This document shows, in pieces, positions 1 to 64,000 of a stretch of 64,000 nucleotides of DNA (positions are counted from its first letter, which is position 1; each line of letters starts with the position of its first letter). This stretch comes from a virus. The stretch spans positions 17,602-81,601 of the IMG/VR virus record IMGVR_UViG_3300042507_003741; one strand, written 5' to 3'. The position numbers were made by a program, and so were the translations under genes. Below the pieces are notes generated by a model, which saw only the letters and a list, made by a program, of their open reading frames with translations, was not told the origin of the DNA and did no database searches.

Positions 1-176
1 GTCGCCTGCGCGACGTGCCGCCCGTTGCCCGACAGGTCGCGCCACTCGCTGACGGTGTTCCCGTTGAGCGTCAGGCTGCCGTCGTTGCTCGCGTCCAGCC
101 ACATGCCCAGATTCGGGATTGATCGCGGGTCAAATCCGCTGGCTCTGGGCCGCAGTAGCCGATTGTTCATTGACAT
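1..176 (-). CDS. LamG-like tail fibre or adhesin, N-terminus only
   Basis: Read from the minus strand, a reading frame opens with ATG at 176 (a second ATG follows at 170) and runs off the left edge of the window. The first residues include the segment MWLDASNDGSLTLNGN followed by WRDLSGNGRH. That pattern (LWLDAs...slt...v..WrDlSGNGrhatQ) is typical of the start of LamG or concanavalin-like domains in phage fibres and exported adhesins. It probably binds a surface glycan or forms part of a tail fibre. It is the last gene of the leftmost minus-strand run, after three small membrane-protein genes. No strong ribosome site precedes it, so it may depend on translation from upstream. Only about 58 residues are visible, so the rest of the protein is unknown. 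Confidence 0.6.
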   Translation of the reverse strand, partial: MSMNNRLLRPRASGFDPRSIPNLGMWLDASNDGSLTLNGNTVSEWRDLSGNGRHVAQA

Positions 177-177
177 T

Positions 178-246
178 TCATCTGGCCCGGAGTGCGAGGA
201 CGAACACTGCGATCATCAGCAGCGTGAGGAGGATGTGCTCGATCAT
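178..246 (-). CDS. 22-residue single-pass membrane mini-protein
   Basis: ATG at 246 to TGA at 178 encodes MIEHILLTLLMIAVFVLALR plus two residues: one hydrophobic helix with basic residues at the C-terminus and almost nothing else. A good ribosome site (GGAAGGAAC) sits just upstream, inside the end of the preceding gene, and the start overlaps that gene's end region. It lies between a holin-like membrane protein and the LamG-like fibre gene. Phage proteins of this size and shape can be holin regulators, pinholins or lysis peptides, but nothing here proves that role. Its short length makes it easy to miss in automated calling. Confidence 0.45.
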   Translation of the reverse strand: MIEHILLTLLMIAVFVLALRAR

Positions 247-247
247 G

Positions 248-508
248 TCAGTTCCTTCCCTCGTCCACTCCATTCGCTGCGGCCACCTTCGGCTGCAAGG
301 CGTAGAGCAGCCGCGTCTGTTCGTGAACGGCTTCGGCTATGTCCCGCTGGGTCAGGGACATCTCCCGGAGAAACGCTTGGTGCGCCTCTACCATCGGCAG
401 CACGATGTCCACTCGCACAAACCACAGCACGCAGGTCGCCAGCATGAGCCCAAACCCATACCGCTCCCACATCCGCAACGCTGTCTCGTACATGTCCGCA
501 CTACTCAC
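248..508 (-). CDS. small membrane protein with C-terminal amphipathic helix (holin-like candidate)
   Basis: This 86-residue protein has one predicted membrane helix near residues 16-40 (YGFGLMLATCVLWFVRVDIV) and then a charged helix of about 40 residues likely to be coiled coil (QRDIAEAVHEQTRLLYALQ). Its start overlaps the stop of the upstream gene by ATGA (505-508), so the two are translationally coupled. The layout (short N-terminus, one helix, charged tail) is seen in small phage holin or spanin-like proteins and in several unrelated phage membrane proteins. It belongs to a cluster of membrane genes after the papain-like peptidase. The function is inferred from context only. Confidence 0.6.
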   Translation of the reverse strand: MSSADMYETALRMWERYGFGLMLATCVLWFVRVDIVLPMVEAHQAFLREMSLTQRDIAEAVHEQTRLLYALQPKVAAANGVDEGRN

Positions 509-870
509 GGCTCACCTCTTGCTGCCCACTGCCACCCCGCCAGTTTCACGCGGTTCGCCGCTCTGGATAGCCACCACTCCAGGATGTGCTGCACGATGGC
601 CGAGATGGCGGCCGACAGGATCAGCGTCCAGAAGAAGCCGTAGGTCTGCTCGCCGCCACGCAGCGCCTCGTAGGTGGCTGTCACTCTCTTGGTGGTTGCG
701 TCCAGGATCTTCTCCTCCTCGACCGATCCCCTGCCGGCAGCGAGAAGCGGCTCAATGGGCCACTCCGTGACGGCGATCAGCACGAGGTCGTTCAGCCGCT
801 CCTTGCCGACGAGGCGGGCGCGAACCGGAAGGCGGCGGCGGACGTGGTCGCACAGTTCGTCGGCCCTCAT
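505..870 (-). CDS. small protein with C-terminal membrane helix
   Basis: The ATG at 870 overlaps the stop of the upstream gene as ATGA (867-870), so I use that start rather than earlier in-frame codons; it gives 121 residues. The N-terminal 80 residues are charged and helical. A hydrophobic segment near residues 82-100 (FFWTLILSAAISAIVQHIL) should cross the membrane, followed by a short basic tail. The gene sits between a Cys-rich exported protein and a second small membrane protein, all coupled by 4-base overlaps. I do not recognise the family. A part in host lysis or membrane remodelling is plausible from position only. Confidence 0.6.
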   Translation of the reverse strand: MRADELCDHVRRRLPVRARLVGKERLNDLVLIAVTEWPIEPLLAAGRGSVEEEKILDATTKRVTATYEALRGGEQTYGFFWTLILSAAISAIVQHILEWWLSRAANRVKLAGWQWAARGEP

Positions 871-1103
871 GGCTGCCTCTCGCACGAGCCATTGACGCAT
901 CGCTGCGGCTTCGGCCGGTTCTTCGCACACGGACACGTCGCCGGGCATTCGCACCACACCCGCGTGATCCCGTCTCCCGTCGGCACCATGCCGGTGCCGT
1001 TGCACTTACCACAGCATTTCACTGCCGGCGGCGCGGGAGGAACAGGCGCGGAGGCTGGGGCGAACGCCAGCCACACCGCAACGGTGGCGGCCGTAATCTT
1101 CAC
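867..1103 (-). CDS. exported Cys-rich mini-protein with DnaJ-like zinc motif
   Basis: This 78-residue protein starts with a clear signal-peptide-like segment (residues 1-18, MKITAATVAVWLAFAPAS). A cysteine-rich body follows with CCGKCNGTG, WCECPATCPC and a last CVNGSC. The CxxCxGTG element resembles one half of a DnaJ or zinc-ribbon knuckle, and nine or more cysteines suggest metal binding or disulphides after export. Its start overlaps the peptidase stop by ATGA (1100-1103). Similar short exported CxCxGTG proteins are, to my memory, frequent in environmental phage contigs without known function. Expression is coupled to the papain-like peptidase, so the two may act together outside the cytoplasm. 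Confidence 0.6.
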   Translation of the reverse strand: MKITAATVAVWLAFAPASAPVPPAPPAVKCCGKCNGTGMVPTGDGITRVWCECPATCPCAKNRPKPQRCVNGSCERQP

Positions 1104-2041
1104 CCCAGAATCTCCTTTGCGCCCCAGTCCTTGAGCATCCGCTTGGGGAACCCCAGCACGTTGGACACGGCATACGTCCCGCCCTGCGAGATCATTCGCT
1201 GGGCCGTCTGCTGGTCAATCCAGAAAGACCCCTCCGGCTGGTCGTGAACCTTCGGGCCGGTGTGAGCGTTCCAGCCCCACGAGTTCTGCACGCAGAAGCG
1301 GCAGTCATTGGGGCGGGTGTCGTCGGCTGCGTGCCACTGCATCGCGTGGTGCCATGTTCCGGACGGGCGGATCATGCCCTCCGAGTTCCGCCTCATCCCG
1401 GCGAACCCCACGTCTGAGCAGCACACCAGCCCGTACCCATTGGCGATTGCGTCCCGCGCCTGCTGCCACGTCGTCACCAGACTGATCGTCCCGATGTGGT
1501 GCTTCTTTGCCTCACTGGTCACCTCTGAGGGGACGCCCCGCGAACCCCACCGCATCCCCACCGCTGCGTTGTATTCCGTGAGGTCGAGCCCGAGCGCGTC
1601 ATACTTCTTGCGGAGCATCAGCCCGCCAGTCTTGTGCGCCCACTCCACGATGCGGGAGCAGGTGGCACCCTGACCGCCGTGACCACGAGCGCCGTACAGC
1701 GGCTCCGTCGCCGTCCGGTCCACCCAGTCCTCTGTCGAGTGCAGGTCAGGGTCGTTGCCCCGAGCAACATCTGCCCCGCCACGCACGGCATGGCTCACGC
1801 AATCGCCCGTCGTTTGCGTCTCGTCGTATGGCTTGCGGCCGGTCGCCGTCTCCCAGTGAACGACCGACTTGAAGGCAAGCGACAGTTTGCCAGCCCCGCT
1901 TTCGGCCAGCGTGCTGCCAAACAGCGGCATGGGCAGCGACCGCAGCAGCCGGGCGGTGGCGTCGGGGTCGCAGTACGAACCCACGAGCCCTTCGTTGTAC
2001 GCCCGAGCGATGTCCTCTGGCGAGGCGAAGAAGTCTTCCAT
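1100..2041 (-). CDS. papain-like (C1-type) cysteine peptidase
   Basis: This 313-residue protein has a C1-like triad in order: TTGDCVSHA (Cys81, preceded by Gln76 in a position suited to the oxyanion hole), WHHAMQWHA (His231 or His232) and CVQNSWGWN (Asn253 followed by SWG, the classic NSWG motif of papain-type enzymes). No signal peptide or long propeptide is visible. The enzyme probably cleaves peptide bonds. In a phage it could act as an endolysin on peptide cross-links, as a virion maturation protease, or against a host protein. It is followed by an exported Cys-rich protein and three small membrane proteins, which favours a lysis or envelope role. No lysozyme, amidase or transglycosylase was recognised in the window. 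The start at 2041 has AGGTGAGG upstream. Confidence 0.75.
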   Translation of the reverse strand: MEDFFASPEDIARAYNEGLVGSYCDPDATARLLRSLPMPLFGSTLAESGAGKLSLAFKSVVHWETATGRKPYDETQTTGDCVSHAVRGGADVARGNDPDLHSTEDWVDRTATEPLYGARGHGGQGATCSRIVEWAHKTGGLMLRKKYDALGLDLTEYNAAVGMRWGSRGVPSEVTSEAKKHHIGTISLVTTWQQARDAIANGYGLVCCSDVGFAGMRRNSEGMIRPSGTWHHAMQWHAADDTRPNDCRFCVQNSWGWNAHTGPKVHDQPEGSFWIDQQTAQRMISQGGTYAVSNVLGFPKRMLKDWGAKEILG

Positions 2042-2048
2042 GCCTCAC

Positions 2049-2465
2049 CTATTTGATCGCTGCAAAAGCCCGAGCCGCTGACTGCCTGAGTTCCGGCGTG
2101 AGCGGCAAGTCCTTGTCGCCCACAGCCAGGAGCAGGTACTCGTCGAGCCGCTGGCCTAGCCCGGCATACCGGCCCACCATCCCCGTGTTCTCAAAAGCCA
2201 TCGACAGGGCGTGCTTGTACCGTGCCCGCAGGTCGAACAGCGTCTTGCAGACCGGCTGCTTGGCCGACCCGTCCCGCACCACGATGTCCGCCACTGCCGC
2301 ATGAAAGTCACGCAGGATCGCGGCATCGGCGGCACTGACGCCAGCCAGGACGCCAGCAGGCTGCGGCACAACCGGAGCCACGACTGGCCTGCGGGGCAGG
2401 ACGGTAACCGTCATGGCCCCAATGCCAATCAGCAGGCCCGCCCAGATTGCGACCGTCCGTGCCAT
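2049..2465 (-). CDS. hypothetical protein with N-terminal membrane anchor
   Basis: This 138-residue protein begins with a hydrophobic stretch (residues 5-24, VAIWAGLLIGIGAMTVTVLP) that would serve as a signal anchor, then a Pro/Val-rich linker. The rest is a helical domain with two cysteine-free amphipathic helices and one Cys-containing segment (PVCKTLFDLRARYKHAL). I do not recognise the family. It lies directly upstream of the papain-like peptidase and just after another small membrane protein, so it belongs to the same envelope-associated cluster. No ribosome site is obvious before the ATG, which suggests translation by re-initiation from the preceding gene, whose stop is 4 bases away. Confidence 0.5.
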   Translation of the reverse strand: MARTVAIWAGLLIGIGAMTVTVLPRRPVVAPVVPQPAGVLAGVSAADAAILRDFHAAVADIVVRDGSAKQPVCKTLFDLRARYKHALSMAFENTGMVGRYAGLGQRLDEYLLLAVGDKDLPLTPELRQSAARAFAAIK

Positions 2466-2468
2466 GAA

Positions 2469-2711
2469 CTACCGCGCTTTCTTCGGGAGTTCCTTCTCTG
2501 CGACCAGGGCGGCGATCAGCGCTCGGGCCGCAGTCGCCACCGGAGTCTCGCCGGCCTCTTCCGCCTGGACGGCCAGAACGAAGAGGCGATTCACCCAGCC
2601 GGCCCGGTCTGACGGCGAGACTCCGGGCGACCGGGCGGCCGTCAGGTGCGGGAATGCCGCCGCGCCAGCGGCGACGGCAAATGCGACGGCGGCCACCAAG
2701 TACAGCGTCAT
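2469..2711 (-). CDS. small membrane-anchored hypothetical protein
   Basis: The start at 2711 forms an ATGA overlap with the stop of the upstream gene (2708-2711), so I prefer it to earlier in-frame codons. The 80-residue product opens with an Ala/Val-rich hydrophobic helix (MTLYLVAAVAFAVAAGAAAF), likely a signal anchor, followed by a short helical domain that ends in a basic tail. I do not recognise a family. It sits in a run of three or four small membrane or exported proteins on either side of the papain-like peptidase. Confidence 0.55.
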   Translation of the reverse strand: MTLYLVAAVAFAVAAGAAAFPHLTAARSPGVSPSDRAGWVNRLFVLAVQAEEAGETPVATAARALIAALVAEKELPKKAR

Positions 2712-2980
2712 CCGTCGATCTCCGCCTGCGACACCGCCGTCACGACAGCCACGATGTACCGGAACAACTCCTCGCCCTGCGGGCTCAACAGGCACGCCTC
2801 TACCCGCTCGCAGAGGTCATCGTCGATGGGAGTCGCCGTCTTGGTAGCGACAAACCGCATGAGTTTGAGCGCCCCTGCGGCCCGCTCTTTCGCCGTGTCG
2901 GCTGCGGAAATCTCGGACAGCATCGACAAGGCCGGAGCCCACTCGACGATCATCCTCACCTTGTCCGCGACAGTTGCCAT
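2708..2980 (-). CDS. hypothetical small soluble protein
   Basis: ATG at 2980 has an excellent ribosome site (AGAAGGAGAAGGCAA), so the start is secure. The 90-residue product is mostly helical and acidic, without membrane segments or recognisable motifs. Its first 164 bases overlap, in another frame, the 3' part of the reading frame that begins at 3356. A copy of the late-gap motif (GGACATAAATC, 3019-3032) lies about 40 bases upstream, which suggests an internal promoter for the small-gene cluster that follows. Function unknown. Confidence 0.55.
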   Translation of the reverse strand: MATVADKVRMIVEWAPALSMLSEISAADTAKERAAGALKLMRFVATKTATPIDDDLCERVEACLLSPQGEELFRYIVAVVTAVSQAEIDG

Positions 2981-3356
2981 TTGCCTTCTCCTTCTGGCGG
3001 GCCGCCCATGCCACCAGAAGATTTATGTCCCGCTCGGGACGGCACAGGGACAACAGTTTTCGCCTGACTAAAGCGGGGTCCAGCCGCAAATCCAGGCACG
3101 TCTGGTCGAACGTGAACAGGCCGCCCGTGCCCTCAAACGCCCAACGATAGGCCGCCACCTGCCGGCGGAGCGTCTCCCACTCCTTCCGGCTTGACGGCAG
3201 CATCTGGGCGTACCCCAGCCGGCGGTGCCGGCGACACAACTCCCGAACGTGATAATGCGTGCGAACGAGAACCTCTGCGCAGAACCTACCCCAACCGGCC
3301 TCGCAATCCTCAACGATGTTCTCGTCGTCGTAGTCCTTTACGGCGACGGCGATCAT
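2817..3356 (-). CDS. hypothetical protein, long 3' overlap with next gene
   Basis: The reading frame starts at 3356, overlapping the DUF5664 gene stop as TAATG, and is open for 179 residues. The first ~120 residues look like a normal soluble helical protein (for example YDDENIVEDCEAGWGRF and TFDQTCLDLRLDPALVRR). The last ~55, which overlap the well-supported gene starting at 2980, are Arg/Gly/Gln-rich and look like an accidental frame. Either the gene truly ends inside its neighbour or a frameshift hides an earlier stop. Family not recognised. It may be a regulatory or nucleotide-metabolism accessory, judging only by position after the dNTP genes. Confidence 0.5.
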   Translation of the reverse strand: MIAVAVKDYDDENIVEDCEAGWGRFCAEVLVRTHYHVRELCRRHRRLGYAQMLPSSRKEWETLRRQVAAYRWAFEGTGGLFTFDQTCLDLRLDPALVRRKLLSLCRPERDINLLVAWAARQKEKANGNCRGQGEDDRRVGSGLVDAVRDFRSRHGERAGRRGAQTHAVCRYQDGDSHRR

Positions 3357-3970
3357 TAGTTTGTCGGTGCCTCACAATAGCCGGTACGAAATGAACCTTC
3401 GTTGAGTTCCGGCCACAACTCCAACGAATGAATCGCTGCCATGAAGTTCCACGCCGCATGGCCCAGATGGTCTTCGCTCCTGTCGCCGTCCAGGAACTTG
3501 AATACGTGGCGAATGGCATGATTCAGTATGTCGGCTGCACCCATCCCGGCTTCCCAGTTATAGGGACTGTACTTGGCGGCACCTTCTGCACAGGCGATTG
3601 CCACTGCCTCAATGCCCTTCGGTGGAATCAGGTCATAACGAAACAACCGCACTTCGTGCATTTCTTTCTCGACACGGCTGTTCTCCTGAATGGCGTGCAG
3701 GACTGCAACCGCAGCGTTTGCCAGATGGTCGGCATTCCTATCTCCCGCCAGAAAGAGGTATGTATCTCGGAGGCACTCGTTGAGACATTCCGGCACGCTC
3801 AGTCGCCCCCCATACTTCGCGGCTCCTTCCGCACACGCTGCCGCCACCGCCGCCAGACCGATGGGCGTGATGAGGTCGTACCTCGTCGCCTCCGCATCGC
3901 TCGACCGAACGGCACCGCTGGCGTACCTGACTGACCTGTCCTCAGTTACTTTTGTCACTGGATTTATCAC
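3356..3970 (-). CDS. dATP/dGTP diphosphohydrolase-like protein (DUF5664), tandem double domain
   Basis: This 204-residue protein contains two copies of the DUF5664 or MazZ N-terminal-like module. Copy 1 spans about residues 30-94 (RYDLITPIGLAAVA, EGAAKYGG, DHLANAAVAVLHAI). Copy 2 spans about 111-183 (RYDLIPPKGIEAVAIACAEG, KYSPYNWEAG, DHLGHAAWNFMAAI). Copy 2 keeps the family's usual AxKY..xNWE segment, while copy 1 has lost it, so copy 1 may be structural. Family members, including MazZ of 2-aminoadenine phages, remove pyrophosphate from purine dNTPs. The start is GTG at 3970, overlapping the HD gene stop as GTGA, so the two nucleotide-pool genes are coupled. The domain is also common in phages with ordinary DNA. 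The duplicated layout is unusual to me. Confidence 0.7.
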   Translation of the reverse strand: MINPVTKVTEDRSVRYASGAVRSSDAEATRYDLITPIGLAAVAAACAEGAAKYGGRLSVPECLNECLRDTYLFLAGDRNADHLANAAVAVLHAIQENSRVEKEMHEVRLFRYDLIPPKGIEAVAIACAEGAAKYSPYNWEAGMGAADILNHAIRHVFKFLDGDRSEDHLGHAAWNFMAAIHSLELWPELNEGSFRTGYCEAPTN

Positions 3971-4482
3971 TTGACTAACTCCTTGAATCGGGCCTCAAAC
4001 AACTCCTTTGCTTGCGTCCAGGAATACGGATTCACTGGCCCGCACGCAGGCTCTACGTCGATCCCCCAGTCGTGCGAGCAGGAGATCAAATCGCGCTTCT
4101 CCGCCATCAACGCCCGCAGGTCTGCCTGCTTTACGTCGGGCGGCATCGGCCACGACAGCCGAAACACGCGGGCTATCGTCTGCTGCACCCGCTCCTCCAG
4201 TTCCCGGTAGCCGGGCAGTAGGTTCTTCAGCGGCGTGGCTACGTCTCCCAAGTACGCCTCGCTGGCATCATGCAGAAGCCCCCACAGCGCGTTCTCTGGC
4301 AGCGTCAAGCGGCTCACCATGACGCTGTGCTGGGCCACGCTGTACGGGCACTTGCTGTGGCCCGTGAATCGGCTGATGAGAGACAGGGCGTGGGAGATGT
4401 CGGGCAGGCGGACGTCCTCCTCGCTGAAGTTCGCGAGGTCGATCAGTTTCCCGGTATACGTCTGCATGGTCGTGGCGTTCAT
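3967..4482 (-). CDS. HD-domain phosphohydrolase (DatZ/YfbR-like nucleotidase)
   Basis: The start at 4482 is set by AAGGAG nine bases upstream, giving 171 residues. HD hallmarks are visible: ISHALSLISRFTGH (His31 and His42), YSVAQHSV (His52), the HD pair in GLLHDASEAYLGD (His71-Asp72) and Asp80. This is the phage phosphohydrolase family that includes DatZ, which strips triphosphate from dATP in 2-aminoadenine phages, and relatives of the YfbR 5'-deoxynucleotidases. The length is close to that of DatZ (about 175). It is coupled by GTGA to a DUF5664/MazZ-like gene, so the pair probably adjusts purine dNTP pools. No PurZ and no DNA polymerase are in the window, so base replacement is not supported. 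Confidence 0.75.
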   Translation of the reverse strand: MNATTMQTYTGKLIDLANFSEEDVRLPDISHALSLISRFTGHSKCPYSVAQHSVMVSRLTLPENALWGLLHDASEAYLGDVATPLKNLLPGYRELEERVQQTIARVFRLSWPMPPDVKQADLRALMAEKRDLISCSHDWGIDVEPACGPVNPYSWTQAKELFEARFKELVK

Positions 4483-4484
4483 GG

Positions 4485-4958
4485 TCAGCACTCCTTGCAC
4501 ACAAATGGGTCTATCGGACGCAACGCCGACTGCGGGACGAAATACGCTTCCCCGTAGCCACCGTAGTTGGCCTTGAACTTTGGCTGCTTCGCCTCCGCCG
4601 CAGGCATCCAGCCGTGAATGGTGAACTCGTGCGGGCCTCCCGTGACCAGTACGAACACGTCACTGTCCCTGTCTCCGGATCGGACGATAAGGTCATAGGA
4701 ATGCTTGGATCGCGTGCGGACCTGGATGCGTTCACCGACATCACCACCAGACTTGAAGGTGTTGACACTGCCGTTCCAGTAGCGATTGGTCGCCTTCGCG
4801 AACGCACACTCACCGAGCGCGCCGAGAATGTGAACGTGCCACTCGTTTTCGTTTGTGGGACGGGCGTTTTGCAGACCCTTTCGCAGAGCCTCCACGTTTC
4901 GGCTTACTCCCACGAGTGCTGCCCGGCTCACCTCGAACCACTCCAGCGTTACCCGCAT
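4485..4958 (-). CDS. predicted PD-(D/E)XK-like nuclease of phage type
   Basis: The start at 4958 has GGAAGGAAAG upstream and gives 157 residues. The core reads GALGECAFAKATN, then FKSGGDVGERIQVRTR, then YDLIVRSGDRDSDVFVLVTG and a C-terminal IHGWMPAAEAKQ. This order (Glu, then Asp, then a strand with Q-V-R) matches a degenerate PD-(D/E)XK nuclease fold found in many phage hypothetical proteins. Arg stands where Lys is usual, so activity is uncertain. A role in DNA processing, or defence or counter-defence, is possible. It lies between the HD phosphohydrolase (4485/4482) and an HNH/Hjc-like nuclease gene in a nuclease-rich early region. Confidence 0.55.
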   Translation of the reverse strand: MRVTLEWFEVSRAALVGVSRNVEALRKGLQNARPTNENEWHVHILGALGECAFAKATNRYWNGSVNTFKSGGDVGERIQVRTRSKHSYDLIVRSGDRDSDVFVLVTGGPHEFTIHGWMPAAEAKQPKFKANYGGYGEAYFVPQSALRPIDPFVCKEC

Positions 4959-5067
4959 CGTTCTTTCCTTCCCTGAGAGCGACCCAGCCGTCCTTGTCCG
5001 GGATCGGGCTGTGGATTTCCTCCTCCTCGCCGTCGTCTCCATCCCAGTCGATCACTCTGGCGTTCAT
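4810..5067 (-). CDS. small acidic-then-basic hypothetical protein
   Basis: ATG at 5067 overlaps the stop of the HNH nuclease gene as TGATG. The first ~35 residues look genuine and very acidic (VIDWDGDDGEEEEIHSPIP, then DGWVALREGK). The remainder is Ser/Arg/Lys-rich and overlaps, in another frame, the nuclease gene starting at 4958. The true product may therefore be a short acidic peptide whose stop lies well inside the next gene. I do not recognise it. It may be a small inhibitor or regulator. The existence of the gene rests on the coupling and the N-terminal composition. Confidence 0.35.
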   Translation of the reverse strand: MNARVIDWDGDDGEEEEIHSPIPDKDGWVALREGKNDAGNAGVVRGEPGSTRGSKPKRGGSAKGSAKRPSHKRKRVARSHSRRAR

Positions 5068-5768
5068 CACATGGCCCCCTGCACCTGCTGCACGAATCGC
5101 TTGATCTGCTCCAGCGGGAACGTCACAAGCCACTCCTTATCGTTCTGCCGGTGCAGCACCACCGGGCAGAGTTCGCCGCACTGCTCACGGGACTTCTCCA
5201 TGACGGCGTGGAGGTTCAGCCCGCGCTCCACCCGCTTTACCTCCAGCCACAGGTGCGGAGTGCCAGGAGACAGGAGATCGCTGGCCGACTCCGTGCCGCT
5301 GTGCTGCTGCGAGCGGCGGGCTCCGGCCCATGGAACCAGCCGGTTCCATTCGGACGCCGCCTCCAACTCGCCACGCTTTCCCTTCTGCCTGCTGTTGATT
5401 GCCATATCCTTCAACTCCTTTGGGATCCCGTTCCGCCGACGAAATACGAACACACGCACCGGATACCGCTCCGGGCCGTAGCCCAGATGTTTCTTGAGGC
5501 GGAGCGAAGCCAGGAACGCCGGGTCGTAGTGGGCGTCGTCAACTTCTCTCTTTGCGGTGAGCAGCATCCCTTTGGTGAGGTTGTTCTTGCCCCCGAAGTG
5601 CAACCCCTCGTGGCACCACATGCAGAGACGCAGGAGGTTGCGTCGGTCGTGGGAGCGGCCCGCCCCTTGTTGCAGGTGGTGGATGTGCAGCGACTCCCGC
5701 CCCCAGCACACAGCGCAGAAGCCGTACTCCGCCGCAAAGGCCGCCAGTTCTTTACGGGCATCACTCAT
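5067..5768 (-). CDS. two-domain nuclease: HNH plus Hjc-like PD-(D/E)XK
   Basis: Residues 15-60 form an HNH endonuclease domain: CAVCWG (Cys18, Cys21), LHIHHLQQGAGRSHDRRNL and CMWCHEGLH (Cys49, Cys52, His53). Residues about 125-225 form a second nuclease of the phage Holliday-junction-resolvase-like PD-(D/E)XK type: KGKRGELEAASEWN, then a Ser-Asp pair in TESASDLLSPG and the strand LWLEVKRVERGLNLH (E-x-K). The first domain would nick or cut DNA, and the second may resolve branched recombination intermediates. An ATG at 5405 preceded by AAAGGAG could start the second domain on its own, so two products may be made. The main start at 5768 overlaps the upstream gene by 8 bases. Confidence 0.75.
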   Translation of the reverse strand: MSDARKELAAFAAEYGFCAVCWGRESLHIHHLQQGAGRSHDRRNLLRLCMWCHEGLHFGGKNNLTKGMLLTAKREVDDAHYDPAFLASLRLKKHLGYGPERYPVRVFVFRRRNGIPKELKDMAINSRQKGKRGELEAASEWNRLVPWAGARRSQQHSGTESASDLLSPGTPHLWLEVKRVERGLNLHAVMEKSREQCGELCPVVLHRQNDKEWLVTFPLEQIKRFVQQVQGAM

Positions 5769-6036
5769 CCCCCCTCTCCGTCGTCAGGCTCACGATGTCC
5801 CGCACGGCATGGGTAAAAGCCTCTGCGTCCTCCTCTGTGGCAAACGCGATGACGTACCGATACGACTCCTCTGTCGTGTTCAAGTCCACGCTGTGCTCGT
5901 GCGTCTCCTTTCGGCAGGCTGCCAGACCGCCCAGCCTCTTGGCGGCTTCCACCAACTCCCGGTTCTCCTGCAAGAACCCCGCCAATGCTTGGCCGATGAA
6001 TCCCACGACGATGACTCCCTTGTGAATGTTGGACAC
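5761..6036 (-). CDS. hypothetical 91-residue protein, first gene of a nuclease operon
   Basis: I choose GTG at 6036, which has GGAGAG five bases upstream; a TTG at 6048 is possible. The N-terminus is hydrophobic (KGVIVVGFIGQALAGFLQ) and could insert in or lie on a membrane. The rest is an acidic alpha/beta region with YRYVIAFATEEDAEAFTHAV. I do not recognise the family. It is the first gene after a 337-base non-coding stretch, so its promoter should lie there. Its stop overlaps the next nuclease start by 8 bases. Confidence 0.5.
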   Translation of the reverse strand: MSNIHKGVIVVGFIGQALAGFLQENRELVEAAKRLGGLAACRKETHEHSVDLNTTEESYRYVIAFATEEDAEAFTHAVRDIVSLTTERGDE

Positions 6037-6373
6037 ACAACTCTCCAATCAAAGCGCCTCTTCAAGCGCTGAAACAAATCAATCTGCTCACTGTTTGAAG
6101 GCTCGCTGCGGGTGGACGGCGACTATCCCCAGCCCGAAGGCTAGGGTTAGCCGCCACCTGCCCACTGTCAGTTAGGACGTAGGGGTGTCCTCCTTGCCGC
6201 AGGGGCGGAGGCATGCGACCTGCTTATCGGACATCCTGCTGTCCGCGTGACTTGGCCCTGTCGCTTGCGGCTGGCCTACCCACTTTCGTCACGATCCCTT
6301 CTGGTCGTGGGTCATGCGTCTGCGTGCCATAGGTTCACCCAACCCACGCAGCCGTTCGGATTGTCGAATCGCT
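6037..6373. other. non-coding stretch with strong hairpins
   Basis: About 340 bases carry no convincing gene on either strand. On the minus strand the region holds a perfect stem with a TTCG tetraloop (6127-6146) and, at 6228-6245, an inverted repeat CGGACA/TGTCCG around six bases. It probably contains the promoter and leader for the genes starting at 6036, and perhaps a small RNA. The ten bases TTATCGGACA here also occur, inverted, just before integrase 1 (around 10321-10331), which could be a shared operator. I see no clear tRNA. Confidence 0.4.
6127..6146 (-). ncRNA. stem-loop with UUCG tetraloop, candidate structured leader RNA
   Basis: Read on the minus strand the sequence is CCCTAGCC, TTCG, GGCTGGGG: an eight-pair stem with one G-T pair closed by a TTCG loop, a very stable RNA hairpin. 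It lies about 90 bases upstream of the gene that starts at 6036 and is not followed by a T-run, so it looks more like a leader structure or part of a small RNA than a terminator. The identity of any RNA is unknown. Confidence 0.35.
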
Positions 6374-6772
6374 CTACTTCATTCGCGGGATGCTCCGCAG
6401 GACTGCCATGTCCGACCACTTGTCCGCAGCGTGCCAGGACATCCAGCGGCCGCCATTGGTTGCGGCCACAGGAACGCAAAGGACGACGCCCGTGCGGATG
6501 TTGCAGAGCACAAAAGCATCGACGTGTCGCGGATCGTATCGCTGCGACTTGGCCGACCCTCTGCCAATGCGAATGCGGGACTTGTTGCGGCCGCGAGACG
6601 ACGATGCCTTGACCTGGATCCGCCAGCAGCGGCGTGCATCAAAGGCGAGCAGGTCATACCCGTCGTCCACAATCGGGACGGCGACGTAGAAGCCCGCCCG
6701 GAGCAGCCGCTCCACAGCCATAGCCACGCCGATTTGTGATATGAAACGCTCATCTGGCGATCCTTCGCTCAT
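6374..6772 (-). CDS. predicted PD-(D/E)XK nuclease (group I intron endonuclease-like)
   Basis: The start at 6772 follows GGTAGGAG and gives 133 residues. The domain runs AMAVERLLRAGFYVAVP, then DDGYDLLAFD, then CWRIQVKASSS. This is a helix with Glu, then an Asp, then a strand with Q-x-K, as in PD-(D/E)XK nucleases related to group I intron-associated endonucleases. A final VDAFVLCNIRTGVVLCVP strand pair completes the fold. It follows the SF2 helicase by 8 bases and ends the recombination operon before the non-coding stretch. It may trim or nick DNA with the helicase. No intron is visible around it, so homing is not implied. Confidence 0.6.
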   Translation of the reverse strand: MSEGSPDERFISQIGVAMAVERLLRAGFYVAVPIVDDGYDLLAFDARRCWRIQVKASSSRGRNKSRIRIGRGSAKSQRYDPRHVDAFVLCNIRTGVVLCVPVAATNGGRWMSWHAADKWSDMAVLRSIPRMK

Positions 6773-6780
6773 GCGCACTC

Positions 6781-8304
6781 CTACCGGGCCGCAGTGGTTT
6801 CCTTTCGCCGCCCCAGTTCCCTCCGCACGGCCGACGTGAATGGCGTCTCCTTCTTCTGGGAGCCAAGCACCCACGAGAGGTATCCCTCCGGGATCGAGTC
6901 CAGAGGAATGCCCTTGTATTTGCCGTACATCATCCGCCAGCCACGCTTCTTCTTGGCCTCCGGCTCGGAGAAGAGGTCGCGGGTGGTGTGATCGAAGTTG
7001 ACGCCTATCAGAAGGCTCTTGCGGCGCTCCCGGCTTTCCAGTGACCGGGCCTCCAGTTCTGCCAACTCAATGGCATCCGCCTCACGAATGGCACTGACGG
7101 CATCCGTGCCCTCCATCGACAGAGAGGCAGACAGTCGGCTGCGGCGGGCGGGCCGCTTCCTGCTCTTTGCGTCCAGGACTTGCATCGCATTGAGCAGTTG
7201 ATGGTTGCGACTGCTGTCGGTGATGTCGTAGATGTTGAAATGAGGCTTGTCGCTCGCCGCGATTGCCGCCAGCCGCTCGTCCCGGCTCATCTCCGAGTGG
7301 ATCGTGCCGGGCAGCGGCCGGGTGCCGCGACCCAGACGCTGCTCGTATCGCGACAGGCTGCGAGTCGGCGCTGCCATGTAGATGTTTCGCAGCGCCGGGA
7401 AGTCCCAGCCGTACCCCAAGATGCCGACGTTCACGATGATCTTGGTTTCACCAGACAGGAAGGCGTCCATGTTCGCCTGCCGCTCGACAATGTTCTGGCT
7501 GCTGTGAACCAGACTGACAGTGTGCTGGTAGCGCTCAAACATGTCGCGCAACTGCACGGCCTGCCGCTTGTTGCATGCGTAGACCACCGACGGCTGCTGC
7601 TTGAAGGTTGACAGGACAAGGCCCGTCACCTCCTGCGCGAAATGCTCTGCCGTCATCACGGCTGCCAACTGGGACGTGTTCCACTCGCCGGCCTCGTCTT
7701 CCACGAGGGACAGGTCGAAACTCTTGGCCTCGCTGAGAAAACACTTGGGGCCGACCAGATACCCGTCGCTGATGCCATCCAGCAGCGAATACACCACCTG
7801 CGGGCGAGGCCAGTATCGCAATGCCTTGCCCTTGCCCTTGTAGGGAGTGGCCGAGAATCCGACGATGGTCGCCCCTCGATTTTCAAACCACTGGAGCATC
7901 TCCTCCATGCGTGGCGTCATGCCGACGTGGCACTCGTCCACCAGCACCAAAGACACACGCTCGTACGCCTTCGCCTTGAACCGGCTGCTGGAGAGCAGGC
8001 TGTCCCGAGAGCCGACAATCACTCTGCGGCGCAGCCCCTCGATGCTCTCCGCAAAGTTCCCGCCCTGCTCGATGTCGCACCGTTCTCCCAGACGCAATTC
8101 CAAGCGGTCCCGGCCCTGACGCATGAGGTCAAGAAGCGGCACCACCTTCAGCGGGTATCGTGCGATGCGGCACAACTCGGCCATCACCTCTGTCTTGCCG
8201 GAGCCGACCGGCTGGCAGACGACGATCCGCTTTTGGCCTCGCTTTGCGGCCCGGCACACAGCCTCGACGGCGGATCGCTGATAGTCACGAAGGGAGATCG
8301 TCAT
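6781..8304 (-). CDS. SF2 DEAD/DEAH-type helicase with DUF3820-like tail
   Basis: The start at 8304 follows GGAGGGAAGC and gives 507 residues. The Q-like motif DYQRSAVE, Walker A GSGKT (residues 34-38), Walker B DECH (about 128-131), SAT (about 158) and motif VI QRLGRGTRP (about 340) are all present. The C-terminus carries a short module WRMMYGKYKGIPLDSIPEGY that matches DUF3820-like GKYKGxPLxxIPxxYLxW repeats. The enzyme probably unwinds or translocates on DNA with the adjacent ERF and RecE-like proteins, similar to UvsW- or RecG-like phage helicases. A second helicase of the same architecture is at 45628-47130. The gene start overlaps the preceding small gene by 20 bases. Confidence 0.88.
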   Translation of the reverse strand: MTISLRDYQRSAVEAVCRAAKRGQKRIVVCQPVGSGKTEVMAELCRIARYPLKVVPLLDLMRQGRDRLELRLGERCDIEQGGNFAESIEGLRRRVIVGSRDSLLSSSRFKAKAYERVSLVLVDECHVGMTPRMEEMLQWFENRGATIVGFSATPYKGKGKALRYWPRPQVVYSLLDGISDGYLVGPKCFLSEAKSFDLSLVEDEAGEWNTSQLAAVMTAEHFAQEVTGLVLSTFKQQPSVVYACNKRQAVQLRDMFERYQHTVSLVHSSQNIVERQANMDAFLSGETKIIVNVGILGYGWDFPALRNIYMAAPTRSLSRYEQRLGRGTRPLPGTIHSEMSRDERLAAIAASDKPHFNIYDITDSSRNHQLLNAMQVLDAKSRKRPARRSRLSASLSMEGTDAVSAIREADAIELAELEARSLESRERRKSLLIGVNFDHTTRDLFSEPEAKKKRGWRMMYGKYKGIPLDSIPEGYLSWVLGSQKKETPFTSAVRRELGRRKETTAAR

Positions 8305-8623
8305 GCTTCCCTCCTCGCTTCTTGGCCTTCTTGGCACGCTTGGCTGCCCGTTTCCTCTTGCCCGACTGAGGCTCGGCGGCCGGAGCCGACCAGCGGTTGC
8401 TGCAAATGGTCGCACTGCACTCCGGCTGCGGGTCTGCGGCAGGAGCCGGAAACATCTGCGACAGGCGTGCGTCCAGCCGCTGCGCCAGTTCGATCTCCAC
8501 CAGCAGGGCCGGCAGGATCGCCTTGCAAAACCGCACGGCCGTATCGGCGTCCAGCGTCCCCGCCTGTGCGTGAGCCGAGACGCCTTGAGCCAGCGAGATG
8601 TAGCGTTCAGTGTCGGGTGTCAT
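8285..8623 (-). CDS. hypothetical protein with basic C-terminus
   Basis: This 112-residue protein has a helical N-terminal half (TERYISLAQGVSAHAQAG, then AVRFCKAILPALLVEIELAQ), a Pro/Ala linker and a strongly basic tail (KRKRAAKRAKKAKKRGGK) that could bind nucleic acid. It occupies the place of SSB in the homologous operon at 47.2 kb but shows no OB-fold pattern. It is preceded by a hairpin (8633-8657) and overlaps the helicase start by 20 bases. Function unknown; an accessory role in recombination is possible. Confidence 0.55.
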   Translation of the reverse strand: MTPDTERYISLAQGVSAHAQAGTLDADTAVRFCKAILPALLVEIELAQRLDARLSQMFPAPAADPQPECSATICSNRWSAPAAEPQSGKRKRAAKRAKKAKKRGGKHDDLPS

Positions 8624-8632
8624 GAGTGAAAT

Positions 8633-8657
8633 GCCGGATGAGAGGACGGCATCCGGC
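8633..8657 (-). terminator. intercistronic hairpin after ERF gene
   Basis: The perfect arms GCCGGATG and CATCCGGC enclose nine bases. The hairpin lies in the 70-base gap between the ERF gene (ends 8694) and the next gene (starts 8623). On the transcribed strand it is followed by ATTTCACTC, only a weak T-run, so it may be an attenuator or RNA-processing signal rather than a full terminator. A longer hairpin occupies the equivalent place in unit 2 (47154-47186). Confidence 0.45.
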
Positions 8658-8693
8658 GTGCCGTTGGGATGTGGCCCTGCCCTGCCAAGTTGA

Positions 8694-9380
8694 TTACGAC
8701 GCCGCCACCGCTGCCCGCTGCTCCTTCTTGGCCGCAGGTGCGGGCAACTTGGACACGCAGTCCGCAGCCACCAGACGCACGCGAGCGGCCGCTGCGGCAG
8801 ACAGTTGCCCGCCCTCGACCCCTCGCTCGACGCGACTCAAAACGGAGTTCACCGACACTTCGTCCTTCGCCGCCCGCAGGTTCGCTACAAGCGCCTTCTC
8901 GATTCGCGGCTCATCGTTGATCGACGCGGCCGCATGCGTGGCGTCGGCCTGCTGCCCGTCGTCGTCGCTGTCCGCAGCAATCCCGGCGATGGCGCACAAC
9001 GCCGCACGCTTGAGGTACGTCGCCGTCGAGGCCAGCGACTGCGGTGGCACGTTGCCCTTGAGCGGCAAGTACGACCGCTGGAACTGCCCAGACTTGTGGC
9101 CGAGCGTGGTCACCAGGATGAGCCCACCGTCCTCGCCGTGAGGCATGAACGTCTGGCTCACCGACAGGCCATTCGCTGCAAACGGCGCCCGCAGCGTGTC
9201 CAGAATCGTCGCCAAATCGGCGTAGTCCGGGATCGGCTCGCCGGTCCGCTTGTCCTTCTTGGCGAAATGAGACACGCAGGTGCGTGGTGCGTTTCGCAAC
9301 TGACCTAGCGCCGTCGCATGAGCGGCAAACAGTTGATCGAGATGCTCGGACGCCTCCTGCCACACAGATTGAAACTTCAT
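8694..9380 (-). CDS. erf: ERF-family single-strand annealing protein
   Basis: ATG at 9380 overlaps the RecE-like stop as TGATG; 228 residues. The ERF core is clear: YADLATILDTLRAPFAANGL, LVTTLGHKSGQFQRSYLPL, then PPQSLASTATYLKRAALCAI and GIAADSDDDG. ERF proteins anneal complementary single strands and help circularise or recombine phage DNA, working with a 5'-3' exonuclease. The exonuclease partner is the gene just upstream. The C-terminal third is Ala/Glu-rich and helical, as usual in the family. A diverged counterpart is at 47536-48165. Confidence 0.85.
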   Translation of the reverse strand: MKFQSVWQEASEHLDQLFAAHATALGQLRNAPRTCVSHFAKKDKRTGEPIPDYADLATILDTLRAPFAANGLSVSQTFMPHGEDGGLILVTTLGHKSGQFQRSYLPLKGNVPPQSLASTATYLKRAALCAIAGIAADSDDDGQQADATHAAASINDEPRIEKALVANLRAAKDEVSVNSVLSRVERGVEGGQLSAAAAARVRLVAADCVSKLPAPAAKKEQRAAVAAS

Positions 9381-10366
9381 CACAGTCTCCCAAGAACGTG
9401 AGCCGGAAATGGAAGTTCAACAACCTCGCCGTGCGATTCCGGCAGCCACCAGTCGAGGTCTTCGCGCAATCGAAGTTCAGCAAGGGCGGCATCCATGAGC
9501 CGCCGGCCCTCTGCGACCACAGCAGAAGGGAGAGTCACGACCTGACAGTCGTGAGGCAGAGACGTTGAGACGACAATGAATCGCAGCGGCTGCGGGTCCA
9601 GCCCCATCGCTTCCATGCCGCACTGATACCACGCATCCTGGAGGTGGTAGCGGAAGTCCATGACTGACCGCCAGAAGTTCGCCAGGATGTCCGCCTCGCG
9701 GGTGGTCTTGAGGTCAATTGCCAGACCGTCGCGGGTGATCGCGTCGAACCTGCACTTGAGTTGGTGGCCTTCTGGCGAGCGCCAATACGCGCCCACTTCA
9801 TGCTCGGAGATTGTGGACAGGAGTTCACGGGATGCTGGGTTGTTCTTGATCGCCGACACTTCCGCGACGATCTGGGCTCGCTCCTTCGGGGATACGACTG
9901 TTGCCCCCTCTGGGGCCTCGTTTTTGGCCCATTTCTCCGCTTCTTTGCCAACCAGCCCGGTGGCTGTTAGGGTTGCTGGCGGAGGGACGACCAGCGACTC
10001 AAGGAAGTCATCGCCCAGTTCCAGCCACGAATGCAGCAGCGTGCCATGATCGGTGGCGCTGCTGGAGAACGGCGGCAGGGTCTTGGCGATGTACCGCTGG
10101 TGGTACAGGACAGGCGAGTCAAGGAGCGTTTTGATTCGGCTGCACGACCTGTGCGTTTCATTGGCGTGATACTCGGCGTTTGCCTCTCCTCGCCGAATCA
10201 CGGCCTCTACATGTGGCGAGTACGCTTCCGATTCTGTGGGCGTACATGCTGCTTGTAGGTGCTCCGTTTGAGGGGTTCGTACTTTGCCGGATGCGCAGCC
10301 GAGTTGAAAGTCGGCCGGGCTGTCCGATAAATCACCCCTCACATCAAGTGAGGCAACCATGTCCAA
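9380..10366 (-). CDS. RecE-like PD-(D/E)XK exonuclease (DUF3799-type)
   Basis: The core around residues 70-310 fits RecE/YqaJ-type nucleases: a helix SCSRIKTLLDSPVLYHQRY, DHGTLLHSWLE (glycine-rich GTxxH motif), EVGAYWRSPEGHQLKCRFD with Asp, and AIDLKTTREA (D-x-K), then a Tyr/Gln helix YHLQDAWYQCGM. It would digest duplex 5' ends to give single strands for the ERF protein, with which it is coupled. The first ~55 residues lie over the integrase promoter region and may not be translated. A GTG at 10201 is an alternative start. The homologue at 48162-49022 lacks this extension. Confidence 0.8.
   Translation of the reverse strand: MDMVASLDVRGDLSDSPADFQLGCASGKVRTPQTEHLQAACTPTESEAYSPHVEAVIRRGEANAEYHANETHRSCSRIKTLLDSPVLYHQRYIAKTLPPFSSSATDHGTLLHSWLELGDDFLESLVVPPPATLTATGLVGKEAEKWAKNEAPEGATVVSPKERAQIVAEVSAIKNNPASRELLSTISEHEVGAYWRSPEGHQLKCRFDAITRDGLAIDLKTTREADILANFWRSVMDFRYHLQDAWYQCGMEAMGLDPQPLRFIVVSTSLPHDCQVVTLPSAVVAEGRRLMDAALAELRLREDLDWWLPESHGEVVELPFPAHVLGRL
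10304..10331 (+). promoter_or_regulatory. sigma70-type promoter for integrase 1
   Basis: TTGAAA (10304-10309) and GATAAA (10326-10331) are separated by 16 bases and lie about 28 bases before the integrase start, a good match to a housekeeping promoter. Transcription would begin near 10338, at the foot of the hairpin that covers the ribosome site. Confidence 0.5.
10337..10353 (+). promoter_or_regulatory. hairpin sequestering the integrase ribosome site
   Basis: CCTCAC (10337-10342) pairs perfectly with GTGAGG (10348-10353) across the loop ATCAA. The GAGG in the second arm is the ribosome site for the ATG at 10359, so the fold would block translation. It lies at the expected 5' end of the transcript from the promoter at 10304. 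This could keep integrase low or make it depend on a trans-acting factor or read-through transcription. Confidence 0.5.
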
Positions 10367-11183
10367 TAACCTCCCTGTCCTGGTGGAGCGATACCTCCGC
10401 TCCCGATCCGTCAGTCCTGGCTACGCCCGAAATGTCCGTGCCGTCTGCTTGGCCTGTCGCACCATGTCCGTCGATGCAATCAACACGTATCTGCAAAAAC
10501 GAATCGTCGAGGTGGCTTCGATTACCGCAGCGACCGAGCGAGCGATTCTCGTTGGCATCTGGAAGTGGGCCTACGAAACCGAAGTAGTGGATCGACTGCC
10601 ACGCGGAATAGTCAAGATCAAAATCGCCCGGCGTCCGACTCGGGCGTGGACTATAGAACAGTGCTGTACGGCCGTCAAGGGGACTTTCGCCCTCGCCGAA
10701 GAAGTGCGTCGGAAGCGGGTGACAGTCGGCCTTTTTCTGCGGTGCTGGATGCTGCTGGGGTACGAAACGGGCGCGAGGCACGGGGACTTGTGGGAGATGA
10801 GGCAAGAAGACTTCGACCTGGATGCCGGCACCGTCCGCTGGTCGCAGCACAAGACCGGCGAGCCGCACGTCAAGATCATGAGCCGGCCCTGCCTGCTGGC
10901 CGTCCAGGAGATGCTGGAGCGGTCGCCAGACGGTCGCGTGCTGGGTTGGGTGATGTCAAAGAAATCGGGTCATCGGCGGATGCGGAAGTACCTGCGTGAC
11001 ATGAAGTACGCGGGATCCTCCAAGTGGCTACGCCGCAGCGGGGCCACCCACATTGAGATGGAGCATCCTGGCAAGGGGCGGCTGCATCTTGGTCACAAGA
11101 CGCCTGGACTGGCCGAGCGGTGCTATATCGACTGGTCGCAGGTGCGCAGGGACATCCCGTGCGTGCCGTCGCTACTCAAATAG
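10359..11183 (+). CDS. int: tyrosine integrase, unit 1
   Basis: This 274-residue phage-type tyrosine recombinase has catalytic Arg140 in LGYETGARHGDL, Lys165 in SQHKTGEP, Arg225/226 in SKWLRRSGAT, His246 in HLGHKTPG and Tyr256 in ERCYIDW. The first residue of box II (normally His) appears to be Lys222, as in the second integrase. The N-terminal ~90 residues form the core-binding domain; a separate arm-binding domain is short or absent. It catalyses integration and excision. It is the only plus-strand gene in this half of the window, diverges from the RecE-like gene and converges on the large internal virion gene, overlapping its 3' end by 12 bases. Confidence 0.9.
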   Translation: MSNNLPVLVERYLRSRSVSPGYARNVRAVCLACRTMSVDAINTYLQKRIVEVASITAATERAILVGIWKWAYETEVVDRLPRGIVKIKIARRPTRAWTIEQCCTAVKGTFALAEEVRRKRVTVGLFLRCWMLLGYETGARHGDLWEMRQEDFDLDAGTVRWSQHKTGEPHVKIMSRPCLLAVQEMLERSPDGRVLGWVMSKKSGHRRMRKYLRDMKYAGSSKWLRRSGATHIEMEHPGKGRLHLGHKTPGLAERCYIDWSQVRRDIPCVPSLLK

Positions 11184-14100
11184 GGAGATGGCGCTGGTGT
11201 CCGACTTCCGCTTCTTGGGCTTCTTCTTCTCACCGACCTTTTTCCGAGCCTCGCGACGTTCTCGTCCAAGCGCTCGGGAGACGGCCATCCGCTGCAACGC
11301 CCACTGCGGCACTCCCGGCTGGAGGTGCTCGGGGATGTATGTCTGCTGGAACTCGCGGGTATACGGGTCAATGGACTCCTCGATCTGCCGCACGGCGTCG
11401 GCAAGGGCGTCCTGCTGGGCCACGTCCCGAATCTTGATCCCGGAAAGGGCATTCAATCCGGTCTTGCCGATGCGATGCGAGAGAGGCTGGCCGCCGCGAT
11501 CATCGAGCAGCGAGCGGGCGACGTACAGCGGACGGCCAACGAACGGGGCGGCCTCGATCAACTTCTCTGGGAGAGTCGGCACATCGGCGTACGGGTTGCC
11601 GCTCACCGCACGAGCAATAGCGTCGAGCGAGGATGTCGCTTCGGAGAGCGGGCGGTTGGTGAACAGGTCTTTGCCGAATGCAAACTCAGCCCCCATCCGG
11701 AGGAGCGGGTGCGTCTGCATGGCGATCTGCCGTGCCGTGCCAGACGCCATGCCGCCAATCGTTCCCGGAGTCTCGATCATGTTGATCTGGTCGAAGCCCG
11801 GTGCGTCGATGTCGGTCAAGTAGGTCTGCGTGCCCGGCGCAGGAACGCCGCCGAACACCTCCGGGATCGGGAAGGCAAACTGCGACCGCAGGCCAGACGG
11901 GATGTAGGTGTCCTCGCCCTCGTCCTGCACTGCTTCGGTGGCGCGGATCATTTGCCCGTACCGCCCGCCCGGTCGCTCCGCGAGTTGCCGCAGCACTTCG
12001 CGGAAAATCCTGCTCTGGTACGAGTACCAAGGAAAAACCGCCTTCAGCAGCGATTTCTCCATACCGGATAGGGATGAGTAATCGACGTGGGCGCGTTTCA
12101 TTGCCGCCGCCGCCGCCATCGGATCGTAGCCCTGCTTGAGCAGAGCGATGTACCCAGTGAGCCTGTTCACGCCATCGGTCAGCGAGTTCATCCGCTCGCC
12201 AGCCCGGAGCAGCGGATTGGTCTGCTCGGCCAGCGGATTGCGTTTGGATCGCCAATTGAGGAAGTCCTGCGTGTTCCACCCCTTGCCCAGTTCTCGTCCG
12301 ATGGACGCCATGCTGATCGGGTCGGATCCGATGATGTTGTCCAGCGCCCGCTGGCCTGTGACGCTGGCACTCAAGTCGCTGACCGAGCCGCTGCTGACAA
12401 GGCCGGTGCTGGACAGGTCGGCGTAGAACTGGGCCAGCCCGTCGTCGTTGGCGTAGCGTGGGATGGATGCCAGCGTGCTGCGGAACTTGTCGCTGTCTGG
12501 CCCTTCCATGACCAACGCCTTTGCGGCACGGACGGAATCCAGGTCGAGCGCTCCCTCCAGCCAGTTGCTGATTGCCCCAGAATACAGGTCACGCACTGCC
12601 CGTGAGGGCCATGCCAAGATCGAGCCACGCCACGCCTGCGTGTAGTGGTCCAGCCCCCGCATGAACGCACCGGCCGCCTCGCCCGTGCTGTACAGGTCTT
12701 TGGCACGAGTCAGCCGGTTGATGTGTTCTTCCGGGATGGAGAACTGATTGAGGTTGATTTCGTCGGCGTCCTTGCCAAGCAACTTCGCGAGACGCTCACG
12801 CATCTGCTGTGCGGCACCGACCTGCGGCGTGATGTTGGACAGTGTGCCTTTGGATGGCACGGCGAACACCTGACTGCTTGCGTCGTCGTACGTCTTCAGT
12901 CCAAGACGCTGGATCGCTGTGGGCAGAGAGATGTGCCGACCGCGACCTGTGGTGTCCACCAAGTTGTAGGGCTTGTCTACGGCAAACGTCGCTACGGAGT
13001 CGAGCAGCGTTGTGCCCGTGCCCAACGCCTCGCCTGTGTTGCGAACGTAGGAACCAATCATGTCCGTTGGGTGCTGGCCGAACAGGGGCATCTTCTGCAC
13101 CACCTCGTCAGGCAGTGCATTGAGGACGCGGGCAATCCTGCGGGCCTTCTTCATCGTGACTTTTGGCTGTCCGGAAGCCACGAGCGCGTTCAGTTTATTG
13201 CGGATGTAGTTGGCCGCTGCCTCGTCTGTCTTCAGCGTCCGCTTGGGGCCAGAGACGTTGGTGTCTTTTGACAGGTCGATGATGGTCTGCCGCCCGCCTG
13301 GAACCGACATGGCGTCGGTGCGGCGAAGGGCGTCGGTCGTCATGAACGACAACTCGCTGCCCAGTTTGCGGTTGACTCGGGCCTCCATCTCAAGGGCGGG
13401 ATCGGCCCGGCGAGGCAGGTAGTCGATGCCGTATTTGTCGGTTAGCGGCTCGCCGTTGAGTCCGAGTTCCCGTCGCTCGCCCAGCGATGTGTCCCGCTTG
13501 GAGGCCCACCAGTCGGCGTACTCCTTCAAAGCCGGGCGGCTGGTGACGTACTGCACGTCCTCTGGCTTTCGGGCAGCCGCGCCCTCAAGGTATCGGCCGA
13601 GCCGTTCGTTGCCCTCTGGCGAGAACACCTCCGGGTGCGCTTGCCGGAGGCGAGACAGTTGAGCGGTGTGTTCGGCCGTCGCCGCCCCGCCACCAACCTT
13701 GCGGGCCTGGAAGTTGGCGATGTTGGTGATCTGCTCCTCCGCGTCGATCTTGCCTCCAACGCGGGCGTCGAAGCCAGCAGCCAGACTGCGGCCCGGCAGG
13801 CTCCATCGGTATGCCTGACCGAAGGAATCCAGCGCATCGGCAAACGTGTCGCCGAACCCCTTGCCCAGCCAATCGCCCACGACGAGCGGATCGCCCATCG
13901 GCAGGCCCAAGCCAAAAGACTTGGCGAGCGGCTGGTTGCGAATCTGGGCAAGTTGCGCATCTCCGAGCAACTGGCGGGCAGACTCCTCCGCCGCCTTCGG
14001 GTCGTCGGCGTACTTGATGAGGTCGTCCAGCGTGCCCGCTCTGCGGGCCGTCCTGGTGCCGTATAGCGGCCGACCGACCGTCGCGGGATCAAAGGTACTG

Positions 14101-14660
14101 ATCGTGCGTCCAGTGGCCTCTAACGCCTTCTTGGTGCGTCTGGCGACGGATGGCAGGAGGTCGTCTGCCATCCCGGTCGAGATGGCCTTCCTGGTAAGGG
14201 CGGTCGGAGCCGTGTCGAGCAGGCTCCCGGTGGTGCCGGCCAACTTGGCCGCCGCCTTGCCGCCGGGCGTGAGCGCCTTCGCCGGCCCGGAGAGCAGGGC
14301 CAACGGATCGGTAAAGACTTCGGTTGCCAGCCCGCCTGCGAAGTTGAGCCAGTTGTCCTCCGGCCCAGCCAGCCCGGCCATCCGGTTCAGTTCCCGGCCC
14401 GTGACCCGCTCGCCCGCCTTTCCAGCAAGGGCACCACGCAGGTAGTCGCCGGGAGCCGCGAGGGCATCGCCGACTCGCGACAGCGTGCCGCCGGTTACGG
14501 CACCAATCTCGGCCAGAACGGAGTCTCGCTCCTGTGGCGTGACGACATCCCTCTCGACCGGCTCGTCAGCCAGCAAGGCGTCATCGAAAAGCGGGATGTA
14601 GCCTGCGGGTCGCTTGCGTTTCCGCTCGTCCTCAAACAGCCCGCCTTCAAAGAGGTTCAT
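11172..14660 (-). CDS. large internal virion (ejection) protein, LPD38-like end
   Basis: ATG at 14660 overlaps the upstream stop as ATGA; about 1162 residues. The protein is helical with no signal peptide. A C-terminal region contains HVDYSSLSGMEKSLLKAVF, then PWYSYQSRIFREVLRQLAER, the DYS..E+..LK..xPWYs(W/Y/F)Q signature seen in large polyvalent and internal virion proteins of podovirus-like phages (LPD38-like). It probably enters the cell with the DNA, as T7 gp16 does, though no transglycosylase motif is visible. The equivalent gene of unit 2 (50156-53794) has the same domain and the same place, next to an integrase. It is the last gene of the late operon, tail to tail with integrase 1. Confidence 0.65.
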   Translation of the reverse strand: MNLFEGGLFEDERKRKRPAGYIPLFDDALLADEPVERDVVTPQERDSVLAEIGAVTGGTLSRVGDALAAPGDYLRGALAGKAGERVTGRELNRMAGLAGPEDNWLNFAGGLATEVFTDPLALLSGPAKALTPGGKAAAKLAGTTGSLLDTAPTALTRKAISTGMADDLLPSVARRTKKALEATGRTISTFDPATVGRPLYGTRTARRAGTLDDLIKYADDPKAAEESARQLLGDAQLAQIRNQPLAKSFGLGLPMGDPLVVGDWLGKGFGDTFADALDSFGQAYRWSLPGRSLAAGFDARVGGKIDAEEQITNIANFQARKVGGGAATAEHTAQLSRLRQAHPEVFSPEGNERLGRYLEGAAARKPEDVQYVTSRPALKEYADWWASKRDTSLGERRELGLNGEPLTDKYGIDYLPRRADPALEMEARVNRKLGSELSFMTTDALRRTDAMSVPGGRQTIIDLSKDTNVSGPKRTLKTDEAAANYIRNKLNALVASGQPKVTMKKARRIARVLNALPDEVVQKMPLFGQHPTDMIGSYVRNTGEALGTGTTLLDSVATFAVDKPYNLVDTTGRGRHISLPTAIQRLGLKTYDDASSQVFAVPSKGTLSNITPQVGAAQQMRERLAKLLGKDADEINLNQFSIPEEHINRLTRAKDLYSTGEAAGAFMRGLDHYTQAWRGSILAWPSRAVRDLYSGAISNWLEGALDLDSVRAAKALVMEGPDSDKFRSTLASIPRYANDDGLAQFYADLSSTGLVSSGSVSDLSASVTGQRALDNIIGSDPISMASIGRELGKGWNTQDFLNWRSKRNPLAEQTNPLLRAGERMNSLTDGVNRLTGYIALLKQGYDPMAAAAAMKRAHVDYSSLSGMEKSLLKAVFPWYSYQSRIFREVLRQLAERPGGRYGQMIRATEAVQDEGEDTYIPSGLRSQFAFPIPEVFGGVPAPGTQTYLTDIDAPGFDQINMIETPGTIGGMASGTARQIAMQTHPLLRMGAEFAFGKDLFTNRPLSEATSSLDAIARAVSGNPYADVPTLPEKLIEAAPFVGRPLYVARSLLDDRGGQPLSHRIGKTGLNALSGIKIRDVAQQDALADAVRQIEESIDPYTREFQQTYIPEHLQPGVPQWALQRMAVSRALGRERREARKKVGEKKKPKKRKSDTSAISLFE

Positions 14661-16756
14661 TGTTGTGGTGCTGGGTAACCTGCCACGCCGCGAGCGAAGT
14701 TCGCAGGCCCGCCGATGACATAGTCCGGAGCGCCCCTGAGCGACTGACCGGCCGAGTACGCCCAACTGCCGCCTGCGGAGGCGTGCATCTTTTCCGCTTG
14801 GTCGGGGCTCAGTTTGAGCACGTCTCGCGCAAACGCCAAGAACGCCGGCTTGTCATTGACAAGCGCCCGCAAGTGCGCTTTGACTTCTCGGCTGTTTGGA
14901 TTGATGCCTGCTTGATGCTCCAAGACGATAGCCTGCACCCGCGCAGGGATTTGCGCTGGGTCCATTCCGGACTTTTGCAACACCAGCGTCAGGGCTGCGT
15001 CCCTCTGCTCCGGAGGCATCCTCAAGGCGTCCATGAACTGCGGCATCAGTTGTGACGGGAGGGTGCTGTCTTGCTGCGGCTCTTCCTGGCCGGCTTGGGC
15101 TCTCGCCTGCGCGGCAGCCAGAGCGGCAGCGTTTGCACGCTCACCCATCGCCAAGTCCATCGCCCGCTGGGCGCCACGCGGATTCCCGGCGATGTCATTT
15201 GCCGTCGCCAGCATGACGGGATCGCCTTGACGCACAGCGTCGATCAGCGAGCGGACCGCCATGCCAGGAGCAAGGTTCGGGTTGCGAAGGTCGCGCGTCA
15301 GGCTGAAGTTGGCCTGCCGATCACGCCACGTCTGGTTTTGCAGGTCCGTCAACTGGAACCGCATCTGCTCGTTGATCTCACGCATCTTCGTGAAACCGTC
15401 TGGCGAATTGACAAGCCCAACCAGCGCCTGCTTCTGCTCGGGCGACATCATGCGACCGTAGCGGGCGACGATAGTCCGGGCGAACTCCATCTTTCGCTCG
15501 GGACTCATCTTCGCCTCATTGTCGAGGCGGGCCTGTGCCATCTTCTCGGGATTCGCGGCATACCGAGTGCCGCCCATGGGCGTCCGGACGGTGTCGTACT
15601 TGGTCCCCAGCCGGTCGTGTCGCTCTTTCTCGCGAGCCACGTCAGCGGCCAGCAGCGCACGGTCTTCCGGCTTGGTGCCGTCGTACTGCGACACGTCGAT
15701 GCCGTACGCCTTGCCCATTTCGCGGTGCTGCTCAAAACTCCCCTCGCCGTAATACTCTGCCGCTCGCTTGGCATCTTCCAGGCGGTAGGCTTCTGGCGCC
15801 CGAGAGGACATCGAGCCGTCGGCGTTGAACGTGAACGTGCCGCCGTGAGCAGTCTGCGGCACCTCTGGCGTGTAGACATCGCGCGACATGCCCCTCATCT
15901 GCTCGGGCGTGTACACGCCGGGCTTGAGTCCCTCCGGCAGCGGCTTTCCGGCGGCGCGGCGGGCCTGCGCCAGCGGGCTGAGATCGCTGGGGGAGCCGTA
16001 CGCCGCACGCATGGCAGCCTCGCGGGCGGGAGGAGGCATGTCGCCGTACTTGAATCCGAGATAGTCCTCAAAACTCTCGCCGTGTGCGTGCGACCCGCTC
16101 TCAAACTGCTGACGAACCGCCGCCTTTTCTTGGGGCGACAGCCGGTCAAACACGTCCATGGAAGTGACCTGCTCCTCGCCGGGAAGCGTCCCAGACTCCG
16201 GAGGCAGATTCCATCCAGGCACCGGACTCTTTCCTTCGTATTTCGGAGCCTTGCTGTGTGCGGGCGGCACCGGCATGGCGTCCAGGCCGGTCTTGGGCGC
16301 GGGCACAGGAATGTCCATGTTCAAGACATCCGCCGGCGGCAGGCCCAGCGGGTTCGTCGGGTCGGTCGTGGCGGCAACAGCAGCGCCGGCGGCCTCCGTG
16401 CTTGGCGTCCATGAGTTGCCGCGTTCCCAGTTGCGGGTTGCCGCCGGAGCGGTGTTTGTCTTAGCCACTCTGGCAGTTGCGGTTGGGGCAGCCGTAGGCC
16501 GCGAGTACGGGCTGGGGTCCGGAATCGCGAGCGTCTCCTGCGGGGGCGCGCTCCCCTCTTCCGGCATCAGCAGCGGATCTGCGGCCTGCCGAGTTCGTGC
16601 AGTACGCTCTGCCGCCAACTGACGCTGGGCCGCTTGCAGTTCACGCACCCTGGACGCACGCTCGTCAGCGCGGCGAGCCTCACGCGCCAGATACTGACGC
16701 TTGAACATGTCGGCAAACCCGGCTTCGGCAATGGGCGCAGAGTCCGCCATCGTCAT
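14657..16756 (-). CDS. internal virion protein, helical, second of set
   Basis: The start at 16756 overlaps the upstream stop as ATGA; 699 residues. The N-terminal ~60 residues form a charged helix (RQYLAREARRADERASRVRE) followed by a Pro/Ala-rich disordered stretch. The middle has short acidic modules (RLSPQEKAAVRQQFESGSH; PEQKQALVGLVNSPDGF) and the C-terminus is helical with many Gln and Met. There is no membrane segment or catalytic motif. It is syntenic with 53798-55447 in unit 2, which also has long charged coiled coil. It probably packs inside the capsid and forms part of the ejection apparatus. Confidence 0.5.
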   Translation of the reverse strand: MTMADSAPIAEAGFADMFKRQYLAREARRADERASRVRELQAAQRQLAAERTARTRQAADPLLMPEEGSAPPQETLAIPDPSPYSRPTAAPTATARVAKTNTAPAATRNWERGNSWTPSTEAAGAAVAATTDPTNPLGLPPADVLNMDIPVPAPKTGLDAMPVPPAHSKAPKYEGKSPVPGWNLPPESGTLPGEEQVTSMDVFDRLSPQEKAAVRQQFESGSHAHGESFEDYLGFKYGDMPPPAREAAMRAAYGSPSDLSPLAQARRAAGKPLPEGLKPGVYTPEQMRGMSRDVYTPEVPQTAHGGTFTFNADGSMSSRAPEAYRLEDAKRAAEYYGEGSFEQHREMGKAYGIDVSQYDGTKPEDRALLAADVAREKERHDRLGTKYDTVRTPMGGTRYAANPEKMAQARLDNEAKMSPERKMEFARTIVARYGRMMSPEQKQALVGLVNSPDGFTKMREINEQMRFQLTDLQNQTWRDRQANFSLTRDLRNPNLAPGMAVRSLIDAVRQGDPVMLATANDIAGNPRGAQRAMDLAMGERANAAALAAAQARAQAGQEEPQQDSTLPSQLMPQFMDALRMPPEQRDAALTLVLQKSGMDPAQIPARVQAIVLEHQAGINPNSREVKAHLRALVNDKPAFLAFARDVLKLSPDQAEKMHASAGGSWAYSAGQSLRGAPDYVIGGPANFARGVAGYPAPQQ

Positions 16757-19700
16757 CTCCCGAACAGGTAGTTTTGGTACGTCTGATAGGTCTGCGGCCC
16801 GCCGCCGCGAGAGCCGCGAATACGGTCAAGAGCCCGCTGAATCGCTGCCTCTTGCTCCAGTTGATCGTCCATTGGCACGCTCGCACCGTCTCGCACCGGG
16901 ATCGGGTAAAAGTCGCCGCCACCGCCGCCAGGGCCGCCACCGGAGCCACCGGCCGGAATGGGGATGTCAATGAAACCGCCGCCGCCGCTGTTTATCCGTG
17001 CGAGGCCGCCCAGAGTGCCGCCGACGGCCGCAGTGCCGACGATCCAGGGCCACTTGCCACGTTTCTTCTGCCCCTTATTCTTGGCCTCCGGCTGCCCTGC
17101 CTGCGGCGTGTCATCTGCTGCCTTCTTTGCGATAGCCGTCTCTGGGGCGTCGATCTGATCCTCGTCCGCAAGGCGAACCGGCTTGATCGGGTCTGCCTGC
17201 GGAGCGTCGGCGGCAGCCGCAGGGGTGGCCGCAGTCGCCGCAGGCGGGTCTACGTCCGCCGGCGCTGGCGAGGCAGGCGCAGGATCGCTAGACGCCGGAG
17301 CGGCATCGCCCTTGATGGGCTTGATGCGGAGTTGCCTCTGCTCGTTGATGTACTTGCTGGCGGCATCGCGGGCAGACGTCCGGGCTTCGTCTTCGCCGTC
17401 ACCCATGTCGATGTAGTTGCGATAGGTCTGGTCGTAGACTTCCTGCCCCTCCTGGTCGATGTCCTTGATGATGTCTTCATCGCTGCGGCTGGCGGCGCTG
17501 GCCGCGTTCTTGCCGGCAGGAGCCGGGTCGCCATCAATGTCGGAGATGTCCGTAGCGGAGGCTTCCAGTTTGGCTTCTTCGGCAGTCGAGGACTTGCCTC
17601 CCCTTCGCCGCGATGGCTTGGCCGGCGGCTCGGCAGGAGCAGCCTGCGAAGGCGCGGCAGCGCTGGTGCCTGTGCCGCTCTCCAGATCGGGGGCCACGTC
17701 TTCGCGGAGAATCTGCTTGCCGGCGACTGTGCGGGCGGACTCGTTGCGGTTCTGCGGGCCGAAATAGTCCTCAAGCGCTCGGATAATGGCCGCCCGATCC
17801 TGCTCAAAGCCCTTGTCGCCGGGCTTGAAAACGGTTTGGCCGGCGAGCAGGTCGTCTGCGAGTTGCTCGGGCGTTTCAAAAGGGACAAACGTGAAGCCGC
17901 CGGTGTCCGCTTTCCGCCCCAGCGGGTTGCTCGTCCCGTAGAGGGCGCCGAGAGCCTGTTGAATGTCGCTCTCGCGCCGCGAGCCGCCAAGACGCCCGCG
18001 CTTGCCCTGCTGGCCGAGAGCACTCACTTCGTCGTCGGGCGATTCGGGAATCACGTCGTCCGGAACATTCGACGTAGCGTCCAGTTGCCGCCTAGCGTCA
18101 GCATTCAAGATGGCACGCTCGGCCGCAGACAACTCGTCGCTGGCACGATTGAGATTGTATGCAGCACGCGGCCGTCGCCCGACCAGTTTCATCACGAGGT
18201 TGTCTCGCACCGACTGAATGCTCTCGCGGTTGAGCATGCTGTCGGGGTACGCCGGCCGGCCCCGCTCAAGAACCCAGCCCTTCGGAACGTCCTCGCTTCG
18301 CATGCCGGCCGGCGCGCGCTGCACTCGGCCAGTCCTCTGCTCTACGAGTCGCGGCGGGTACAACTTGTCGAGTTCCCTCTGCGCCTGCGTTACTTTTTGC
18401 TGAGCGCGTGCAAGTGCCTCCGCGCCTTTGGCGCTCTGCATTTCGGCAAGGGCAGCGGTGAGGCTGTCCTCCGCCGTGCGGGCCGCCGCGACCGCGTCCC
18501 GGTCGCGAGTGTCAGGCAGGCGCTCGCGGATGGGCCGCACTTCAAGCGGTGTCGCAGAGTCGTCGCCCTTGAAGGCAAGCGGGATATTCCCATCTGGGAA
18601 CATGCCCTTGCGCACTTCTTCGGGCATCCCGCCGCCGACTGCCCTGCGGTCTAGGGCCTCCTCGCGGGCGCGATTCACCGCCACGCCTTCGTCGAAGGCG
18701 GTCGGCATGTTCGCCTGACCAATGTCTTCGATTACCGTCACCGGCGTACGAGCACCTGGAGCAATGCCGGGACGCGGCGCAGGGGCGACCGAAGAACGCA
18801 GCAGTCGCTCTTGCTCGGCCAGATAGTCCGGGTCGGTGCCGACGATGGCGCGCCGCAACTCCGACGCCGCCTGCTGCCGCTGCAAGAAAGAAGTCCGGGC
18901 ACCCGAGATCATCTCCTCCATCGCCTGCCGTGCTTCGTCCGTGTCGGCCGGGCGCGTGCGGATGTCGTCCACCACGTCGCGAGCAGCAGCAATGGCGGCC
19001 TCGTCGCCAGATCGCATGGCGGTGTCCAGGCGAATCAAAGCCTGCTCCATCTCGTTGCCGCCACGCAGCAACTCTGCCACCGCATTGGGGTCGAACGCCG
19101 GCCCGTCTGTGCCGCGACTGAGGCGCTTCTCGATGAACGGCCGTGCCGCCGTTTGGTCTTCTGGCCCACGCCGGAGGCCCATCGGGTGGGGCCTGCTTGC
19201 CGTAGCGCCGGAGTCCAGTCGGAGCGGCGCGTCGCCCGGCTTGCGACGCTCCTTGAAAACGCTGGGGTCGAGCGCCCCTCGTCCGCCGGTCATAGGCTCC
19301 AGCGAGCGGCCAGAGGACAGCCGCGCCAGCACGGCTTCCCGACGTTCGGCCGGCATCGCGTTGAACGCCGATGCCAATGCGTTCCAGTCGCCTTCCGGCA
19401 TGGCTTCTTCGACCAGTTGGCGTGCTGTCCGCACGTCCACGCCCGCTGCCGCCGCATCCGCAGACCCGGCTCGCGAGGCAGCCGCAACCTCGCGTGCATT
19501 TCGGGCGGCAGTGAGTTGCTGGCCTGCGCGGGTCGCGTCTGGAACTTCCGCCATCTCCGCAAGAGTGTCGAGTCGCTGCTGGGCAGCCGCAATCGCAGCC
19601 TGCCGCCTCTCGGGAATGCGCTTGGCATCGACGGACTCAATGCCGGCCGCCAGTGCGGGATGAGAAAGCAGCGCCTCACGCTCGGCCTCATTCAATCGCG

Positions 19701-20616
19701 AGACTTGCGTCTGCAAGTCCTTGAGCGTCCTGCGTGCAATCGGATCAGTGCTACGCTGCTCGGCAGTGGCAGAACGAATCCGCTCCGCAAGGCTATCAAT
19801 CTTGTCCTGCCGAACCGCGTTGGGCGGGAGGTTGTATCGCGGCGAGGCGGCGTCGGTCGTAATCGGGGTGGCCGAGTTCTCCAGGTCGTCTGCGACATCC
19901 GTCGTGGAAGTCAGGTCACCCGGCGAGCGGCCGAGCACGTTGCCGTACACGTCAACGACCGTGCCGTCATCCACGTACCGAAACTTCTCGCCATCTCCAA
20001 ATGGCTCCAGGCGGCGGCCGCCCACGCCGATCAACTCCTTGCCTTCCTGCGCGAACGGCAACTGCCCGGCCTCCGCAGGCAACATGTCGGGGGCCGCAGT
20101 GGGCGCAGAAGACTGCGGCCGCACGAACGAACGCCGCAGGCCGCCGATCTCCTCTGGCGTGAGGGCGTCGATTCCTGCGACTGCAATCTTGCGGAGAATC
20201 GCCTGCACCTGTGACTGCGGAATCGGCCCCGCCATCACGAGGTCGAGGTCGGCACCGGCCCGCACCAGAGCCAGAACCTCCTCCGGCAGCATGGCCGCCG
20301 GGCCTTGATTGCCCAACTTCTCCAGCAGCCGGTATGTGTCTGGCACGTCTTCCGGGTCGATCTCGCTGAACCGCAGCACGTCATCGGCGGGCAGCGGCGA
20401 GGCGTCAGTCGTGCCAACGCCCTGCGGGCCGCGCGGCAACTCGCCGGGAGTAGGCTCCATGTACAGGGGCGCGCCCTCTACCGGCACGGCACGAGGCTTC
20501 GGGAGGCTCCTCTGCCGGCCTGCCACCAGCACTGCCTCTCGGGCGGCCGCCTCAACTTCGGCCGCACGAACCGCTTGCTGGAGGCGGCGAACCGCGAGTG
20601 TCGATGGAGACGCCAT
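16753..20616 (-). CDS. very large low-complexity internal virion protein
   Basis: This 1287-residue protein is rich in Ala, Arg, Pro and Asp, with many predicted helices separated by disordered linkers (for example PASPAPADVDPPAATAAT). Near the C-terminus a hydrophobic helix (WPWIVGTAAVGGTLGGLARI) is followed by a Gly-rich stretch and a short helical end. This arrangement suits an ejected protein that spans a membrane. The start overlaps the preceding stop as TAATG. The unit 2 counterpart (55455-56981) is much shorter (about 508 residues) but keeps a similar hydrophobic helix. No enzyme motif was found. Confidence 0.5.
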   Translation of the reverse strand: MASPSTLAVRRLQQAVRAAEVEAAAREAVLVAGRQRSLPKPRAVPVEGAPLYMEPTPGELPRGPQGVGTTDASPLPADDVLRFSEIDPEDVPDTYRLLEKLGNQGPAAMLPEEVLALVRAGADLDLVMAGPIPQSQVQAILRKIAVAGIDALTPEEIGGLRRSFVRPQSSAPTAAPDMLPAEAGQLPFAQEGKELIGVGGRRLEPFGDGEKFRYVDDGTVVDVYGNVLGRSPGDLTSTTDVADDLENSATPITTDAASPRYNLPPNAVRQDKIDSLAERIRSATAEQRSTDPIARRTLKDLQTQVSRLNEAEREALLSHPALAAGIESVDAKRIPERRQAAIAAAQQRLDTLAEMAEVPDATRAGQQLTAARNAREVAAASRAGSADAAAAGVDVRTARQLVEEAMPEGDWNALASAFNAMPAERREAVLARLSSGRSLEPMTGGRGALDPSVFKERRKPGDAPLRLDSGATASRPHPMGLRRGPEDQTAARPFIEKRLSRGTDGPAFDPNAVAELLRGGNEMEQALIRLDTAMRSGDEAAIAAARDVVDDIRTRPADTDEARQAMEEMISGARTSFLQRQQAASELRRAIVGTDPDYLAEQERLLRSSVAPAPRPGIAPGARTPVTVIEDIGQANMPTAFDEGVAVNRAREEALDRRAVGGGMPEEVRKGMFPDGNIPLAFKGDDSATPLEVRPIRERLPDTRDRDAVAAARTAEDSLTAALAEMQSAKGAEALARAQQKVTQAQRELDKLYPPRLVEQRTGRVQRAPAGMRSEDVPKGWVLERGRPAYPDSMLNRESIQSVRDNLVMKLVGRRPRAAYNLNRASDELSAAERAILNADARRQLDATSNVPDDVIPESPDDEVSALGQQGKRGRLGGSRRESDIQQALGALYGTSNPLGRKADTGGFTFVPFETPEQLADDLLAGQTVFKPGDKGFEQDRAAIIRALEDYFGPQNRNESARTVAGKQILREDVAPDLESGTGTSAAAPSQAAPAEPPAKPSRRRGGKSSTAEEAKLEASATDISDIDGDPAPAGKNAASAASRSDEDIIKDIDQEGQEVYDQTYRNYIDMGDGEDEARTSARDAASKYINEQRQLRIKPIKGDAAPASSDPAPASPAPADVDPPAATAATPAAAADAPQADPIKPVRLADEDQIDAPETAIAKKAADDTPQAGQPEAKNKGQKKRGKWPWIVGTAAVGGTLGGLARINSGGGGFIDIPIPAGGSGGGPGGGGGDFYPIPVRDGASVPMDDQLEQEAAIQRALDRIRGSRGGGPQTYQTYQNYLFGR

Positions 20617-20906
20617 TACTTGCCCTTCTTCTTGGCGGGCTTCTCGTCGTCCGCGTCCTCGTCGTCCGACTCCTCTTCCCCTTCGTCTTGCGAGAGTTCC
20701 GGAGGCAGGTCGTCTTTCGTGACGGGGATCGGTGCGGGCTTGCCATTGGTCTGCTCGTGCAGATCAGTGAGTGCCTCACGCTCTTCGTCCGACTTCTCGG
20801 CGTCCTTGCCTTCCGGCTTCTTCCCGGCCTTCGCCAGCATGCTCTTGATGAGTTTGCGAAGTGCCTTCGGCGGCAGGTCTTCCAGATCCAGTTCAGCGGC
20901 GTCCAT
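20616..20906 (-). CDS. small acidic structural protein
   Basis: I take ATG at 20906, which has AAGGAG upstream and aligns with the start of the unit 2 homologue; ATG at 20921, overlapping the upstream stop as ATGA, is the alternative. The product starts with a helix (LDLEDLPPKALRKLIKSMLA) and ends in a highly acidic tail rich in Glu and Asp, closed by KPAKKKGK. The homologue at 56974-57231 has the same plan. Its role is unknown. The charge pattern suggests a partner or chaperone for the neighbouring basic internal virion proteins. Confidence 0.55.
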   Translation of the reverse strand: MDAAELDLEDLPPKALRKLIKSMLAKAGKKPEGKDAEKSDEEREALTDLHEQTNGKPAPIPVTKDDLPPELSQDEGEEESDDEDADDEKPAKKKGK

Positions 20907-20917
20907 GCCTTTCTCCT

Positions 20918-21451
20918 TCATTCAAAAAGCCTTCCGAGTAGCGGCGTGTAGTCGAGTTGCTGCTGGTCTAAACCGAACTGCCCCCTGCGGATAGCCTCGT
21001 ACAAGTCCTGTTGCCATCCGCGTCGTTGCTGTTGCTCCATCGCTTTCGTGTTGCGAAGACCCTCAAGCAGTCCCGCATTGGCAAGTCGCTCGTTGGCCTG
21101 CATGCTGTCGGCGGTCTGGCGAGCGACGGCATTGGCATTCGCTGCCGCCATCTCCGTCTGCACAGCACCAGCACTGGCTTGGGCGTCCGCTGCGTCCTGC
21201 GCCATCTGGGCGGCGTACTGCTGACCCTTGCCGCGCGAGACGCCTCGACGGTCTTGGCCCGCCAGTGCGGACTCGCGAGCGCCGTAGCCTGCTGCCATCT
21301 GGTTGTTGACCGCAGACTGCACGGCCGAGTCCGCAATCGCCGGAGGGCGCATGGGGTACTGCGGGGACGCGGCCTGCATGGGCGCCTGCGGCTTTGGCCG
21401 AAACGCTGGCGGGCTGCTCTTGGGCAGGGAGGAGTCCAGGCCAATAGCCAT
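20918..21451 (-). CDS. Ala/Gln-rich small virion protein
   Basis: This 177-residue helical protein is rich in Ala, Gln and Met, with the segment RRGVSRGKGQQYAAQMAQDA that is also recognisable in the unit 2 counterpart (GMSRGAGQRQHAGAKAATAM at 57231-57617). The C-terminus has WQQDLYEAIRRGQFGLDQQQ. There is no membrane segment. Gene order, one frame step and shared motif make the pair homologous. It probably belongs to the inner core or tail base, like T7 gp14 or gp15 partners. It overlaps both neighbours by a few bases. Confidence 0.5.
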   Translation of the reverse strand: MAIGLDSSLPKSSPPAFRPKPQAPMQAASPQYPMRPPAIADSAVQSAVNNQMAAGYGARESALAGQDRRGVSRGKGQQYAAQMAQDAADAQASAGAVQTEMAAANANAVARQTADSMQANERLANAGLLEGLRNTKAMEQQQRRGWQQDLYEAIRRGQFGLDQQQLDYTPLLGRLFE

Positions 21452-21813
21452 CAGAAGTCCCTCGCCATTCCAGTGAGGAGCGCCTGCTGGAGATTGAGAT
21501 TCCGCCGCTTTTGCATGGCGGCGTAGTCAAAGCCCATGCCCATGTCGAACACGCCGGAGCGGTTTGCGGCGGACCCAGCAGCCACCCGCTCCTGCGAGGC
21601 GTTCGCGGACTGCTGGGCCGAATTGCGGGCCGCCGCCTGCCGCTGCTGGCTCTCGTCCTGCATCTGCTTGAGGGCGAAGTCCTGGTTCTTCTGCTCCCGA
21701 TCCATGTTGAGAGCGGAAGCAGCCTGCATGGCCTGTCCCTTCGCAAGCGGACTCGCCTTGCTGGACAGACCAGACAGCAGCCTGGAGCCGGGAGTGAATC
21801 CGATGGCGTTCAC
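21451..21813 (-). CDS. Gln/Ala-rich small virion protein
   Basis: This 120-residue protein has a long Gln-rich helix (REQKNQDFALKQMQDESQQR) and a final KRRNLNLQQALLTG. It has no membrane helix and no cysteine. It lies in the same cluster of short helical proteins as its neighbours, overlapping one of them by a single base. Unit 2 has a comparable 107-residue gene (57614-57937) with SLAGSLLGGLF at its end. Probably a component of the internal virion core. Not otherwise recognised. Confidence 0.45.
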   Translation of the reverse strand: MNAIGFTPGSRLLSGLSSKASPLAKGQAMQAASALNMDREQKNQDFALKQMQDESQQRQAAARNSAQQSANASQERVAAGSAANRSGVFDMGMGFDYAAMQKRRNLNLQQALLTGMARDF

Positions 21814-21816
21814 GGC

Positions 21817-22143
21817 TCAGTACCTCATCGAGCCGTTCTTGCCGGAAGTGAAGCCGTACGAATACTGGCCGTCGCCCTGCCCGATCTTCTTCATCAAACC
21901 GTCCAGGACGCCGTACTTGCGCTCCTGTGACTGGCGGGCAGTCTGCGAGTCGTACATGCGGCGCTGCGACTCTTGCTGCTGGAGTCCGCGCTCGTACATC
22001 TCGCGCTCGTAGTCAGGCGACTGCTGGTACGCCTGCATCTGCTTGTTGCGAGCCAACTGTGCGGAGACTTCGTTGTAGCCGTACCCCGCCTGCGGAGCGG
22101 AGGCGCCGTGATTGAAGCCAGAGAAAGAACCTGCGTACGCCAT
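21817..22143 (-). CDS. small Gln/Tyr-rich virion protein
   Basis: The start at 22143 follows GGGAGGGGTT and gives 108 residues: a short Gly/Ala N-terminus (MAYAGSFSGFNHGASAP), a charged Gln-rich helix (YERGLQQQESQRRMYDSQTA) and a C-terminus with GQYSYGFTSGKNGSMRY. It has no detectable domain. It lies in the run of small helical virion genes between the tail proteins and the large ejection proteins, so a structural role is likely. No function can be named. Confidence 0.45.
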   Translation of the reverse strand: MAYAGSFSGFNHGASAPQAGYGYNEVSAQLARNKQMQAYQQSPDYEREMYERGLQQQESQRRMYDSQTARQSQERKYGVLDGLMKKIGQGDGQYSYGFTSGKNGSMRY

Positions 22144-22159
22144 AACCCCTCCCTGCGTT

Positions 22160-22789
22160 TCAACCAAAGTCCTGCATCAACACAGAACCGTCGGGCAAGC
22201 CGAAGGGGTTCTGGAGCCGCGCATGCTGTTCCCTGGCTTCTTGGCCGTAGTCGTAGAGGTGCATGGATCGGGCACCGCCTCGACGGAGGAAGTCAGCGAC
22301 AGGGCTCTGCGTCTGCGGAGGCGTGGCCGCCGCCGGTGGCCTTCTTTGCGGCGGCTGCTGCTTGGGCTGCTGCTTGGGCGGGCCGGCAGGTTGGCCGTCT
22401 CCGTCCGCGACCACAGGCGCCGCTGGCTTCCGGTTCGGGTCGTCCATCCCCTGCCAAGTGCCGCCTCCGGCAGAAGCGCTGCCCGACGAGGTTTCGGATG
22501 TGACGCGAACCAGAGGCGACAGGCTCTGGCCCGGATCGCGCTCCGACGCTGCCGGGAGGTGGGCGCGCACGGCCTTGACCAAATCGCGCACCTTGTTGCC
22601 CGCCGTTACCGCACTGGGGTCGCCTCTGAAGTTGGCCTCAAACTTGGCGTCCCTCAATGCACCAATCGCGTCCTGCTTTTTCGCCAGATCGTCCAGTCCG
22701 CTGTAGTCATAGGACTTGCTGGAACTGGACTGCGAAGACGCCGGCGAGGCGGTGTACGCAGTCAGCAACTCGGGAAGTCGTAAAGCCAT
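22160..22789 (-). CDS. hypothetical virion protein, Pro/Gln-rich linker
   Basis: This 209-residue protein begins with a short helix (MALRLPELLTAYTA), has a charged central helix (YSGLDDLAKKQDAIGALRDA), then a long Pro/Gln-rich linker (PPKQQPKQQPPQRRPPAAAT) and a short helical C-terminus. It is the first gene after a gap carrying the GGACATAAATC motif, so it probably starts a sub-operon for the internal virion proteins, matching the place of 57937-58923 in unit 2. Sequence similarity between the two is not obvious by eye. Confidence 0.45.
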   Translation of the reverse strand: MALRLPELLTAYTASPASSQSSSSKSYDYSGLDDLAKKQDAIGALRDAKFEANFRGDPSAVTAGNKVRDLVKAVRAHLPAASERDPGQSLSPLVRVTSETSSGSASAGGGTWQGMDDPNRKPAAPVVADGDGQPAGPPKQQPKQQPPQRRPPAAATPPQTQSPVADFLRRGGARSMHLYDYGQEAREQHARLQNPFGLPDGSVLMQDFG

Positions 22790-22803
22790 GCCTAGCCTCT
22801 CTA

Positions 22804-22818
22804 CGGATTTATGTCCGC
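22804..22818 (-). promoter_or_regulatory. late-gap motif copy 1
   Basis: The minus strand reads GCGGACATAAATCCG in the 36-base gap before the gene that starts at 22789. The same core (CAT(A/T)A(A/G)TC preceded by GG and followed by a G-rich ribosome site) fills the gaps at 41111-41124 and 58938-58950. No -35 box fits, so this may be a promoter for a phage polymerase or an activator site. Confidence 0.45.
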
Positions 22819-22825
22819 AGATTGG

Positions 22826-23248
22826 CTAGTGAGCGGCGGCCTTTCTGGCCCGCCGGATGGCTAGGAGAACCGCCTGCCGGGCGACGGTCGCCGAGAACGG
22901 GAGGTGCCTGCGGCCCGCTTCCTCCCGCAGCCATCCCACGATCTCGTCCAGGCGTGTCTCGCACTCATCCGCCCCCCAGACGTCCATCTGGGCGGCTCGG
23001 GCGTTGCACGGGCAGGTCGGGGTGGCGGTGATGCCGACGAGCCGGAGGAGTTTCTTGAGTTCTGTGCCTGGACCGCCGGGCGTCTGGGTGATCGGCAGCG
23101 CCCTCGTGACGCGCGGATAATCCTGGTGCGTCTCATCGACCGTGACTGTGGCGCCGTCCTGGCTGACGATGCAGCCACGCACCTCGTCAAGCGTGTAGCC
23201 GCGCTCGCGGCAGCGAGCATCAAAATGTGAGCGGAGTCCGGTGATCAT
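22826..23248 (-). CDS. conserved phage hypothetical protein with Cys motif
   Basis: ATG at 23248 overlaps the upstream stop as ATGA; 140 residues. The N-terminal part has ARCRERGYTLDEVRGCIVSQ followed by a short beta stretch. The C-terminal part has GPGTELKKLLRLVGI, TPTCPCNARAAQMD, ADECETRLDEIVGWLREEA and a final Arg-rich helix. From memory these two modules recur in environmental and planctomycete phage contigs next to tail genes, without known function. The CxCN and ECE pattern might bind metal. It follows the Cys-rich tail protein in the same operon. Confidence 0.5.
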   Translation of the reverse strand: MITGLRSHFDARCRERGYTLDEVRGCIVSQDGATVTVDETHQDYPRVTRALPITQTPGGPGTELKKLLRLVGITATPTCPCNARAAQMDVWGADECETRLDEIVGWLREEAGRRHLPFSATVARQAVLLAIRRARKAAAH

Positions 23249-24072
23249 GGGAAGGGGTTGAAGTCTCCGCAAGGCATGCAATCACTTGCCGCATCAGAAA
23301 ACTGCACCCATACGCCGCACGGCGTGTAGCCAGGAATGTTCGGTGGCCCGGTCCCTGCGGGAATGCAAAACGTATTGCAGTTAGGGACGAGGCCGGGACA
23401 GTCGGTGCAGTCGTTCCATATCTCGTTGGGCGGCTCAACGCACAGACCTACGCATTGTCCGTTCACGCAATCGCATCCAGGCCCGCAATCCCCCATGGAC
23501 TCGCAAGGGCCGGAGCATGGCGGGGCGCAAAGGTCAATCCCAAGAGCGTCCGCGCACGCCTGCATTTGCGTGGACTGCGGTGGCGTGTACGCAGAGAAGT
23601 TGGCGCACCCCGTCGCCTCCACGCCTACCGGGCAGTTGTCGCCGCCGGTGTAGGACAGCGAAGACACGCACTCGTCGCAACTATCCACGACTCTGGTGCG
23701 AAAGTAGTACTGCTGGCGTGGGTACATCGTGTCCGGGTTTTCTGTCGGCAGCGCGGAATCTTCTAGGCACCACTGGCCCGGCCACTGAGGCAGCGCCGCA
23801 GCGTCTGCCGCGCACGCGGCGATACCCAACCCGGCTTCGCAATTCCATCCGCTGACCCGCACCACATCCGCAGGCTGGGCTGGGATGTTGTCAATCGTAG
23901 AGGTTTCGCAATCCAACTCGGTGTTGTAGGAGGCTTGGTACGTCGAGTACACGGTTTCGTGGCAGATGTAGCGATATTCGCACGGAGACTCGCAGCAGCA
24001 GGCAGCATTGGCCGCCAAGCCTCCGCCCCTGACTAGCAGCACGCCGTTGTTGAGATAGAGCGGCACCGTCAA
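23245..24072 (-). CDS. cysteine-rich tail-associated protein
   Basis: This 275-residue protein has over thirty cysteines, many in CxxC or adjacent pairs (AACCCESPCEYRYICHET), and an EGF-like segment CGPGCDCVNGQCVG near residue 205. It has almost no lysine and no clear signal peptide. A dense disulphide or metal-bound fold is expected, suitable for an exposed tail tip or fibre. It overlaps both neighbours by 4 bases, between a 475-residue tail protein and a small Cys-containing protein. Unit 2 has no equivalent; a collagen-like fibre (58952-59704) takes its place. This fits host-range divergence. Confidence 0.55.
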   Translation of the reverse strand: MTVPLYLNNGVLLVRGGGLAANAACCCESPCEYRYICHETVYSTYQASYNTELDCETSTIDNIPAQPADVVRVSGWNCEAGLGIAACAADAAALPQWPGQWCLEDSALPTENPDTMYPRQQYYFRTRVVDSCDECVSSLSYTGGDNCPVGVEATGCANFSAYTPPQSTQMQACADALGIDLCAPPCSGPCESMGDCGPGCDCVNGQCVGLCVEPPNEIWNDCTDCPGLVPNCNTFCIPAGTGPPNIPGYTPCGVWVQFSDAASDCMPCGDFNPFP

Positions 24073-25496
24073 CCCCCAGTCGGGCAGTCGGAAATCGGGA
24101 TCACAAGGTTCTCGGCCGGATCGCCCTCAGCAAGCACGTACAGGTTCTTGCGAGAGAACTCCAGGCCGGAGGCAGTCAGGGCAACGTCCGTCAGCACCGT
24201 GACCAGATGCGACCGCCACGTCAGGCAGGGGTCCGCCCCCTCAGATGCAGTGACGTACGACAGCGCCGAAGGCAGGTCGCTGTCGTAGCCAGACAGGTCA
24301 TCGACCTTGATCCCGACGAGCGAACTGAACGCCGTGCAGTGTGCGGCCGGCTGAATCTCAAGGGCGTAATACTCGACCTCTGGGGCGTTCACACCATCGG
24401 GCTCCGCCTCGACGTACTCGCCGTTCACGTCGAACAACGGCGGCCCAGACATCACGGCGGCGGGGTCGTCTCGCTCGGTAGATTCCGGCTCCGGGTCGGG
24501 CGGGGCTGGGGCGGCCTGGACGCGATCTTTCGTGCGGGCTGCGAACAGGACGTGCTTTTCCTCGTCCGTGTCCGCAATCGGGGTGGTCTGATTGAGAACA
24601 TCCACCTCCAGTTCAGACTCGGGCCACACCTGCTCGACGGACTTGGTGTCTCCGACGGCCCATCCGCCCGTAAACTTGCCGACCCGGAACGTGTTGAAAT
24701 AGGTGTTGGCGTCTCCGCGTGACGAGAAGACAGGGATGATCCTGCGGCGGCCGCGAAGCCCCTTGCGGTCCTCGACGATCTCGGTCACGACCGTCTGGGG
24801 CGTGACAGGAATCGTGTCCACTCGCTCCTTGCGCTCGTTCCACGCCTTGATGCGCTCGTAGGTGACCTCCAGCCCTCTGCCGTCGATGAACTCGACCTTC
24901 GTCACTACGTCGTACTCGGAGCGGTTGAGCATCTGGAGGTTCCAGAGCACCTCCCGGCCCGTCTCTTGGATGTCGAGGCGCGCCGTGCCGTCGTTGTGCC
25001 CGACCTGCGCGCGTGGGGCTTTGCCAACGAGTTGATTCGCCTGCGAGTCCAGCATCGCCACCGGCAGGCCATTGGCGGGTCGGCCGGCGACGACGTTGCG
25101 GACGCTGACTTGTGCGGCCTGACCATTGCCGGCCACGTCCGTCAGCGAGCCAGGAGCAACACGGAACTGGGCAGGCGCCTGCTGCGGTATCGCCACCGGG
25201 ACCACGTTCGGCTCCGGCTCTTTCTCGGGCCGCTGCTCGGACGGGGCGGTCCGCTGCGGCCGGTGGTCGGGATCGGCAGGGCGAAAGTCGAGATTCGGGA
25301 ATCGCAAGCGCCGCTTCTCGGGCGTCACCATCCGCATGTCGGCTGGGGTGCTGTCGATCTCCACCGGCCCGGCGTGCCGCATCTCCTGAGCGCTGTTGCC
25401 CAAGATGCTGGCAATCTGCGTGGCGGCGTCAGGCGACAGCCCGGCCGACACGAGCGCCTTCCGCAACTGCTGCCGCTGTTCGCTGAATCCGGCCAT
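24069..25496 (-). CDS. tail or fibre-associated protein
   Basis: This 475-residue protein has a helical N-terminus (KALVSAGLSPDAATQIASIL), a Pro/Glu-rich linker, then beta-rich domains containing AARLDIQ-like and NRSEYDVVTKVEFIDGRGLE segments, with an acidic C-terminal region around PLFDVNGEYVEAEPDGVN. No enzyme motif is seen. It follows the nozzle gene by 4 bases and is coupled to the Cys-rich protein, so it is probably a tail fibre or an adaptor that carries it. Confident function is not possible. Confidence 0.5.
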   Translation of the reverse strand: MAGFSEQRQQLRKALVSAGLSPDAATQIASILGNSAQEMRHAGPVEIDSTPADMRMVTPEKRRLRFPNLDFRPADPDHRPQRTAPSEQRPEKEPEPNVVPVAIPQQAPAQFRVAPGSLTDVAGNGQAAQVSVRNVVAGRPANGLPVAMLDSQANQLVGKAPRAQVGHNDGTARLDIQETGREVLWNLQMLNRSEYDVVTKVEFIDGRGLEVTYERIKAWNERKERVDTIPVTPQTVVTEIVEDRKGLRGRRRIIPVFSSRGDANTYFNTFRVGKFTGGWAVGDTKSVEQVWPESELEVDVLNQTTPIADTDEEKHVLFAARTKDRVQAAPAPPDPEPESTERDDPAAVMSGPPLFDVNGEYVEAEPDGVNAPEVEYYALEIQPAAHCTAFSSLVGIKVDDLSGYDSDLPSALSYVTASEGADPCLTWRSHLVTVLTDVALTASGLEFSRKNLYVLAEGDPAENLVIPISDCPTGG

Positions 25497-25500
25497 GCGG

Positions 25501-28461
25501 CTACCCTCCGGACGCCGTGCCGTACACGTCGAGGGCGTAGACGATGACGGGATCGGCGTTCTTGCTGGCGCCGATCAGTTCGACGGCCACATGACGATCA
25601 GAGGACTGGATGTCGTCCATGCTGCGACTGGCGAACGCCGCCTTCGCCACGCCGCTGTCGTAGCCAGTCCGCGTAGTCTGTGCCGCCATGTCCAGGCGGG
25701 ATGCACCATCAACGGTGCTGGCCGTAAAGCCCACGCCGCGATTGCGGTTGGCGACGTTGGGGCGAGCGTGCGCCGAGTTGTTGTAGTAGAGGCGTGCTGC
25801 GATGTCGCACTTCGCGGACTGGGGCTTGTAGGTCAGGCTGACATCGCGCGACTGCCCGGAGCCACCGCCCTTGGCGTTCATGTCCGTTGGAAAAGCACGG
25901 TTACCCGTCTTGTAGCGATACACAGGGAACATCGAGCCGGTGGCGGCGACAAAGGTGGCCGTCGCCTGGACGGGTGCCGCGCAGTTCGGGTCGTCGGGAG
26001 CCGAGACGGTAACGGAGCCGCTGGAGTACCCGTGCCCTTGATGCAGAATCCAGATGCCGCTGACCTGCCCTTCGGCGTTGATAACAGCCTGGAGTTCTGC
26101 CCCCACGCCGCCGGAGACGGTCACGGTCGGAGGCGTGCGATACCCCGCCCCCTTGTTCGTGATGGTCACGGTGGAGATGGCCCCGACTGCCGAGTCCAGT
26201 CGCCCTTCGTCGAGCAGGAAGGCACCGCTCGACGCCCCATAGACGCAGCGGTAGTCTCCGTTCGACATCGGGACTGCGGCACCAGCGGAGATCCGCTGCG
26301 GATACCGTTCCATCCACCACGTATTGGTGTCGATGGAGTAGCACAGGGCACGGGTCGGATATCCCGTCGAAACGTCGGCCTTGAATGCTACGAATACCCG
26401 CACGACCTTGCGGACGGCATCCACGAGGACGAAGTTCCATCCCTTGCGGCCCAGAGCCCAGTCCACTTGCGTGCGAAAGATGTCGTCAATGGGGGCCGAC
26501 AAGTCCTTGAACTCACCCTGCGGCGAGATCGAGTACACGCCGTACTGATCCAGCACGTAGCAGACCCCTGCATAGATGTCCCAGCACCGCTGGCCGGAGC
26601 AACCCCTGTTGGCAATCGGCGACACGTCGGCATCCCGAAGCGGCTGCTTGCTGTACGACAGCGAGTAGGCGTGCCGCGACTGCATGATGAGCATGGAGCC
26701 GCCAAACGGGATCAAGGCCGTGATGGCGTCACCGTCCCTCGCGTTCTGCTGAAGCACGAGTTCGTTGATGTCAGGAACGCTCTCCGGCTCGTCCACCTCC
26801 GAAAAGTAGATCGAGTTCGGCTCGGCCCCGCCCGTGTCCACGCCGTACCAGAAGCGGTCCTGGTAGCGCACGACGACGGCCTTGTCGTTCGGCGGCGGCT
26901 TGAACCGCATGGCGTTTAGATCGCCGTTTGGCAGCACAATGGGCATGGCTGCATACCCCACCCGGTCCGGATTCCGCACCTCCTCGTCGGTTAGGTCATC
27001 GGTGAGCGTGGCTTCGGTGCCAACCCGGTAGAGCATGAGGGCTTGGTCGCCCGTTGTCCGCCACAACTCCACCGTGAGCGTGCGGCCATCCGTATTGCTC
27101 GGCCCGGTCACGCTCCACGCCATCGACTGCGCCCCCTCTCCTGCGTCCACCTCCAGGACGGGAGACAGATTGCTGGGAATCGGACCGCCACTGGCAACTG
27201 GCGTGTTGTCTACATAGCGGTAGTAGCACTGGTACTTGCCACGCAGGTGCGGGCGGGCCACTGCAAACGCTTCCGCCCCGCCTGCGACAGCAGACACCTG
27301 CGGGAGCGTCTTGTAGCCGCCGCCGCCAGACTCTAGCGATACGGATGAGATCGCCCCGTTGGTCACCTTGCATGTGGCGTATGCGCCAAAGCCTGACGCC
27401 GACGTGATCTGGATCTCCGGAGCAACCACGTATCCGCTGCCGGCGTTTGTGATGGTGATGGACTTGATGGAGAATCGCGGCGTGGACGTGTTGTTGGCGT
27501 GGCCCGGCGGATAGCCTTCGATGATGATCGTCTTGTTGGCCGGCAGCGCACCACGCGCGCCTGTGGTGGCGTTCCATGAGGAACCGCTGGTGATCTCGAT
27601 CCGCACTGGGTCGGTCTGCGAGTATCCTGTGCCGGCGGTTTTGGCCGTGACGGACCGGACAAACGGCGACTCTGACCAAAACACGAACGGCGTGCTGCCG
27701 ACGCACTGCGTCTCCAGGACTCGCTGCCCGTAGAAGTTCACTCGCGCCACTGCGCCAGTGCCTGTGGCGCCGCTCACGGTGTACGTCAGCGTGGTCGTGA
27801 CCGGCACATAACTGGTCAGGTTACTCGGCCCCAGACCGCATGCGTTGTGGTAGACCGAGACTGTGCGTGCCACAGACCCGCTGCCATTGGTCAGCGGAAT
27901 ATCGACTGCCCCCCATGCGGCGTACACGGTGCGCTGGCTTGCGATGTAGTCGGTTTCGTCATCGAACGGCGGCCCTTGCAGCATCTCGTAGTGCGTGATG
28001 GAGCCGGGATTGGGGGGCGTGCCGTCCATGACGGGAGTTAGCACGGCTCCCGTCCCGTGCGTGGTACTGAGGACGATGGGCGGAGGAGCCGGGTAGTGCT
28101 TGCCGCCGTCCGTCACAACCAGTTCGCTGACGACCGACTGGTTGAGGTAGGACTGGGCCTTTGCGGCCCGATAGCCGGCCGGAGGAGATGCGGGGGCGGT
28201 GAACGTCACGGACGGGGCGGCGTTGTATACGGCACCGGGCTTGTGAACATCGGCGCGGGCGACGTAGTACCGCTTCGTGGTGTTCAGCGTGATCGTCGGT
28301 GCGGTCGCTGGGGGCACGATGCCAGCGTTCGTGGATGTGCCGACCCCATTCCATCGCTTGGGCTGGATGCCCAATCCCTGCGCGATAATCAGTTCGCCGT
28401 AGCGACCCTGCGCGCACGAAATCGGATGCGACGTACTGAAGCCGGATGCAATGACGGTCAC
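25501..28461 (-). CDS. tail nozzle protein (T7 gp12/TTB-like) with GxGY repeats
   Basis: The C-terminal 550 residues match the podovirus nozzle propeller: MPIVLPNGDLNAMRFKPPP, then [30 protein letters not shown] and [12 protein letters not shown]. The N-terminal ~430 residues hold about seven beta modules of the type NAGSGYVVAPEIQITSASG or NKGAGYRTPPTVTVSGG. One more pair follows the propeller. These probably form decorating or fibre-docking domains. The nozzle closes the tail tube after the gp11-like adaptor. The short gene just upstream looks like the split-off N-terminus of the same protein. A homologue of 874 residues is at 59704-62328. Confidence 0.8.
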   Translation of the reverse strand: MTVIASGFSTSHPISCAQGRYGELIIAQGLGIQPKRWNGVGTSTNAGIVPPATAPTITLNTTKRYYVARADVHKPGAVYNAAPSVTFTAPASPPAGYRAAKAQSYLNQSVVSELVVTDGGKHYPAPPPIVLSTTHGTGAVLTPVMDGTPPNPGSITHYEMLQGPPFDDETDYIASQRTVYAAWGAVDIPLTNGSGSVARTVSVYHNACGLGPSNLTSYVPVTTTLTYTVSGATGTGAVARVNFYGQRVLETQCVGSTPFVFWSESPFVRSVTAKTAGTGYSQTDPVRIEITSGSSWNATTGARGALPANKTIIIEGYPPGHANNTSTPRFSIKSITITNAGSGYVVAPEIQITSASGFGAYATCKVTNGAISSVSLESGGGGYKTLPQVSAVAGGAEAFAVARPHLRGKYQCYYRYVDNTPVASGGPIPSNLSPVLEVDAGEGAQSMAWSVTGPSNTDGRTLTVELWRTTGDQALMLYRVGTEATLTDDLTDEEVRNPDRVGYAAMPIVLPNGDLNAMRFKPPPNDKAVVVRYQDRFWYGVDTGGAEPNSIYFSEVDEPESVPDINELVLQQNARDGDAITALIPFGGSMLIMQSRHAYSLSYSKQPLRDADVSPIANRGCSGQRCWDIYAGVCYVLDQYGVYSISPQGEFKDLSAPIDDIFRTQVDWALGRKGWNFVLVDAVRKVVRVFVAFKADVSTGYPTRALCYSIDTNTWWMERYPQRISAGAAVPMSNGDYRCVYGASSGAFLLDEGRLDSAVGAISTVTITNKGAGYRTPPTVTVSGGVGAELQAVINAEGQVSGIWILHQGHGYSSGSVTVSAPDDPNCAAPVQATATFVAATGSMFPVYRYKTGNRAFPTDMNAKGGGSGQSRDVSLTYKPQSAKCDIAARLYYNNSAHARPNVANRNRGVGFTASTVDGASRLDMAAQTTRTGYDSGVAKAAFASRSMDDIQSSDRHVAVELIGASKNADPVIVYALDVYGTASGG

Positions 28462-28826
28462 GACGGCGGCTCCCCTGCGTGGTCGTGGAACGTCCCCGTG
28501 TAACTGCTCTGCACCTGCCCAGAGGACGGAGACAGCGATGGGTCAATGGGGCTCGACAGGGCTGTGCCGTACGCTGGCGTTGCCAATGACCGCACTTGTC
28601 CAGAAGCGTCCAGGACAATCATCTTGGCGGCGTTGCCGAAGATGTATGGATAGCAGTCCCGGATTTCTGGGGCCGCGCTCGCGAACGACACCGGCCGCAT
28701 GCCGCCGCGACTGGTGAGTTGGCCGGGAGTTGCCGTGACGATATTGGTCTGCTCGACGGCAGCGCCCGCAGGGATGGCATACGGGCTGGCGTTTGTGACC
28801 AGTCCTGCCCACATCGCTTCGGCCAC
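28458..28826 (-). CDS. split N-terminal part of the nozzle protein
   Basis: This 122-residue protein carries [38 protein letters not shown] and SFASAAPEIRDCYPYIFGN. The (A)[13 protein letters not shown]...N and PG.L..R.GM..VSFA pattern is what gp12-like proteins carry at their start, and it recurs in the 89-residue homologue at 62328-62597. The stop overlaps the nozzle start by 4 bases, so both parts are made in step. The split is present in both units, so it is ancestral and not a sequencing error. Confidence 0.6.
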   Translation of the reverse strand: MAEAMWAGLVTNASPYAIPAGAAVEQTNIVTATPGQLTSRGGMRPVSFASAAPEIRDCYPYIFGNAAKMIVLDASGQVRSLATPAYGTALSSPIDPSLSPSSGQVQSSYTGTFHDHAGEPPS

Positions 28827-28828
28827 GA

Positions 28829-29713
28829 CTACACCCCCGTGTCTGCGCCCGAAGGCGAGTAGTACCCAAGTGAACGCGGGCCGCTCACAACGATGCCGTC
28901 TGGGCGAGTACCACTGAGCGGCGCCACCACGTCCGCCTCAAAGGCCATCCGCAGGTCGCGGGCGTAGACGGTCAGCGATCCCTCGACGTTCTTGCCCATC
29001 ATCTTGGCGACCCACACCTCTGCACCGGACAGCACTGCCGTGAACATGGTGTCGCTCACGTCGAGGTAGTCCGACACGACTGTCTTGGCGTTGGCGGGCG
29101 GTGTGCCCACCAGACTTCCTGCGACCCCGATGATTTCTTCGGCCGTGAACGGGTTGATCCCCGCTGGCCCCTCCGGAAAGGCGGTGGCCGTGCCGTAACG
29201 CTTCACCAGCCCCGTCGTGGACAGCGATCCATTCCGGCTCGCTGCCTCGTAGCCCATGTACCGCAGTGGGGCAGGCTTCCGCCGGTAGGTGTAGGTCAGC
29301 GTTTGCGTGATGTCCGGGTCGCCGACGACCTTCAAGGCCCAGCGGTCGTAGAGCGTCGGATGCTTGACGACGGTCCACAGAATGGGCGAGTTGAGTTCCG
29401 GCAGCACGACGTTGAGTCGCGTCCACTCCATCGGCGTGACGTACTTCACAGACGACGGACTCGTCACGGGCGGGATGATGGAATCCACGTTCCGCACATT
29501 CGCCGGCAGCGTGTAGGTGAAGCCGGGACCGCCGCCGGCGTCGGGCGTGGTCAGGGTGGCTGTCGTGACGTGCCAGTTCCAGTCGCGGGCGTGCGTCACG
29601 TCGCGGTGGGCGTGGTGTGCAGCGGCCCGCAGCAGGCGATGCTCGCTGTCCTGAGCCCCGCCGCCAACGGAGTTCATCAGGTACTCTAGAATGTCCTGCC
29701 CGCAGTAGTACAT
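28829..29713 (-). CDS. tail adaptor/tubular protein A (T7 gp11-like)
   Basis: This 294-residue protein has the gp11-like opening (YYCGQDILEYLMNSVGGG, then LLRAAAHHAHRDVTHARDWN) and the middle strand TYTYRRKPAPLRYMGYEAAS, both shared with 62594-63733. The C-terminal helix LTVYARDLRMAFEADVVAPL also matches. It forms the ring between portal and nozzle. The pair adaptor then nozzle in that order is standard for podoviruses. The start at 29713 lies 25 bases after the previous gene. Confidence 0.75.
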   Translation of the reverse strand: MYYCGQDILEYLMNSVGGGAQDSEHRLLRAAAHHAHRDVTHARDWNWHVTTATLTTPDAGGGPGFTYTLPANVRNVDSIIPPVTSPSSVKYVTPMEWTRLNVVLPELNSPILWTVVKHPTLYDRWALKVVGDPDITQTLTYTYRRKPAPLRYMGYEAASRNGSLSTTGLVKRYGTATAFPEGPAGINPFTAEEIIGVAGSLVGTPPANAKTVVSDYLDVSDTMFTAVLSGAEVWVAKMMGKNVEGSLTVYARDLRMAFEADVVAPLSGTRPDGIVVSGPRSLGYYSPSGADTGV

Positions 29714-29738
29714 CGACGCCCCCTGCGTGACCGGATAA

Positions 29739-30068
29739 TCAGCCCTTCACGCTCACGCGGAACGTCGCCGTGCCCGCGTTCGTCACCGCCACGATGAACG
29801 GAGCGGCGAACAGGGCATCTGGCAGCGTGTAGGCGTTGTTGGCCGCAATGGTCGTGGTCACGCCCGAGCCGTCCGCATTGAGCGGCACGGGCGTGAGTTC
29901 CGGGCCGAAGGCGACATGCCACGTAAGCGTCGTGGCACTGGACACGGCGTCCACGATGAGCACGCCGCCGGCTGCGGCAGCGAACGGAATCTTGGGGCTG
30001 GTGCTGGTGCTGTTCGTGGCGACGAACGTGCCCGTCACGGAGTTGAGTCGCTCGATCTTGTTCGGCAT
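29739..30068 (-). CDS. small beta-rich structural protein
   Basis: This 109-residue protein contains alternating Thr/Val/Ala-rich strands (NSVTGTFVATNSTSTS, GVLIVDAVSSATTLTWHVAF) and ends with AGTATFRVSVKG. There are no cysteines and no helices, as in capsid spike, decoration or head-completion proteins. It lies between a small helical protein after the portal and the tail adaptor. The start overlaps the upstream stop. A trimeric or pentameric head component is possible. Not recognised by name. Confidence 0.5.
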   Translation of the reverse strand: MPNKIERLNSVTGTFVATNSTSTSPKIPFAAAAGGVLIVDAVSSATTLTWHVAFGPELTPVPLNADGSGVTTTIAANNAYTLPDALFAAPFIVAVTNAGTATFRVSVKG

Positions 30069-30649
30069 TACTTCTTCTTCCTTTTCCAGTGGGGCACGAT
30101 GCGGTCCTTCACCTTCTCGATGGCCTCGCCACGCTTGAGTTTCGGGTTGTTCTTCATCTCTTCCCGGACATGCTCACGCAGGATGCGGGGGTTGATGTCC
30201 ACTTCCTTCGGCGGCCCCTTCTCCGGCGGCACGTAGTCCACGATGCCGTGAACCTCCAGGTCGCGCTTCTTGGCGACCCGCAGAATGTCGGCGGTCGAGT
30301 CCACCCACGCCTCCGGGTCGCGGTGGCCCCGCTTGTCCGCGATGCCGCCCATGTAGAACTTGCCGGTGGTGTTGATCCCGGCGGCGCGGGCTTGCCCAAT
30401 CAGCCAGTCCGCCTGCTTGCGGGGAATGTTGTTGAGCCACTCGCCACCCAGCCGACCCTGCATGAAAGCCCGGTCGCTGCCTCGCGTGCCAGGAGGCTGA
30501 CGCAGGGCGCACATGGCCGCAAACCGCTCCGTCTGCCCGTCCGCAATGAGGCGGGCGTAGTGCGTGCGGACCTCCGCACTGGAGGCGGCAATCTCTGGCG
30601 GGAGTTGAATGGCAGTTTTCATGGCACCTATAGGTTCTTGTCCTGTCAC
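30068..30649 (-). CDS. hypothetical virion protein after portal
   Basis: The start at 30649 overlaps the portal stop as ATGA; 193 residues. It contains MKTAIQLPPEIAASSAEVRT, ALRQPPGTRGSDRAFMQGRL, GGIADKRGHRDPEAWVDS and a basic C-terminal helix ending in HWKRKKK. The GGIADKRGHRDP segment is found, as far as I remember, in several phage proteins of unknown function next to portals. It may be a head-completion or packaging accessory. No enzymatic motif is seen. Confidence 0.5.
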   Translation of the reverse strand: MTGQEPIGAMKTAIQLPPEIAASSAEVRTHYARLIADGQTERFAAMCALRQPPGTRGSDRAFMQGRLGGEWLNNIPRKQADWLIGQARAAGINTTGKFYMGGIADKRGHRDPEAWVDSTADILRVAKKRDLEVHGIVDYVPPEKGPPKEVDINPRILREHVREEMKNNPKLKRGEAIEKVKDRIVPHWKRKKK

Positions 30650-32670
30650 GGCTGCATCTCGGGCGGCACCTGCGGGGGCGGACCTTCTGGCATCGGTGGC
30701 GGCTGATCGGGTGCGGCACCCTCTGGGCCAGCAGGCGGACCTGGAGGCATTCCAGGAGGGCCGGGAGGAGGAGGCGGTGGCGGCGGAGGCGGAAGCAGGT
30801 ACGGCTTGGCGTCGATGTCCAGGCTGTCGGCCCAGTCAGAAATCAAGGCGTTCAGCGGATCCACCATCCCCATCGGAACCAGCCCTTGCAGGATCGGGCC
30901 AAGCGTCTGGAGTGCCGCCTGCATCTGCTCGACGCGGGTGGCCTTGTTGGGCTTGCGGGCTGACCCCGCCTCTACCCGGTACTCAAACTCACGGGCCACC
31001 GTCGCCGGGTCCATGCTGGCGATGTGCTGGCCCCATGCGGCAGCCCCCAGCGGACCGACGATGGACTCCACGTCCTGCGGCCGGAGCAGCCACCGGGCTG
31101 CCAGCGCCTCGCGGCGGGCCAGAAGGCTCATGGAGTCCTCCAGTCGATTCGCCATGTCGTCCGGACGAACAGACAGTTGCTCCGCCTTCACGTTGGCCTC
31201 TGTGGCACTCCGTATCTGGCTCGACGACATAGCGTACGCGAGTTCGGTGAGGCCAACGCGCTTGTCGAACTGCTGGGCAACAGCGTCCACGATACGCCAC
31301 AACTCCGGCGACACCTCCGGCAACTGGAACACCGAGATGAGGTCGTTGACGCTCCGTCCAAGCGTCTCGCTGATCTCCACGACCTTGAAGCCCTTTTCGG
31401 ACTGCGACAGGATTTGATCCTTGATGTCCTGGTCCGCAGCCTTGCTCACGCCAAGCAGCGTCTCGCAACTAGTGGCGACACGCTGGGCGATGAACGACAT
31501 CGCGAAGTTCAAGAACCGCAGTTCGCCGATGCCCGGCTTGATGTGGCTGATCGGCCACACGTAGCCCGGTTTGCGGTGGAAGTCGAGGGCCACGAACGGC
31601 CAGCCATTGGCCTCCGCCCAGAACGGGATCGGCCACTGCACGGCACGGAACAGTCCCGGAGGCATGCCGGTCGCCTCATCGACCTGCTCCTCTAATGCCG
31701 CTGGCGGCATGTTGAGCGGGTGCGGGATGCCCTCGCAGACGACGATGTAGCAGTTGTCGCCTACGGAATCGAACGTGCCGACCAGTTCCTTCGGCATGTC
31801 CTTGAGCCGGTCGCCCAGTCCCGTCTTGCTCCAAATCTTCCAGTAGGTGACCAGTTCGTTGGACTTGCCAGCCTTGCGTCCCTTGTAGGTCTGGTCGTCC
31901 TCCGTGAAGATTTGGTTGTCACCTTCGCCGTCAATCGGCTTGGCGCCGTCCAGGTGGCCCTTGAGTTGGTCGCGATCCAGCCCGTACTGGCGCGCCACCA
32001 CGTCGATTGGGTGCGTGCATCTCCGGGCGCACCATGTGATGTCCTCGATCTCGGTGGCGTCCGGATCGAGAGTGAAGTTGTCCACGCTGTCGGCAAACGA
32101 CCCGATGATGCCGATGTCTGAGCCTGGAATCGTAACCATCTCGGTCCACCACACGCCCATGCCCTTGATGATCGCCTCATCCACGACGCGACGGCTGTGC
32201 GTCTTGAGGTCGAGTTCGTTGGGCGTGTAGTTCAGATACCGCTCCATCAGCAATGCGGCGACCTTGCGGACTTCCGAGCGCTGCATCGTCTCCTGCGCCG
32301 CCTGCTGGTAGGCCATCATGGACTGCTCGTCCGCAACGCCCACGAGTTCCGGAGACACGAACGGGTACTTGGCCGGCGTCACCGTCCGCACCGGGTTGCG
32401 GTGGTAGATGACGCTGCCAAACAACTTCACGGCCTCAAACACGCGATTGACCTGCATGCGAAACGCAGGCGGGGCGATGGTCCGGTTGTAGCCGTACTCG
32501 TGGCGGGCGTAGGTGTCCTTCCAGAACCAGTTGTGCGGCCCGTCGAAGAACGACATGGCCTCCCGGCCGTCCTCCGTGAAAGGACGCTTGTGCTTGAGAG
32601 ACAGTTCGATCTTCTTGAGCCACCCATTCGCTAGAGAGCGAAGGGCGTCCTCACCCGTTCTTGGTTCCAC
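30646..32670 (-). CDS. portal protein with poly-proline tail
   Basis: I use GTG at 32670 because AAGGA lies upstream; TTG at 32688 is possible. About 674 residues. Portal features include an N-terminal helix region with FFDGPHNWFWKDTYARHEYG, the clip/stem helix with WPISHIKPGIGELRFLNFAM and a long helical wing with SQIRSATEANVKAEQLSVRP. The C-terminus is a Pro-rich tail with ten consecutive prolines followed by GPPGMPPGPPAG. The portal forms the dodecameric DNA channel and docks terminase. It lies just downstream of terminase and one small gene, as is usual. The unit 2 portal is outside the window. Confidence 0.8.
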   Translation of the reverse strand: MEPRTGEDALRSLANGWLKKIELSLKHKRPFTEDGREAMSFFDGPHNWFWKDTYARHEYGYNRTIAPPAFRMQVNRVFEAVKLFGSVIYHRNPVRTVTPAKYPFVSPELVGVADEQSMMAYQQAAQETMQRSEVRKVAALLMERYLNYTPNELDLKTHSRRVVDEAIIKGMGVWWTEMVTIPGSDIGIIGSFADSVDNFTLDPDATEIEDITWCARRCTHPIDVVARQYGLDRDQLKGHLDGAKPIDGEGDNQIFTEDDQTYKGRKAGKSNELVTYWKIWSKTGLGDRLKDMPKELVGTFDSVGDNCYIVVCEGIPHPLNMPPAALEEQVDEATGMPPGLFRAVQWPIPFWAEANGWPFVALDFHRKPGYVWPISHIKPGIGELRFLNFAMSFIAQRVATSCETLLGVSKAADQDIKDQILSQSEKGFKVVEISETLGRSVNDLISVFQLPEVSPELWRIVDAVAQQFDKRVGLTELAYAMSSSQIRSATEANVKAEQLSVRPDDMANRLEDSMSLLARREALAARWLLRPQDVESIVGPLGAAAWGQHIASMDPATVAREFEYRVEAGSARKPNKATRVEQMQAALQTLGPILQGLVPMGMVDPLNALISDWADSLDIDAKPYLLPPPPPPPPPPGPPGMPPGPPAGPEGAAPDQPPPMPEGPPPQVPPEMQP

Positions 32671-33010
32671 CGTTTTGCTTCCTTGCAAGGGCCACCTGTT
32701 CCGTCAGGCTGGCGATCTGAGCCACGAGGCCGTCCATCTTTCGCATCTGCGCAGACTGCGGCGTGAAGTCCCAGCAGCCCCACTGCCGCCACTCGGAGTG
32801 TTCCTGCAAGCCGGGATCGTCCTTGTGCCGCACGGACGGACGCTCCAGGAAACCTGTGTTCGGAGAGAAGGTGAGGACACTGACCGTCATGACGCCCGGC
32901 CGCTCCACGATCCACCCGAGCGTCGGCTCGTTGCAGTTGAGCGGGTCGTGATACCAGTAGACGCTGTCGCCAACGCGGACCGTCGGAGGACTAAAGGACT
33001 CGACTTCCAT
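32651..33010 (-). CDS. small conserved protein between terminase and portal
   Basis: The start at 33010 follows AGGAGC; 119 residues. The N-terminal half is a beta-barrel-like domain (VRVGDSVYWYHDPLNCNEPT, LGWIVERPGVMTVSVLTFSP). The C-terminus is a short helix MRKMDGLVAQIASLTEQVAL, probably a coiled coil. It overlaps terminase by 20 bases and the portal by about 20-38 bases. Small proteins with this layout are often seen before phage portals, but their role is unknown. It could be a head-to-tail accessory or a terminase partner. Confidence 0.55.
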   Translation of the reverse strand: MEVESFSPPTVRVGDSVYWYHDPLNCNEPTLGWIVERPGVMTVSVLTFSPNTGFLERPSVRHKDDPGLQEHSEWRQWGCWDFTPQSAQMRKMDGLVAQIASLTEQVALARKQNGGTKNG

Positions 33011-34697
33011 ACTTTGCTCCTGACTGTGGGCCTAAGAAGATGAACTCGTCGGAATCGGCTGCGAGACGCTTCTTGCGTTTCCGCATCCAATCGACGTACC
33101 AAGGATCGGGGCCGACATCGACTTTAGGCTTGTGCCAGCGAGGTCGATAGGCACAGAGGTACTCCAAACACTGGCAGGCATGGACTTCCCCCCGCGTGTT
33201 CGGCTGGTCCGTTACCACGTAGGCTCCGCCCACCAACTGGGTCTTGTGCTTGTACCGCCTGAGTTCCCGCTCCAGGTCGGGGACGGCATTTCGCAGCACC
33301 CGCAGCATGGGCCTGCCGTCAGGGCGGATGTGCAGGTAGTTCCGGACAGCCGACATGCGGGCCTGCACGTCGTCGCACCCCGCCAGGAAACTGTGCCCCG
33401 TCGTCTCGCTGGACACACCCTGCGACTTGAGTTGCTCGGTGTACAGTTCCACCGGCAGGCGTCCTGAGCCGATCTCGCGAAGCCGGCCGCCGTGCATGTC
33501 GATGATGAAGGCGTAGAAGTTCTGGCCCTTGCACTTCTCCTGCATCTTCTCGCCAAACACGATGGCGTTGCAGTTGCGAATGTAGAGTTGGTCGTAGATC
33601 AGCAGCATCGACTCGTCAGGCGGCACGGCGGCGAATAGCACCGACGTGACGGCGTGACCAGGGTCGATGGCGGCGTACCGGCACCAATCGTTCGGCACGG
33701 TCAGGTTCTCCAGTTCCGTCCGGTCGTAGCCGTGAACGTGCATGGCGAACGTCGGGTAGCAGAGGATCGAGTCGCTGATGAACTCGCCCTCGCTGCGCAT
33801 CCGCAGCACGTCGTCTCCCAATGCCGCCCAGCCTTCGATGCGCTTCCGCTTCTCGTCGTCCGGGATGTGCGGGTTGTCCAGGAATCGGAGTTGGAACTTG
33901 ACGATGGTCGGGTTCTCGACGCCCTCCTCCGCCAACTTGTCGGCCCGCTCGGCGAGCGACTGGAGCGAGTCGTTCCGGCTGTGCGGCATGGCCGACCACG
34001 CAAATACGCCGCGACGATCCGAGAGGCGGGCCTGCATCTCCGGAACCCACGCATCGCCGTTGTTCACGTCTTCGTCGATGTGGACGCGGTTCGCCTGCCA
34101 GCCCTGCGGCGGCTCTCCTTCCGACGAGAAGAAGTAGAGTTGCCAGCCGTTGGTCAGCGTGCAGGACTGGATGTAGCGAGCGGACTTCAGAATCCACGAC
34201 TTCTTCGCCACCATGCGAGGCGGAATCAGCGGCGGGGCAGGCTTGGCCTCACGCTCACGGGCAGAGTCGGTCGCCGGGTTGAAGGCCCGCCACTCGCCGG
34301 TCTTCTCGTCCTTGATGATCTTGAACGCCCCAGCCATGAACAGCATGGGGTAGACCACAAGGCCGATGTGCTTCCAGTCCTTACCAACGATGGCGAGGAT
34401 GCCGTCCTTCTCGGGGTACTTCCCGTGCGGGTCTTTCCCGCAGACGGCACGGGCGTCCTCCACGAACGTGCAGAGCGACTTGCCGGAGCGGTTGCCGCCC
34501 AGCACGAGCATCTCACTCGACCGGGACTGGTGGACTTCCTCCTGCTTGGGCGTCGGCTGGTAGAGCCGCAATGCCTCGATCCGGCGGCTCGCCAACTCCG
34601 CCTGCATCTCCTTGAGTTCGCTCTGCTGGAACGACCCCAATCGCTTGACGGACGGCAGCGGCGAAATCTGAGGGGGTTTGCGGCGTGACTTCGACAT
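32991..34697 (-). CDS. terL: terminase large subunit
   Basis: ATG at 34697 has GGAGG nine bases upstream (inside the preceding frame); 568 residues. The ATPase domain has Walker A GGNRSGKS (residues 67-74), a likely Walker B RVHIDEDV (204-211) and a motor arginine region. The nuclease domain has catalytic acids in AAIDPGHA (Asp345) and FIIDMHGG (Asp400). It drives DNA packaging through the portal. It lies between a zinc-finger gene that may be the small subunit and the small pre-portal gene. A long out-of-phase overlap with the upstream gene (185 bases) is unusual. Confidence 0.9.
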   Translation of the reverse strand: MSKSRRKPPQISPLPSVKRLGSFQQSELKEMQAELASRRIEALRLYQPTPKQEEVHQSRSSEMLVLGGNRSGKSLCTFVEDARAVCGKDPHGKYPEKDGILAIVGKDWKHIGLVVYPMLFMAGAFKIIKDEKTGEWRAFNPATDSAREREAKPAPPLIPPRMVAKKSWILKSARYIQSCTLTNGWQLYFFSSEGEPPQGWQANRVHIDEDVNNGDAWVPEMQARLSDRRGVFAWSAMPHSRNDSLQSLAERADKLAEEGVENPTIVKFQLRFLDNPHIPDDEKRKRIEGWAALGDDVLRMRSEGEFISDSILCYPTFAMHVHGYDRTELENLTVPNDWCRYAAIDPGHAVTSVLFAAVPPDESMLLIYDQLYIRNCNAIVFGEKMQEKCKGQNFYAFIIDMHGGRLREIGSGRLPVELYTEQLKSQGVSSETTGHSFLAGCDDVQARMSAVRNYLHIRPDGRPMLRVLRNAVPDLERELRRYKHKTQLVGGAYVVTDQPNTRGEVHACQCLEYLCAYRPRWHKPKVDVGPDPWYVDWMRKRKKRLAADSDEFIFLGPQSGAKYGSRVL

Positions 34698-35190
34698 TGA
34701 GGAAACCTCCACCAATACTCATGGCAATGCGGCTGAGACGCTGATCCAACTCGGACTCCAACTCCTCGTCAGACCACTGGGTCAGCGGCTTCTTCGCCCC
34801 GCCCAGTTCGGTGTTCTTCGTGACAAGGCGGACGATGCCCTCCAGCAACTTGGTGCGGTGCGAGCCGCCGGGAGGGGCGTCGAAATACTGCTTGACCATC
34901 ATGGCGGCAAACCCGTTGGACCCGCCGAAATACTCCATCAGCCGCTCCAGGAGTTCGCTGGAGTGCGGGATGTTCTCCCCTCCCCTGCCAGCCGCCTTCG
35001 CGAAAGCGTCGAGGGCACCCTCCTCGATTGCGGCCATGTCCCGCTTCTTCTGCTTCAACTTCTTGCCGCGATTCACCTTCGCACGGCACATGACGCAGCG
35101 GGGATCCCACGACCCATCCTTCTTGACGCGGAAGTGGTTTCTGGAAAGTGGAAAGGACTGGCCGCAGTCGGTGCAGGTCTTGTCGCTCAT
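34513..35190 (-). CDS. candidate terminase small subunit with N-terminal zinc finger
   Basis: This 225-residue reading frame overlaps the endonuclease VII stop as ATGA. It begins with a four-cysteine zinc finger (TCTDCGQSF ... DPRCVMCRAK) and continues with basic and helical segments (KLKQKKRDMAAIEEGALDAF; LLERLMEYFGGSNGFAAMMV; TKLLEGIVRLVTKN; LTQWSDEELESELDQRL). Position just before terminase, helical content and DNA-binding finger suit a small subunit, though the finger is unusual. The last ~60 residues overlap terminase in another frame and look less natural. It may instead be a packaging or transcription factor. Confidence 0.5.
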   Translation of the reverse strand: MSDKTCTDCGQSFPLSRNHFRVKKDGSWDPRCVMCRAKVNRGKKLKQKKRDMAAIEEGALDAFAKAAGRGGENIPHSSELLERLMEYFGGSNGFAAMMVKQYFDAPPGGSHRTKLLEGIVRLVTKNTELGGAKKPLTQWSDEELESELDQRLSRIAMSIGGGFLNVEVTPQTPSDFAAAVRQAIGVVPAERTQGDAGGVGEPPDRGIAALPADAQAGGSPPVPVE

Positions 35191-35597
35191 GATGCGGACG
35201 CTCCTCCCCAGTAGGGCTTGCAGTTACCGCACGCGCAGCGTCCCTCCAGGTACAGGGCGGCATATCGCAGAAGTTGCGGGCTGTCCCGAAAGTGCCCCAG
35301 ACCCAAGTTGCATCGGCTGCACAACGCGCCGCGAACACGCCCCGTTGCATGATCGTGGTCGATGGCAAGTTGCATCTTCTGCGTTTCGCCGCAGATGACG
35401 CACTGCCGCACTGCCCTTGCTTCCATTGCACGCGCAATATCTAGGACGCCCTCCGGAACCCTAGTGGCTTTGCGGTACGCAGACCGGCACTCGCGACACC
35501 ACGAGTCCAGCCCGTTCTTTTTGCGCGAATTGGGAGGGAAGTTGGTGAGGTCGCCGGTTTTTGGGACTCTGCATTTCGTGCAAGTCAGCAATCCCAT
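35187..35597 (-). CDS. recombination endonuclease VII-like HNH nuclease
   Basis: This 136-residue protein has two zinc knuckles (TCTKCRVPKTGDLTNF and CRECRSAY) and the endonuclease VII core CVICGETQKMQLAIDHDHAT, GRVRGALCSRCNLGLGHFRD. In T4 this enzyme cuts branched DNA so that packaging can proceed. Its place just before the terminase genes supports that role. It overlaps the upstream DUF gene by 13 bases and the next gene by 4 bases. The Asp-His-Asp-His active-site motif is intact. Confidence 0.8.
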   Translation of the reverse strand: MGLLTCTKCRVPKTGDLTNFPPNSRKKNGLDSWCRECRSAYRKATRVPEGVLDIARAMEARAVRQCVICGETQKMQLAIDHDHATGRVRGALCSRCNLGLGHFRDSPQLLRYAALYLEGRCACGNCKPYWGGASAS

Positions 35598-35872
35598 GCT
35601 CGCCTCGCTTTAATTAGACGACTGTCAGGGTCTTTTGCTGCCTCCGGAAACATCTTGGCCTGACCTGCGCTGCGGGCACAGAAAGACTTGCGTCTCGCTT
35701 GATCCGCCGCGTCTGGATCGCCTGCCTTGACTGGCGGCTTGAGGTTGGCGTCGTTCTCGCGGTTGTAGGCAGCACGCCCAGCGGCATTCAGACCGCCCTC
35801 TGGGCTTTGCCCTTCCTTGCGAGTCCACGCTGCCGACTTCAGTTTCCGCACCCGGTCGCCATGCTCATCCAT
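35585..35872 (-). CDS. DUF6321-like conserved phage protein
   Basis: This 95-residue protein carries the pattern AWTRKEGQSPEGGLNAAGRA, then KPPVKAGDPDAADQARRKSF and CARSAGQ ... LIKARRAW. That W.RKEG..p.GGLN..GR..Y...g..LkaPV..G......R..sF.aR signature is widespread in phage hypothetical proteins near structural genes, and I recall it as DUF6321. Function unknown; some members are virion-associated. It begins 3 bases after the previous gene and overlaps endonuclease VII by 13 bases. Confidence 0.6.
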   Translation of the reverse strand: MDEHGDRVRKLKSAAWTRKEGQSPEGGLNAAGRAAYNRENDANLKPPVKAGDPDAADQARRKSFCARSAGQAKMFPEAAKDPDSRLIKARRAWDC

Positions 35873-35875
35873 GCG

Positions 35876-36085
35876 TCACCTGTCCGCCTGCGGGACCGAC
35901 GAGATCATCGGGGCCATGCCGTCCTTCGGGGCCGGAACGCGACCGGCACCCACCTCCCGCTTGGCCTTGAAGTCCTCCAACTCCGGGAAGTCCAGCAGCC
36001 CCGCCGTGTGCAACTGGGCCATGATCGCCTGCCGGTCAGGCTGATCGAACTGGCTCATCGGACTAGGTTCATTGGGAAGCGACAC
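35876..36085 (-). CDS. small hypothetical protein downstream of the capsid genes
   Basis: I choose GTG at 36085 because AGGGAG sits eight bases upstream; earlier in-frame codons cross the strong hairpin. The 69-residue product has MSQFDQPDRQAIMAQLHTAG, then LLDFPELEDFKAKREVGAG and ends in MISSVPQADR. No motif is recognised. It follows a 14-pair hairpin after the decoration gene and precedes the DUF6321-like gene by 3 bases. A minor structural or regulatory role is possible. Confidence 0.45.
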   Translation of the reverse strand: MSLPNEPSPMSQFDQPDRQAIMAQLHTAGLLDFPELEDFKAKREVGAGRVPAPKDGMAPMISSVPQADR

Positions 36086-36108
36086 TGTCGATACTCCCTG
36101 TACAAAGG

Positions 36109-36152
36109 GCAGGGGCCGCAGGTGGGCGTCCTTCCCCTCCTGCGGCCCCTGC
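36109..36152 (-). terminator. 14-pair hairpin after capsid and decoration genes
   Basis: GCAGGGGCCGCAGG (36109-36122) is perfectly complementary to CCTGCGGCCCCTGC (36139-36152) with a 16-base loop. It begins about 26 bases after the decoration-gene stop. The transcribed strand continues CCTTTGTAC, so the T-run is short. It may be a partial terminator or an mRNA-stabilising element that raises capsid over later gene expression. Confidence 0.6.
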
Positions 36153-36178
36153 AACGTCGCGACGTGAGATGCACCGAA

Positions 36179-36715
36179 TCAGAAGCCAGCGGCCGTGCGG
36201 ACCAGAATCCGCCCGGAGGTCGTGGCGCTCGTCGCGATGGCGAAGCCCAGAAGCGGGTTCGTGGACTGGGCCGCCGCCGAGCCGGCCGTCGCCGACAGAC
36301 CGTACGAGGCACCGGCCGCCACGCTGGTCGCCGTCTTGGTGACCGTCGAGGGACCGCGCACCACCAGCCAGAACACCTCGTTGTTGGGCACGCCGGCCGC
36401 CGGGAGGTACTCGTCCACGACGCCCATGAGGGCAGTCGAGGTCGTCGCCAGACCGTCCACTTCGGACAGGATGGCAGCGTCCTTGAACTTGGCGACCGCA
36501 CCCGGCACGAGGGCCGAACCGCTCGTGTTCTTCACGGCGATGCACTCGACCGTCCGGTTGCTCTTGAGAGCGCCGGTCTTCGGGTCTTCATCGCGGAACA
36601 CCTTGCGGACGCCCACGACGTTGGAGCCGTCGCCGTTCTCGGCCTCGTACAGCGTCACGGTGACGCCAAGCGTCTGGCCGCGAGCAAATCCGGGATCAGC
36701 AGTCAGCGTACTCAT
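36179..36715 (-). CDS. capsid decoration/head protein
   Basis: This 178-residue beta-rich protein (DPGFARGQTLGVTVTLYEAE; RTVECIAVKNTSGSALVPGA; VVDEYLPAAGVPNNEVFWLV; GPSTVTKTATSVAAGASYGL) lies just downstream of the major capsid gene. The composition (Val, Thr, Ala, Gly; no Cys except one) and size fit a capsid cement or decoration protein or a spike. A strong hairpin follows the stop, as is frequent after highly expressed capsid genes. The precise family is not identified. Confidence 0.55.
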   Translation of the reverse strand: MSTLTADPGFARGQTLGVTVTLYEAENGDGSNVVGVRKVFRDEDPKTGALKSNRTVECIAVKNTSGSALVPGAVAKFKDAAILSEVDGLATTSTALMGVVDEYLPAAGVPNNEVFWLVVRGPSTVTKTATSVAAGASYGLSATAGSAAAQSTNPLLGFAIATSATTSGRILVRTAAGF

Positions 36716-36751
36716 CTGCGAGGAATCTCCTTCTCTGGTTGCTGGCAGGGG

Positions 36752-37870
36752 TCAGGCGAGGGCCGCGAACTTCACAAAGTTGCGGGGCGACTTCATCTTG
36801 ATGTTGGCGAGAACCGACACGGCGTAGCGGTACGCGGAAAGTTCCTCGTTGTAGAACGGTCCCTCCGCTTCCAGCAGGTTGCCGGTCATCACCTTCATCT
36901 CCATGTTGCCGATGGAGAGGGCATAGCCCACGCCCGGCGGCACGGCGTAGTCCGACGCGGTTTCGATGCCGTCGATTTCGACCACATCGCCGAAGCCGTA
37001 GGACTTCAGACCGTTGGTCTTCGACACGATGGCCCGCTCGCGGCTGTCCAGCCGGTTGAGGAACTGGATGTACATCGACCGATCCAGGAGGATCATGTCG
37101 ATCTGGTTCTCGCGAGTGTCGTTCCGCTTTGCGTGGTTGACCGACTCGCGGATCGCCTCGATGCACTGATCCTTCCAGGTCGCCGTCGCACCGCCGAAGG
37201 CCGTGCTGGTGTAGTTGCAGACCAGGGGCGACCAGAAGTCGTACTCCGGATCGGCCGGAACGCGGGGCCACGAGCCGGTCGCCAACTGCGATCCAGCGTA
37301 CTGACCCAGGCCCGTCTTCAGACCGGCGTACTCGTCGTTCGGGAAGCCGAAGGGGTCGGCGGGATCCGCCGTCCGCTGGGCACCGGTGGCGACGTTGACC
37401 GTCCCGTTCACGGCGAACATGGACTCAAGCCCATGCCACCGATTCTCGTTGCCGCTGGCGTACCCGTCGATGAACACCTCCTTGGCGAGATGCTCCTGCA
37501 TCGACTCCGTGAGCCGGTTCGTCATCTTCCCGGCCACGTCGATGAGTTGGGCCTGACCGCGATTCTCCAGCATCTCCCGCTTGGTGATCTGATCGGTGAC
37601 CGAATAGCCCCGATACGGGAGGTTGGCTCGCTGCCAGAGCGCGTGGCGTGCGAAGACTCGCGGCGACTCGCCCGTGTACGTGGACACGGGGATGTTGCGA
37701 TAGCGCACCTGCCAGTCAAAGCCACGACCTCCCTGATTCATGGCGACGTTGCCGTTCGCCTGGAGGGCCGCGAAGACCTTGAACTTGCGGAAGGTCGTCT
37801 GCTCCTCTTCCTTCAGATGGAGGGTCAGAGTAGTTCCGATAGAACGAGCCCAGTCAACGCTTGACGCCAT
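36752..37870 (-). CDS. major capsid protein (HK97 fold)
   Basis: This 372-residue protein has the expected length and layout: N-arm and E-loop-like region (KFKVFAALQANGNVAMNQGG), spine helix (LIDVAGKMTNRLTESMQEHL, AKEVFIDGYASGNENRWHGL), P-domain strands, and an A-domain with DMILLDRSMYIQFLNRLDSR and a C-terminal LEAEGPFYNEELSAYRYAVS. The order scaffold, capsid, decoration matches the usual head operon. It would self-assemble into the icosahedral head. No N-terminal protease region is fused, and no separate head protease is evident in the window. Confidence 0.8.
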   Translation of the reverse strand: MASSVDWARSIGTTLTLHLKEEEQTTFRKFKVFAALQANGNVAMNQGGRGFDWQVRYRNIPVSTYTGESPRVFARHALWQRANLPYRGYSVTDQITKREMLENRGQAQLIDVAGKMTNRLTESMQEHLAKEVFIDGYASGNENRWHGLESMFAVNGTVNVATGAQRTADPADPFGFPNDEYAGLKTGLGQYAGSQLATGSWPRVPADPEYDFWSPLVCNYTSTAFGGATATWKDQCIEAIRESVNHAKRNDTRENQIDMILLDRSMYIQFLNRLDSRERAIVSKTNGLKSYGFGDVVEIDGIETASDYAVPPGVGYALSIGNMEMKVMTGNLLEAEGPFYNEELSAYRYAVSVLANIKMKSPRNFVKFAALA

Positions 37871-37884
37871 GTCGCGTTACCCTT

Positions 37885-38985
37885 TCAGTTGTGGCCGTCT
37901 CGTGCCAGTTGGCGAGCGAGACGCTGCTCAAAGGTCAGAGGTGCTTGCGGTGTTCTCGGGTCGCTTGACCCCGCAGCCCTACTCGGATTGCGAGACGCTT
38001 CCCTTCTAAGAAAATCTATGTCCTTCTCGGCCTGAGTTGCGGCATTGGCCGCTGGCGCCGGCGCAGCAGCGGCGGGCATCGCAGGTGCGTTTTGCTGCGG
38101 TAAAGCAGACTCAAACGCACTTCGCTGCGTGCTCTGCGACTGCATGCCACGCAGTCGATCAAGCAAATCACGCTCGATCATTTTCGTGGCATATTCCCAC
38201 CTCGCCTCTGCACTCTGGATGCCCATGCGAGAGGCTTCTTCGATGTACGTCTGCGCCGCCAAACCTTCGGCGGTGGGCGTCTTCCCGTCCGCCTCGTACA
38301 GCCAGTCGGCGTTCTCCTTCTCCAGCCCGGAAACGTACTGGTGCTGCTGCACCTCCTGGAACTGGCTCTCCACGATCTGCTGGGCCTGACGCTGGGCGAT
38401 CTCCTGGATCATCGGCCCCAGCGCCTCCTCCGGATTGGTGAGGAACTTCTGGGCGAAGTCGGCCTTGTACTTCTGGTACTCGTACAGGGCGTGCTTGGCG
38501 TCAAGCGGGGCGTCACCGGAAATGACCTCACGCCCGTTCTCGTCTTTCACGAGGTACTGCTTGTACGACTCGCGGACTTCCGGCGGGCTCCACCACTTCT
38601 TCACCGCCTCTGCGGCAGTGGTCTTCTGGAGAGGCTGCTGGGCGGCGGGTTGCTCTCGCTGGGAGGAGAGCCATCGCTCAAAGGGCTCTCGGTTCTGGAG
38701 GTACTGCTGGGCGTATGGGATGTACTGCTGGTACTGCTGGAGGGCTTGAGTTGCGGCTTTCTCCCGCTCCATAGAGGCATAGAGGCGGCGAGCAATCGCC
38801 AAGTCGTCCTGCCCCTGGAACTCATCGAGATTCTTGAAGGCGTCCCAGACCGACTGCTGTGGAGCCGGTGCAGCAGCCGCCGCAGGTGCAGTTTCCGGCG
38901 TCGAGGGGGCACTGGAGGTGCTTTCAGTCGAGGTGTCTGGCGTGGAGTCTACGGATTCGTCAATGACTGCTGATTCGTCGGACAT
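37885..38985 (-). CDS. scaffolding protein
   Basis: This 366-residue protein starts with an acidic Ser/Thr-rich segment (ESAVIDESVDSTPDTSTEST), then an Ala/Pro linker, long Gln-rich helices (ATQALQQYQQYIPYAQQYLQ; IAQRQAQQIVESQFQEVQQH) and a short basic C-terminus ending in TFEQRLARQLARDGHN. Helical, low-complexity, with a basic C-terminal helix, and directly before the capsid gene: this is the classic pattern of phage scaffolds that bind capsid protein through their C-terminus. No protease motif is seen. Confidence 0.7.
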   Translation of the reverse strand: MSDESAVIDESVDSTPDTSTESTSSAPSTPETAPAAAAAPAPQQSVWDAFKNLDEFQGQDDLAIARRLYASMEREKAATQALQQYQQYIPYAQQYLQNREPFERWLSSQREQPAAQQPLQKTTAAEAVKKWWSPPEVRESYKQYLVKDENGREVISGDAPLDAKHALYEYQKYKADFAQKFLTNPEEALGPMIQEIAQRQAQQIVESQFQEVQQHQYVSGLEKENADWLYEADGKTPTAEGLAAQTYIEEASRMGIQSAEARWEYATKMIERDLLDRLRGMQSQSTQRSAFESALPQQNAPAMPAAAAPAPAANAATQAEKDIDFLRREASRNPSRAAGSSDPRTPQAPLTFEQRLARQLARDGHN

Positions 38986-38997
38986 GATTGCCTTTCT

Positions 38998-40440
38998 CTA
39001 CGGCTGCACGGCCGTCGGAGCGGCCTGCAACTTGCGTGACATGCGATTGCGGACCTGCTCCAACTCGCCAAGCGACCCCCGCTCGGCAAGGTCATCATGT
39101 GCCTGCTGCTGCGCTGTAGATAGCCGCTCGTTTTCGCCAAGTGCGCGATGCAACTCGGCGCCCGCCCGACGGCTGCGATCTACCTGCTCGGGCGACTTGT
39201 AATCAAAATCGACGCCCGGCTTGCCGCCGCCAGCCGCATACTGGCGCCACGAGCGGCCCGGCTCGCCGCCTAAAGCCCCCTGCATTCCTGCGTCAAACGC
39301 CCACTCCTGGCCGGCGTCTCTGGCAAGCGCGGCCGACACAGCCGGCACTGCCGCACGGCCAGCCTTCGCCAGCACCCCCGCGCCTCCAGCGAGCGTGAGT
39401 GCTGCACTGGGGTCAATCCAGCGAACCAGATTCTCGCCCGTGTCGGCCAGCCATCCAGGCGGAGCGTAGCCTGTCGTGCGATACCACCGCTCCGATGCCA
39501 TCGGCGTATTGGAGTCGTAGACTTGGTTCTGGAGTTCGGCAATTCTGCGGCTGATGTCGCCAGACGAGGGCCGCGATCCGACCGGGAAGTCTGCAACGCG
39601 GGAGGGCATGGTCGTCCTGTAGTGCTGCGTGGCTGCGTGTCGAGCGCGAGCCCTGTCCCATGCCTCTTGGTCTTGGAACGCCCGAGCAATCGGCAGCGCC
39701 CATCGGACGTGCGCAGGAGCAAGGGCGTCTGCCTTGCTGGAGTCCGCCGGCACACCGGCCTCGCCACCTGCTGAAGTGAGAATCGCTTCGGCCGGGATTT
39801 CTGCCCAAGTAAAATACGATCCAGTGGGCGTCTCTGGGTCCGCCACAGCATTCAGCAGGGCATTCTGCCAGCCGCCCCAGCGTTGATACCCGCCCTGCGG
39901 CACGGAGAGCGGCTCCCCGTACACCCCTCCAGACCGAGCCAGCCGTTCGCCGGAGTTGCTGTCGTAGAAGCGAATCGCGTTCGCATCCAGCATCCTGCGT
40001 GGCGTCCGCATCCGCTGCGACTGCTCTTGCGACTCCAGTTCGCTCCCCAAGAAGTCCAGGTCGCGGCCGAAGTCCTGCATGTATTGCTGGGAGCGAGGGT
40101 CCAGCAGGTGCATGGACGCAGCACGCCGCTGCCGCACTTCTTGCGGCGACTTGCCTTCTGCGGCGTACTCCGCCCTCGCCGACTCGCGCGCCTCTGGATT
40201 TTCCCACGCACTCAACTCGCCGCCGTCATTTCCAACGGCAGTCCGCATCTGGGCCTGCATGTTGATGCGATCAATGGCCTCCTGGAGCGTGCGGTGCGGG
40301 GCAATTCCGTGCCGCCTGTAAATCTCCCCGCGAATGGCATCCGCCCGCTCCATGCCCAACGCACCCGGCTGGGCGGCAGGGTTGGGCTTGGGGCGTGAGG
40401 CGAAGATCGCGTCGATGCCCGCCTCGTTCAGTCCAGCCAT
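38998..40440 (-). CDS. large hypothetical structural protein before the scaffold
   Basis: This 480-residue soluble, mostly helical protein has the segments MERADAIRGEIYRRHGIAPH, DPRSQQYMQDFGRDLDFLGS, NSNTGERLARSGGVYGEP-like and WAFDAGMQGALGGEPGRSWR. There is no membrane segment (one Ala/Gly-rich weakly hydrophobic stretch near ALTLAGGAGVLAKAGRAAVP) and no catalytic motif. It lies between the ART-like gene and the scaffold, separated by only a few bases from both. It may be an internal head protein. I do not recognise it. Confidence 0.5.
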   Translation of the reverse strand: MAGLNEAGIDAIFASRPKPNPAAQPGALGMERADAIRGEIYRRHGIAPHRTLQEAIDRINMQAQMRTAVGNDGGELSAWENPEARESARAEYAAEGKSPQEVRQRRAASMHLLDPRSQQYMQDFGRDLDFLGSELESQEQSQRMRTPRRMLDANAIRFYDSNSGERLARSGGVYGEPLSVPQGGYQRWGGWQNALLNAVADPETPTGSYFTWAEIPAEAILTSAGGEAGVPADSSKADALAPAHVRWALPIARAFQDQEAWDRARARHAATQHYRTTMPSRVADFPVGSRPSSGDISRRIAELQNQVYDSNTPMASERWYRTTGYAPPGWLADTGENLVRWIDPSAALTLAGGAGVLAKAGRAAVPAVSAALARDAGQEWAFDAGMQGALGGEPGRSWRQYAAGGGKPGVDFDYKSPEQVDRSRRAGAELHRALGENERLSTAQQQAHDDLAERGSLGELEQVRNRMSRKLQAAPTAVQP

Positions 40441-40441
40441 A

Positions 40442-41098
40442 TCACCGTGTCTCCTTCAAGCCAGAAAGCACGCCGGGCTGCTGCTGTTGGGCGGCTCCAG
40501 CCCCGATCAGTGCAGGCACGGCCATGATGCGAACCGCATTCCGCAAGTGATGGTCGGGGAGGACAAACTCCCGGTCGTGATTGCGGGAACTTCCAGAGAA
40601 CGGCGTGTTGCGGACGTTGTATTGCGGCAACTCGTCGGCAGGCACGTCGATTCGGTAGATCGGCGCCTCCAGGTCGTTGTCGCCCACGTAGTAGTCCAGT
40701 TCGTGCGGGGCGTCTGTTGCCCACCGCCCTGCTGCGCCGGGCGGGTTGGGATCGAACTGATCCTGCATGGCATAGTCCCGCGAGCGCTTCCACTCGGCAT
40801 ACGGAACCTGCTGGCCCCACATGTTCACCGTTTCCGGCGGCTTGTAGTTGAGCGCGGTTTCGCCAACGCGATAGGTCCGCACGTAGCCCTCTGAGGGAGG
40901 CTCGGCGGCACCGATGCGGCGAGTCAGTTCATCGAACCGCTGCTGGTGCAGGGGGTTCCCTTTGTGGTATCCGCCCACAGATCGAGGCGGGGCAGGAACG
41001 GGTGCGGGCGGGGCTGGAGCGCGGACTTGCTCCGCCAACTCCGCCACCTTAGAGGCCCGCCCCAGACGGGCGGCAGCGAGCGCAGCGGGTGTTGCCAT
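40442..41098 (-). CDS. ADP-ribosyltransferase-like fold protein (tentative)
   Basis: This 218-residue protein follows a GGACATAAATC gap and a GTGAGGGAT ribosome site. Segments YVRTYRVGET (Arg74), AAGRWATDAPHELDYYVGDN, APIYRIDVPADELPQYNVRN and HDREFVLPDHHLRNA (Glu177) resemble the (Y)RG...GRWFT.dp..A..Ya...yy.vDvP...l......Eyllp pattern of phage-borne ART-like proteins. The N-terminal 40 residues are Pro/Ala-rich. If active it would modify a host protein, perhaps as an ejected effector; if not, it is a structural cousin. The key residues cannot be confirmed without a structural comparison. Confidence 0.35.
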   Translation of the reverse strand: MATPAALAAARLGRASKVAELAEQVRAPAPPAPVPAPPRSVGGYHKGNPLHQQRFDELTRRIGAAEPPSEGYVRTYRVGETALNYKPPETVNMWGQQVPYAEWKRSRDYAMQDQFDPNPPGAAGRWATDAPHELDYYVGDNDLEAPIYRIDVPADELPQYNVRNTPFSGSSRNHDREFVLPDHHLRNAVRIMAVPALIGAGAAQQQQPGVLSGLKETR

Positions 41099-41110
41099 AG
41101 AAATCCCTCA

Positions 41111-41124
41111 CGGGATTTATGGCC
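41111..41124 (-). promoter_or_regulatory. late-gap motif copy 2
   Basis: The minus strand reads GGCCATAAATCCCG, then GTGAGGGAT before the ATG at 41098. It fills the 28-base gap before the first gene of the unit 1 late module. Compare 22804-22818 and 58938-58950. Confidence 0.45.
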
Positions 41125-41126
41125 GC

Positions 41127-41270
41127 CTACTTCGCCAACAGGTACAAACCCACGTTGGAGAAGGCGTACCCCAAGTAGGCGACCCCCATGCCGGGATTGC
41201 CCCGCCAGAACTGCTCGGCGGAGACGTAGGCGTAGATCAGCCCCGTCAGTGCTATCAGCCATCCGCTCAT
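41127..41270 (-). CDS. 47-residue membrane protein
   Basis: ATG at 41270 overlaps the preceding stop as ATGA; the product is 47 residues with two short hydrophobic segments (MSGWLIALTGLIYAYVSAEQ and GVAYLGYAFSNVGLYLLAK). The FWRGNPGMGVAYLGYAFSN part recalls a small membrane protein I have seen in many marine and freshwater tailed phages. Function is unknown; a holin or superinfection role has been suggested for such proteins only by analogy. It is the last small gene before the late module. Confidence 0.6.
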   Translation of the reverse strand: MSGWLIALTGLIYAYVSAEQFWRGNPGMGVAYLGYAFSNVGLYLLAK

Positions 41271-41371
41271 TCGTCGTACGGGTAACCGTCCTCCGGGTCT
41301 TCGGTGTACGGGCCGGGCTCCGCGTCCTCATGGAACCAGGGGCGTACGTCGGGGTAGGTGGCTTGTGTCAC
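41267..41371 (-). CDS. 34-residue acidic mini-protein
   Basis: GTG at 41371 overlaps the DUF551 gene stop as GTGA, and its own stop overlaps the next start as ATGA. The 34 residues are rich in Asp, Glu, Pro and Tyr (ATYPDVRPWFHEDAEPGPYT, then EDPEDGYPYDE). Short acidic peptides of this kind can act as inhibitors or DNA mimics, but that is inference. The double coupling is the main support for the gene. Confidence 0.4.
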   Translation of the reverse strand: MTQATYPDVRPWFHEDAEPGPYTEDPEDGYPYDE

Positions 41372-41694
41372 TTTTCGACAGTTTCCGTGCCATCGCTCGG
41401 CGGGGCCGGGAGCGGCATCCAGTTAGTGATCCCGAATGAATCCACATCGTCATCGTCCATGCCGCAGAACCGCCACATCACCCCGTCATGCGATGCCATC
41501 TGAGCAAGGCGAATGTCTTTCGGAAACGCTCTTGTGACAGCCAAGACGGCGGCATGCACTTCCGGCAGCCGCTCCGTCACCGGAATCCAGCGCGGCACTT
41601 GCTCCTCCAACTCTTCGATCTCGGCGTGCATCCTCCGCTCCTCTGGCGTGCAGTCGCAGTTCATGGGCTTCTGGTCGCAGATCGGGCAATACAT
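41368..41694 (-). CDS. DUF551-domain protein with N-terminal zinc knuckle
   Basis: The start follows GAGGAGAAGTAGG; 108 residues. It begins MYCPICDQKPMNCDCTPEER, a possible zinc knuckle, and then has WIPVTERLPEVHAAVLAVTR, DGVMWRFCGMDDDDVDSFGI and TNWMPLPAPP. The W(I/V).V...LP......V....W......ITHWMPLP.PP pattern is the DUF551 domain found in many phage accessory proteins of unknown role. It lies beside attC-like site A and is translationally coupled to the following two mini-genes. Confidence 0.7.
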   Translation of the reverse strand: MYCPICDQKPMNCDCTPEERRMHAEIEELEEQVPRWIPVTERLPEVHAAVLAVTRAFPKDIRLAQMASHDGVMWRFCGMDDDDVDSFGITNWMPLPAPPSDGTETVEK

Positions 41695-41715
41695 CCTACT
41701 TCTCCTCTACGCTCA

Positions 41716-41762
41716 CAGAACCAAGCGATGCAGCGGACGAGACGCTGATCGCCAGCGTTCTC
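41716..41762 (+). repeat. attC-like palindrome A
   Basis: AAC (41719-41721) and GTT (41757-41759) flank arms GCGATGCAGCG and CGCTGATCGC that pair apart from one extra G in the left arm. This is the R-box, unpaired spacer, L-box, extrahelical-base and terminal-loop order of integron attC sites. The right end abuts the stop of the gene at 41761. Confidence 0.6.
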
Positions 41763-41994
41763 ACTCATCGACACTAACTGCGGCGCCTTCAACGGTCGGC
41801 TCATTGAGTTCATAGGCCGGAACATCAGCCTCCACCCACCGAATCTGTTTGTCGCCGTCGTTTCCTTCCATGCACTCATACGCAATGTTGGCGGCTTCGC
41901 GACCAGCGTTCTGCCAGCCGTTTGCGGAATAATTGCCATCCTCCGACACGCACACCGCTATGCGAACCCGAATCGTTTTTGCTTCGCTCATTGC
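41761..41994 (-). CDS. cassette-like ORF: small hypothetical protein
   Basis: The start at 41994 follows AGGAGACAGG; 77 residues: a short beta strand IRVRIAVCVSEDGNYSANGW, then a helix NAGREAANIAYECMEG and an acidic C-terminus (WVEADVPAYELNEPTVEGAA). It resembles small phage accessory proteins with an RVRIAV.....G.w.A.G start. Its stop touches site A and its ribosome site lies 11 bases from site B, so the gene and one palindrome form a unit of about 296 bases. Function unknown. Confidence 0.6.
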   Translation of the reverse strand, partial: AMSEAKTIRVRIAVCVSEDGNYSANGWQNAGREAANIAYECMEGNDGDKQIRWVEADVPAYELNEPTVEGAAVSVDE

Positions 41995-42011
41995 CTGTCT
42001 CCTGTTCTTGT

Positions 42012-42059
42012 GAGAACCACGCGATGCAGCGGACGAGCCGCTGATCGCTGGCGTTATGC
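42012..42059 (+). repeat. attC-like palindrome B
   Basis: AAC (42015-42017) and GTT (42053-42055) flank arms GCGATGCAGCGG and CCGCTGATCGC around ACGAG, with the same single extra G in the left arm. The right end reads GCGTTATGC, close to the GTTRRRY core. It overlaps the TAA stop of the gene at 42054. Confidence 0.65.
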
Positions 42060-42323
42060 GGTCGGGTACTTCTTCTGAAACTGCTCGTACGTCATCGCGT
42101 CCCCTTGGCCGCCGACGCCTGTTGCGATGAATGACCCGCGCGATACCCGGATGGATTTCACGCCCTTCAACTTCTTCCGGCCGGTGAACTCGCGGTATCT
42201 GATTGCTGACCAGCCCTTGCCTTGGCAGTGGATGCAGACCACAGCCTCCCCTTCGCCTTCGCACATGCCGCGATACAGGCCCGCCCCATGGCATTCGTCG
42301 CACTCACACTTGATGTCTGGCAT
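42054..42323 (-). CDS. cassette-like ORF: DnaJ-type zinc-ribbon protein
   Basis: The start at 42323 follows AGGAGG; 89 residues. The N-terminal half has two CxxC knuckles, KCECDECHGAGLYRG and CIHCQGKGW, the layout of a DnaJ-like zinc ribbon. The C-terminal half is basic (REFTGRKKLKGVKSIRVSRG) and ends in MTYEQFQKKYPTA. It may bind nucleic acid or a partner protein. Its stop lies in palindrome B and its 5' end is 20 bases from palindrome C. Confidence 0.65.
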   Translation of the reverse strand: MPDIKCECDECHGAGLYRGMCEGEGEAVVCIHCQGKGWSAIRYREFTGRKKLKGVKSIRVSRGSFIATGVGGQGDAMTYEQFQKKYPTA

Positions 42324-42342
42324 TTGTCCTCCTGAGTCAACC

Positions 42343-42397
42343 GCATAACCAGCGGATGAAGCGGACGGCGGGGCCGCCGCTGATCCTGCGTGTTCTC
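42343..42397 (+). repeat. attC-like palindrome C
   Basis: AAC (42347-42349) and GTT (42392-42394) flank imperfect arms GGATGAAGCGG and CCGCTGATCC, with the extra G again on the left. The terminal loop forms its own hairpin (GGCGG/CCGCC). The end abuts the stop of the gene at 42396. Confidence 0.6.
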
Positions 42398-42668
42398 AGC
42401 CCAGCCGTTGCAGTATCGATTCAACAGCCACCCTATGCGGCTCATACATGATCGTCGGAAGCATCCGACGGAGCGCCTCCCGCTCCGCGTCGGTGAGCGT
42501 GGGCTGCGGCTCGCGGTAGAGCGACTGCACTGCCATGTCGCCCGCAGCAACCATCTCTGCGTCAGGCCGGTGCAGAAAAAAGTCCGCGTGGTCAGTCCAC
42601 TCAACCATCCACGCCACCGGCTGAGAACCACGCGATGCAGCGGACATATCATCTACCTCGTCTGCCAT
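42396..42668 (-). CDS. cassette-like ORF with PVAW/LYR module and shared C-terminal domain
   Basis: The start at 42668 follows AGGAG; 90 residues. QPVAWMVEWTDHADFFLHRP, then VQSLYREPQP, matches the PVAW...v.LY..PQ module of many phage accessory proteins. The C-terminal PTLTDAEREALRRMLPTIMY ... VESILQRLG is a helical segment also found in the genes at 42707 and 43194. Part of palindrome D lies within its first codons. Function unknown. Confidence 0.6.
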   Translation of the reverse strand: MADEVDDMSAASRGSQPVAWMVEWTDHADFFLHRPDAEMVAAGDMAVQSLYREPQPTLTDAEREALRRMLPTIMYEPHRVAVESILQRLG

Positions 42669-42709
42669 GGTTGCTCCTGTGTTCGATGCCGCTGATCGCT
42701 GGCGTTCTA
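42623..42709 (+). repeat. attC-like palindrome D with long terminal loop
   Basis: AAC (42626-42628) and GTT (42704-42706) flank arms GCGATGCAGCGG and CCGCTGATCGC, identical to those of palindrome B, but about 43 bases separate the arms. The long loop contains the start codon and ribosome site of the gene at 42396-42668. The right end overlaps the TAG stop of the gene at 42707. Confidence 0.6.
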
Positions 42710-42940
42710 ATTGGTCCGCTCAAGCAGGCCGTCGATCACGGCGGCGACCTCCACACTGTCGGCAAACCGCCCCGCGAAGTAGTCTTCTCGCACTCGCCGC
42801 AGCACCTTCCTCAGCGACTCCCGCTCCTCGTCGGTGGGCCGCAGGCGTGCGACCTCCGCCTCTAACTGCTGCACTCGCTCCATCGCCTGGATTAGTGCAT
42901 CCAGATCGTCAGGCATCATCGGCGGCACAAGATCACTCAT
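42707..42940 (-). CDS. cassette-like ORF: helical protein with shared C-terminal domain
   Basis: The start at 42940 follows AAAGGAGACAG; 77 residues. A coiled-coil helix (DLDALIQAMERVQQLEAEVA) leads into RPTDEERESLRKVLRRVRED and SVEVAAVIDGLLERTN. This last module is shared with 43194-43922 (AVLDGLLERT) and in part with 42396-42668. Its stop is inside palindrome D. No function can be given; the small helical protein may be a protein-interaction module. Confidence 0.6.
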   Translation of the reverse strand: MSDLVPPMMPDDLDALIQAMERVQQLEAEVARLRPTDEERESLRKVLRRVREDYFAGRFADSVEVAAVIDGLLERTN

Positions 42941-42970
42941 GTCTGTCTCCTTTACGTTGAAATCACGCAA

Positions 42971-43201
42971 TCACTTCCTGTCGATCACCTTGCGTAGCGT
43001 GTCGGCATCCCGTCGCCGCTCGTCCCCCAGTTGCTCAAGCCTCTCGCGCAGAATGGAGTTCACGCCGCGCAGCCGCCATATCTCGTCTACCAGCGGATCG
43101 GCGCCGGTAGCCCAATGCAGCAGCCACGCCGATCCAATGAACGACGCCGGGATGAGTACGGCCAAGGAGAACCACGCATACCAAGGCATTTCGTTAGGCA
43201 T
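42971..43201 (-). CDS. small membrane protein with cytoplasmic coiled coil
   Basis: This 76-residue protein has one membrane helix (WYAWFSLAVLIPASFIGSAW) followed by a charged helix (IWRLRGVNSILRERLEQLGD). It starts after GGAGAGG and overlaps the upstream gene by 8 bases. The plan resembles Rz-like spanin inner subunits, but length and context are insufficient for that call. It lies just beyond the last attC-like site. Confidence 0.5.
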   Translation of the reverse strand: MPNEMPWYAWFSLAVLIPASFIGSAWLLHWATGADPLVDEIWRLRGVNSILRERLEQLGDERRRDADTLRKVIDRK

Positions 43202-43922
43202 TTGTTGTCCTCTCCAGAAGGCCGTCCAGCACCGCCGCTATCTCGTCGCACGCCACATCGCCAACGTCGGCGTAGGCGTCGCGTACTTCACGCAGGACGA
43301 ATCGCTCCGCGTCGGTCAGCGTGAACGGCGTCAGCGAGCAGTGAAGCGTAGTGCGGCCAACAACGTGGGGGCAGGTCTGCGGGGTGCGGTAGAGCGGGAC
43401 GACCTCCCCGTCGTTTTCGTCCGCTGCCGCGTCGGCGTGTTCGCGGTGCAGCGAAACCATCTGCCATTCGTCGGAGTGTGCCAGCCACGCCACCGGATCC
43501 TGTGTATTGTGCCCCCGCCCACCCGCCGCCTCGCCGGTGCCGGGCCGCGTAACGTCTAGGGGCCGCCCCTCGCCGCTTCCATCGCTGGAGGCCGGTGGCT
43601 GCGCTATCGCAGGCGAGGAGCCATCTGTCTCCACGCATGGTGGAGCAGTCTGATTGCCGGTGCCCAACACGGGTCGCGTCACGGGTTTATCAGTCCCGCC
43701 GCTGCCGCGTCCTTCAGACGCATGAACGCCTGTTGGCAACTGGACTCTCGCCGCCGGCGCGGCGTCATGTTCGGTTCGCTCCCGCTCGCGGAGCATGGCG
43801 TCGGCCCAGCGGTAGGCAGCCGTGAGTAGGTGTTCCCACTGCAATGCAGTTGGGTACTGATTGGCCTCGTCTGACAGCAGCCCGGTCAGGGCCGCAGCGG
43901 CGAAGTGGTCACGGTCTGTCAT
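43194..43922 (-). CDS. hypothetical protein with PVAW module and shared C-terminal domain
   Basis: ATG at 43922 overlaps the upstream stop as ATGA; about 242 residues. An N-terminal helical domain (TDRDHFAAAALTGLLSDEAN ... LLTAAYRWADAMLRER) is followed by a long low-complexity linker, then DPVAWLAHSDEWQMVSLHRE ... VVPLYRTPQ and the C-terminal FTLTDAERFVLREVRDAYAD ... IAAVLDGLLERTTNA. The last two modules are those of 42396-42668 and 42707-42940, so these genes share building blocks. Function unknown; typical of phage accessory genes. Confidence 0.55.
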   Translation of the reverse strand: MTDRDHFAAAALTGLLSDEANQYPTALQWEHLLTAAYRWADAMLRERERTEHDAAPAARVQLPTGVHASEGRGSGGTDKPVTRPVLGTGNQTAPPCVETDGSSPAIAQPPASSDGSGEGRPLDVTRPGTGEAAGGRGHNTQDPVAWLAHSDEWQMVSLHREHADAAADENDGEVVPLYRTPQTCPHVVGRTTLHCSLTPFTLTDAERFVLREVRDAYADVGDVACDEIAAVLDGLLERTTNA

Positions 43923-44146
43923 GTCTTGTCCTCCTCGTTGGCCCACAGCATTGCGGCCTTCTCGTCCCAGCAGTCAGCCCGTCCCATGTCGAACCAGTGC
44001 GGGAAATGTCGCAGCACAGCCCGCGCCTCTTGGCGAACCTCCGTGCGGATCCCCTTGATGCCGCCCTCCACATAGACGTTGGAGAGCCGCACCAGGAAGT
44101 CGCGGGCACGGAGGACCGCTAGCGTTCGTTCACACGGGAGGGTCAT
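43919..44146 (-). CDS. BPSL0761-like family protein
   Basis: ATG at 44146 overlaps the upstream stop as ATGA; 75 residues. The pattern MTLPCERTLAVLRARDFLVR, then VRQEARAVLRHFPHWFDMGR, matches the short family known as BPSL0761 (M(T/L)P.ER..aV..t..FL..L......P..vR..A..LLRHyP). Members are small helical proteins in proteobacterial and phage genomes with no assigned function. It is one of a string of coupled accessory genes. Confidence 0.6.
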   Translation of the reverse strand: MTLPCERTLAVLRARDFLVRLSNVYVEGGIKGIRTEVRQEARAVLRHFPHWFDMGRADCWDEKAAMLWANEEDKT

Positions 44147-44421
44147 GGCCACCTCGGGTACAGGAGGCAACCTTCATTGGCGTAGCCGTTCATCACTTCG
44201 ATGGCGGAGATCCGCGGGAACTCCTTGGCCATCTCCTTGGCAATGTCCTCGCCAGGCAGCATGTCCAGCCGCTGGCGGTGGGCTGCCACCCAGGCTTGCA
44301 TCTTGGCCATGTCATCGCCGTGCGTCGGGCCATGCTCTTTCCTCTCAACCCAGGTCCGAATGACATGGTTGAAGGTGCGGAACTTTAGGATGTTTTCCCA
44401 GATCACTTGTTTGCCAAACAT
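44143..44421 (-). CDS. hypothetical 92-residue protein
   Basis: A helical protein with VIWENILKFRTFNHVIRTWV, MQAWVAAHRQRLDMLPGEDI and AKEMAKEFPRISAIEVMNGY, ending LLYPRWP. Its start lies just after the stop of the upstream nuclease gene (44428), and its own stop overlaps the next gene as ATGA. The AIEVMN.yanEGCLLYP segment looks conserved but I cannot name the family. It may be a regulator. Confidence 0.5.
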   Translation of the reverse strand: MFGKQVIWENILKFRTFNHVIRTWVERKEHGPTHGDDMAKMQAWVAAHRQRLDMLPGEDIAKEMAKEFPRISAIEVMNGYANEGCLLYPRWP

Positions 44422-44427
44422 TACATC

Positions 44428-45069
44428 TCACCCCATGTGCTTACGAGTTTTTGCTGGAGCCTTTGCAGCTCGGCCTCCAGCGTCCGGATGCGTCTTCGCA
44501 ACGTATCGTTCTCTCTCTTCAGTCTCTCCTCCTCCTGCAAGGAAGGCTTCGGTTGGTCCATCTACTAGGTCCAGATAGGCGTGCGGGTACAAGAGGTTGA
44601 TCAACGAATCGGCCGTACGGAGGTGCGCTTTCGGGGCGACGAGGACCGGCACCTCATGCCCACGGCCGCGGTCAAACGTAACGGCCTCTGTCCAGCTCTC
44701 GTCACGGTCCAGGATGGTGAGCCACACCCACTTGCCAGTGGGCTTCGACAGGTACACGTAGATGAGGTTCTGCGTGGACTCCATCTCAAGGCCGCGCAGG
44801 TCATCGACAAAAACCGTGTCGTAGGGATAGGACTCCGGATCATCGAACGACAGGCTCCGCTCCTTGATCTCAATGGAGAACAGCCCAAGGGCGTCAGGGG
44901 TTTCAACATGTCCAGTTTTCCTGCAATGCTGTTTGACAACTATCTTCTTGCCGTGAGCGACCGACCGTCCGCTGGTCCGCATCGCCTCCACCCATTTGCG
45001 TTCGGCCGCCTGGCCTTTAACGAGTGCCGACTGGAATGAACGCATAGTCGTTCCAAAAGGAGTAGACAT
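44428..45069 (-). CDS. predicted PD-(D/E)XK-type nuclease
   Basis: I take ATG at 45069, with ATG at 45045 as an alternative; no strong ribosome site distinguishes them. The core helix ALVKGQAAERKWVEAMRTSG is followed by HVETPDALGLFSIEIKERSL (PD...E-x-K) and DTVFVDDLRGLE. This fits a VRR or Hjc-type nuclease fold. The C-terminal ~50 residues are charged and disordered. It overlaps the upstream gene by ~50 bases and may process recombination intermediates. Confidence 0.5.
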   Translation of the reverse strand: MSTPFGTTMRSFQSALVKGQAAERKWVEAMRTSGRSVAHGKKIVVKQHCRKTGHVETPDALGLFSIEIKERSLSFDDPESYPYDTVFVDDLRGLEMESTQNLIYVYLSKPTGKWVWLTILDRDESWTEAVTFDRGRGHEVPVLVAPKAHLRTADSLINLLYPHAYLDLVDGPTEAFLAGGGETEERERYVAKTHPDAGGRAAKAPAKTRKHMG

Positions 45070-45535
45070 GCATGGCAACCGGCACGCGCGGCTGACCAAC
45101 CATGCAGCCCTGGATCACACCCGCAGCCCGCAGCTCCGCCGCGCGCTTGTACAACTCCTCCGGGGGCACATCGTCTCGCTGGAGCCCGCATTCCAGGAAC
45201 TCCAGGCGTTCCGGGATGGGCTCGTTCGCCTTTATCTCATCCGCGTTGTCGCGGACGGCCTTGGCCCAACGATTCGACCGGGAGAAAATCTCTGCGATGT
45301 CGGCGTCATCCAAGCCCCAGTCACGCATGACCACCAGGGCCAGACGCTCGGGCGACGGCATGTAAGTCAGCCGCTTCAGCAGCCGCACCGCACCCTGGGT
45401 CTGCGGGCCCAGCAGACCCAGGATCCTGGCCACGTAGGACGCCGGCTGGCCGTTCACCAGACACCGACGCTTCAGCTCGGGGGCGTGAGCCAAAGCATGC
45501 CGCAATACGACGCCACAGTCTGCGAAACCAACCAT
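45017..45535 (-). CDS. hypothetical helical protein
   Basis: The start at 45535 follows GGAGGAGAGG; 172 residues. Segments: GVVLRHALAHAPELKRRCLV, ASYVARILGLLGPQTQGAVR, LLKRLTYMPSPERLALVVMR, DWGLDDADIAEIFSRSNRWA and a final HVYSFWNDYAFIPVG. The DDADIAEIFSRSNRWAKAVR part looks like a helix-turn-helix, as in transcription regulators. It may control the early operon of unit 2. A family name cannot be given. Confidence 0.5.
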   Translation of the reverse strand: MVGFADCGVVLRHALAHAPELKRRCLVNGQPASYVARILGLLGPQTQGAVRLLKRLTYMPSPERLALVVMRDWGLDDADIAEIFSRSNRWAKAVRDNADEIKANEPIPERLEFLECGLQRDDVPPEELYKRAAELRAAGVIQGCMVGQPRVPVAMHVYSFWNDYAFIPVGTR

Positions 45536-45647
45536 CTTTCCTCTCCTCCTTGATGAAAGTTGTGGGGAAAACGTGATCCACATCGAAGTAATCCAAGACC
45601 TCCTGGAGCGTGTCATCCAGGAGAACGTCAGGCCGTTTGCTTGCCAT
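45321..45647 (-). CDS. short hypothetical protein, start well supported, end doubtful
   Basis: ATG at 45647 has GGATAGGAGAC upstream and overlaps the helicase end by 20 bases. Residues 1-48 (RPDVLLDDTLQEVLDYFDVD, VFPTTFIKEERKDGWFRRLW) look like a real helical protein. The rest runs in another frame over the gene starting at 45535 and is Ala/Gly-rich. The functional product may therefore be a short peptide with a long 3' overlap. Unknown function. Confidence 0.35.
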   Translation of the reverse strand: MASKRPDVLLDDTLQEVLDYFDVDHVFPTTFIKEERKDGWFRRLWRRIAACFGSRPRAEASVSGERPAGVLRGQDPGSAGPADPGCGAAAEAADLHAVARASGPGGHA

Positions 45648-47130
45648 GTCTCCTATCCCTCTCCTTGCGAAACAGACTGCTCACCCAACCTTTGGTGTTC
45701 ACTGCGGCCCACCGCAGATACCAATCAGGCAACGTGTTGAGCGTGCGGCCGGCGAACTTGCCTTTCAGCGGGTTCACATACGTTCCGACGCACCGCTTGC
45801 CCGAGCCGATCTGCACCTCCTCGGAGAACAGACGGCCCGTCGCTTGGCCCTGCATCCGCTTGCGGCGGGCTTCGATGTCCTGGGCAATCAGCCGGCGCTC
45901 CAGTTCCTGCTGGGCCAGGGCGTCGATCTGCTCCTGGGTCAGCGGCTCGGCGGCTTGAGCGGCAGCCTTCTTGATGACCTGGCGCACTTCCTTGTCGGCC
46001 GTGCAGAACATGTCCACGGCTGTGACGAGTCGGTGGTCCAGGCTTGCATCAGTGCAATCGACAATCTTGAAACGTGGCTTTCCAGATCCTGCGATCCGTG
46101 CAATACGGCCGGATGGATCCGAGCCTTCGTAGTCCACAACTCCGGGGAGAGGACGAGTGGCTCGTCCCACGCATTGCAACCAGAAAGATCGGGACTTTGT
46201 GGGCCTTCCGAGGATGAGGGTGGCGGTCGGCGGATGATCGAAGCCAACGGCCACAACTTGGCAATTGACAAGAACCTTCGCCTCTCCAGTCTTAAATCGC
46301 CGGATAGCATCTTGCCGTTCCTCCTCGGGCTGGGTGCCGTACACATAGACCGCAGGGATGCCGTAGTTGTTGGTCAGGTAGTGGCAGACACCCTTGGCCG
46401 AGGCGACCGATGGCGTGAACACAACGGTCGGCCCCTCCATCTCTTCCTGGGTAATCAGGGCGATACGGTGGAGGTTGGCTTCCTTTTCCACGGCCTGCTG
46501 GAGCTGCTTTTGGTTGAAGTCATCACCCGAGACAGTGACTCCAGACAGATCCAATTCCTGAACGCGGGCCAGCTTGCACACATAGGGAGCCGACCACCCC
46601 TGTTCGATGGCCCACTGAACATCGCGGTTGCAGATTTCATGCTCGTAGAAGTCCCGCATCGCCGTCCCGTCCATGCGGAAGGGAGTCGCAGTGAACCCTG
46701 CGACCATCGCCCCACGCTCCTGGAACCAGCGGAACATCTCCAGGCAGGCCGGCGAGAATTGAAGGTGGGCTTCGTCCACAATCACAAGCCGGATGTCGGT
46801 GAACTTCTTGTAGCGGCCACGGATCAGCGTCTGCTTGCACCCGACGATGACCTTGGGGCTCCACCACTCGTCCTCCTGGGAGCGGTACTCGGCCATCTCC
46901 ATCCCGGGATCGGCGCCCGTGATGTCGCGCACCTTGTCCACGGCCTGCCAGACCAGTTCCCGGAGCGGGGCGAGGATGAGCGTCCGGCCAGAGATGCGTT
47001 TGGCCGTCTCAACGAACACCACCGTCTTCCCCGCCCCGGTGAACAGGCCCGTCAGCGTAGACCGAACCCCATCTGCGAGCGCACGCAGGTGAGCGTCTAC
47101 GATCTCGGATTGGTAATCACGCAGTTGCAT
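45628..47130 (-). CDS. SF2 helicase, unit 2, with DUF3820-like tail
   Basis: This 500-residue protein has RDYQSEIVDAHL, Walker A TGAGKT (31-36), Walker B VDEAH (about 129), TATP in GFTATPF and motif VI CVGRATRPLPG. The C-terminal module KGKFAGRTLNTLPDWYLRWA matches the DUF3820-like tail seen in the unit 1 helicase (GKYKGIPLDSIPEGYLSW). It probably works with the ERF, SSB and RecE-like proteins just upstream. No ribosome site is evident, and a strong hairpin lies 24 bases before the start, so expression is likely attenuated. Confidence 0.88.
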   Translation of the reverse strand: MQLRDYQSEIVDAHLRALADGVRSTLTGLFTGAGKTVVFVETAKRISGRTLILAPLRELVWQAVDKVRDITGADPGMEMAEYRSQEDEWWSPKVIVGCKQTLIRGRYKKFTDIRLVIVDEAHLQFSPACLEMFRWFQERGAMVAGFTATPFRMDGTAMRDFYEHEICNRDVQWAIEQGWSAPYVCKLARVQELDLSGVTVSGDDFNQKQLQQAVEKEANLHRIALITQEEMEGPTVVFTPSVASAKGVCHYLTNNYGIPAVYVYGTQPEEERQDAIRRFKTGEAKVLVNCQVVAVGFDHPPTATLILGRPTKSRSFWLQCVGRATRPLPGVVDYEGSDPSGRIARIAGSGKPRFKIVDCTDASLDHRLVTAVDMFCTADKEVRQVIKKAAAQAAEPLTQEQIDALAQQELERRLIAQDIEARRKRMQGQATGRLFSEEVQIGSGKRCVGTYVNPLKGKFAGRTLNTLPDWYLRWAAVNTKGWVSSLFRKERDRRHGKQTA

Positions 47131-47153
47131 GGCTGTTGTGTGTGAAAGAGAAG

Positions 47154-47186
47154 CCCTGGGCGGAGTCGGAGGTTCTCCGCCCAGGG
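47154..47186 (-). terminator. 12-pair hairpin between SSB and helicase
   Basis: CCCTGGGCGGAG (47154-47165) pairs perfectly with CTCCGCCCAGGG (47175-47186) across nine bases. On the transcribed strand it is followed by CTTCTCTTTC, a weak T-rich run. It lies in the 73-base gap after the SSB gene, as the hairpin at 8633-8657 follows ERF in unit 1. It may reduce transcription into the helicase. Confidence 0.55.
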
Positions 47187-47203
47187 CGGGCGCGCGCCTC
47201 TTG

Positions 47204-47533
47204 TCAGGCGAAATCCCCTGCGTACTCAGGCTCGGCCTTGGACTTGCTGCCGCAGAGCTGGAGCGTCCGGACCTTCAGCACAGCCTTGCTGCGCTGCTGC
47301 CCGTCCTTCTCCCACTTCTGCGTCTGGAACTCCCCTTCCACCAGCACGGGCGTTCCCTTGGTCACGTAGCCGATGGCGCCGTTTGGCTTCCACCACTCGC
47401 AGTCAAAGAACTCCACGCTGTCCTTGTAGCCATTGCAGGCAATGCCGAACTTGGCAACTTCGTTCTCACCGACCTGGCGAATCTCGGGATCCTTGGTCAC
47501 ATTCCCGAGAGCAACGAAACGCTGGTAACCCAT
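47204..47533 (-). CDS. ssb: single-stranded DNA-binding protein
   Basis: ATG at 47533 has AAGGAGG seven bases upstream, so I prefer it to 47539; 109 residues. The OB-fold is plain: MGYQRFVALGNVTKDPEIRQ, VAKFGIACNGYK, FFDCEWWKPNGAIGYVTKGT, PVLVEGEFQTQKWEKDGQQR. The usual acidic tip is only hinted at by EPEYAGDFA. It coats single strands made by the RecE-like nuclease and works with ERF. Unit 1 has no counterpart at the same place. Confidence 0.88.
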   Translation of the reverse strand: MGYQRFVALGNVTKDPEIRQVGENEVAKFGIACNGYKDSVEFFDCEWWKPNGAIGYVTKGTPVLVEGEFQTQKWEKDGQQRSKAVLKVRTLQLCGSKSKAEPEYAGDFA

Positions 47534-47535
47534 GA

Positions 47536-48165
47536 TCATTCCTCCTTGTTCTTCCAGACCCTGTTGAACTCCGACTCACAACGCTTGTAGACCTCCGGAG
47601 CCACGGCCTTTTCCTTGGCCCGCAGCCGGACGGTATCCAGATGCTTCTTCGCCGTGGCCTCGTCCTTGGCCTCTGCGATGGCCTTCTTGGCCTCGGCTTC
47701 GTACTGCATGGTCTTGGCGTGATTGGCAGGCTGTGCCTCTGCAATCGCCACGCTCTGCCCATCGTCATCCGCCTCGCCGCTGAACCCGCCAGCCAGGGCC
47801 ATGAGCAGCGTCCGCTTGGCGTAGGTCATGGCAGCCCCAAAGGACTGCATGTCGCTCTTGCCCATCAGCAACGGGGCGATGCCCGTGATGTACTCGCCCG
47901 ACAGGTGTCGCAGCGTGCCCATGACGATCCACTGACCGTTGACCACGCCCGGCCGGAAGTCCGGAAGAGCGATGCCGTTCTTCGTCAACGGTCCCCGCAA
48001 CGCCTCGCAGCACGCCGAGTAGGAGGCGAACTTGCTGCGAAAGTGCGGGTTGGCACTGTCGAACTTCACCACCGGGTAGTCGGCCTGGGCGGCTGCCAGG
48101 GCCTTGGTCAAATGGCCGGTCGCAGGCGAACTGCTCGGGCCCAAGATGTCGTTGTTGTCATTCAT
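47536..48165 (-). CDS. erf: ERF-family single-strand annealing protein, unit 2
   Basis: ATG at 48165 overlaps the RecE-like stop as ATGA and has AGGAGGTGG upstream; 209 residues. The core reads YPVVKFDSANPHFRSKFASY, SACCEALRGPLTKNGIALPD, VMGTLRHLSGEYITGIAPLL, SFGAAMTYAKRTLLMALAGG and EADDDGQ. It anneals complementary strands with SSB and the RecE-like nuclease. It is diverged from the unit 1 protein, which suggests old divergence rather than recent duplication. Confidence 0.85.
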   Translation of the reverse strand: MNDNNDILGPSSSPATGHLTKALAAAQADYPVVKFDSANPHFRSKFASYSACCEALRGPLTKNGIALPDFRPGVVNGQWIVMGTLRHLSGEYITGIAPLLMGKSDMQSFGAAMTYAKRTLLMALAGGFSGEADDDGQSVAIAEAQPANHAKTMQYEAEAKKAIAEAKDEATAKKHLDTVRLRAKEKAVAPEVYKRCESEFNRVWKNKEE

Positions 48166-49022
48166 ATGATCACCACCTCCTCCTGCTTGCCGCGGGCCCA
48201 ACGCGGGATCTCCATCTCCGTGATCTCGCCGTGATCAGCGGGCATGTAGATGCCGGTCGAACGACGCAGCCGAACCTCCTCCATCACGCTGACCAACCGC
48301 TGGCCAGCCTCCTCCACCAAGTCATCAGGCAGATGGAACACATGACACGCATAGGGCGGCATGGTCTGAACGAAGACGAACGGCATGCGGAACGGCTGGT
48401 AACCGACCTGTTCCGCACCGCGGCAGTACAGCCACTGCTGCTCCGCATAGCCGTAGTCAAAGACGCTGCGGTACAGCCGGTCCCAAGGAGCCGATGTGGT
48501 CTTGAGATCCCACCACAGTTCCGGGGTCACGCCGTCCGGACGCACCTTGAGAAGGTGTCCATGCTCGTCCTGCCAGAAGACTGACAACTGCGTCTCGGAG
48601 GTCTGGTCCATCAACGCTTTGGCGGCACTGTTGGCCTCCATGTTTTCGACCATCTTGCGATAGACCCAAGCCTGGTCGGCCGTACAGCAGATGCCCGTCT
48701 GGGCCGCCTCCCACTCCCGGTATGCCTTGGTGCTGCGGGAACCGTTTGCCCCCAGCACCTCATCCGGCGGGATGCAGACCAGGGAGTCGAAGGTCTTCCC
48801 GGCACACAGCCCCATGACGATCTCATCGAACTCCCCGCCACGCTTGGTGGCCGAGTTGCCCGTGAACAGGGGATAGCCCTGGTCCAGCCACTGCTGGGCC
48901 TCGCCGCCGCCCTTGAGGACAGCTAGCAGGAATGACCGGCTGTCGAACGCCTTGAGCGAGTGGTAGGCACTGCTCGCCATGCCGATGACCTTCACCGGCC
49001 CGTTAGAAACATCGATGTCCAT
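48162..49022 (-). CDS. RecE-like PD-(D/E)XK exonuclease, unit 2
   Basis: The start at 49022 has GGAGGTGTAC upstream; 286 residues. It has the same plan as the unit 1 nuclease: SSAYHSLKAFDSRSFLLAVL, GGEFDEIVMGLCAGKTFDSL, HLLKVRPDGVTPELWWDLKT (D ... D-x-K) and a Tyr/Gln helix FDYGYAEQQWLYCRGAEQVG. It generates 3' single strands for ERF. It diverges from integrase 2 across a 330-base gap that should hold both promoters. Confidence 0.8.
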   Translation of the reverse strand: MDIDVSNGPVKVIGMASSAYHSLKAFDSRSFLLAVLKGGGEAQQWLDQGYPLFTGNSATKRGGEFDEIVMGLCAGKTFDSLVCIPPDEVLGANGSRSTKAYREWEAAQTGICCTADQAWVYRKMVENMEANSAAKALMDQTSETQLSVFWQDEHGHLLKVRPDGVTPELWWDLKTTSAPWDRLYRSVFDYGYAEQQWLYCRGAEQVGYQPFRMPFVFVQTMPPYACHVFHLPDDLVEEAGQRLVSVMEEVRLRRSTGIYMPADHGEITEMEIPRWARGKQEEVVII

Positions 49023-49351
49023 ATGTACACCTCCGAGGAAAAAAACAGCCCGTCCGTGGGCGACCGTCCGATCCTTCAGCCCTTCCGTGGGCGGAGCCTC
49101 CTGAACGCTTTGCCAAACTGTCCGGCGACAAGAAGGCCGAGACAGAGTTCCATTTGGTGCAGCCAGACGAGGGCTGCGAGAACGGCCAGATAGACCGTCT
49201 CTAAGATTGGCTCAACTCGCTCAAGCAGTGCGAGGAGCGACGGGCCGCTAACCAACTGAGCTAGTTGCCCGAAGCTCTGGAAATACCCCTTATGCTGGGG
49301 CGCCCAACCGTGCGAGGCACCGCGGCAATTATCCCCGGCGGGAGATACACC
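49023..49351. other. divergent intergenic region before integrase 2
   Basis: This gap of about 330 bases holds no well-supported gene. It must carry promoters for integrase 2 (plus) and the recombination operon (minus). A weak plus-strand pair TTGCCC (49265) and TATGCT (49291) is 20 bases apart. On the minus strand at 49247-49270 the sequence CTAGCTCAGTTGGTTAGCG resembles a tRNA D-arm, possibly an attachment-site relic, but no complete tRNA folds here. A minus-strand frame (49076 to about 49246) encodes a hydrophobic stretch (VYLAVLAALVWLHQMELCLG) without a good start. Confidence 0.4.
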
Positions 49352-50179
49352 ATGACTTTGCTGGAGCTTGCTCGCCTCTACCACAACCGCGTGGGAGGAT
49401 CCACAGGATACCTGGAGCAACTGGAGGTTTTCGTCAGGCGACTGGACTGGCAGGCCAAAGACTTGCATCCCGACCGCATCGACGCCTACCTGACGGACGC
49501 CCTGAAGCATCTTGCTCCCTCCACCGTTCGCAACCACAGGAAAATGCTGCGTTGTCTGCTGCATTTCGCCGCCTCCGAGCGACTTGTGGACGCCAGTATA
49601 CTCAGGCCACTCAGGCGTGTCAAGCAGATTCCCCCAAACCCGAGGGCGTGGAGCCATGCGGAGATTCGTTCGCTTCTGGCGGCAGCCGCGAATCTGGCTG
49701 GTGGGCGCAAATGCCCGCGAGCCACGCTGGCACGGGCGTGGATCCTGGTGGCTTACTCCACCGGCCTGCGTCTGGATGACTTGCTTTCGATCAGGCATGA
49801 CCAAATCCGTGGCCAACGTCTCTGCCCCAGTCAGCACAAGGTGGGATGGCCCCATGTCTGCTGGCTGGATGACAATGCCCTGGCAGCCATACGACAACTG
49901 CCGATCCTTGGGCCGCGTATCTTTGGCGACCTGATCTGCCGAGACAAGGTGATGGCCCTGATGCGGCAGATCCGAAAGGCTGCCGGACTGCCTGGCAGCA
50001 CTAAGTTTCTGCGGCGATCAGGGGCGACCTACTGCGAAATCGCCGGGAAAGACGCCACTGGACACTTAGGACATAGAAGCCCTGGCATGAAGGCGTACTA
50101 CGTGGACAGGCTCTTGCTGGCCGAGGAGAAGCGGCAGGAACCTACGGCGCCACCGCTAGAACTGGTTGAGAGCCCCTAG
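49352..50179 (+). CDS. int: tyrosine integrase, unit 2
   Basis: ATG at 49352 has GGCGGGAG upstream; 275 residues. Catalytic residues: Arg140 in AYSTGLRLDDL, Lys163 in SQHKVGWP, Arg221 in TKFLRRSGAT, His241 in HLGHRSPG, and Tyr249 or Tyr250 in KAYYVDR. Box II begins with Lys218 rather than His, as in integrase 1. The N-terminal ~95 residues form the core-binding domain. It promotes site-specific integration and excision. It converges on the large internal virion gene with a 24-base overlap, the same layout as in unit 1. Confidence 0.9.
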   Translation: MTLLELARLYHNRVGGSTGYLEQLEVFVRRLDWQAKDLHPDRIDAYLTDALKHLAPSTVRNHRKMLRCLLHFAASERLVDASILRPLRRVKQIPPNPRAWSHAEIRSLLAAAANLAGGRKCPRATLARAWILVAYSTGLRLDDLLSIRHDQIRGQRLCPSQHKVGWPHVCWLDDNALAAIRQLPILGPRIFGDLICRDKVMALMRQIRKAAGLPGSTKFLRRSGATYCEIAGKDATGHLGHRSPGMKAYYVDRLLLAEEKRQEPTAPPLELVESP

Positions 50180-53100
50180 CATCTCTAGCGGATCCGCGGC
50201 CATCTTCTTCTTCTCGCGGGCTCGCTTTGCCGCTTCGCTTTGGATGATCTTGTACAAGAGGTACAAGTCCTTCTGCTCCTTCGGCATGGCCCGCAGCACA
50301 TCCTCGGGGACCGTGATGTTCTCATAGGTCCGGACGCCGGGCGTTGTCTCCAGGATGCTGTTGAGCATGTCCCGAGCAGCCTGCCGCTTGGCCCGATCCT
50401 GGTCGATGTCCGTGAGCTTGGCACCAGCCAAGAGGTTCCATGCTGCCTTGGTGTACTTGTCTGCCGGGGCCAGACGGTCATCGGTGAACTGTCGGTACAT
50501 GCCGAGGGCACGGGTGCCGAACGGCACAAAGTTGGTGACCACCTGCTCCAGCGGTCGGCCGATCTCACCGAAGTCCCGCTCCAAGACCGAGTACAGGTCG
50601 GTGAGATCCCGTCCAGAATAGAGCTGCCGGTTGGTGAAATACTCAATCGGGGCTTTGATGATCGGGCTGGTCATGCCCAGCAGATTGGACCCGGTCTGGC
50701 GGATGGTGTCGGCAATCCGGGACGAGGTGGTGGCACCCACGCCGGGCGTGACGGTGTTGAAGAACGCCTCCCAGGGAGCGTCGATGCTCGTCAGGAACCG
50801 TTGCAGGTTGGGATTCCCCGAGCCCCACTCAGGCGGAAGCGGAATGGCAGCCGACCGCCGCAGATGCTCGGGAATGAAGTTGTCCTCGCTCGGCTCCGTG
50901 CCTCTGGTGACCGCACGGATCGACTGCCCCATCAGACCGCCGGGGCGATAGAGCGTGTTGTTGACGATGCTGGGGACAATGCCCTTTTGGAAACTATAGA
51001 AGGGCAGCGCCCGCTTCAGGCGGTTGCGCTCAAAGGATGTAAAAGCCTGTGGCGAATAGTCCACCTGGCTGAGACGCACCAAGTCGGCCGCCTCTCCGGG
51101 ATCGACGCCCTTGCGCAACTGATTCAGGAACACGCCGCCACGCAAGGCATCTTCCGACACCGATCCAACGGCGTCGTTCAGCACCAGGAACGGATTGCGG
51201 TTCCGAGTCGGCGCCCGGTCCAAGATTCCAACGCCACGCAGGCTGAAGAAATCGTTGGCAAAGTCTCCCCAGGAGCGGCTTGGATTTAAGAACGCCCGAC
51301 CTACGCTCTGGTCATTGCCAGCCCCCAGCCAGCCGCCGCGGATCTGCTGCTCGGGCAGGCCGCTGATATCGTCCAGGATGTTGCCGCCGCCGATGCGATT
51401 AGCCGCGGTCAGGTCTTGGAAGCGGGCGACACGCTGCGCGGGGGTTAGGCCCTGGAAGCCCGGGGCCCTGGCTAGCCGGCGGGCCACTGCGTCGGTGTTG
51501 CCCATCGACGCTCGCAGCGCGGCCCACCAGTCCAGCGGATTGAAGGCACCGAACGTAGCGGCGTTGAGCTGGCCAGAATAGGTATTGCGGGTGTGGAACG
51601 CTGGGCTGGCGAGGGCACCCACCTTAAAGGCGTTGGTGAACCCATCCAGCAGGCCGACCATCCCACGCTCGGCATCGCCAGCCTGCGAGGATTTGACCAC
51701 CGTCCGCATCTGCTCAACCAGCCGCTCGGGCACGGCAAGGTTGGTGATGTCGGCGCCGAACCTCTGCTGCCACACTTGCCGCAGGTTGTCAGGATCGAAC
51801 CCAAGGCGGCGAGCGGCATCGGTGAGTTGCACCATGCCATCCGCCAGCCCGTTTGGCCCGATAACAGCAGTGGCCGCTTCCAGCCGCGGGATCAGCCGCT
51901 CGGCATTTGCCACCACGCGGCTCTGGCCACGCTCATAGCGAGACAGGTTCGTCCAGCCCGGGGTGTCGAAGATGCCCGTCCCGGTCTGCGCAAACTGCTG
52001 GTCGGAGCCGCGCAGCAAATTGACGAGCTGGTCCTGCCTCCTCTGGAGCGACCGCGTGGCCTCGGCCATCATCTGCTGCTGGGCCGGTGGGGCGGCGTTT
52101 TGGTATGCAGCGGACGCCTGGAGGTTAGAGATATCCTCCCGAAACGGACGGGCGATCCCGAGTTGATCGAAGGCATCGTCCAGCAGGTCGCGGGCCGGGA
52201 TCTGGTCAGCGGCAATCAGGCGCCGCTGGAGATCGGCCGCATCGAACGGCAGGCCGGCAGGTGTTCCTGGTGCCGACTGGAGCGCCCGGCCACCCGTCAG
52301 CAGGCGGAAGGTTCGCTGTCCGCCGGGGATGTCGGTGTAGTCCTGGCGGCTGCGGCCGAAGTTGTCGGCCGTATCCAGCAGCGTCTGGCTGCGGCCCCAC
52401 GGCTTCTCCACGCGCCCCGTGGCATTGGGCCGCACGGGATCCATGAGTCGCTCAAACCACTTCAACTGCCGCGGGAAGAAACCAGTACCAGAAGAACCTT
52501 GCCAATCTCTGTCAGGCAGGCCAGAGGCGACGGCGTTTTGCCTCGCCTGCTGCACCGCATCCATGTACGTGTCCCGCACCCCGCGGAACTCGTCCACGTT
52601 CTCCAGCACCCAGTCGGCCACGGCATCGCCGCTGGTTCGTTGCATTGGTCCGTACACGCCCGCGGCAGACGGCACGGCAGACGATTCGACATAATCCACC
52701 AACGCACGCTGAACGTCGGTGCTGTTGAACCGACGCAGCGAGTCGGGGATCGCAGCCGGGACGTTGGCAGCCCCAGCGGCACGCATGCCAGCCGCCACCT
52801 CCTCGGCGTCCACTCCAAGCACTTCGCGGAGCTGCCGCTGACGAAGGAGTTCTCTCGCCTCATCCGCCCGCGAGGCGTTCATCTTGGCAATGCGAGAGTC
52901 CCACTGGAGGTCGGGATTCAGCGTTCCGCCTGACGGGGCGTGGAATCCGGCGTACAGCGCGTTGACCACCGGGGCGGTGTAGGGGTTTCGCTTGGACGCT
53001 TCGCCCAGGGCATCCAGGCCGGTGGCAAGCCGGTTTCCAAACTGCTCGCCAAAGACATCGGTGCTGACTCCGATGTTGGTGCCGGGGATCCTGACATCCA

Positions 53101-53794
53101 TGAGCCTGGCGGCGCTGCCTGTCAGATCGTTTGGATCGACGCCATATCGCCGCGCCTGCTGTTGCCAGCGAGCAAGCGCCTCAGCCCGCGCGGTTGGGTC
53201 CGCGATCTCGTCCAACGCCTGCGCTGGCGTGATGGACCGCATGTAGCTGCGCACGCCGCGGCCTGCCGGGCGCCCAGCGCCTGCCGCTGTCCCGGCCCAT
53301 GCCTGCTCTGCCGCGTTTCGTAGAAGGCCCGTCGCCTTCATGGCCTTGCCAGTCTGTGTCAAAGCCCCGCGGCCAAGGATGGACAGAGGGTTGGCCCAGG
53401 TGAATGGATCCAGAAGCACCTCGGCGGCGAGCGATCCGGCGAAGTTGCCCCACGTATCCTTGTTGCCGATCATGCCATACTGCCGCAGCAGTTCGCGGCC
53501 AGTGACACGCTCCTCAGAATCCCCAAGAAACGACAGCGGCTTACCCGCCAGCACGCCACGCACCAAAGCCCCAGGCGTATCGAACAACCACCCGGCAGTG
53601 GCTAGACCGGAAGACCCAACCTGTGCCAGGGAGTTGAGCAGGCCGCTCTTCTCCTCCTGCGGCATGAGGTCGGCAATAGTCGCCCGCCGACGCAGTTCTT
53701 CCTCGGGGTCATCGGAAGGAAGAAGCCCGAGCTTTGCCTGCTCTTGCAACAGGCCATACGGATCGTAGAGGTCGAAGAGTGGAGACTGGGCCAT
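50156..53794 (-). CDS. large internal virion (ejection) protein, unit 2
   Basis: This 1212-residue protein is homologous to 11172-14660. Shared landmarks are SEERVTGRELLRQYGMIGNK near residue 90 (ERVTGRELNRMAGLAGPEDN in unit 1), and QVDYSPQAFTSFERNRLKRA, then LPFYSFQKGIVPSIVNNTLY in the C-terminal third. Probably an ejected protein that enters the cell with DNA. Helical with no signal peptide; a transglycosylase motif was not found. It ends tail to tail with integrase 2. Confidence 0.65.
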   Translation of the reverse strand: MAQSPLFDLYDPYGLLQEQAKLGLLPSDDPEEELRRRATIADLMPQEEKSGLLNSLAQVGSSGLATAGWLFDTPGALVRGVLAGKPLSFLGDSEERVTGRELLRQYGMIGNKDTWGNFAGSLAAEVLLDPFTWANPLSILGRGALTQTGKAMKATGLLRNAAEQAWAGTAAGAGRPAGRGVRSYMRSITPAQALDEIADPTARAEALARWQQQARRYGVDPNDLTGSAARLMDVRIPGTNIGVSTDVFGEQFGNRLATGLDALGEASKRNPYTAPVVNALYAGFHAPSGGTLNPDLQWDSRIAKMNASRADEARELLRQRQLREVLGVDAEEVAAGMRAAGAANVPAAIPDSLRRFNSTDVQRALVDYVESSAVPSAAGVYGPMQRTSGDAVADWVLENVDEFRGVRDTYMDAVQQARQNAVASGLPDRDWQGSSGTGFFPRQLKWFERLMDPVRPNATGRVEKPWGRSQTLLDTADNFGRSRQDYTDIPGGQRTFRLLTGGRALQSAPGTPAGLPFDAADLQRRLIAADQIPARDLLDDAFDQLGIARPFREDISNLQASAAYQNAAPPAQQQMMAEATRSLQRRQDQLVNLLRGSDQQFAQTGTGIFDTPGWTNLSRYERGQSRVVANAERLIPRLEAATAVIGPNGLADGMVQLTDAARRLGFDPDNLRQVWQQRFGADITNLAVPERLVEQMRTVVKSSQAGDAERGMVGLLDGFTNAFKVGALASPAFHTRNTYSGQLNAATFGAFNPLDWWAALRASMGNTDAVARRLARAPGFQGLTPAQRVARFQDLTAANRIGGGNILDDISGLPEQQIRGGWLGAGNDQSVGRAFLNPSRSWGDFANDFFSLRGVGILDRAPTRNRNPFLVLNDAVGSVSEDALRGGVFLNQLRKGVDPGEAADLVRLSQVDYSPQAFTSFERNRLKRALPFYSFQKGIVPSIVNNTLYRPGGLMGQSIRAVTRGTEPSEDNFIPEHLRRSAAIPLPPEWGSGNPNLQRFLTSIDAPWEAFFNTVTPGVGATTSSRIADTIRQTGSNLLGMTSPIIKAPIEYFTNRQLYSGRDLTDLYSVLERDFGEIGRPLEQVVTNFVPFGTRALGMYRQFTDDRLAPADKYTKAAWNLLAGAKLTDIDQDRAKRQAARDMLNSILETTPGVRTYENITVPEDVLRAMPKEQKDLYLLYKIIQSEAAKRAREKKKMAADPLEMLGALNQF

Positions 53795-53797
53795 TCG

Positions 53798-55447
53798 CTA
53801 CCGCAGATCGGAAGGCATGGGCTGCCAGAAGTCCCCGAACCAACCGCCGCGGCCGCCCGACCAGCCTGATGAGTACCCCCATCGCTGGATCAGGTCGCGG
53901 CGATAGGCCGGATCAGCAAGCGGCGACTTAATGCCGAGCAGCTCCGCTTGGCGCGCCAGGCCGAGGAGTTCGTCGTTCATGGCCGTAGCCTCACGCTCGC
54001 CAAAGCCGCCACCGGGGAGGTACTGGAAACGGTCGGATCGGCCGGCAATATCCTTCAGCGCATCGGATGCCTCTTGGCTGTCGGGCCGCCCAGTCATAAT
54101 GTCGTACAGGCCGGGAGACTGCTGCTTGTATGTCAACTCACCAAGTTGCCGCCGATCCGCGGACTCCTTGGCGGACTTCTCATCAGCGGCCTTGGCCGCC
54201 GCCTGCGTCTGCTGGCGCTGCACATCATTGGCGTCAGTGGCCATACGCTCGCGCGTCCCCCATTCACGCTCGCGGCTGTCGGCCTGATTTTGGGCGTCCA
54301 AAGCCCACTTCTCACGCTCGGTGCGCATGCGCTCAAAGAACTGTTCGCTCTCACGCTCCATGGCGGCGCGGCGTTCCTCACGCTCGGACCTGCGATCCTC
54401 CATGTTGGCCGCATGCTCCTGGGCACGGGCTTCGCGGTCGGCTGCGGCAATTGTCATCTGCGCTTCAATGGCCTTGAGCCGCGCATCGCCGGCCGGATCC
54501 TGCCGCGCCGCATTGGCGGCCTCAACACCCAGCGGCGTAGGCCCAAAGTTGATCGGACCACCAGGCCGGTTGGCGTTCAGTGCGGCGTTCTGCTGGTTCA
54601 TAATGGAAGAACGCATGGCATCGTCCATGCCTGGCAGAGCCAAGGCGCCCGCGTAGTTGCCTGCCCGCATCATTACCATGGCACGCCACTGGAGGTCGCG
54701 GGCCTGTTTGTCAGCCTGACGCTTTTGGGCGGCGGCAAGACGCAGGTCGCCGTCCGACATGTTTGTGGTGGCCTCGGCATCCTGACTTAGTCCGGCTTCA
54801 CGCGCCCACCGCGGCCGGCTGACGGCGTCGGTGTATCGCTCGTCCGCGGCGTTCAGAAGAGCGCGGGAAGCCTGGCTGCCGGCTCCACCCTTGGCGGCGT
54901 CGATCTCCAGCGCCCTTCGATTTTCGTTGGCGCTAGTCTGGTTGGCGAAATGCGGAACGTACACCTGCCCCTGTTGGCGAGCCGCAAGCCACGCTTGGGC
55001 CTCGGACTCGCCGTACTTGCGCTTAATATTGTCGTACAGCGAAACATCTTCTTTCGCCTTAGATGCGGCCTGCTGTGCCGCAAACTCCTGCGGACGATAC
55101 CGCTGCATCTCGTCAGGGTTGTCGGCCAGGAACTGGTCCCAGCTCGCCCGCTGCTCCGGAGTGCCGGGATCGACGGGCGTCTGTGGGTGTAGACCTGCCC
55201 GGCGAATCCGGCCCCGTTCGGCGGCCATGCGCGCGCTGTCGGCCGGTGCGCCGACTTCCGGCTCCATGGCAATCGGCGTGGCAGAGGCTTCTAGGTCGGC
55301 GGCGACGTTGGCCGGCTCGTTAGACCATCCCGGAAGAGCGCCACGGCGAGCCAGTTCCTGCTTGGCGGCTTCAGACAGGCCAGTGCCATCTTCGTTATTC
55401 AGGTAGCCCAGAAGCTCGTCGTTGCTCTTGTTCGCCAGCCAGCTCAT
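53798..55447 (-). CDS. internal virion protein with long coiled coil, unit 2
   Basis: This 549-residue protein begins MSWLANKSNDELLGYLNNED and carries a long charged helix (ARAQEHAANMEDRRSEREER, RAAMERESEQFFERMRTERE) likely to be coiled coil. It is syntenic with 14657-16756, and both have charged helical cores and Met/Gln-rich ends. It has no membrane segment or catalytic motif. It lies 3 bases upstream of the ejection-protein gene and is coupled to the preceding gene. Confidence 0.5.
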   Translation of the reverse strand: MSWLANKSNDELLGYLNNEDGTGLSEAAKQELARRGALPGWSNEPANVAADLEASATPIAMEPEVGAPADSARMAAERGRIRRAGLHPQTPVDPGTPEQRASWDQFLADNPDEMQRYRPQEFAAQQAASKAKEDVSLYDNIKRKYGESEAQAWLAARQQGQVYVPHFANQTSANENRRALEIDAAKGGAGSQASRALLNAADERYTDAVSRPRWAREAGLSQDAEATTNMSDGDLRLAAAQKRQADKQARDLQWRAMVMMRAGNYAGALALPGMDDAMRSSIMNQQNAALNANRPGGPINFGPTPLGVEAANAARQDPAGDARLKAIEAQMTIAAADREARAQEHAANMEDRRSEREERRAAMERESEQFFERMRTEREKWALDAQNQADSREREWGTRERMATDANDVQRQQTQAAAKAADEKSAKESADRRQLGELTYKQQSPGLYDIMTGRPDSQEASDALKDIAGRSDRFQYLPGGGFGEREATAMNDELLGLARQAELLGIKSPLADPAYRRDLIQRWGYSSGWSGGRGGWFGDFWQPMPSDLR

Positions 55448-55454
55448 TCCAACC

Positions 55455-56981
55455 TCACGTAGTGCTTGGGGACGTTCGCTTCTTGTATCCAGGCGTCGGG
55501 CCGATCACGCTCGGGCCACGCTTCGGCTTCCCGAGGAGTTGCGTGCGGCCCATGCCCTGACCACGCGGCGCCGGCTTGTTGCGGCCCTCGGCGTCAGCCA
55601 GAGCGAAGAGTTCATCGATCCGCCGCTTCACGGCCGAATACTCCGCTGAAGAGATATTGCCCTGCGAGGAGCGGATATTGAGTTCAGCCATCATCCGGCG
55701 GGCCTGGCTGCGGTAGTCCGATCCCTGGTTCTGGGCGATCTGCTGCTGGGAGTTCCGCTGGATGGAGCTGGTCTGCTGGTTCTGCTGTTCGACAGGCATG
55801 ATCGCAGGCTGCGATCCATTGCGCCGGCCCTCGGCAGCCATCTCATACAACTTGTTGGCCTGGTTGATCAGAGCGATGGACTCGGGCGTCTGGCGACCAG
55901 CCTGCCGCTGGATGTCGTTGGCCCGAGCGATGAGCGCCCGGGCCTGGGCTGCGTAGTCCGGAGGCCCCTGCTTCACGGTGGGCTGCGGAATGCCGGGAGT
56001 CGCTTCCACCGTGGGCACAGGGCGAGACTCGGCAGCCAAGTCCGCGGTTGTCGATCCCTTGACAGATGGCGGCTTAAACGCATCTTCGGGAAGCAGTTGC
56101 GTGACACCGAGTCCAGCACCAACACTAGCAGCCAAGGACTTCCACGGAACCCTGGGCCCGCCATCAACTGGCCTCGGGGGCTCGGGCTGTCCGGCCCGCA
56201 TGCCCGGGGACGGTCCACCGGTCAGCTCGTCGGCGGCCCGTGACGGCACGCCCGGGACTGGAGGCCGAGCGTCGGGCAGTCTCCGCGTGGGCTGCACAAC
56301 CTCAAACGGCACATCGATGGCCGGCATGCTGGACGGCCCCATTGGCACGCCAGCCGTCGTTCCAAGCCGGCGCTGAGTGGGAGACGGCAGGCCGCGGAGC
56401 GGAGCCGGGATCATGTCCAGTTGCCTGGTCAGGAGCTGACCCGGGCCAGACAGTTGACCAGTGACGCCCGGTCCTGGACGGCCCAGCGGGATCAGCGAAC
56501 GGATGTCCGGCTCCTGGGCGCTCGGGCCGAGCGGGAGTTCCATCTGCCGGGCTGGGCGAGGAGGCGGCGCAACGCCAGCGACGGGCGTGTCCATCACCCT
56601 CTTGGGTCGCCCGCGGCGGACGTTGTCGGCCTTGTTCACGGCGTTGCGGTACGCCTGCATGATCTCTTCGGGAGAAGCGGTGTCGATGCGAGCCGCGAAC
56701 TCGGGGTCCAGCTCCTGAAGCGCGGCACGGATATTGGGATCGGGGCGCATGCCAGTCTGGGCATTGCCAGCCACGCGGTCTTCCACGCTCACCGGACTCT
56801 CCATCCGTGCCCGTGGGGCGGGAGAGTTCATCGCATCGATGAGCCGGGAGAGGTCGGCCGGCGTCATGTTCTCCACGTTGGGGATGGAGCGAAGCAGCGC
56901 TTCAGCCTGGTCGGGATCCACGCCCCGGCCCGACAGCCACCCCATCAACGCTTCAAAGCCACGCGCCTTGCCTTTAGCCAT
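55455..56981 (-). CDS. low-complexity internal virion protein, unit 2
   Basis: The start at 56981 overlaps the preceding stop by 8 bases and gives 508 residues. Pro/Ala/Arg-rich with PRPARQMELPLGPSAQ, a short hydrophobic helix near KSLAASVGAGLGVTQLLPED, and a basic end (LLGKPKRGPSVIGPTPGYKK). It occupies the place of the much larger 16753-20616 gene and shares its composition and hydrophobic helix. Probably packed inside the capsid. No domain recognised. Confidence 0.5.
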   Translation of the reverse strand: MAKGKARGFEALMGWLSGRGVDPDQAEALLRSIPNVENMTPADLSRLIDAMNSPAPRARMESPVSVEDRVAGNAQTGMRPDPNIRAALQELDPEFAARIDTASPEEIMQAYRNAVNKADNVRRGRPKRVMDTPVAGVAPPPRPARQMELPLGPSAQEPDIRSLIPLGRPGPGVTGQLSGPGQLLTRQLDMIPAPLRGLPSPTQRRLGTTAGVPMGPSSMPAIDVPFEVVQPTRRLPDARPPVPGVPSRAADELTGGPSPGMRAGQPEPPRPVDGGPRVPWKSLAASVGAGLGVTQLLPEDAFKPPSVKGSTTADLAAESRPVPTVEATPGIPQPTVKQGPPDYAAQARALIARANDIQRQAGRQTPESIALINQANKLYEMAAEGRRNGSQPAIMPVEQQNQQTSSIQRNSQQQIAQNQGSDYRSQARRMMAELNIRSSQGNISSAEYSAVKRRIDELFALADAEGRNKPAPRGQGMGRTQLLGKPKRGPSVIGPTPGYKKRTSPSTT

Positions 56982-57231
56982 TCTTCTTCGCCTTCTTCTT
57001 GGGAAGGTCCGCCAGCTCACCGTCGCCAGGAAGATCGTCTTCGGCTACCTCGGGAGTGTTCGGCTTGCCGTGCATCTCCTCGTCCAGGTCAGCCAGGTCG
57101 TTCTTCTCAGCCCGCTTCTGGAGCTTGTCCAGGATCTTCTTCTCGTCACCGTCCTTGGCGACCAGGAGTTGCTTCACCATGCGCTCCAGAGCCGAGCGGT
57201 TGAGGTCACGGATGTCGAAGTCCATCTTCAT
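56974..57231 (-). CDS. small acidic structural protein, unit 2
   Basis: This 85-residue protein, MKMDFDIRDLNRSALERMVK, is followed by KILDKLQKRAEKNDLADLDE and an acidic end closed by KKKAKKNG. It is homologous to 20616-20906 in position, start and charge pattern. It overlaps both neighbours. It may chaperone or organise the large basic internal proteins. Confidence 0.55.
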   Translation of the reverse strand: MKMDFDIRDLNRSALERMVKQLLVAKDGDEKKILDKLQKRAEKNDLADLDEEMHGKPNTPEVAEDDLPGDGELADLPKKKAKKNG

Positions 57232-57617
57232 TACATAAGCCCCGAAAGAGCGCCGGCCCGCTGAAGCTGGGCCATGGCATTGGCGTAAGCGTTCTGCTGC
57301 TGAAGCGCGCCAAGCGCCTGAGCAAACTGTTCCTGGCCCTGCTCGGCCGTCAGACCAGCCAGCGCGGCGGTGTTGGCCTGCTGGGCCTGCTGGCCGTAGG
57401 CGTCCGCAATGCCATCAGCCATAGCCGTGGCCGCCTTGGCCCCGGCATGCTGCCGCTGGCCAGCGCCGCGGGACATGCCCGGTCGGTCAAGCGGCTTGAG
57501 GTTGTAGCGCACATCACCAGCCGCGTGAGCCTGGGCCATTCCGGCGTTGAACGGGCTGGGGTTGGCACGGTAGTCATAGGACGGCAGCGGCGGCTGCGCC
57601 AGGTTGACGTTGTTCAT
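57231..57617 (-). CDS. Ala/Gln-rich small virion protein, unit 2
   Basis: This 128-residue protein has GMSRGAGQRQHAGAKAATAM, then ADAYGQQAQQANTAALAGLT, and ends QLQRAGALSGLM. It corresponds to 20918-21451 (GVSRGKGQQ). Helical, no membrane segment. Overlaps its neighbours by 1-4 bases. Probable part of the internal core. Confidence 0.5.
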   Translation of the reverse strand: MNNVNLAQPPLPSYDYRANPSPFNAGMAQAHAAGDVRYNLKPLDRPGMSRGAGQRQHAGAKAATAMADGIADAYGQQAQQANTAALAGLTAEQGQEQFAQALGALQQQNAYANAMAQLQRAGALSGLM

Positions 57618-57937
57618 CGAAATAGCCCCCCAAGGAGACTGCCAGCCAGAGAAGACTGGTACTGGTTTTGGAGTTGCTGAAGGCCCGCCATCTGTTGCAA
57701 GCCCTGGAGGGCAAGGCCGCGCTGGGCCTGCTGCTGGGCTACGCCGTACTGCATGTTGGCGTTGTCGGCCTCACGGGAGTAATCAGCCGCACGCACGCTG
57801 GCCGCCGCGTTGTAGGTGTCCTTGGCCGTCTGGTCGTACCCCGCGGGGGACTGCTTCTTCATGCCGGCCACCGCACCCGCACGCATCTCGTCGGAGATGG
57901 GAGGGCGGTACGCGAGCCTGGTGTCGTACGAAATCAC
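57614..57937 (-). CDS. small Gln/Ala-rich virion protein, unit 2
   Basis: GTG at 57937 overlaps the upstream TAG by one base (TAGTG); 107 residues. It contains ISYDTRLAYRPPISDEMRAG, AKDTYNAAASVRAADYSREA, NANMQYGVAQQQAQRGLALQ and a C-terminal SLAGSLLGGLF. It occupies the position of 21451-21813. Helical, structural by context. Not recognised as a named family. Confidence 0.5.
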   Translation of the reverse strand: MISYDTRLAYRPPISDEMRAGAVAGMKKQSPAGYDQTAKDTYNAAASVRAADYSREADNANMQYGVAQQQAQRGLALQGLQQMAGLQQLQNQYQSSLAGSLLGGLFR

Positions 57938-58923
57938 TAGCCCATATCTCCAATGAAGCCCCGCCCGCTGGCGATGACTGAGGCGGGCGTGCCGGGCCGC
58001 CAAGCCTTCCTCGGCGCCTGCGGCCCAGTGATCCCAAAGGCGTTATGCAGATTCGTCATGGCGCCTTGCATCATCTGCCCGTACTGGTTCAGTTGCCCCA
58101 ACGCACCGCTGTACCCGGAGTTCAACTGGTTCAGAACGCCACCAAACTGGGCACGGTTCGCTGGGTTGTTCTGCGTGGCATAGAACTGGTTCATGCCCAT
58201 CTGCGATGCACCAAGCCCCTGGCCGGCGAGGGAGTGCAGGCCACCCAGAGTCTGGGAGAGCATCTGCTGCGGGGCGTACCGCGAGCTGTAATAGGCGCGG
58301 TCAAGCTGGTCCCGTCCGGAGTCGGCCTGCGACGAGATGCCACCGTCGCCCGACAGGATGTCGCGCCGCAGCGTGTTCAGGAACGACATTGATCCGCCCG
58401 GGGAAGACGAACCGCCAAACGAGCCCGATGAAATGGGCCCCGACACGCCCGTCGCAGAGAACCCCGATCCAGGGGCGTTCATGCCAGACAGCACTCCAGC
58501 CCCAGCCAGGGCAGCCAGGTTGTTGTTGCGGCCAGTGGCGTACTGCGAACGGGCCATCTGATTGGCGGCCTGCATGTCAGCCGCAGACTTTTGGTACGCA
58601 GCCTGGTTGGCCGCCCACGCCTGCATGGCGTTATTGCTGGCCCCACCAAACGCACTGAGGGCCCCAGCCCCGATGTTGGAGGCAGCGTTCTGGCGGGCCG
58701 CTTCTGCCATGGCATTGGCGCCGTACCAGCCGGTTCGCTCGTTGGCCATAGCACCGGCGACGTTGCCCAGTCCCTGTGCCATGCCGCCAAACGCCTGCCC
58801 TGCCGCGCCGGCGAACTGCCCGGGCTGCGAGTAGAGCGCGCCCAGCAGGCTCGCCTGGGCTTGAGCCCTCTGGCCTGCGGCCCCGTCGTTAAAGGAGGCG
58901 TACGGCTGTGTGGTGTTAAACAT
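57937..58923 (-). CDS. Ala/Gly/Gln-rich internal virion protein, unit 2
   Basis: This 328-residue protein follows a GGACATTAGTC gap. Segments: AQASLLGALYSQPGQFAGAA, NAMAEAARQNAASNIGAGAL, SSRYAPQQMLSQTLGGLHSL, AGQGLGASQMGMNQFYATQN and a final GRGFIGDMG. Low-complexity, helical, with no cysteine. It opens the internal-virion sub-operon, as 22160-22789 does in unit 1, but is not clearly homologous. Probable core protein. Confidence 0.5.
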   Translation of the reverse strand: MFNTTQPYASFNDGAAGQRAQAQASLLGALYSQPGQFAGAAGQAFGGMAQGLGNVAGAMANERTGWYGANAMAEAARQNAASNIGAGALSAFGGASNNAMQAWAANQAAYQKSAADMQAANQMARSQYATGRNNNLAALAGAGVLSGMNAPGSGFSATGVSGPISSGSFGGSSSPGGSMSFLNTLRRDILSGDGGISSQADSGRDQLDRAYYSSRYAPQQMLSQTLGGLHSLAGQGLGASQMGMNQFYATQNNPANRAQFGGVLNQLNSGYSGALGQLNQYGQMMQGAMTNLHNAFGITGPQAPRKAWRPGTPASVIASGRGFIGDMG

Positions 58924-58937
58924 GCATATCCCTCACT

Positions 58938-58950
58938 GACTAATGTCCGT
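58938..58950 (-). promoter_or_regulatory. late-gap motif copy 3
   Basis: The minus strand reads ACGGACATTAGTC, then AGTGAGGGATATGC and the ATG at 58923. It fills the 28-base gap before the internal virion genes, at the homologous place to 22804-22818 in unit 1. Confidence 0.45.
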
Positions 58951-58951
58951 T

Positions 58952-59704
58952 TCAGGGCCGGATGACTACCTTCAGGTTGACCCCTAGTTTCCGCTCGTCT
59001 ACGCGGCAGTATTCCTCGTTGAAAGTGGCCTTGCGCAGAATCTTTTTGTTCTGCGGCCAGCCGGTGATCTGGAGCGACCGTATTTGGCGCTCCAGCGCAC
59101 GGACACGCCCGTCCAGGTTTATGAGCCAGTTGACAATGGGCCGCAGGTCGGCGTTGATTTCCTGGGTGATGTTGTTGATATTCAGCAAGAAACCAGGAAT
59201 GCCATCCAAACCCCTGGCCCCCTGCGGGCCGGCTGGGCCATCAGCCCCGTCTGTTCCGGGAGCAGGGTCACCATTGATGGTCTGGACGGTGATGTTGTTG
59301 GCGACATGGTTTTCGGTGGTCAGGTTCTCGGTGTACGTATCACCCTGAACCGTGACCGCAGGAGCCGTGTAGTATTGGTTGAGACTCTGCTGGAGCACCG
59401 TCCGGAGATCGAAGTACGGCGACCCGTAGAACGTGCTGTTCCAATCGCCGGCCTGGTATCCGCCACCGCTCGGGGCTTCAACGAACCCCTGCGGTCGGAA
59501 TAGGCCCGGGTAGTCGTTGGGGTTCCAGCCGCCGGCTGGCACCAGACCACCGGGAGGGGAGGCCAGGCCGTTACTGAAGGCCACTGGCCCCCGATGCTCC
59601 ATCGGCTGGGTGCAGTTGAACAGGGATTGCGTCAGTGCCTGCTGGGCAGGACTGACCTGCCCCTGCATCGCCCTGTTAAACGCTGGAGCCGCGCGTGTCA
59701 GCAT
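58952..59704 (-). CDS. tail fibre with short collagen-like repeat
   Basis: This 250-residue protein has an N-terminal beta/loop region (PAFNRAMQGQVSPAQQALTQ; LGTFYGSPYF-like), a beta stretch NHVANNITVQTINGDPAPG, a Gly-x-y run (GADGPAGPQGARGLDGIPG), then a helical coiled coil (NINNITQEINADLRPIVNWL, NLDGRVRALERQIRSLQITG) and a C-terminal VDERKLGVNLKVVIRP. Collagen-like repeats plus coiled coil are typical of trimeric fibres. It replaces the Cys-rich proteins of unit 1, so it probably sets host range. Confidence 0.6.
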   Translation of the reverse strand: MLTRAAPAFNRAMQGQVSPAQQALTQSLFNCTQPMEHRGPVAFSNGLASPPGGLVPAGGWNPNDYPGLFRPQGFVEAPSGGGYQAGDWNSTFYGSPYFDLRTVLQQSLNQYYTAPAVTVQGDTYTENLTTENHVANNITVQTINGDPAPGTDGADGPAGPQGARGLDGIPGFLLNINNITQEINADLRPIVNWLINLDGRVRALERQIRSLQITGWPQNKKILRKATFNEEYCRVDERKLGVNLKVVIRP

Positions 59705-62328
59705 CAGCTTGCCCCCGCAACTGTCATGGAGTGGAGCTGCACGGTGCCCGTGGACTGCGTTCCAGACAGGGCAATCGCCACATGCCGATCACCACCGGCA
59801 CTCATCTCGTCCACTCGGCCGGACATGCTGACGCGGGCGTACCCCGTCGCCTGGCCAAGAGCGCTGCGGTCGGAGGCCATGTTAAGCGTGGCGACTGACG
59901 AGCCGGTAACGACAGTCACGCCATCCCCGCGGTCGGCGGCAACGGCATTGGTGCGAGCGACGGTGGAGTTGTTGTAGTGCAGGCCAATCGCCAGCGACTC
60001 AGGCGTCGGCGTGTACAGTATGCCCAGCGAACGGTTGCCCTTCTCGTCCACCAACGGACGCGGAGAGCTGCGATAGAGCCACGGCACGGCGGTAGTGCTA
60101 CCGGAAGTAGTGGCATCGACACGCCCGCCAGGCTGAAGGATTTTGCCTGCCTCGCCGCCGTACAGCACCGTCTGCCGCTGGCCAGCAACGGACGCAGCGG
60201 CATGCGGGAGCGCCTGCGGGAACGTCTCCTCCCACCACGCCTGCGTGGACAGCGAGTAGCACAGCGCCCGCTTGGGGTAGATCCCATCCGTGGACTGGCA
60301 GTAAAAGAACCGGATGACCCGCTCCTGCGGGCTGGCCTTCACATAGCAGTATTTGCGCTTGGTGAAGTCGATGATGCCGTCACGCCAGTAGTTGTCGATG
60401 GGGGCCGAGATGGCCTGCTCCTGTGACCCGTCGAAGGCGTAGACCCCATAGTCATCCGCAATAAACGCCACGCCCCCAAACACATCCCAGCACCGGGAGT
60501 TCATCGCCCCGCGGTAAGACACCAGCGTGATCGACGCATCGATGATCGGCTGACTGACATACTGCAAGCGGTATACATGCCGGTTCTGGGCAATCAGCAT
60601 GGATCCGCCGAAGGGAATCAACGCCACAATCGCATCGGAGTCGATGGCGTTTTCCTGCACCACCAGCTCGTTGGATTCGGGCACCGACTCGGGCTCGTCC
60701 ACCTCGGAGTAGTAGAGGCTGTTGGGCTTGCTGCCGGTGGTGTCCACGGCATACCAGGCCCGGTCCTGGAACATGCAGCCAACGGCCATGGTCTGCGGCG
60801 GCGGGTCGAACCGACGAGCGTTGACCTGGCCGCTGGGAAGGACAATCGGCATCAGGCCGTAGACGCTGCTGACGTTCGACGCAACCGTATTGCGGTCGGT
60901 GTCCAGCAGGTCCAGGTCCGTGAGGGTGTCCACGTAGGATGTGGTCGTAAACTCGCCTCCCACCTTGTCGATTCGGGCCACCCGGTACAGCACCACCGAC
61001 TGATCGGCGGTGGTCCGCCACAACTCAATCGCATGCACCCGGCTCTCCATGCCTTGGTTGTTCAGCGACCAGGTGAGCGACTGGAGGCCAGTGGTGGCAT
61101 CGATCTCCTTCAGTTCGGAGATGGAACTTGGGATCGGGCCGCCCTGAGACTCGGGCGTGTCATCCAGGTAGCGGATGCAGCACTGATAGATCCCTTTGAT
61201 AGTGGGGGCGACCACTGCAAGGGCCTTGGCGCTGGTGTCAGCAATGGCTGCCGTGGGCGGGAGTGAGTATCGACCGCCCGCCAACACCGTCACGCCAGTG
61301 ATCTGCCCGGCGGAGTTGATGGCGCAGGTCGCTGCCGCACCGCCACCCAGGTAGTCCTGCGGATGAGGGTAGAACGTGATGACGGGCGGAGACATATACC
61401 CCGTGCCAGAGTTTGCCACCGACACAGAGTGAACGGAATACTCTAGGATGGGCCTGGCCGACGCCTGCGTGGTCGCGCCTCCTCCGGTAAGCGAAACCGT
61501 CACTCCGGTGGCCGTGGCACCTGTCCCTCCCGCCAGAACATCGGCACCCACCACCACCTTGTCATCCGTGTCCACGCCAACAACAACATTGGCGCCCGTC
61601 AGGCCCTGGGTGTTGTGAAACGTGACCGTTGGTGCCCCGGTGTAGCCAGATCCGACAGAGAGGAACTCCAGGCCCACAAGGCTCCCTTGGACGTTGCAGG
61701 TAAACGCAGCGCTACTGCCCTGCCCGCCGACAAAAGACACCTGCGGGGCGGCCGTGTATCCCGTACCGCGGTCGGTTAGCCGCACGCCGCTGACCCGGCC
61801 GTTGGCGACCGTCACCACTGCCGCCGCTGACGTTGTCGCCCCGCCACCAGTAAACGCGGCCCCCGGGACGCTCGCGTAGCCATTGCCGCGGTCGATGACC
61901 TGCACTTCGGCAACGTAATACTTCTGCCCCGAGGTCGATCCGACAGGGGCGGCAAAGCTCGCCGGCTTAGAGATGCCCAGCGGTTCCAGGTATGGCGTCT
62001 CGCCGTCCCAGCGGAACCCACGGCCGTGGCCGTCCACGCCGTACATGTCATGCCGGCCTTTGAAGAACGTCACGGGCCGGGTGCCGGCGAACGACAGGAC
62101 GCTAGCGGTGGCTGCTGCGGCGCCGGCTGAAAACGAAACGGTCGGGGCCGAGGTGTATCCCGTGCCGGCGTTGGTGATGAGCACGCTCTGGACCATGGTG
62201 CCGGCCATCTGGGCGACCGCCGCGGCGCCAGTCCCGCCGCCACCGGAGATGGTCACGGAAGGCGCAGAGCCATAGCCGCTGCCGCCAGAGCCCACCGTCA
62301 CCTTGACCACCCCAGAACCAAGCTGCAT
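59704..62328 (-). CDS. tail nozzle protein (T7 gp12/TTB-like) with GxGY repeats, unit 2
   Basis: This 874-residue protein has an N-terminal ~410 residues with seven or eight modules such as [35 protein letters not shown] and [19 protein letters not shown]. The rest is the nozzle propeller: [59 protein letters not shown] and [17 protein letters not shown]. Homologous to 25501-28461. It closes the tail after the gp11-like adaptor. Confidence 0.8.
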
Positions 62329-62597
62329 TAGACAGCCCCCTTGGCAACATAGATCCCGCCTGCGGCGTTCTGGTAGACCAAGTGGCCTGTGGTGCTGTGC
62401 TGAAAGTGAAACATCTGCACAACGGCCGTGGTGGATCCGGTGTGCGTGGCGAACGACACGTTGGTCATGCCGCTGCGGACAACGACAGACCCCGGCACCA
62501 GGGCTTGCAGATTGACCTGCGTGGCCGCCGCAGTCGCAGGCACAGAGTAGGGGCTGGCGTTAGTGACCAGACCCTTCCATGAGTCTATGGTGATCAT
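62328..62597 (-). CDS. split N-terminal part of the nozzle protein, unit 2
   Basis: This 89-residue protein has [40 protein letters not shown] and [17 protein letters not shown]. It corresponds to 28458-28826 with the same GLVTNASPY and PG...R.GM motif. It ends at the nozzle start and its own start overlaps the adaptor stop. Confidence 0.6.
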
Positions 62598-63733
62598 CCC
62601 TGGTCTGGCATGAGCGGGCTACGCCAGCCCCCGTAATGGTAAATCTGTCGGCTGCGACCGCTGAGTGGAGCGAGCTGGTCCTGTTCCATCGCCAACCTGA
62701 GATCCCTCTGGTACATCTGGAACATCTTGTCCACCGCCTGTCCGCGGATGCGTGCCAGCCAGTAGTCGCAGCAGCTATCCAGGGCGGCCTGCATGTGAGG
62801 TGCGACATCCATCGGGTCAGTGATCAAATACTTGGTCGAACCGGCCACCGTCCCAGAGTCATCGGTGGTCAGTGCGGTCGAAGACCCAACCGTAGCGATG
62901 CGGCTCTCGGACACCCACGGCGTCAGCGACTCAATCGGCCCCGGGATGTTGGTAACATCGCCAACACGCAGGATCGAACCCACCATCGCAGACGAGAAGG
63001 CAGTTCCCGTTCCGGTGACGGTGGCGGCGCTGCGGCTGATCGTCCCCTGACGCAGGGCTGCCTCATGGCCGGAATAGCGAATCGGCCTGGCAGTACGCCG
63101 GTAGGTGAAGTCGATGGTTTCCTTGGCGGTCGGCCATCCCACCAACTTGATCGCCCAGCTCGCACCGTGGGGGTCTTTGATCAGGGTCCAGTGGTAGGGC
63201 TCACCCGACGAGTTGCTCACCCGTTCGATCTTCATCGCCTCATCGGGGGTCACATACAGCCCAGACCACCAGTTGAACTCGTCGCTGGGCTCGTCCATGT
63301 TTTTGAAGTCGGACGGCAACGGGTAGATGGTGCGGAACAGGGTGAATGGTGACCCGGCCGTCACATCGATCCCAGAGAAGGCCGACTCCAGCGTCACCGC
63401 CGTGGCACTGGAATAGGAGGCGAGTGGATACGAACGGTCGCCTGTCCGGAGAGTCCAGTGTTTGGCGTTCGACGCCGTCACGCCGGCCGTGGCAAAAGAC
63501 CCTCCAGTGAGCGTCACGGCTCCGGAGGACACTCCGATGGTCCCGGTGGTATATGCCGGATTGGTGACGATGCGCCCGTGAACGGAGTAGTAGCCCCAGT
63601 CACGGATCGTTGTCAGCTCGTTGTACGCCCGATGAATGGCAGACCGGATGTCACGCTGCTCGGCATCCTGCGGCCCGCCGTAGGAGGAGACAATCAGGGA
63701 TTCAACCAGGTCGTAGTATGTGATGTAGCCCAC
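62594..63733 (-). CDS. tail adaptor/tubular protein A (T7 gp11-like), unit 2
   Basis: This 379-residue protein has YYDLVESLIVSSYGGPQDAE, IRSAIHRAYNELTTIRDWGY, then DFTYRRTARPIRYSGHEAAL and a C-terminal KMFQMYQRDLRLAMEQDQLA. Compared with the unit 1 gene it carries an added beta domain (ISRSAATVTGTGTAFSSAMV ... TLTTDD-like). It forms the ring below the portal. Its start is at 63733, just after a partial gene at the right edge. Confidence 0.75.
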   Translation of the reverse strand: MGYITYYDLVESLIVSSYGGPQDAEQRDIRSAIHRAYNELTTIRDWGYYSVHGRIVTNPAYTTGTIGVSSGAVTLTGGSFATAGVTASNAKHWTLRTGDRSYPLASYSSATAVTLESAFSGIDVTAGSPFTLFRTIYPLPSDFKNMDEPSDEFNWWSGLYVTPDEAMKIERVSNSSGEPYHWTLIKDPHGASWAIKLVGWPTAKETIDFTYRRTARPIRYSGHEAALRQGTISRSAATVTGTGTAFSSAMVGSILRVGDVTNIPGPIESLTPWVSESRIATVGSSTALTTDDSGTVAGSTKYLITDPMDVAPHMQAALDSCCDYWLARIRGQAVDKMFQMYQRDLRLAMEQDQLAPLSGRSRQIYHYGGWRSPLMPDQG

Positions 63734-64000
63734 TTACTCCCCCTCTGCCGGCAGCATCGCGACGGCGTCGGCCCACGGCATCACTTCGACGGCAGGCAAA
63801 AGCACGGCCATATCCGCGTGTCGCCACATCTCGTACAGCAGACCGCCGGGCGTGACTTCGGTGAGTAGGTCGGCCGAAAGCATGAGACGGCCATCCGTCA
63901 AGACGCGAGGAACTGGCACGCACTTGCTGGTGCCATGCTCTGCGTGGAGTTCCGCGAGCCTTGCGGCGAGCTGCGGTGTGAACACCAGCGCGTATTGTCT
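63734..64000 (-). CDS. hypothetical protein, 5' end beyond the window
   Basis: The frame is open to the right edge; the visible part reads QYALVFTPQLAARLAELHAE, PVPRVLTDGRLMLSADLLTE, and ends DAVAMLPAEGE. The previous codons continue past the window, so the GTG at 63985 may not be the true start. It precedes the tail adaptor gene, a place usually held by a head-tail or small accessory protein. Not recognised. Confidence 0.45.
   Translation of the reverse strand, partial: RQYALVFTPQLAARLAELHAEHGTSKCVPVPRVLTDGRLMLSADLLTEVTPGGLLYEMWRHADMAVLLPAVEVMPWADAVAMLPAEGE

Follow-up and report, generated by a model that had tools for sequence, protein, structure and literature searches.

Four attC-like Sites in the Window

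The locus considered here raises the question of whether a row of short palindromes lying among small phage genes is an array of integron gene cassettes and, if so, which enzyme moves them. The window (the whole stretch of 64,000 nucleotides that was analysed) belongs to an 81,601-base IMG/VR virus record. Its portal protein matches phrog_156 (E 1.5e-11) and has no match among 50,697 phage records; 139 relatives were found in virus contigs, the best 80 of which were kept. An ERF-like annealase, exonuclease VIII, a RusA-like resolvase domain, and helicases are also encoded in the window. The palindromes, with their scores in the two covariance models R1 and R2, are as follows:

41719–41759, + strand: attC-like site 1, AAC/GTT, short loop (R1 61.1 bits, E 3.9e-19; R2 30.6 bits, E 2.4e-5)
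42015–42055, + strand: attC-like site 2, short loop (R1 68.3 bits, E 9e-22; R2 44.2 bits, E 7.2e-9)
42347–42394, + strand: attC-like site 3, one stem mismatch (A:G) (R1 53 bits, E 3.5e-16; R2 29.7 bits, E 4e-5)
42626–42706, + strand: attC-like site 4, long loop with the start codon of gene 42396–42668 (R1 53.7 bits, E 1.9e-16; R2 24.1 bits, E 0.0011)

The sequence-only reading of this DNA had placed four palindromes with AAC/GTT starting at 41719/41757, 42015/42053, 42347/42392, and 42626/42704, and all of them are present there. The distances from start to start (296, 332, and 279 nt) agree with the spacing near 300 that it gave, and the arms and the extra G after GAT match its description. 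Each site is an imperfect hairpin with AAC/GTT boxes, spacers, and an extrahelical base. As for the spacers, which had been described as unpaired, 3 nt (left) and 4 nt (right) are indeed located beside AAC/GTT in sites 1, 2, and 4, but the folds predicted for sites 2 and 4 as DNA pair them in part. The arm sequence CCGCTGATCGCTGGCGTT, with up to three mismatches, occurs three times in the window against 0.19 occurrences expected by chance. Folding of single-stranded DNA gave z values from −2.4 to −3.6 for sites 1–3 and merely from −1.2 to −1.3 for the long-loop site 4.

Model R1 was built from 42 viral and bacterial sites, two of them from the window. In the R1 scan of 64 kb, the four sites scored 53–68 bits (E 9e-22 to 3.5e-16), and the remainder consisted of reverse-strand echoes and noise (best E 0.015). 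Model R2 comprises 47 bacterial sites and four sites from IntI-bearing viral contigs and excludes the window sites; its bacterial sites were found via the window arm pattern or R1, so that R2 does not depend on the window sites but does depend on their arm type. The same four sites are top-ranked by R2 (E 7e-9 to 1.1e-3; next E 0.19). Thus, both models, including the one derived mostly from bacterial integron sites, rank the four sites first, in support of the attC architecture proposed from the sequence. The R′ boxes of the window read GTTCTCA, GTTATGC, GTTCTCA, and GTTCTAA, which departs from the strict R-box consensus RYYYAAC/GTTRRRY. No Rfam family matching the window sites was found. Outside the array, at 43166–43199, R1 has a weak match (E 1.0) with AGAACCACGC and GTTAGGC in which no stem stands out; it may be the remnant of an attC or a chance occurrence.

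Distribution and Conserved Structure of Related Sites

The window arm pattern was found in 101 stretches of viral contigs, and two further arm types were found in 30 and 101 stretches, overlapping in part; in the search with the third arm type, 80 of the 101 stretches were listed, and the 64 new ones among these were scanned. In total, 554 R1 sites were detected in 210 IMG/VR pieces including the window, not all of which are separate contigs, as at least four pairs share a contig by name. None of the 210 pieces has R1 sites on both strands, weak reverse-strand palindrome echoes aside. The largest array contains 14 sites, and the median site spacing in viral arrays is 362 nt. Apparently the same set of sites, with equal spacing and scores, is present in L346, L369, and L390, contigs of 146 kb, 205 kb, and 48 kb, which indicates that large phages carry such arrays too.

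A looser pattern gave 20 stretches in bacterial genomes; according to the record titles, 14 of them are from Planctomycetota and six are from others (Verrucomicrobiales, proteobacteria, and Spirochaetales). IntI over the curated cut-off is encoded in 6 of the 13 bacterial genomes with looser-pattern sites. A model search detected R1-type sites in 14 of 59 Planctomycetota genomes, a result that does not identify the host of the virus. The likeness to planctomycete attC sites, suggested in the sequence-only reading, is borne out by the prevalence of Planctomycetota among these bacterial stretches and by the detection of the window sites with R2. When the array was compared by BLAST with 50,697 phage records and 72,556 plasmid records, no match was better than E 0.3. 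Three plasmid matches of about 30 bases on the site arms (E 1 to 3, among the matches listed) were judged to be due to chance.

The structure of the viral sites is kept despite variation in their sequences. In alignment A3 (the best 150 of 175 matches; for alignment A10, the best 150 of 158), 9 of 14 pairs have changes on both sides, with 108 double-changed cells against a shuffled mean of 24, although A3 was fitted to the model and leans towards it. Alignment A1, whose sites were chosen by fixed arms, showed no covariation excess over shuffles, as expected. When positions were read at fixed offsets from AAC/GTT in 322 sites, 32 different arm pairs were counted, all six inner pairs were formed in 286 sites, and the extra base was G in 313. 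Beyond AAC/GTT, the viral R boxes depart from RYYYAAC/GTTRRRY, the commonest being GTTCTCA and GTTCTGT.

Cassettes and the Complementarity of Their Ends

The four sites bound three complete cassettes. The cassettes, their genes, and the flanking genes are listed below:

41758–42053, no strand assigned: cassette A, 296 nt between G^TT cuts, ends complementary at 5 of 5 nt compared
42054–42392, no strand assigned: cassette B, 339 nt between G^TT cuts, ends complementary at 5 of 5 nt compared
42393–42704, no strand assigned: cassette C, 312 nt between G^TT cuts, ends complementary at 5 of 5 nt compared
41761–41991, − strand: cassette A gene (ORF), 76 aa, without assigned function, no Pfam or PHROG match
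42054–42323, − strand: cassette B gene (ORF), 89 aa, cysteine-rich, stop overlapping the GTT of site 2; Anti-TRAP E 0.0012, below the Pfam cut-off
42396–42668, − strand: cassette C gene (ORF), 90 aa, start codon within site 4, the attC arm encoding residues SAASRG
41368–41694, − strand: DUF551 gene left of site 1, first cassette (PF04448 E 2.7e-10); no matching left end found
42707–42970, − strand: gene with stop abutting the GTT of site 4 (ORF); far end without an attC detected in the R1 scan
41127–41270, − strand: left anchor, conserved 47-aa gene left of the array, in 11 contigs including the window
43194–43946, − strand: right anchor, gene right of the array, in 26 contigs including the window

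For units that had existed as circles opened at G^TT, the R″ of a site is expected to pair with the bases after the GTT of the previous site and not with those after its own GTT. Sites without exact AAC and GTT (20 of 342) and repeated cassettes were excluded from the comparison. Of 180 viral cassettes, 141 have ends that match over 4 nt; the site's own flank does so in 29, and the shuffled data give 27. In the 64 later-fetched loci, the ends matched in 56 of 70 cassettes (14 own-flank and 9 shuffled). Overall, the match was observed in 218 of 276 cassettes, against 45 own-flank and 40 shuffled (maximum of 61 in 1000 shuffles), and bacterial arrays exhibit the same trend (28 of 40, against 18 and 11). 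In a free circle cut at G^TT, such ends would form one palindrome, and all three cassettes of the window have complementary ends. Judged by their structure in these tests, the sites resemble attC and the units resemble integron cassettes.

These data bear on another explanation, according to which the palindromes are regulatory or terminator hairpins between co-transcribed genes, and exchange occurs via homologous recombination at the repeats, aided by an annealase and an exonuclease. The phage does encode an ERF-like annealase and exonuclease VIII; the sites lie at gene ends and starts, and long-loop hairpins contain a ribosome site and a start codon. However, the pairing joins the two ends of one cassette and does not occur across a single site, and cassette-end complementarity is not predicted by a lone hairpin, a terminator, or homologous recombination. 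Moreover, the stems covary while AAC/GTT and the extra G are kept, and a model made mostly from bacterial integron sites detects these hairpins. We regard this explanation as very improbable.

Exchange of Cassettes between Viruses

Homology blocks in the arrays (at least 85% identity and at least 200 nt) often break at the sites: 75 of 166 right ends are located at −5 to +12 of GTT, against 3% at random positions. These counts see each contig pair from both sides and include related contigs. With blocks of at least 150 nt, breaks at GTT were noted at 64 sites in 43 contigs. Ten blocks with 88–99% identity (nine of 306–393 nt and one of 816 nt) have a site at each end in both contigs of the pair; they are pair listings and not independent events. 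Contig L023 is 98.6% identical to the window over 10.6 kb and diverges at the GTT of site 1, about 100 L023 bases lying beyond. Cassette A is 94% identical to a part of contig L069 over 198 nt ending at GTT. Relatives of the cassette B protein are present in two viral contigs, one of which is a near-identical array contig; the other protein is 48% identical, and there is no R1 site in the piece of its contig examined.

The 11 contigs that have the left anchor gene in common, the window among them, mostly differ in the adjoining cassette families. The families beside this gene are alike just in close relatives (the window, L045, and L023; L041 and L048; L042 and L085). Thus, different cassettes occupy one locus. 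The sequence-only reading had named two outcomes that would speak against it, namely an absence of covariance-model hits and palindromes found as ordinary dispersed repeats without gene exchange among related phages; instead, the models hit the sites, and the repeats come with cassette exchange among related viruses. That reading also suggested possible traffic with host integrons; no cassette in common with a bacterium came up in these searches, which had other aims.

Where contigs share a block, the sites at its right edge resemble each other more closely (median 92%, n = 72) than those at its left edge (70%, n = 45), a comparison that is partly circular because the block ends are set by the alignment. 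Counted per unique site, the ratio of edge to body was 83:38 on the right and 36:25 on the left (p 0.25), without significant asymmetry, so this test does not show the site travelling with the gene to its left. This lack of a significant difference between the two edges agrees with hairpins exchanged by homologous recombination.

As for the cargo, a Pfam search of 104 representative cassette proteins named only ten families with one member each, among them Dam, N6/N4 and C5 DNA methyltransferases, Mom, HNH, AP2, and DUF551. With PHROGs, the same proteins gave DNA methyltransferases, Mom-like proteins (two members), HNH endonucleases, and phosphoadenosine phosphosulfate reductase (in the first 25 of 63 families). 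Many cassettes encode members of one recurring group of small proteins without assigned function, which have motifs like PVAWMVE and LTDAEREAL; the largest cluster contains 59 or 77 of 179 cassette proteins, depending on the clustering threshold. The window proteins 42396–42668 and 42707–42970 were placed in this group by eye.

Gene Polarity and Start Codons within the Sites

In a textbook cassette, the gene runs in the direction of attC, and attC is located at its 3′ end. In the viral arrays, the genes are inverted with respect to the attC top strand: at 211 of 234 viral sites (12–27 in shifted controls), a reading frame of at least 60 codons on the other strand stops at −12 to +15 of GTT, while same-strand stops at AAC, found at 51 of 234 sites, are near the controls (36–47). 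The later viral set has the inverted gene at 113 of 124 sites; a cruder test by the longest reading frame is less clear-cut (119 opposite against 54 same). Since the opposite-strand stops lie at GTT, the attC sits at the 5′ end of the gene. The claim that stop codons in the window are located in or beside the GTT ends agrees with the sequence and the ORFs, and here too the genes are opposite to the attC top strand. The sequence-only reading had mentioned neither this polarity nor the start codon within site 4, the complementary cassette ends, or the attI-like heads of related arrays. In bacterial arrays, same-strand stops at AAC were found at 40 of 59 sites (controls 9–11), and opposite-strand stops at GTT were found at 21 of 59 (controls 2–12).

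Many sites also contain the beginning of a gene. An in-frame ATG with a ribosome-site-like motif was found inside 85 of 142 long-loop sites, compared with 36 for the other two frames combined, and inside none of the 96 short-loop and 27 middle sites.

Among the bacterial loci, L126 and L130 have intI antiparallel to the array, whereas in L128 and L132 the two are parallel. Because its orientation is inconsistent, the top strand was set mainly by cassette-end complementarity and by the bacterial genes ending at AAC. The loci L128 and L132 (the latter with an intI fragment) are planctomycete ones, and their arrangement is comparable to the reverse-orientation IntI mentioned for Spirochaetota in the accessible part of PMC9668308.

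attI-like Heads of the Arrays

In 84 arrays, the left end of the first cassette was looked for as a GTT, 120–900 nt to the left of the first site, whose next 4 nt or more complement the R″ of that site. It was found in 63 arrays and was missing in 21, and a control search right of the last site gave 1 of 75. Nine of these 63 GTTs follow attC right halves missed by R1, and most of the others come after a shared element, such as TTATACGGAACCGTAGAAACACTG followed by GTT. An attI-like profile was made from 44 distinct examples, 13 arrays being omitted by eye, nine of them since an attC right half was present.

In the 64 later loci, the profile gave 23 hits (E up to 0.16, three near-identical pairs among them), all on the strand of the sites and to the left of the first one, and at least four complementary bases were present in 21. 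Over 185 pieces (training ones included), there were 69 hits, all on the site strand, so that an attI-like head is present in 69 of the 155 pieces having at least 300 nt to the left. In a forward test, a search by the attI-like element alone yielded 40 new loci, 30 of which had at least 600 nt to the right; 23 of these 30 have R1 sites to the right on the same strand, and none has them to the left or on the other strand. The profile matched none of the 109 loci that are bacterial or bear IntI. Such a head is also missing from the window, which in this respect differs from a complete integron. That many arrays begin on the left with an attI-like head, and that their first cassette matches it, further argues against mere hairpins exchanged by homology.

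A gene of RusA-like Holliday junction resolvase is located to the left of the attI-like head in 22 of the 69 pieces (for example, in L401) at a median distance of about 660 nt; one representative matches PF05866 with E 1.2e-19.

An Array without IntI and Its Known Relatives

Two recombinase genes are present in the window:

10359–11183, + strand: phage-type tyrosine recombinase (phrog_1 integrase E 5.7e-16; PF00589 over the cut-off; no TIGR02249 match)
49265–50179, + strand: phage-type tyrosine recombinase, not IntI (PF00589 E 4e-4, below the cut-off; no TIGR02249 match)

Both had been called phage-type in the sequence-only reading, and the matches to PF00589 and phrog_1, with none to TIGR02249, are in line with this. 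Its statement that no IntI is visible extends to the whole 81.6-kb record (possibly a partial one), in which TIGR02249 has no match. With four sites clustered within 1 kb and no TIGR02249 match in this possibly partial record, the locus is, as had been proposed, a CALIN-like array inside a phage. Among 99 array-bearing virus records, IntI over the cut-off was found in none, with weaker, sub-threshold matches in five; thus, the intI gene of a complete integron is lacking. This search took in the 99 records collected first.

CALINs in phages are already known. According to the accessible text of Qi et al. 2023 (PMC9892861), 17 CALINs are present in diverse phages, IntI1 recombined five of the six phage attC sites tested, and two phage CALINs are typical same-direction arrays, with one having divergent attC directions. 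The present arrays resemble them in being attC arrays without intI in phage genomes and in having DNA methyltransferases in the cargo. In contrast, the accessible text of that article does not describe a large attC family shared among and specific to viruses, genes that are systematically inverted, an attC loop holding a start codon, or attI-like heads of arrays that lack intI; a search of it for the term gave no mention of planctomycetes. The window array is a variant of a phage CALIN and not a plain member, because its boxes depart from the strict R box and its genes run in the other direction; recombination of its sites by IntI is predicted. The genes running against the attC top strand, the start codon in many long-loop sites, and the attI-like heads without intI look new. 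The listings from searches of the open-licence PMC literature contained nothing about an attC family specific to viruses, about cassettes with inverted genes, or about heads resembling attI in arrays that lack intI.

According to the part available of Ghaly et al. 2021 (PMC8352920), separate attC models exist there for 11 taxa, one of which is the Planctomycetes. The Planctomycetota integrons and arrays found here share with the viral ones the arms (GATGCAGCGGAC...CCGCTGATC), the AAC/GTT spacing, and the extrahelical G, and some Planctomycetota genomes with such arrays have IntI. The bacterial sites differ from the viral ones in longer stems and R boxes TAAC...GTTAGG, and at most of them (40 of 59) a same-strand gene stops at AAC. 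A structure combining attC and protein coding in one sequence was also obtained by Nivina et al., whose synthetic attC sites were built into coding sequences, as cited in the accessible part of PMC8618304; compared with what is cited there, the viral overlap is natural, is located at the gene start, and recurs in many viruses. Reversed polarity and an attC that carries a start codon offer a test of how attC structure and coding coexist.

Proposed Mobilisation of the Cassettes

The array is very probably a row of integron-type cassettes carried by a phage and part of a virus-specific pool mobilised in trans, probably by a host IntI. Site-specific recombination at G^TT of R′ would join each unit (TT...gene...AAC-hairpin-G) to the array; the unit probably passes through a circular form, and the attC probably acts as a folded single strand. 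The attC would thereby be placed at the 5′ end of a gene, many long-loop sites supplying the ribosome site and start codon, and in many relatives the array would start at an attI-like element where the first cassette joins. The viruses tested yielded no intI, which makes the host or another element the probable source of the enzyme. The data show the sites, the cassette boundaries and their complementary ends, the different cassettes at one locus in related viruses, the gene polarity, and the attI-like heads of relatives; we infer the enzyme (IntI), its action in trans, ongoing activity, and the host.

The main rival to a host IntI acting in trans shares the cassette part of this explanation and is not exclusive with it. 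It assumes that the same cassettes are moved by a phage tyrosine recombinase, for example 10359–11183 or 49265–50179. It is consistent with the absence of IntI over the cut-off in the virus records searched and with the frequency of such enzymes, since PF00589 matches are present in 31 of 50 array-bearing virus records (23 over the cut-off) and relatives of the 49265–50179 protein are encoded in 28 of 50. However, these relatives are diverse (26–64% identity to the query), both window proteins look like ordinary phage integrases, and their genes are located at distances of about 31 kb and about 7 kb from the array. In addition, the recombination of single-stranded hairpins is known as a property of IntI. 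Mobilisation by the phage recombinase therefore seems unlikely, and the host IntI is the likeliest mechanism.

On a broader scale, it is somewhat probable that viruses of uncultivated, perhaps planctomycete-infecting, lineages keep their own integron platform without an integrase gene. This platform would consist of an attI-like capture site and private reverse-polarity cassettes, with attC doubling as the 5′ leader or start region, and it would be run by a host IntI in trans or by a virus tyrosine recombinase that took over attC recombination. If so, integron-style capture, so far known from bacterial chromosomes and a few phages, would also operate in an organised gene pool that is widespread among viruses and through which they would trade DNA methyltransferases, Mom-like modification proteins, and many genes without assigned function. 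The array is thus a sign that viruses may operate a system of gene exchange with an enzyme they borrow, and the shuffling of phage accessory genes becomes a directly testable question.

IntI-like proteins are also encoded in 281 viral stretches, of which the best 80 were kept (L153–L232); these may be phage integrons or bacterial contamination, and R1 sites are present in eight of the 80. Six of these eight loci have the canonical arrangement, L158 and L191 being the exceptions.
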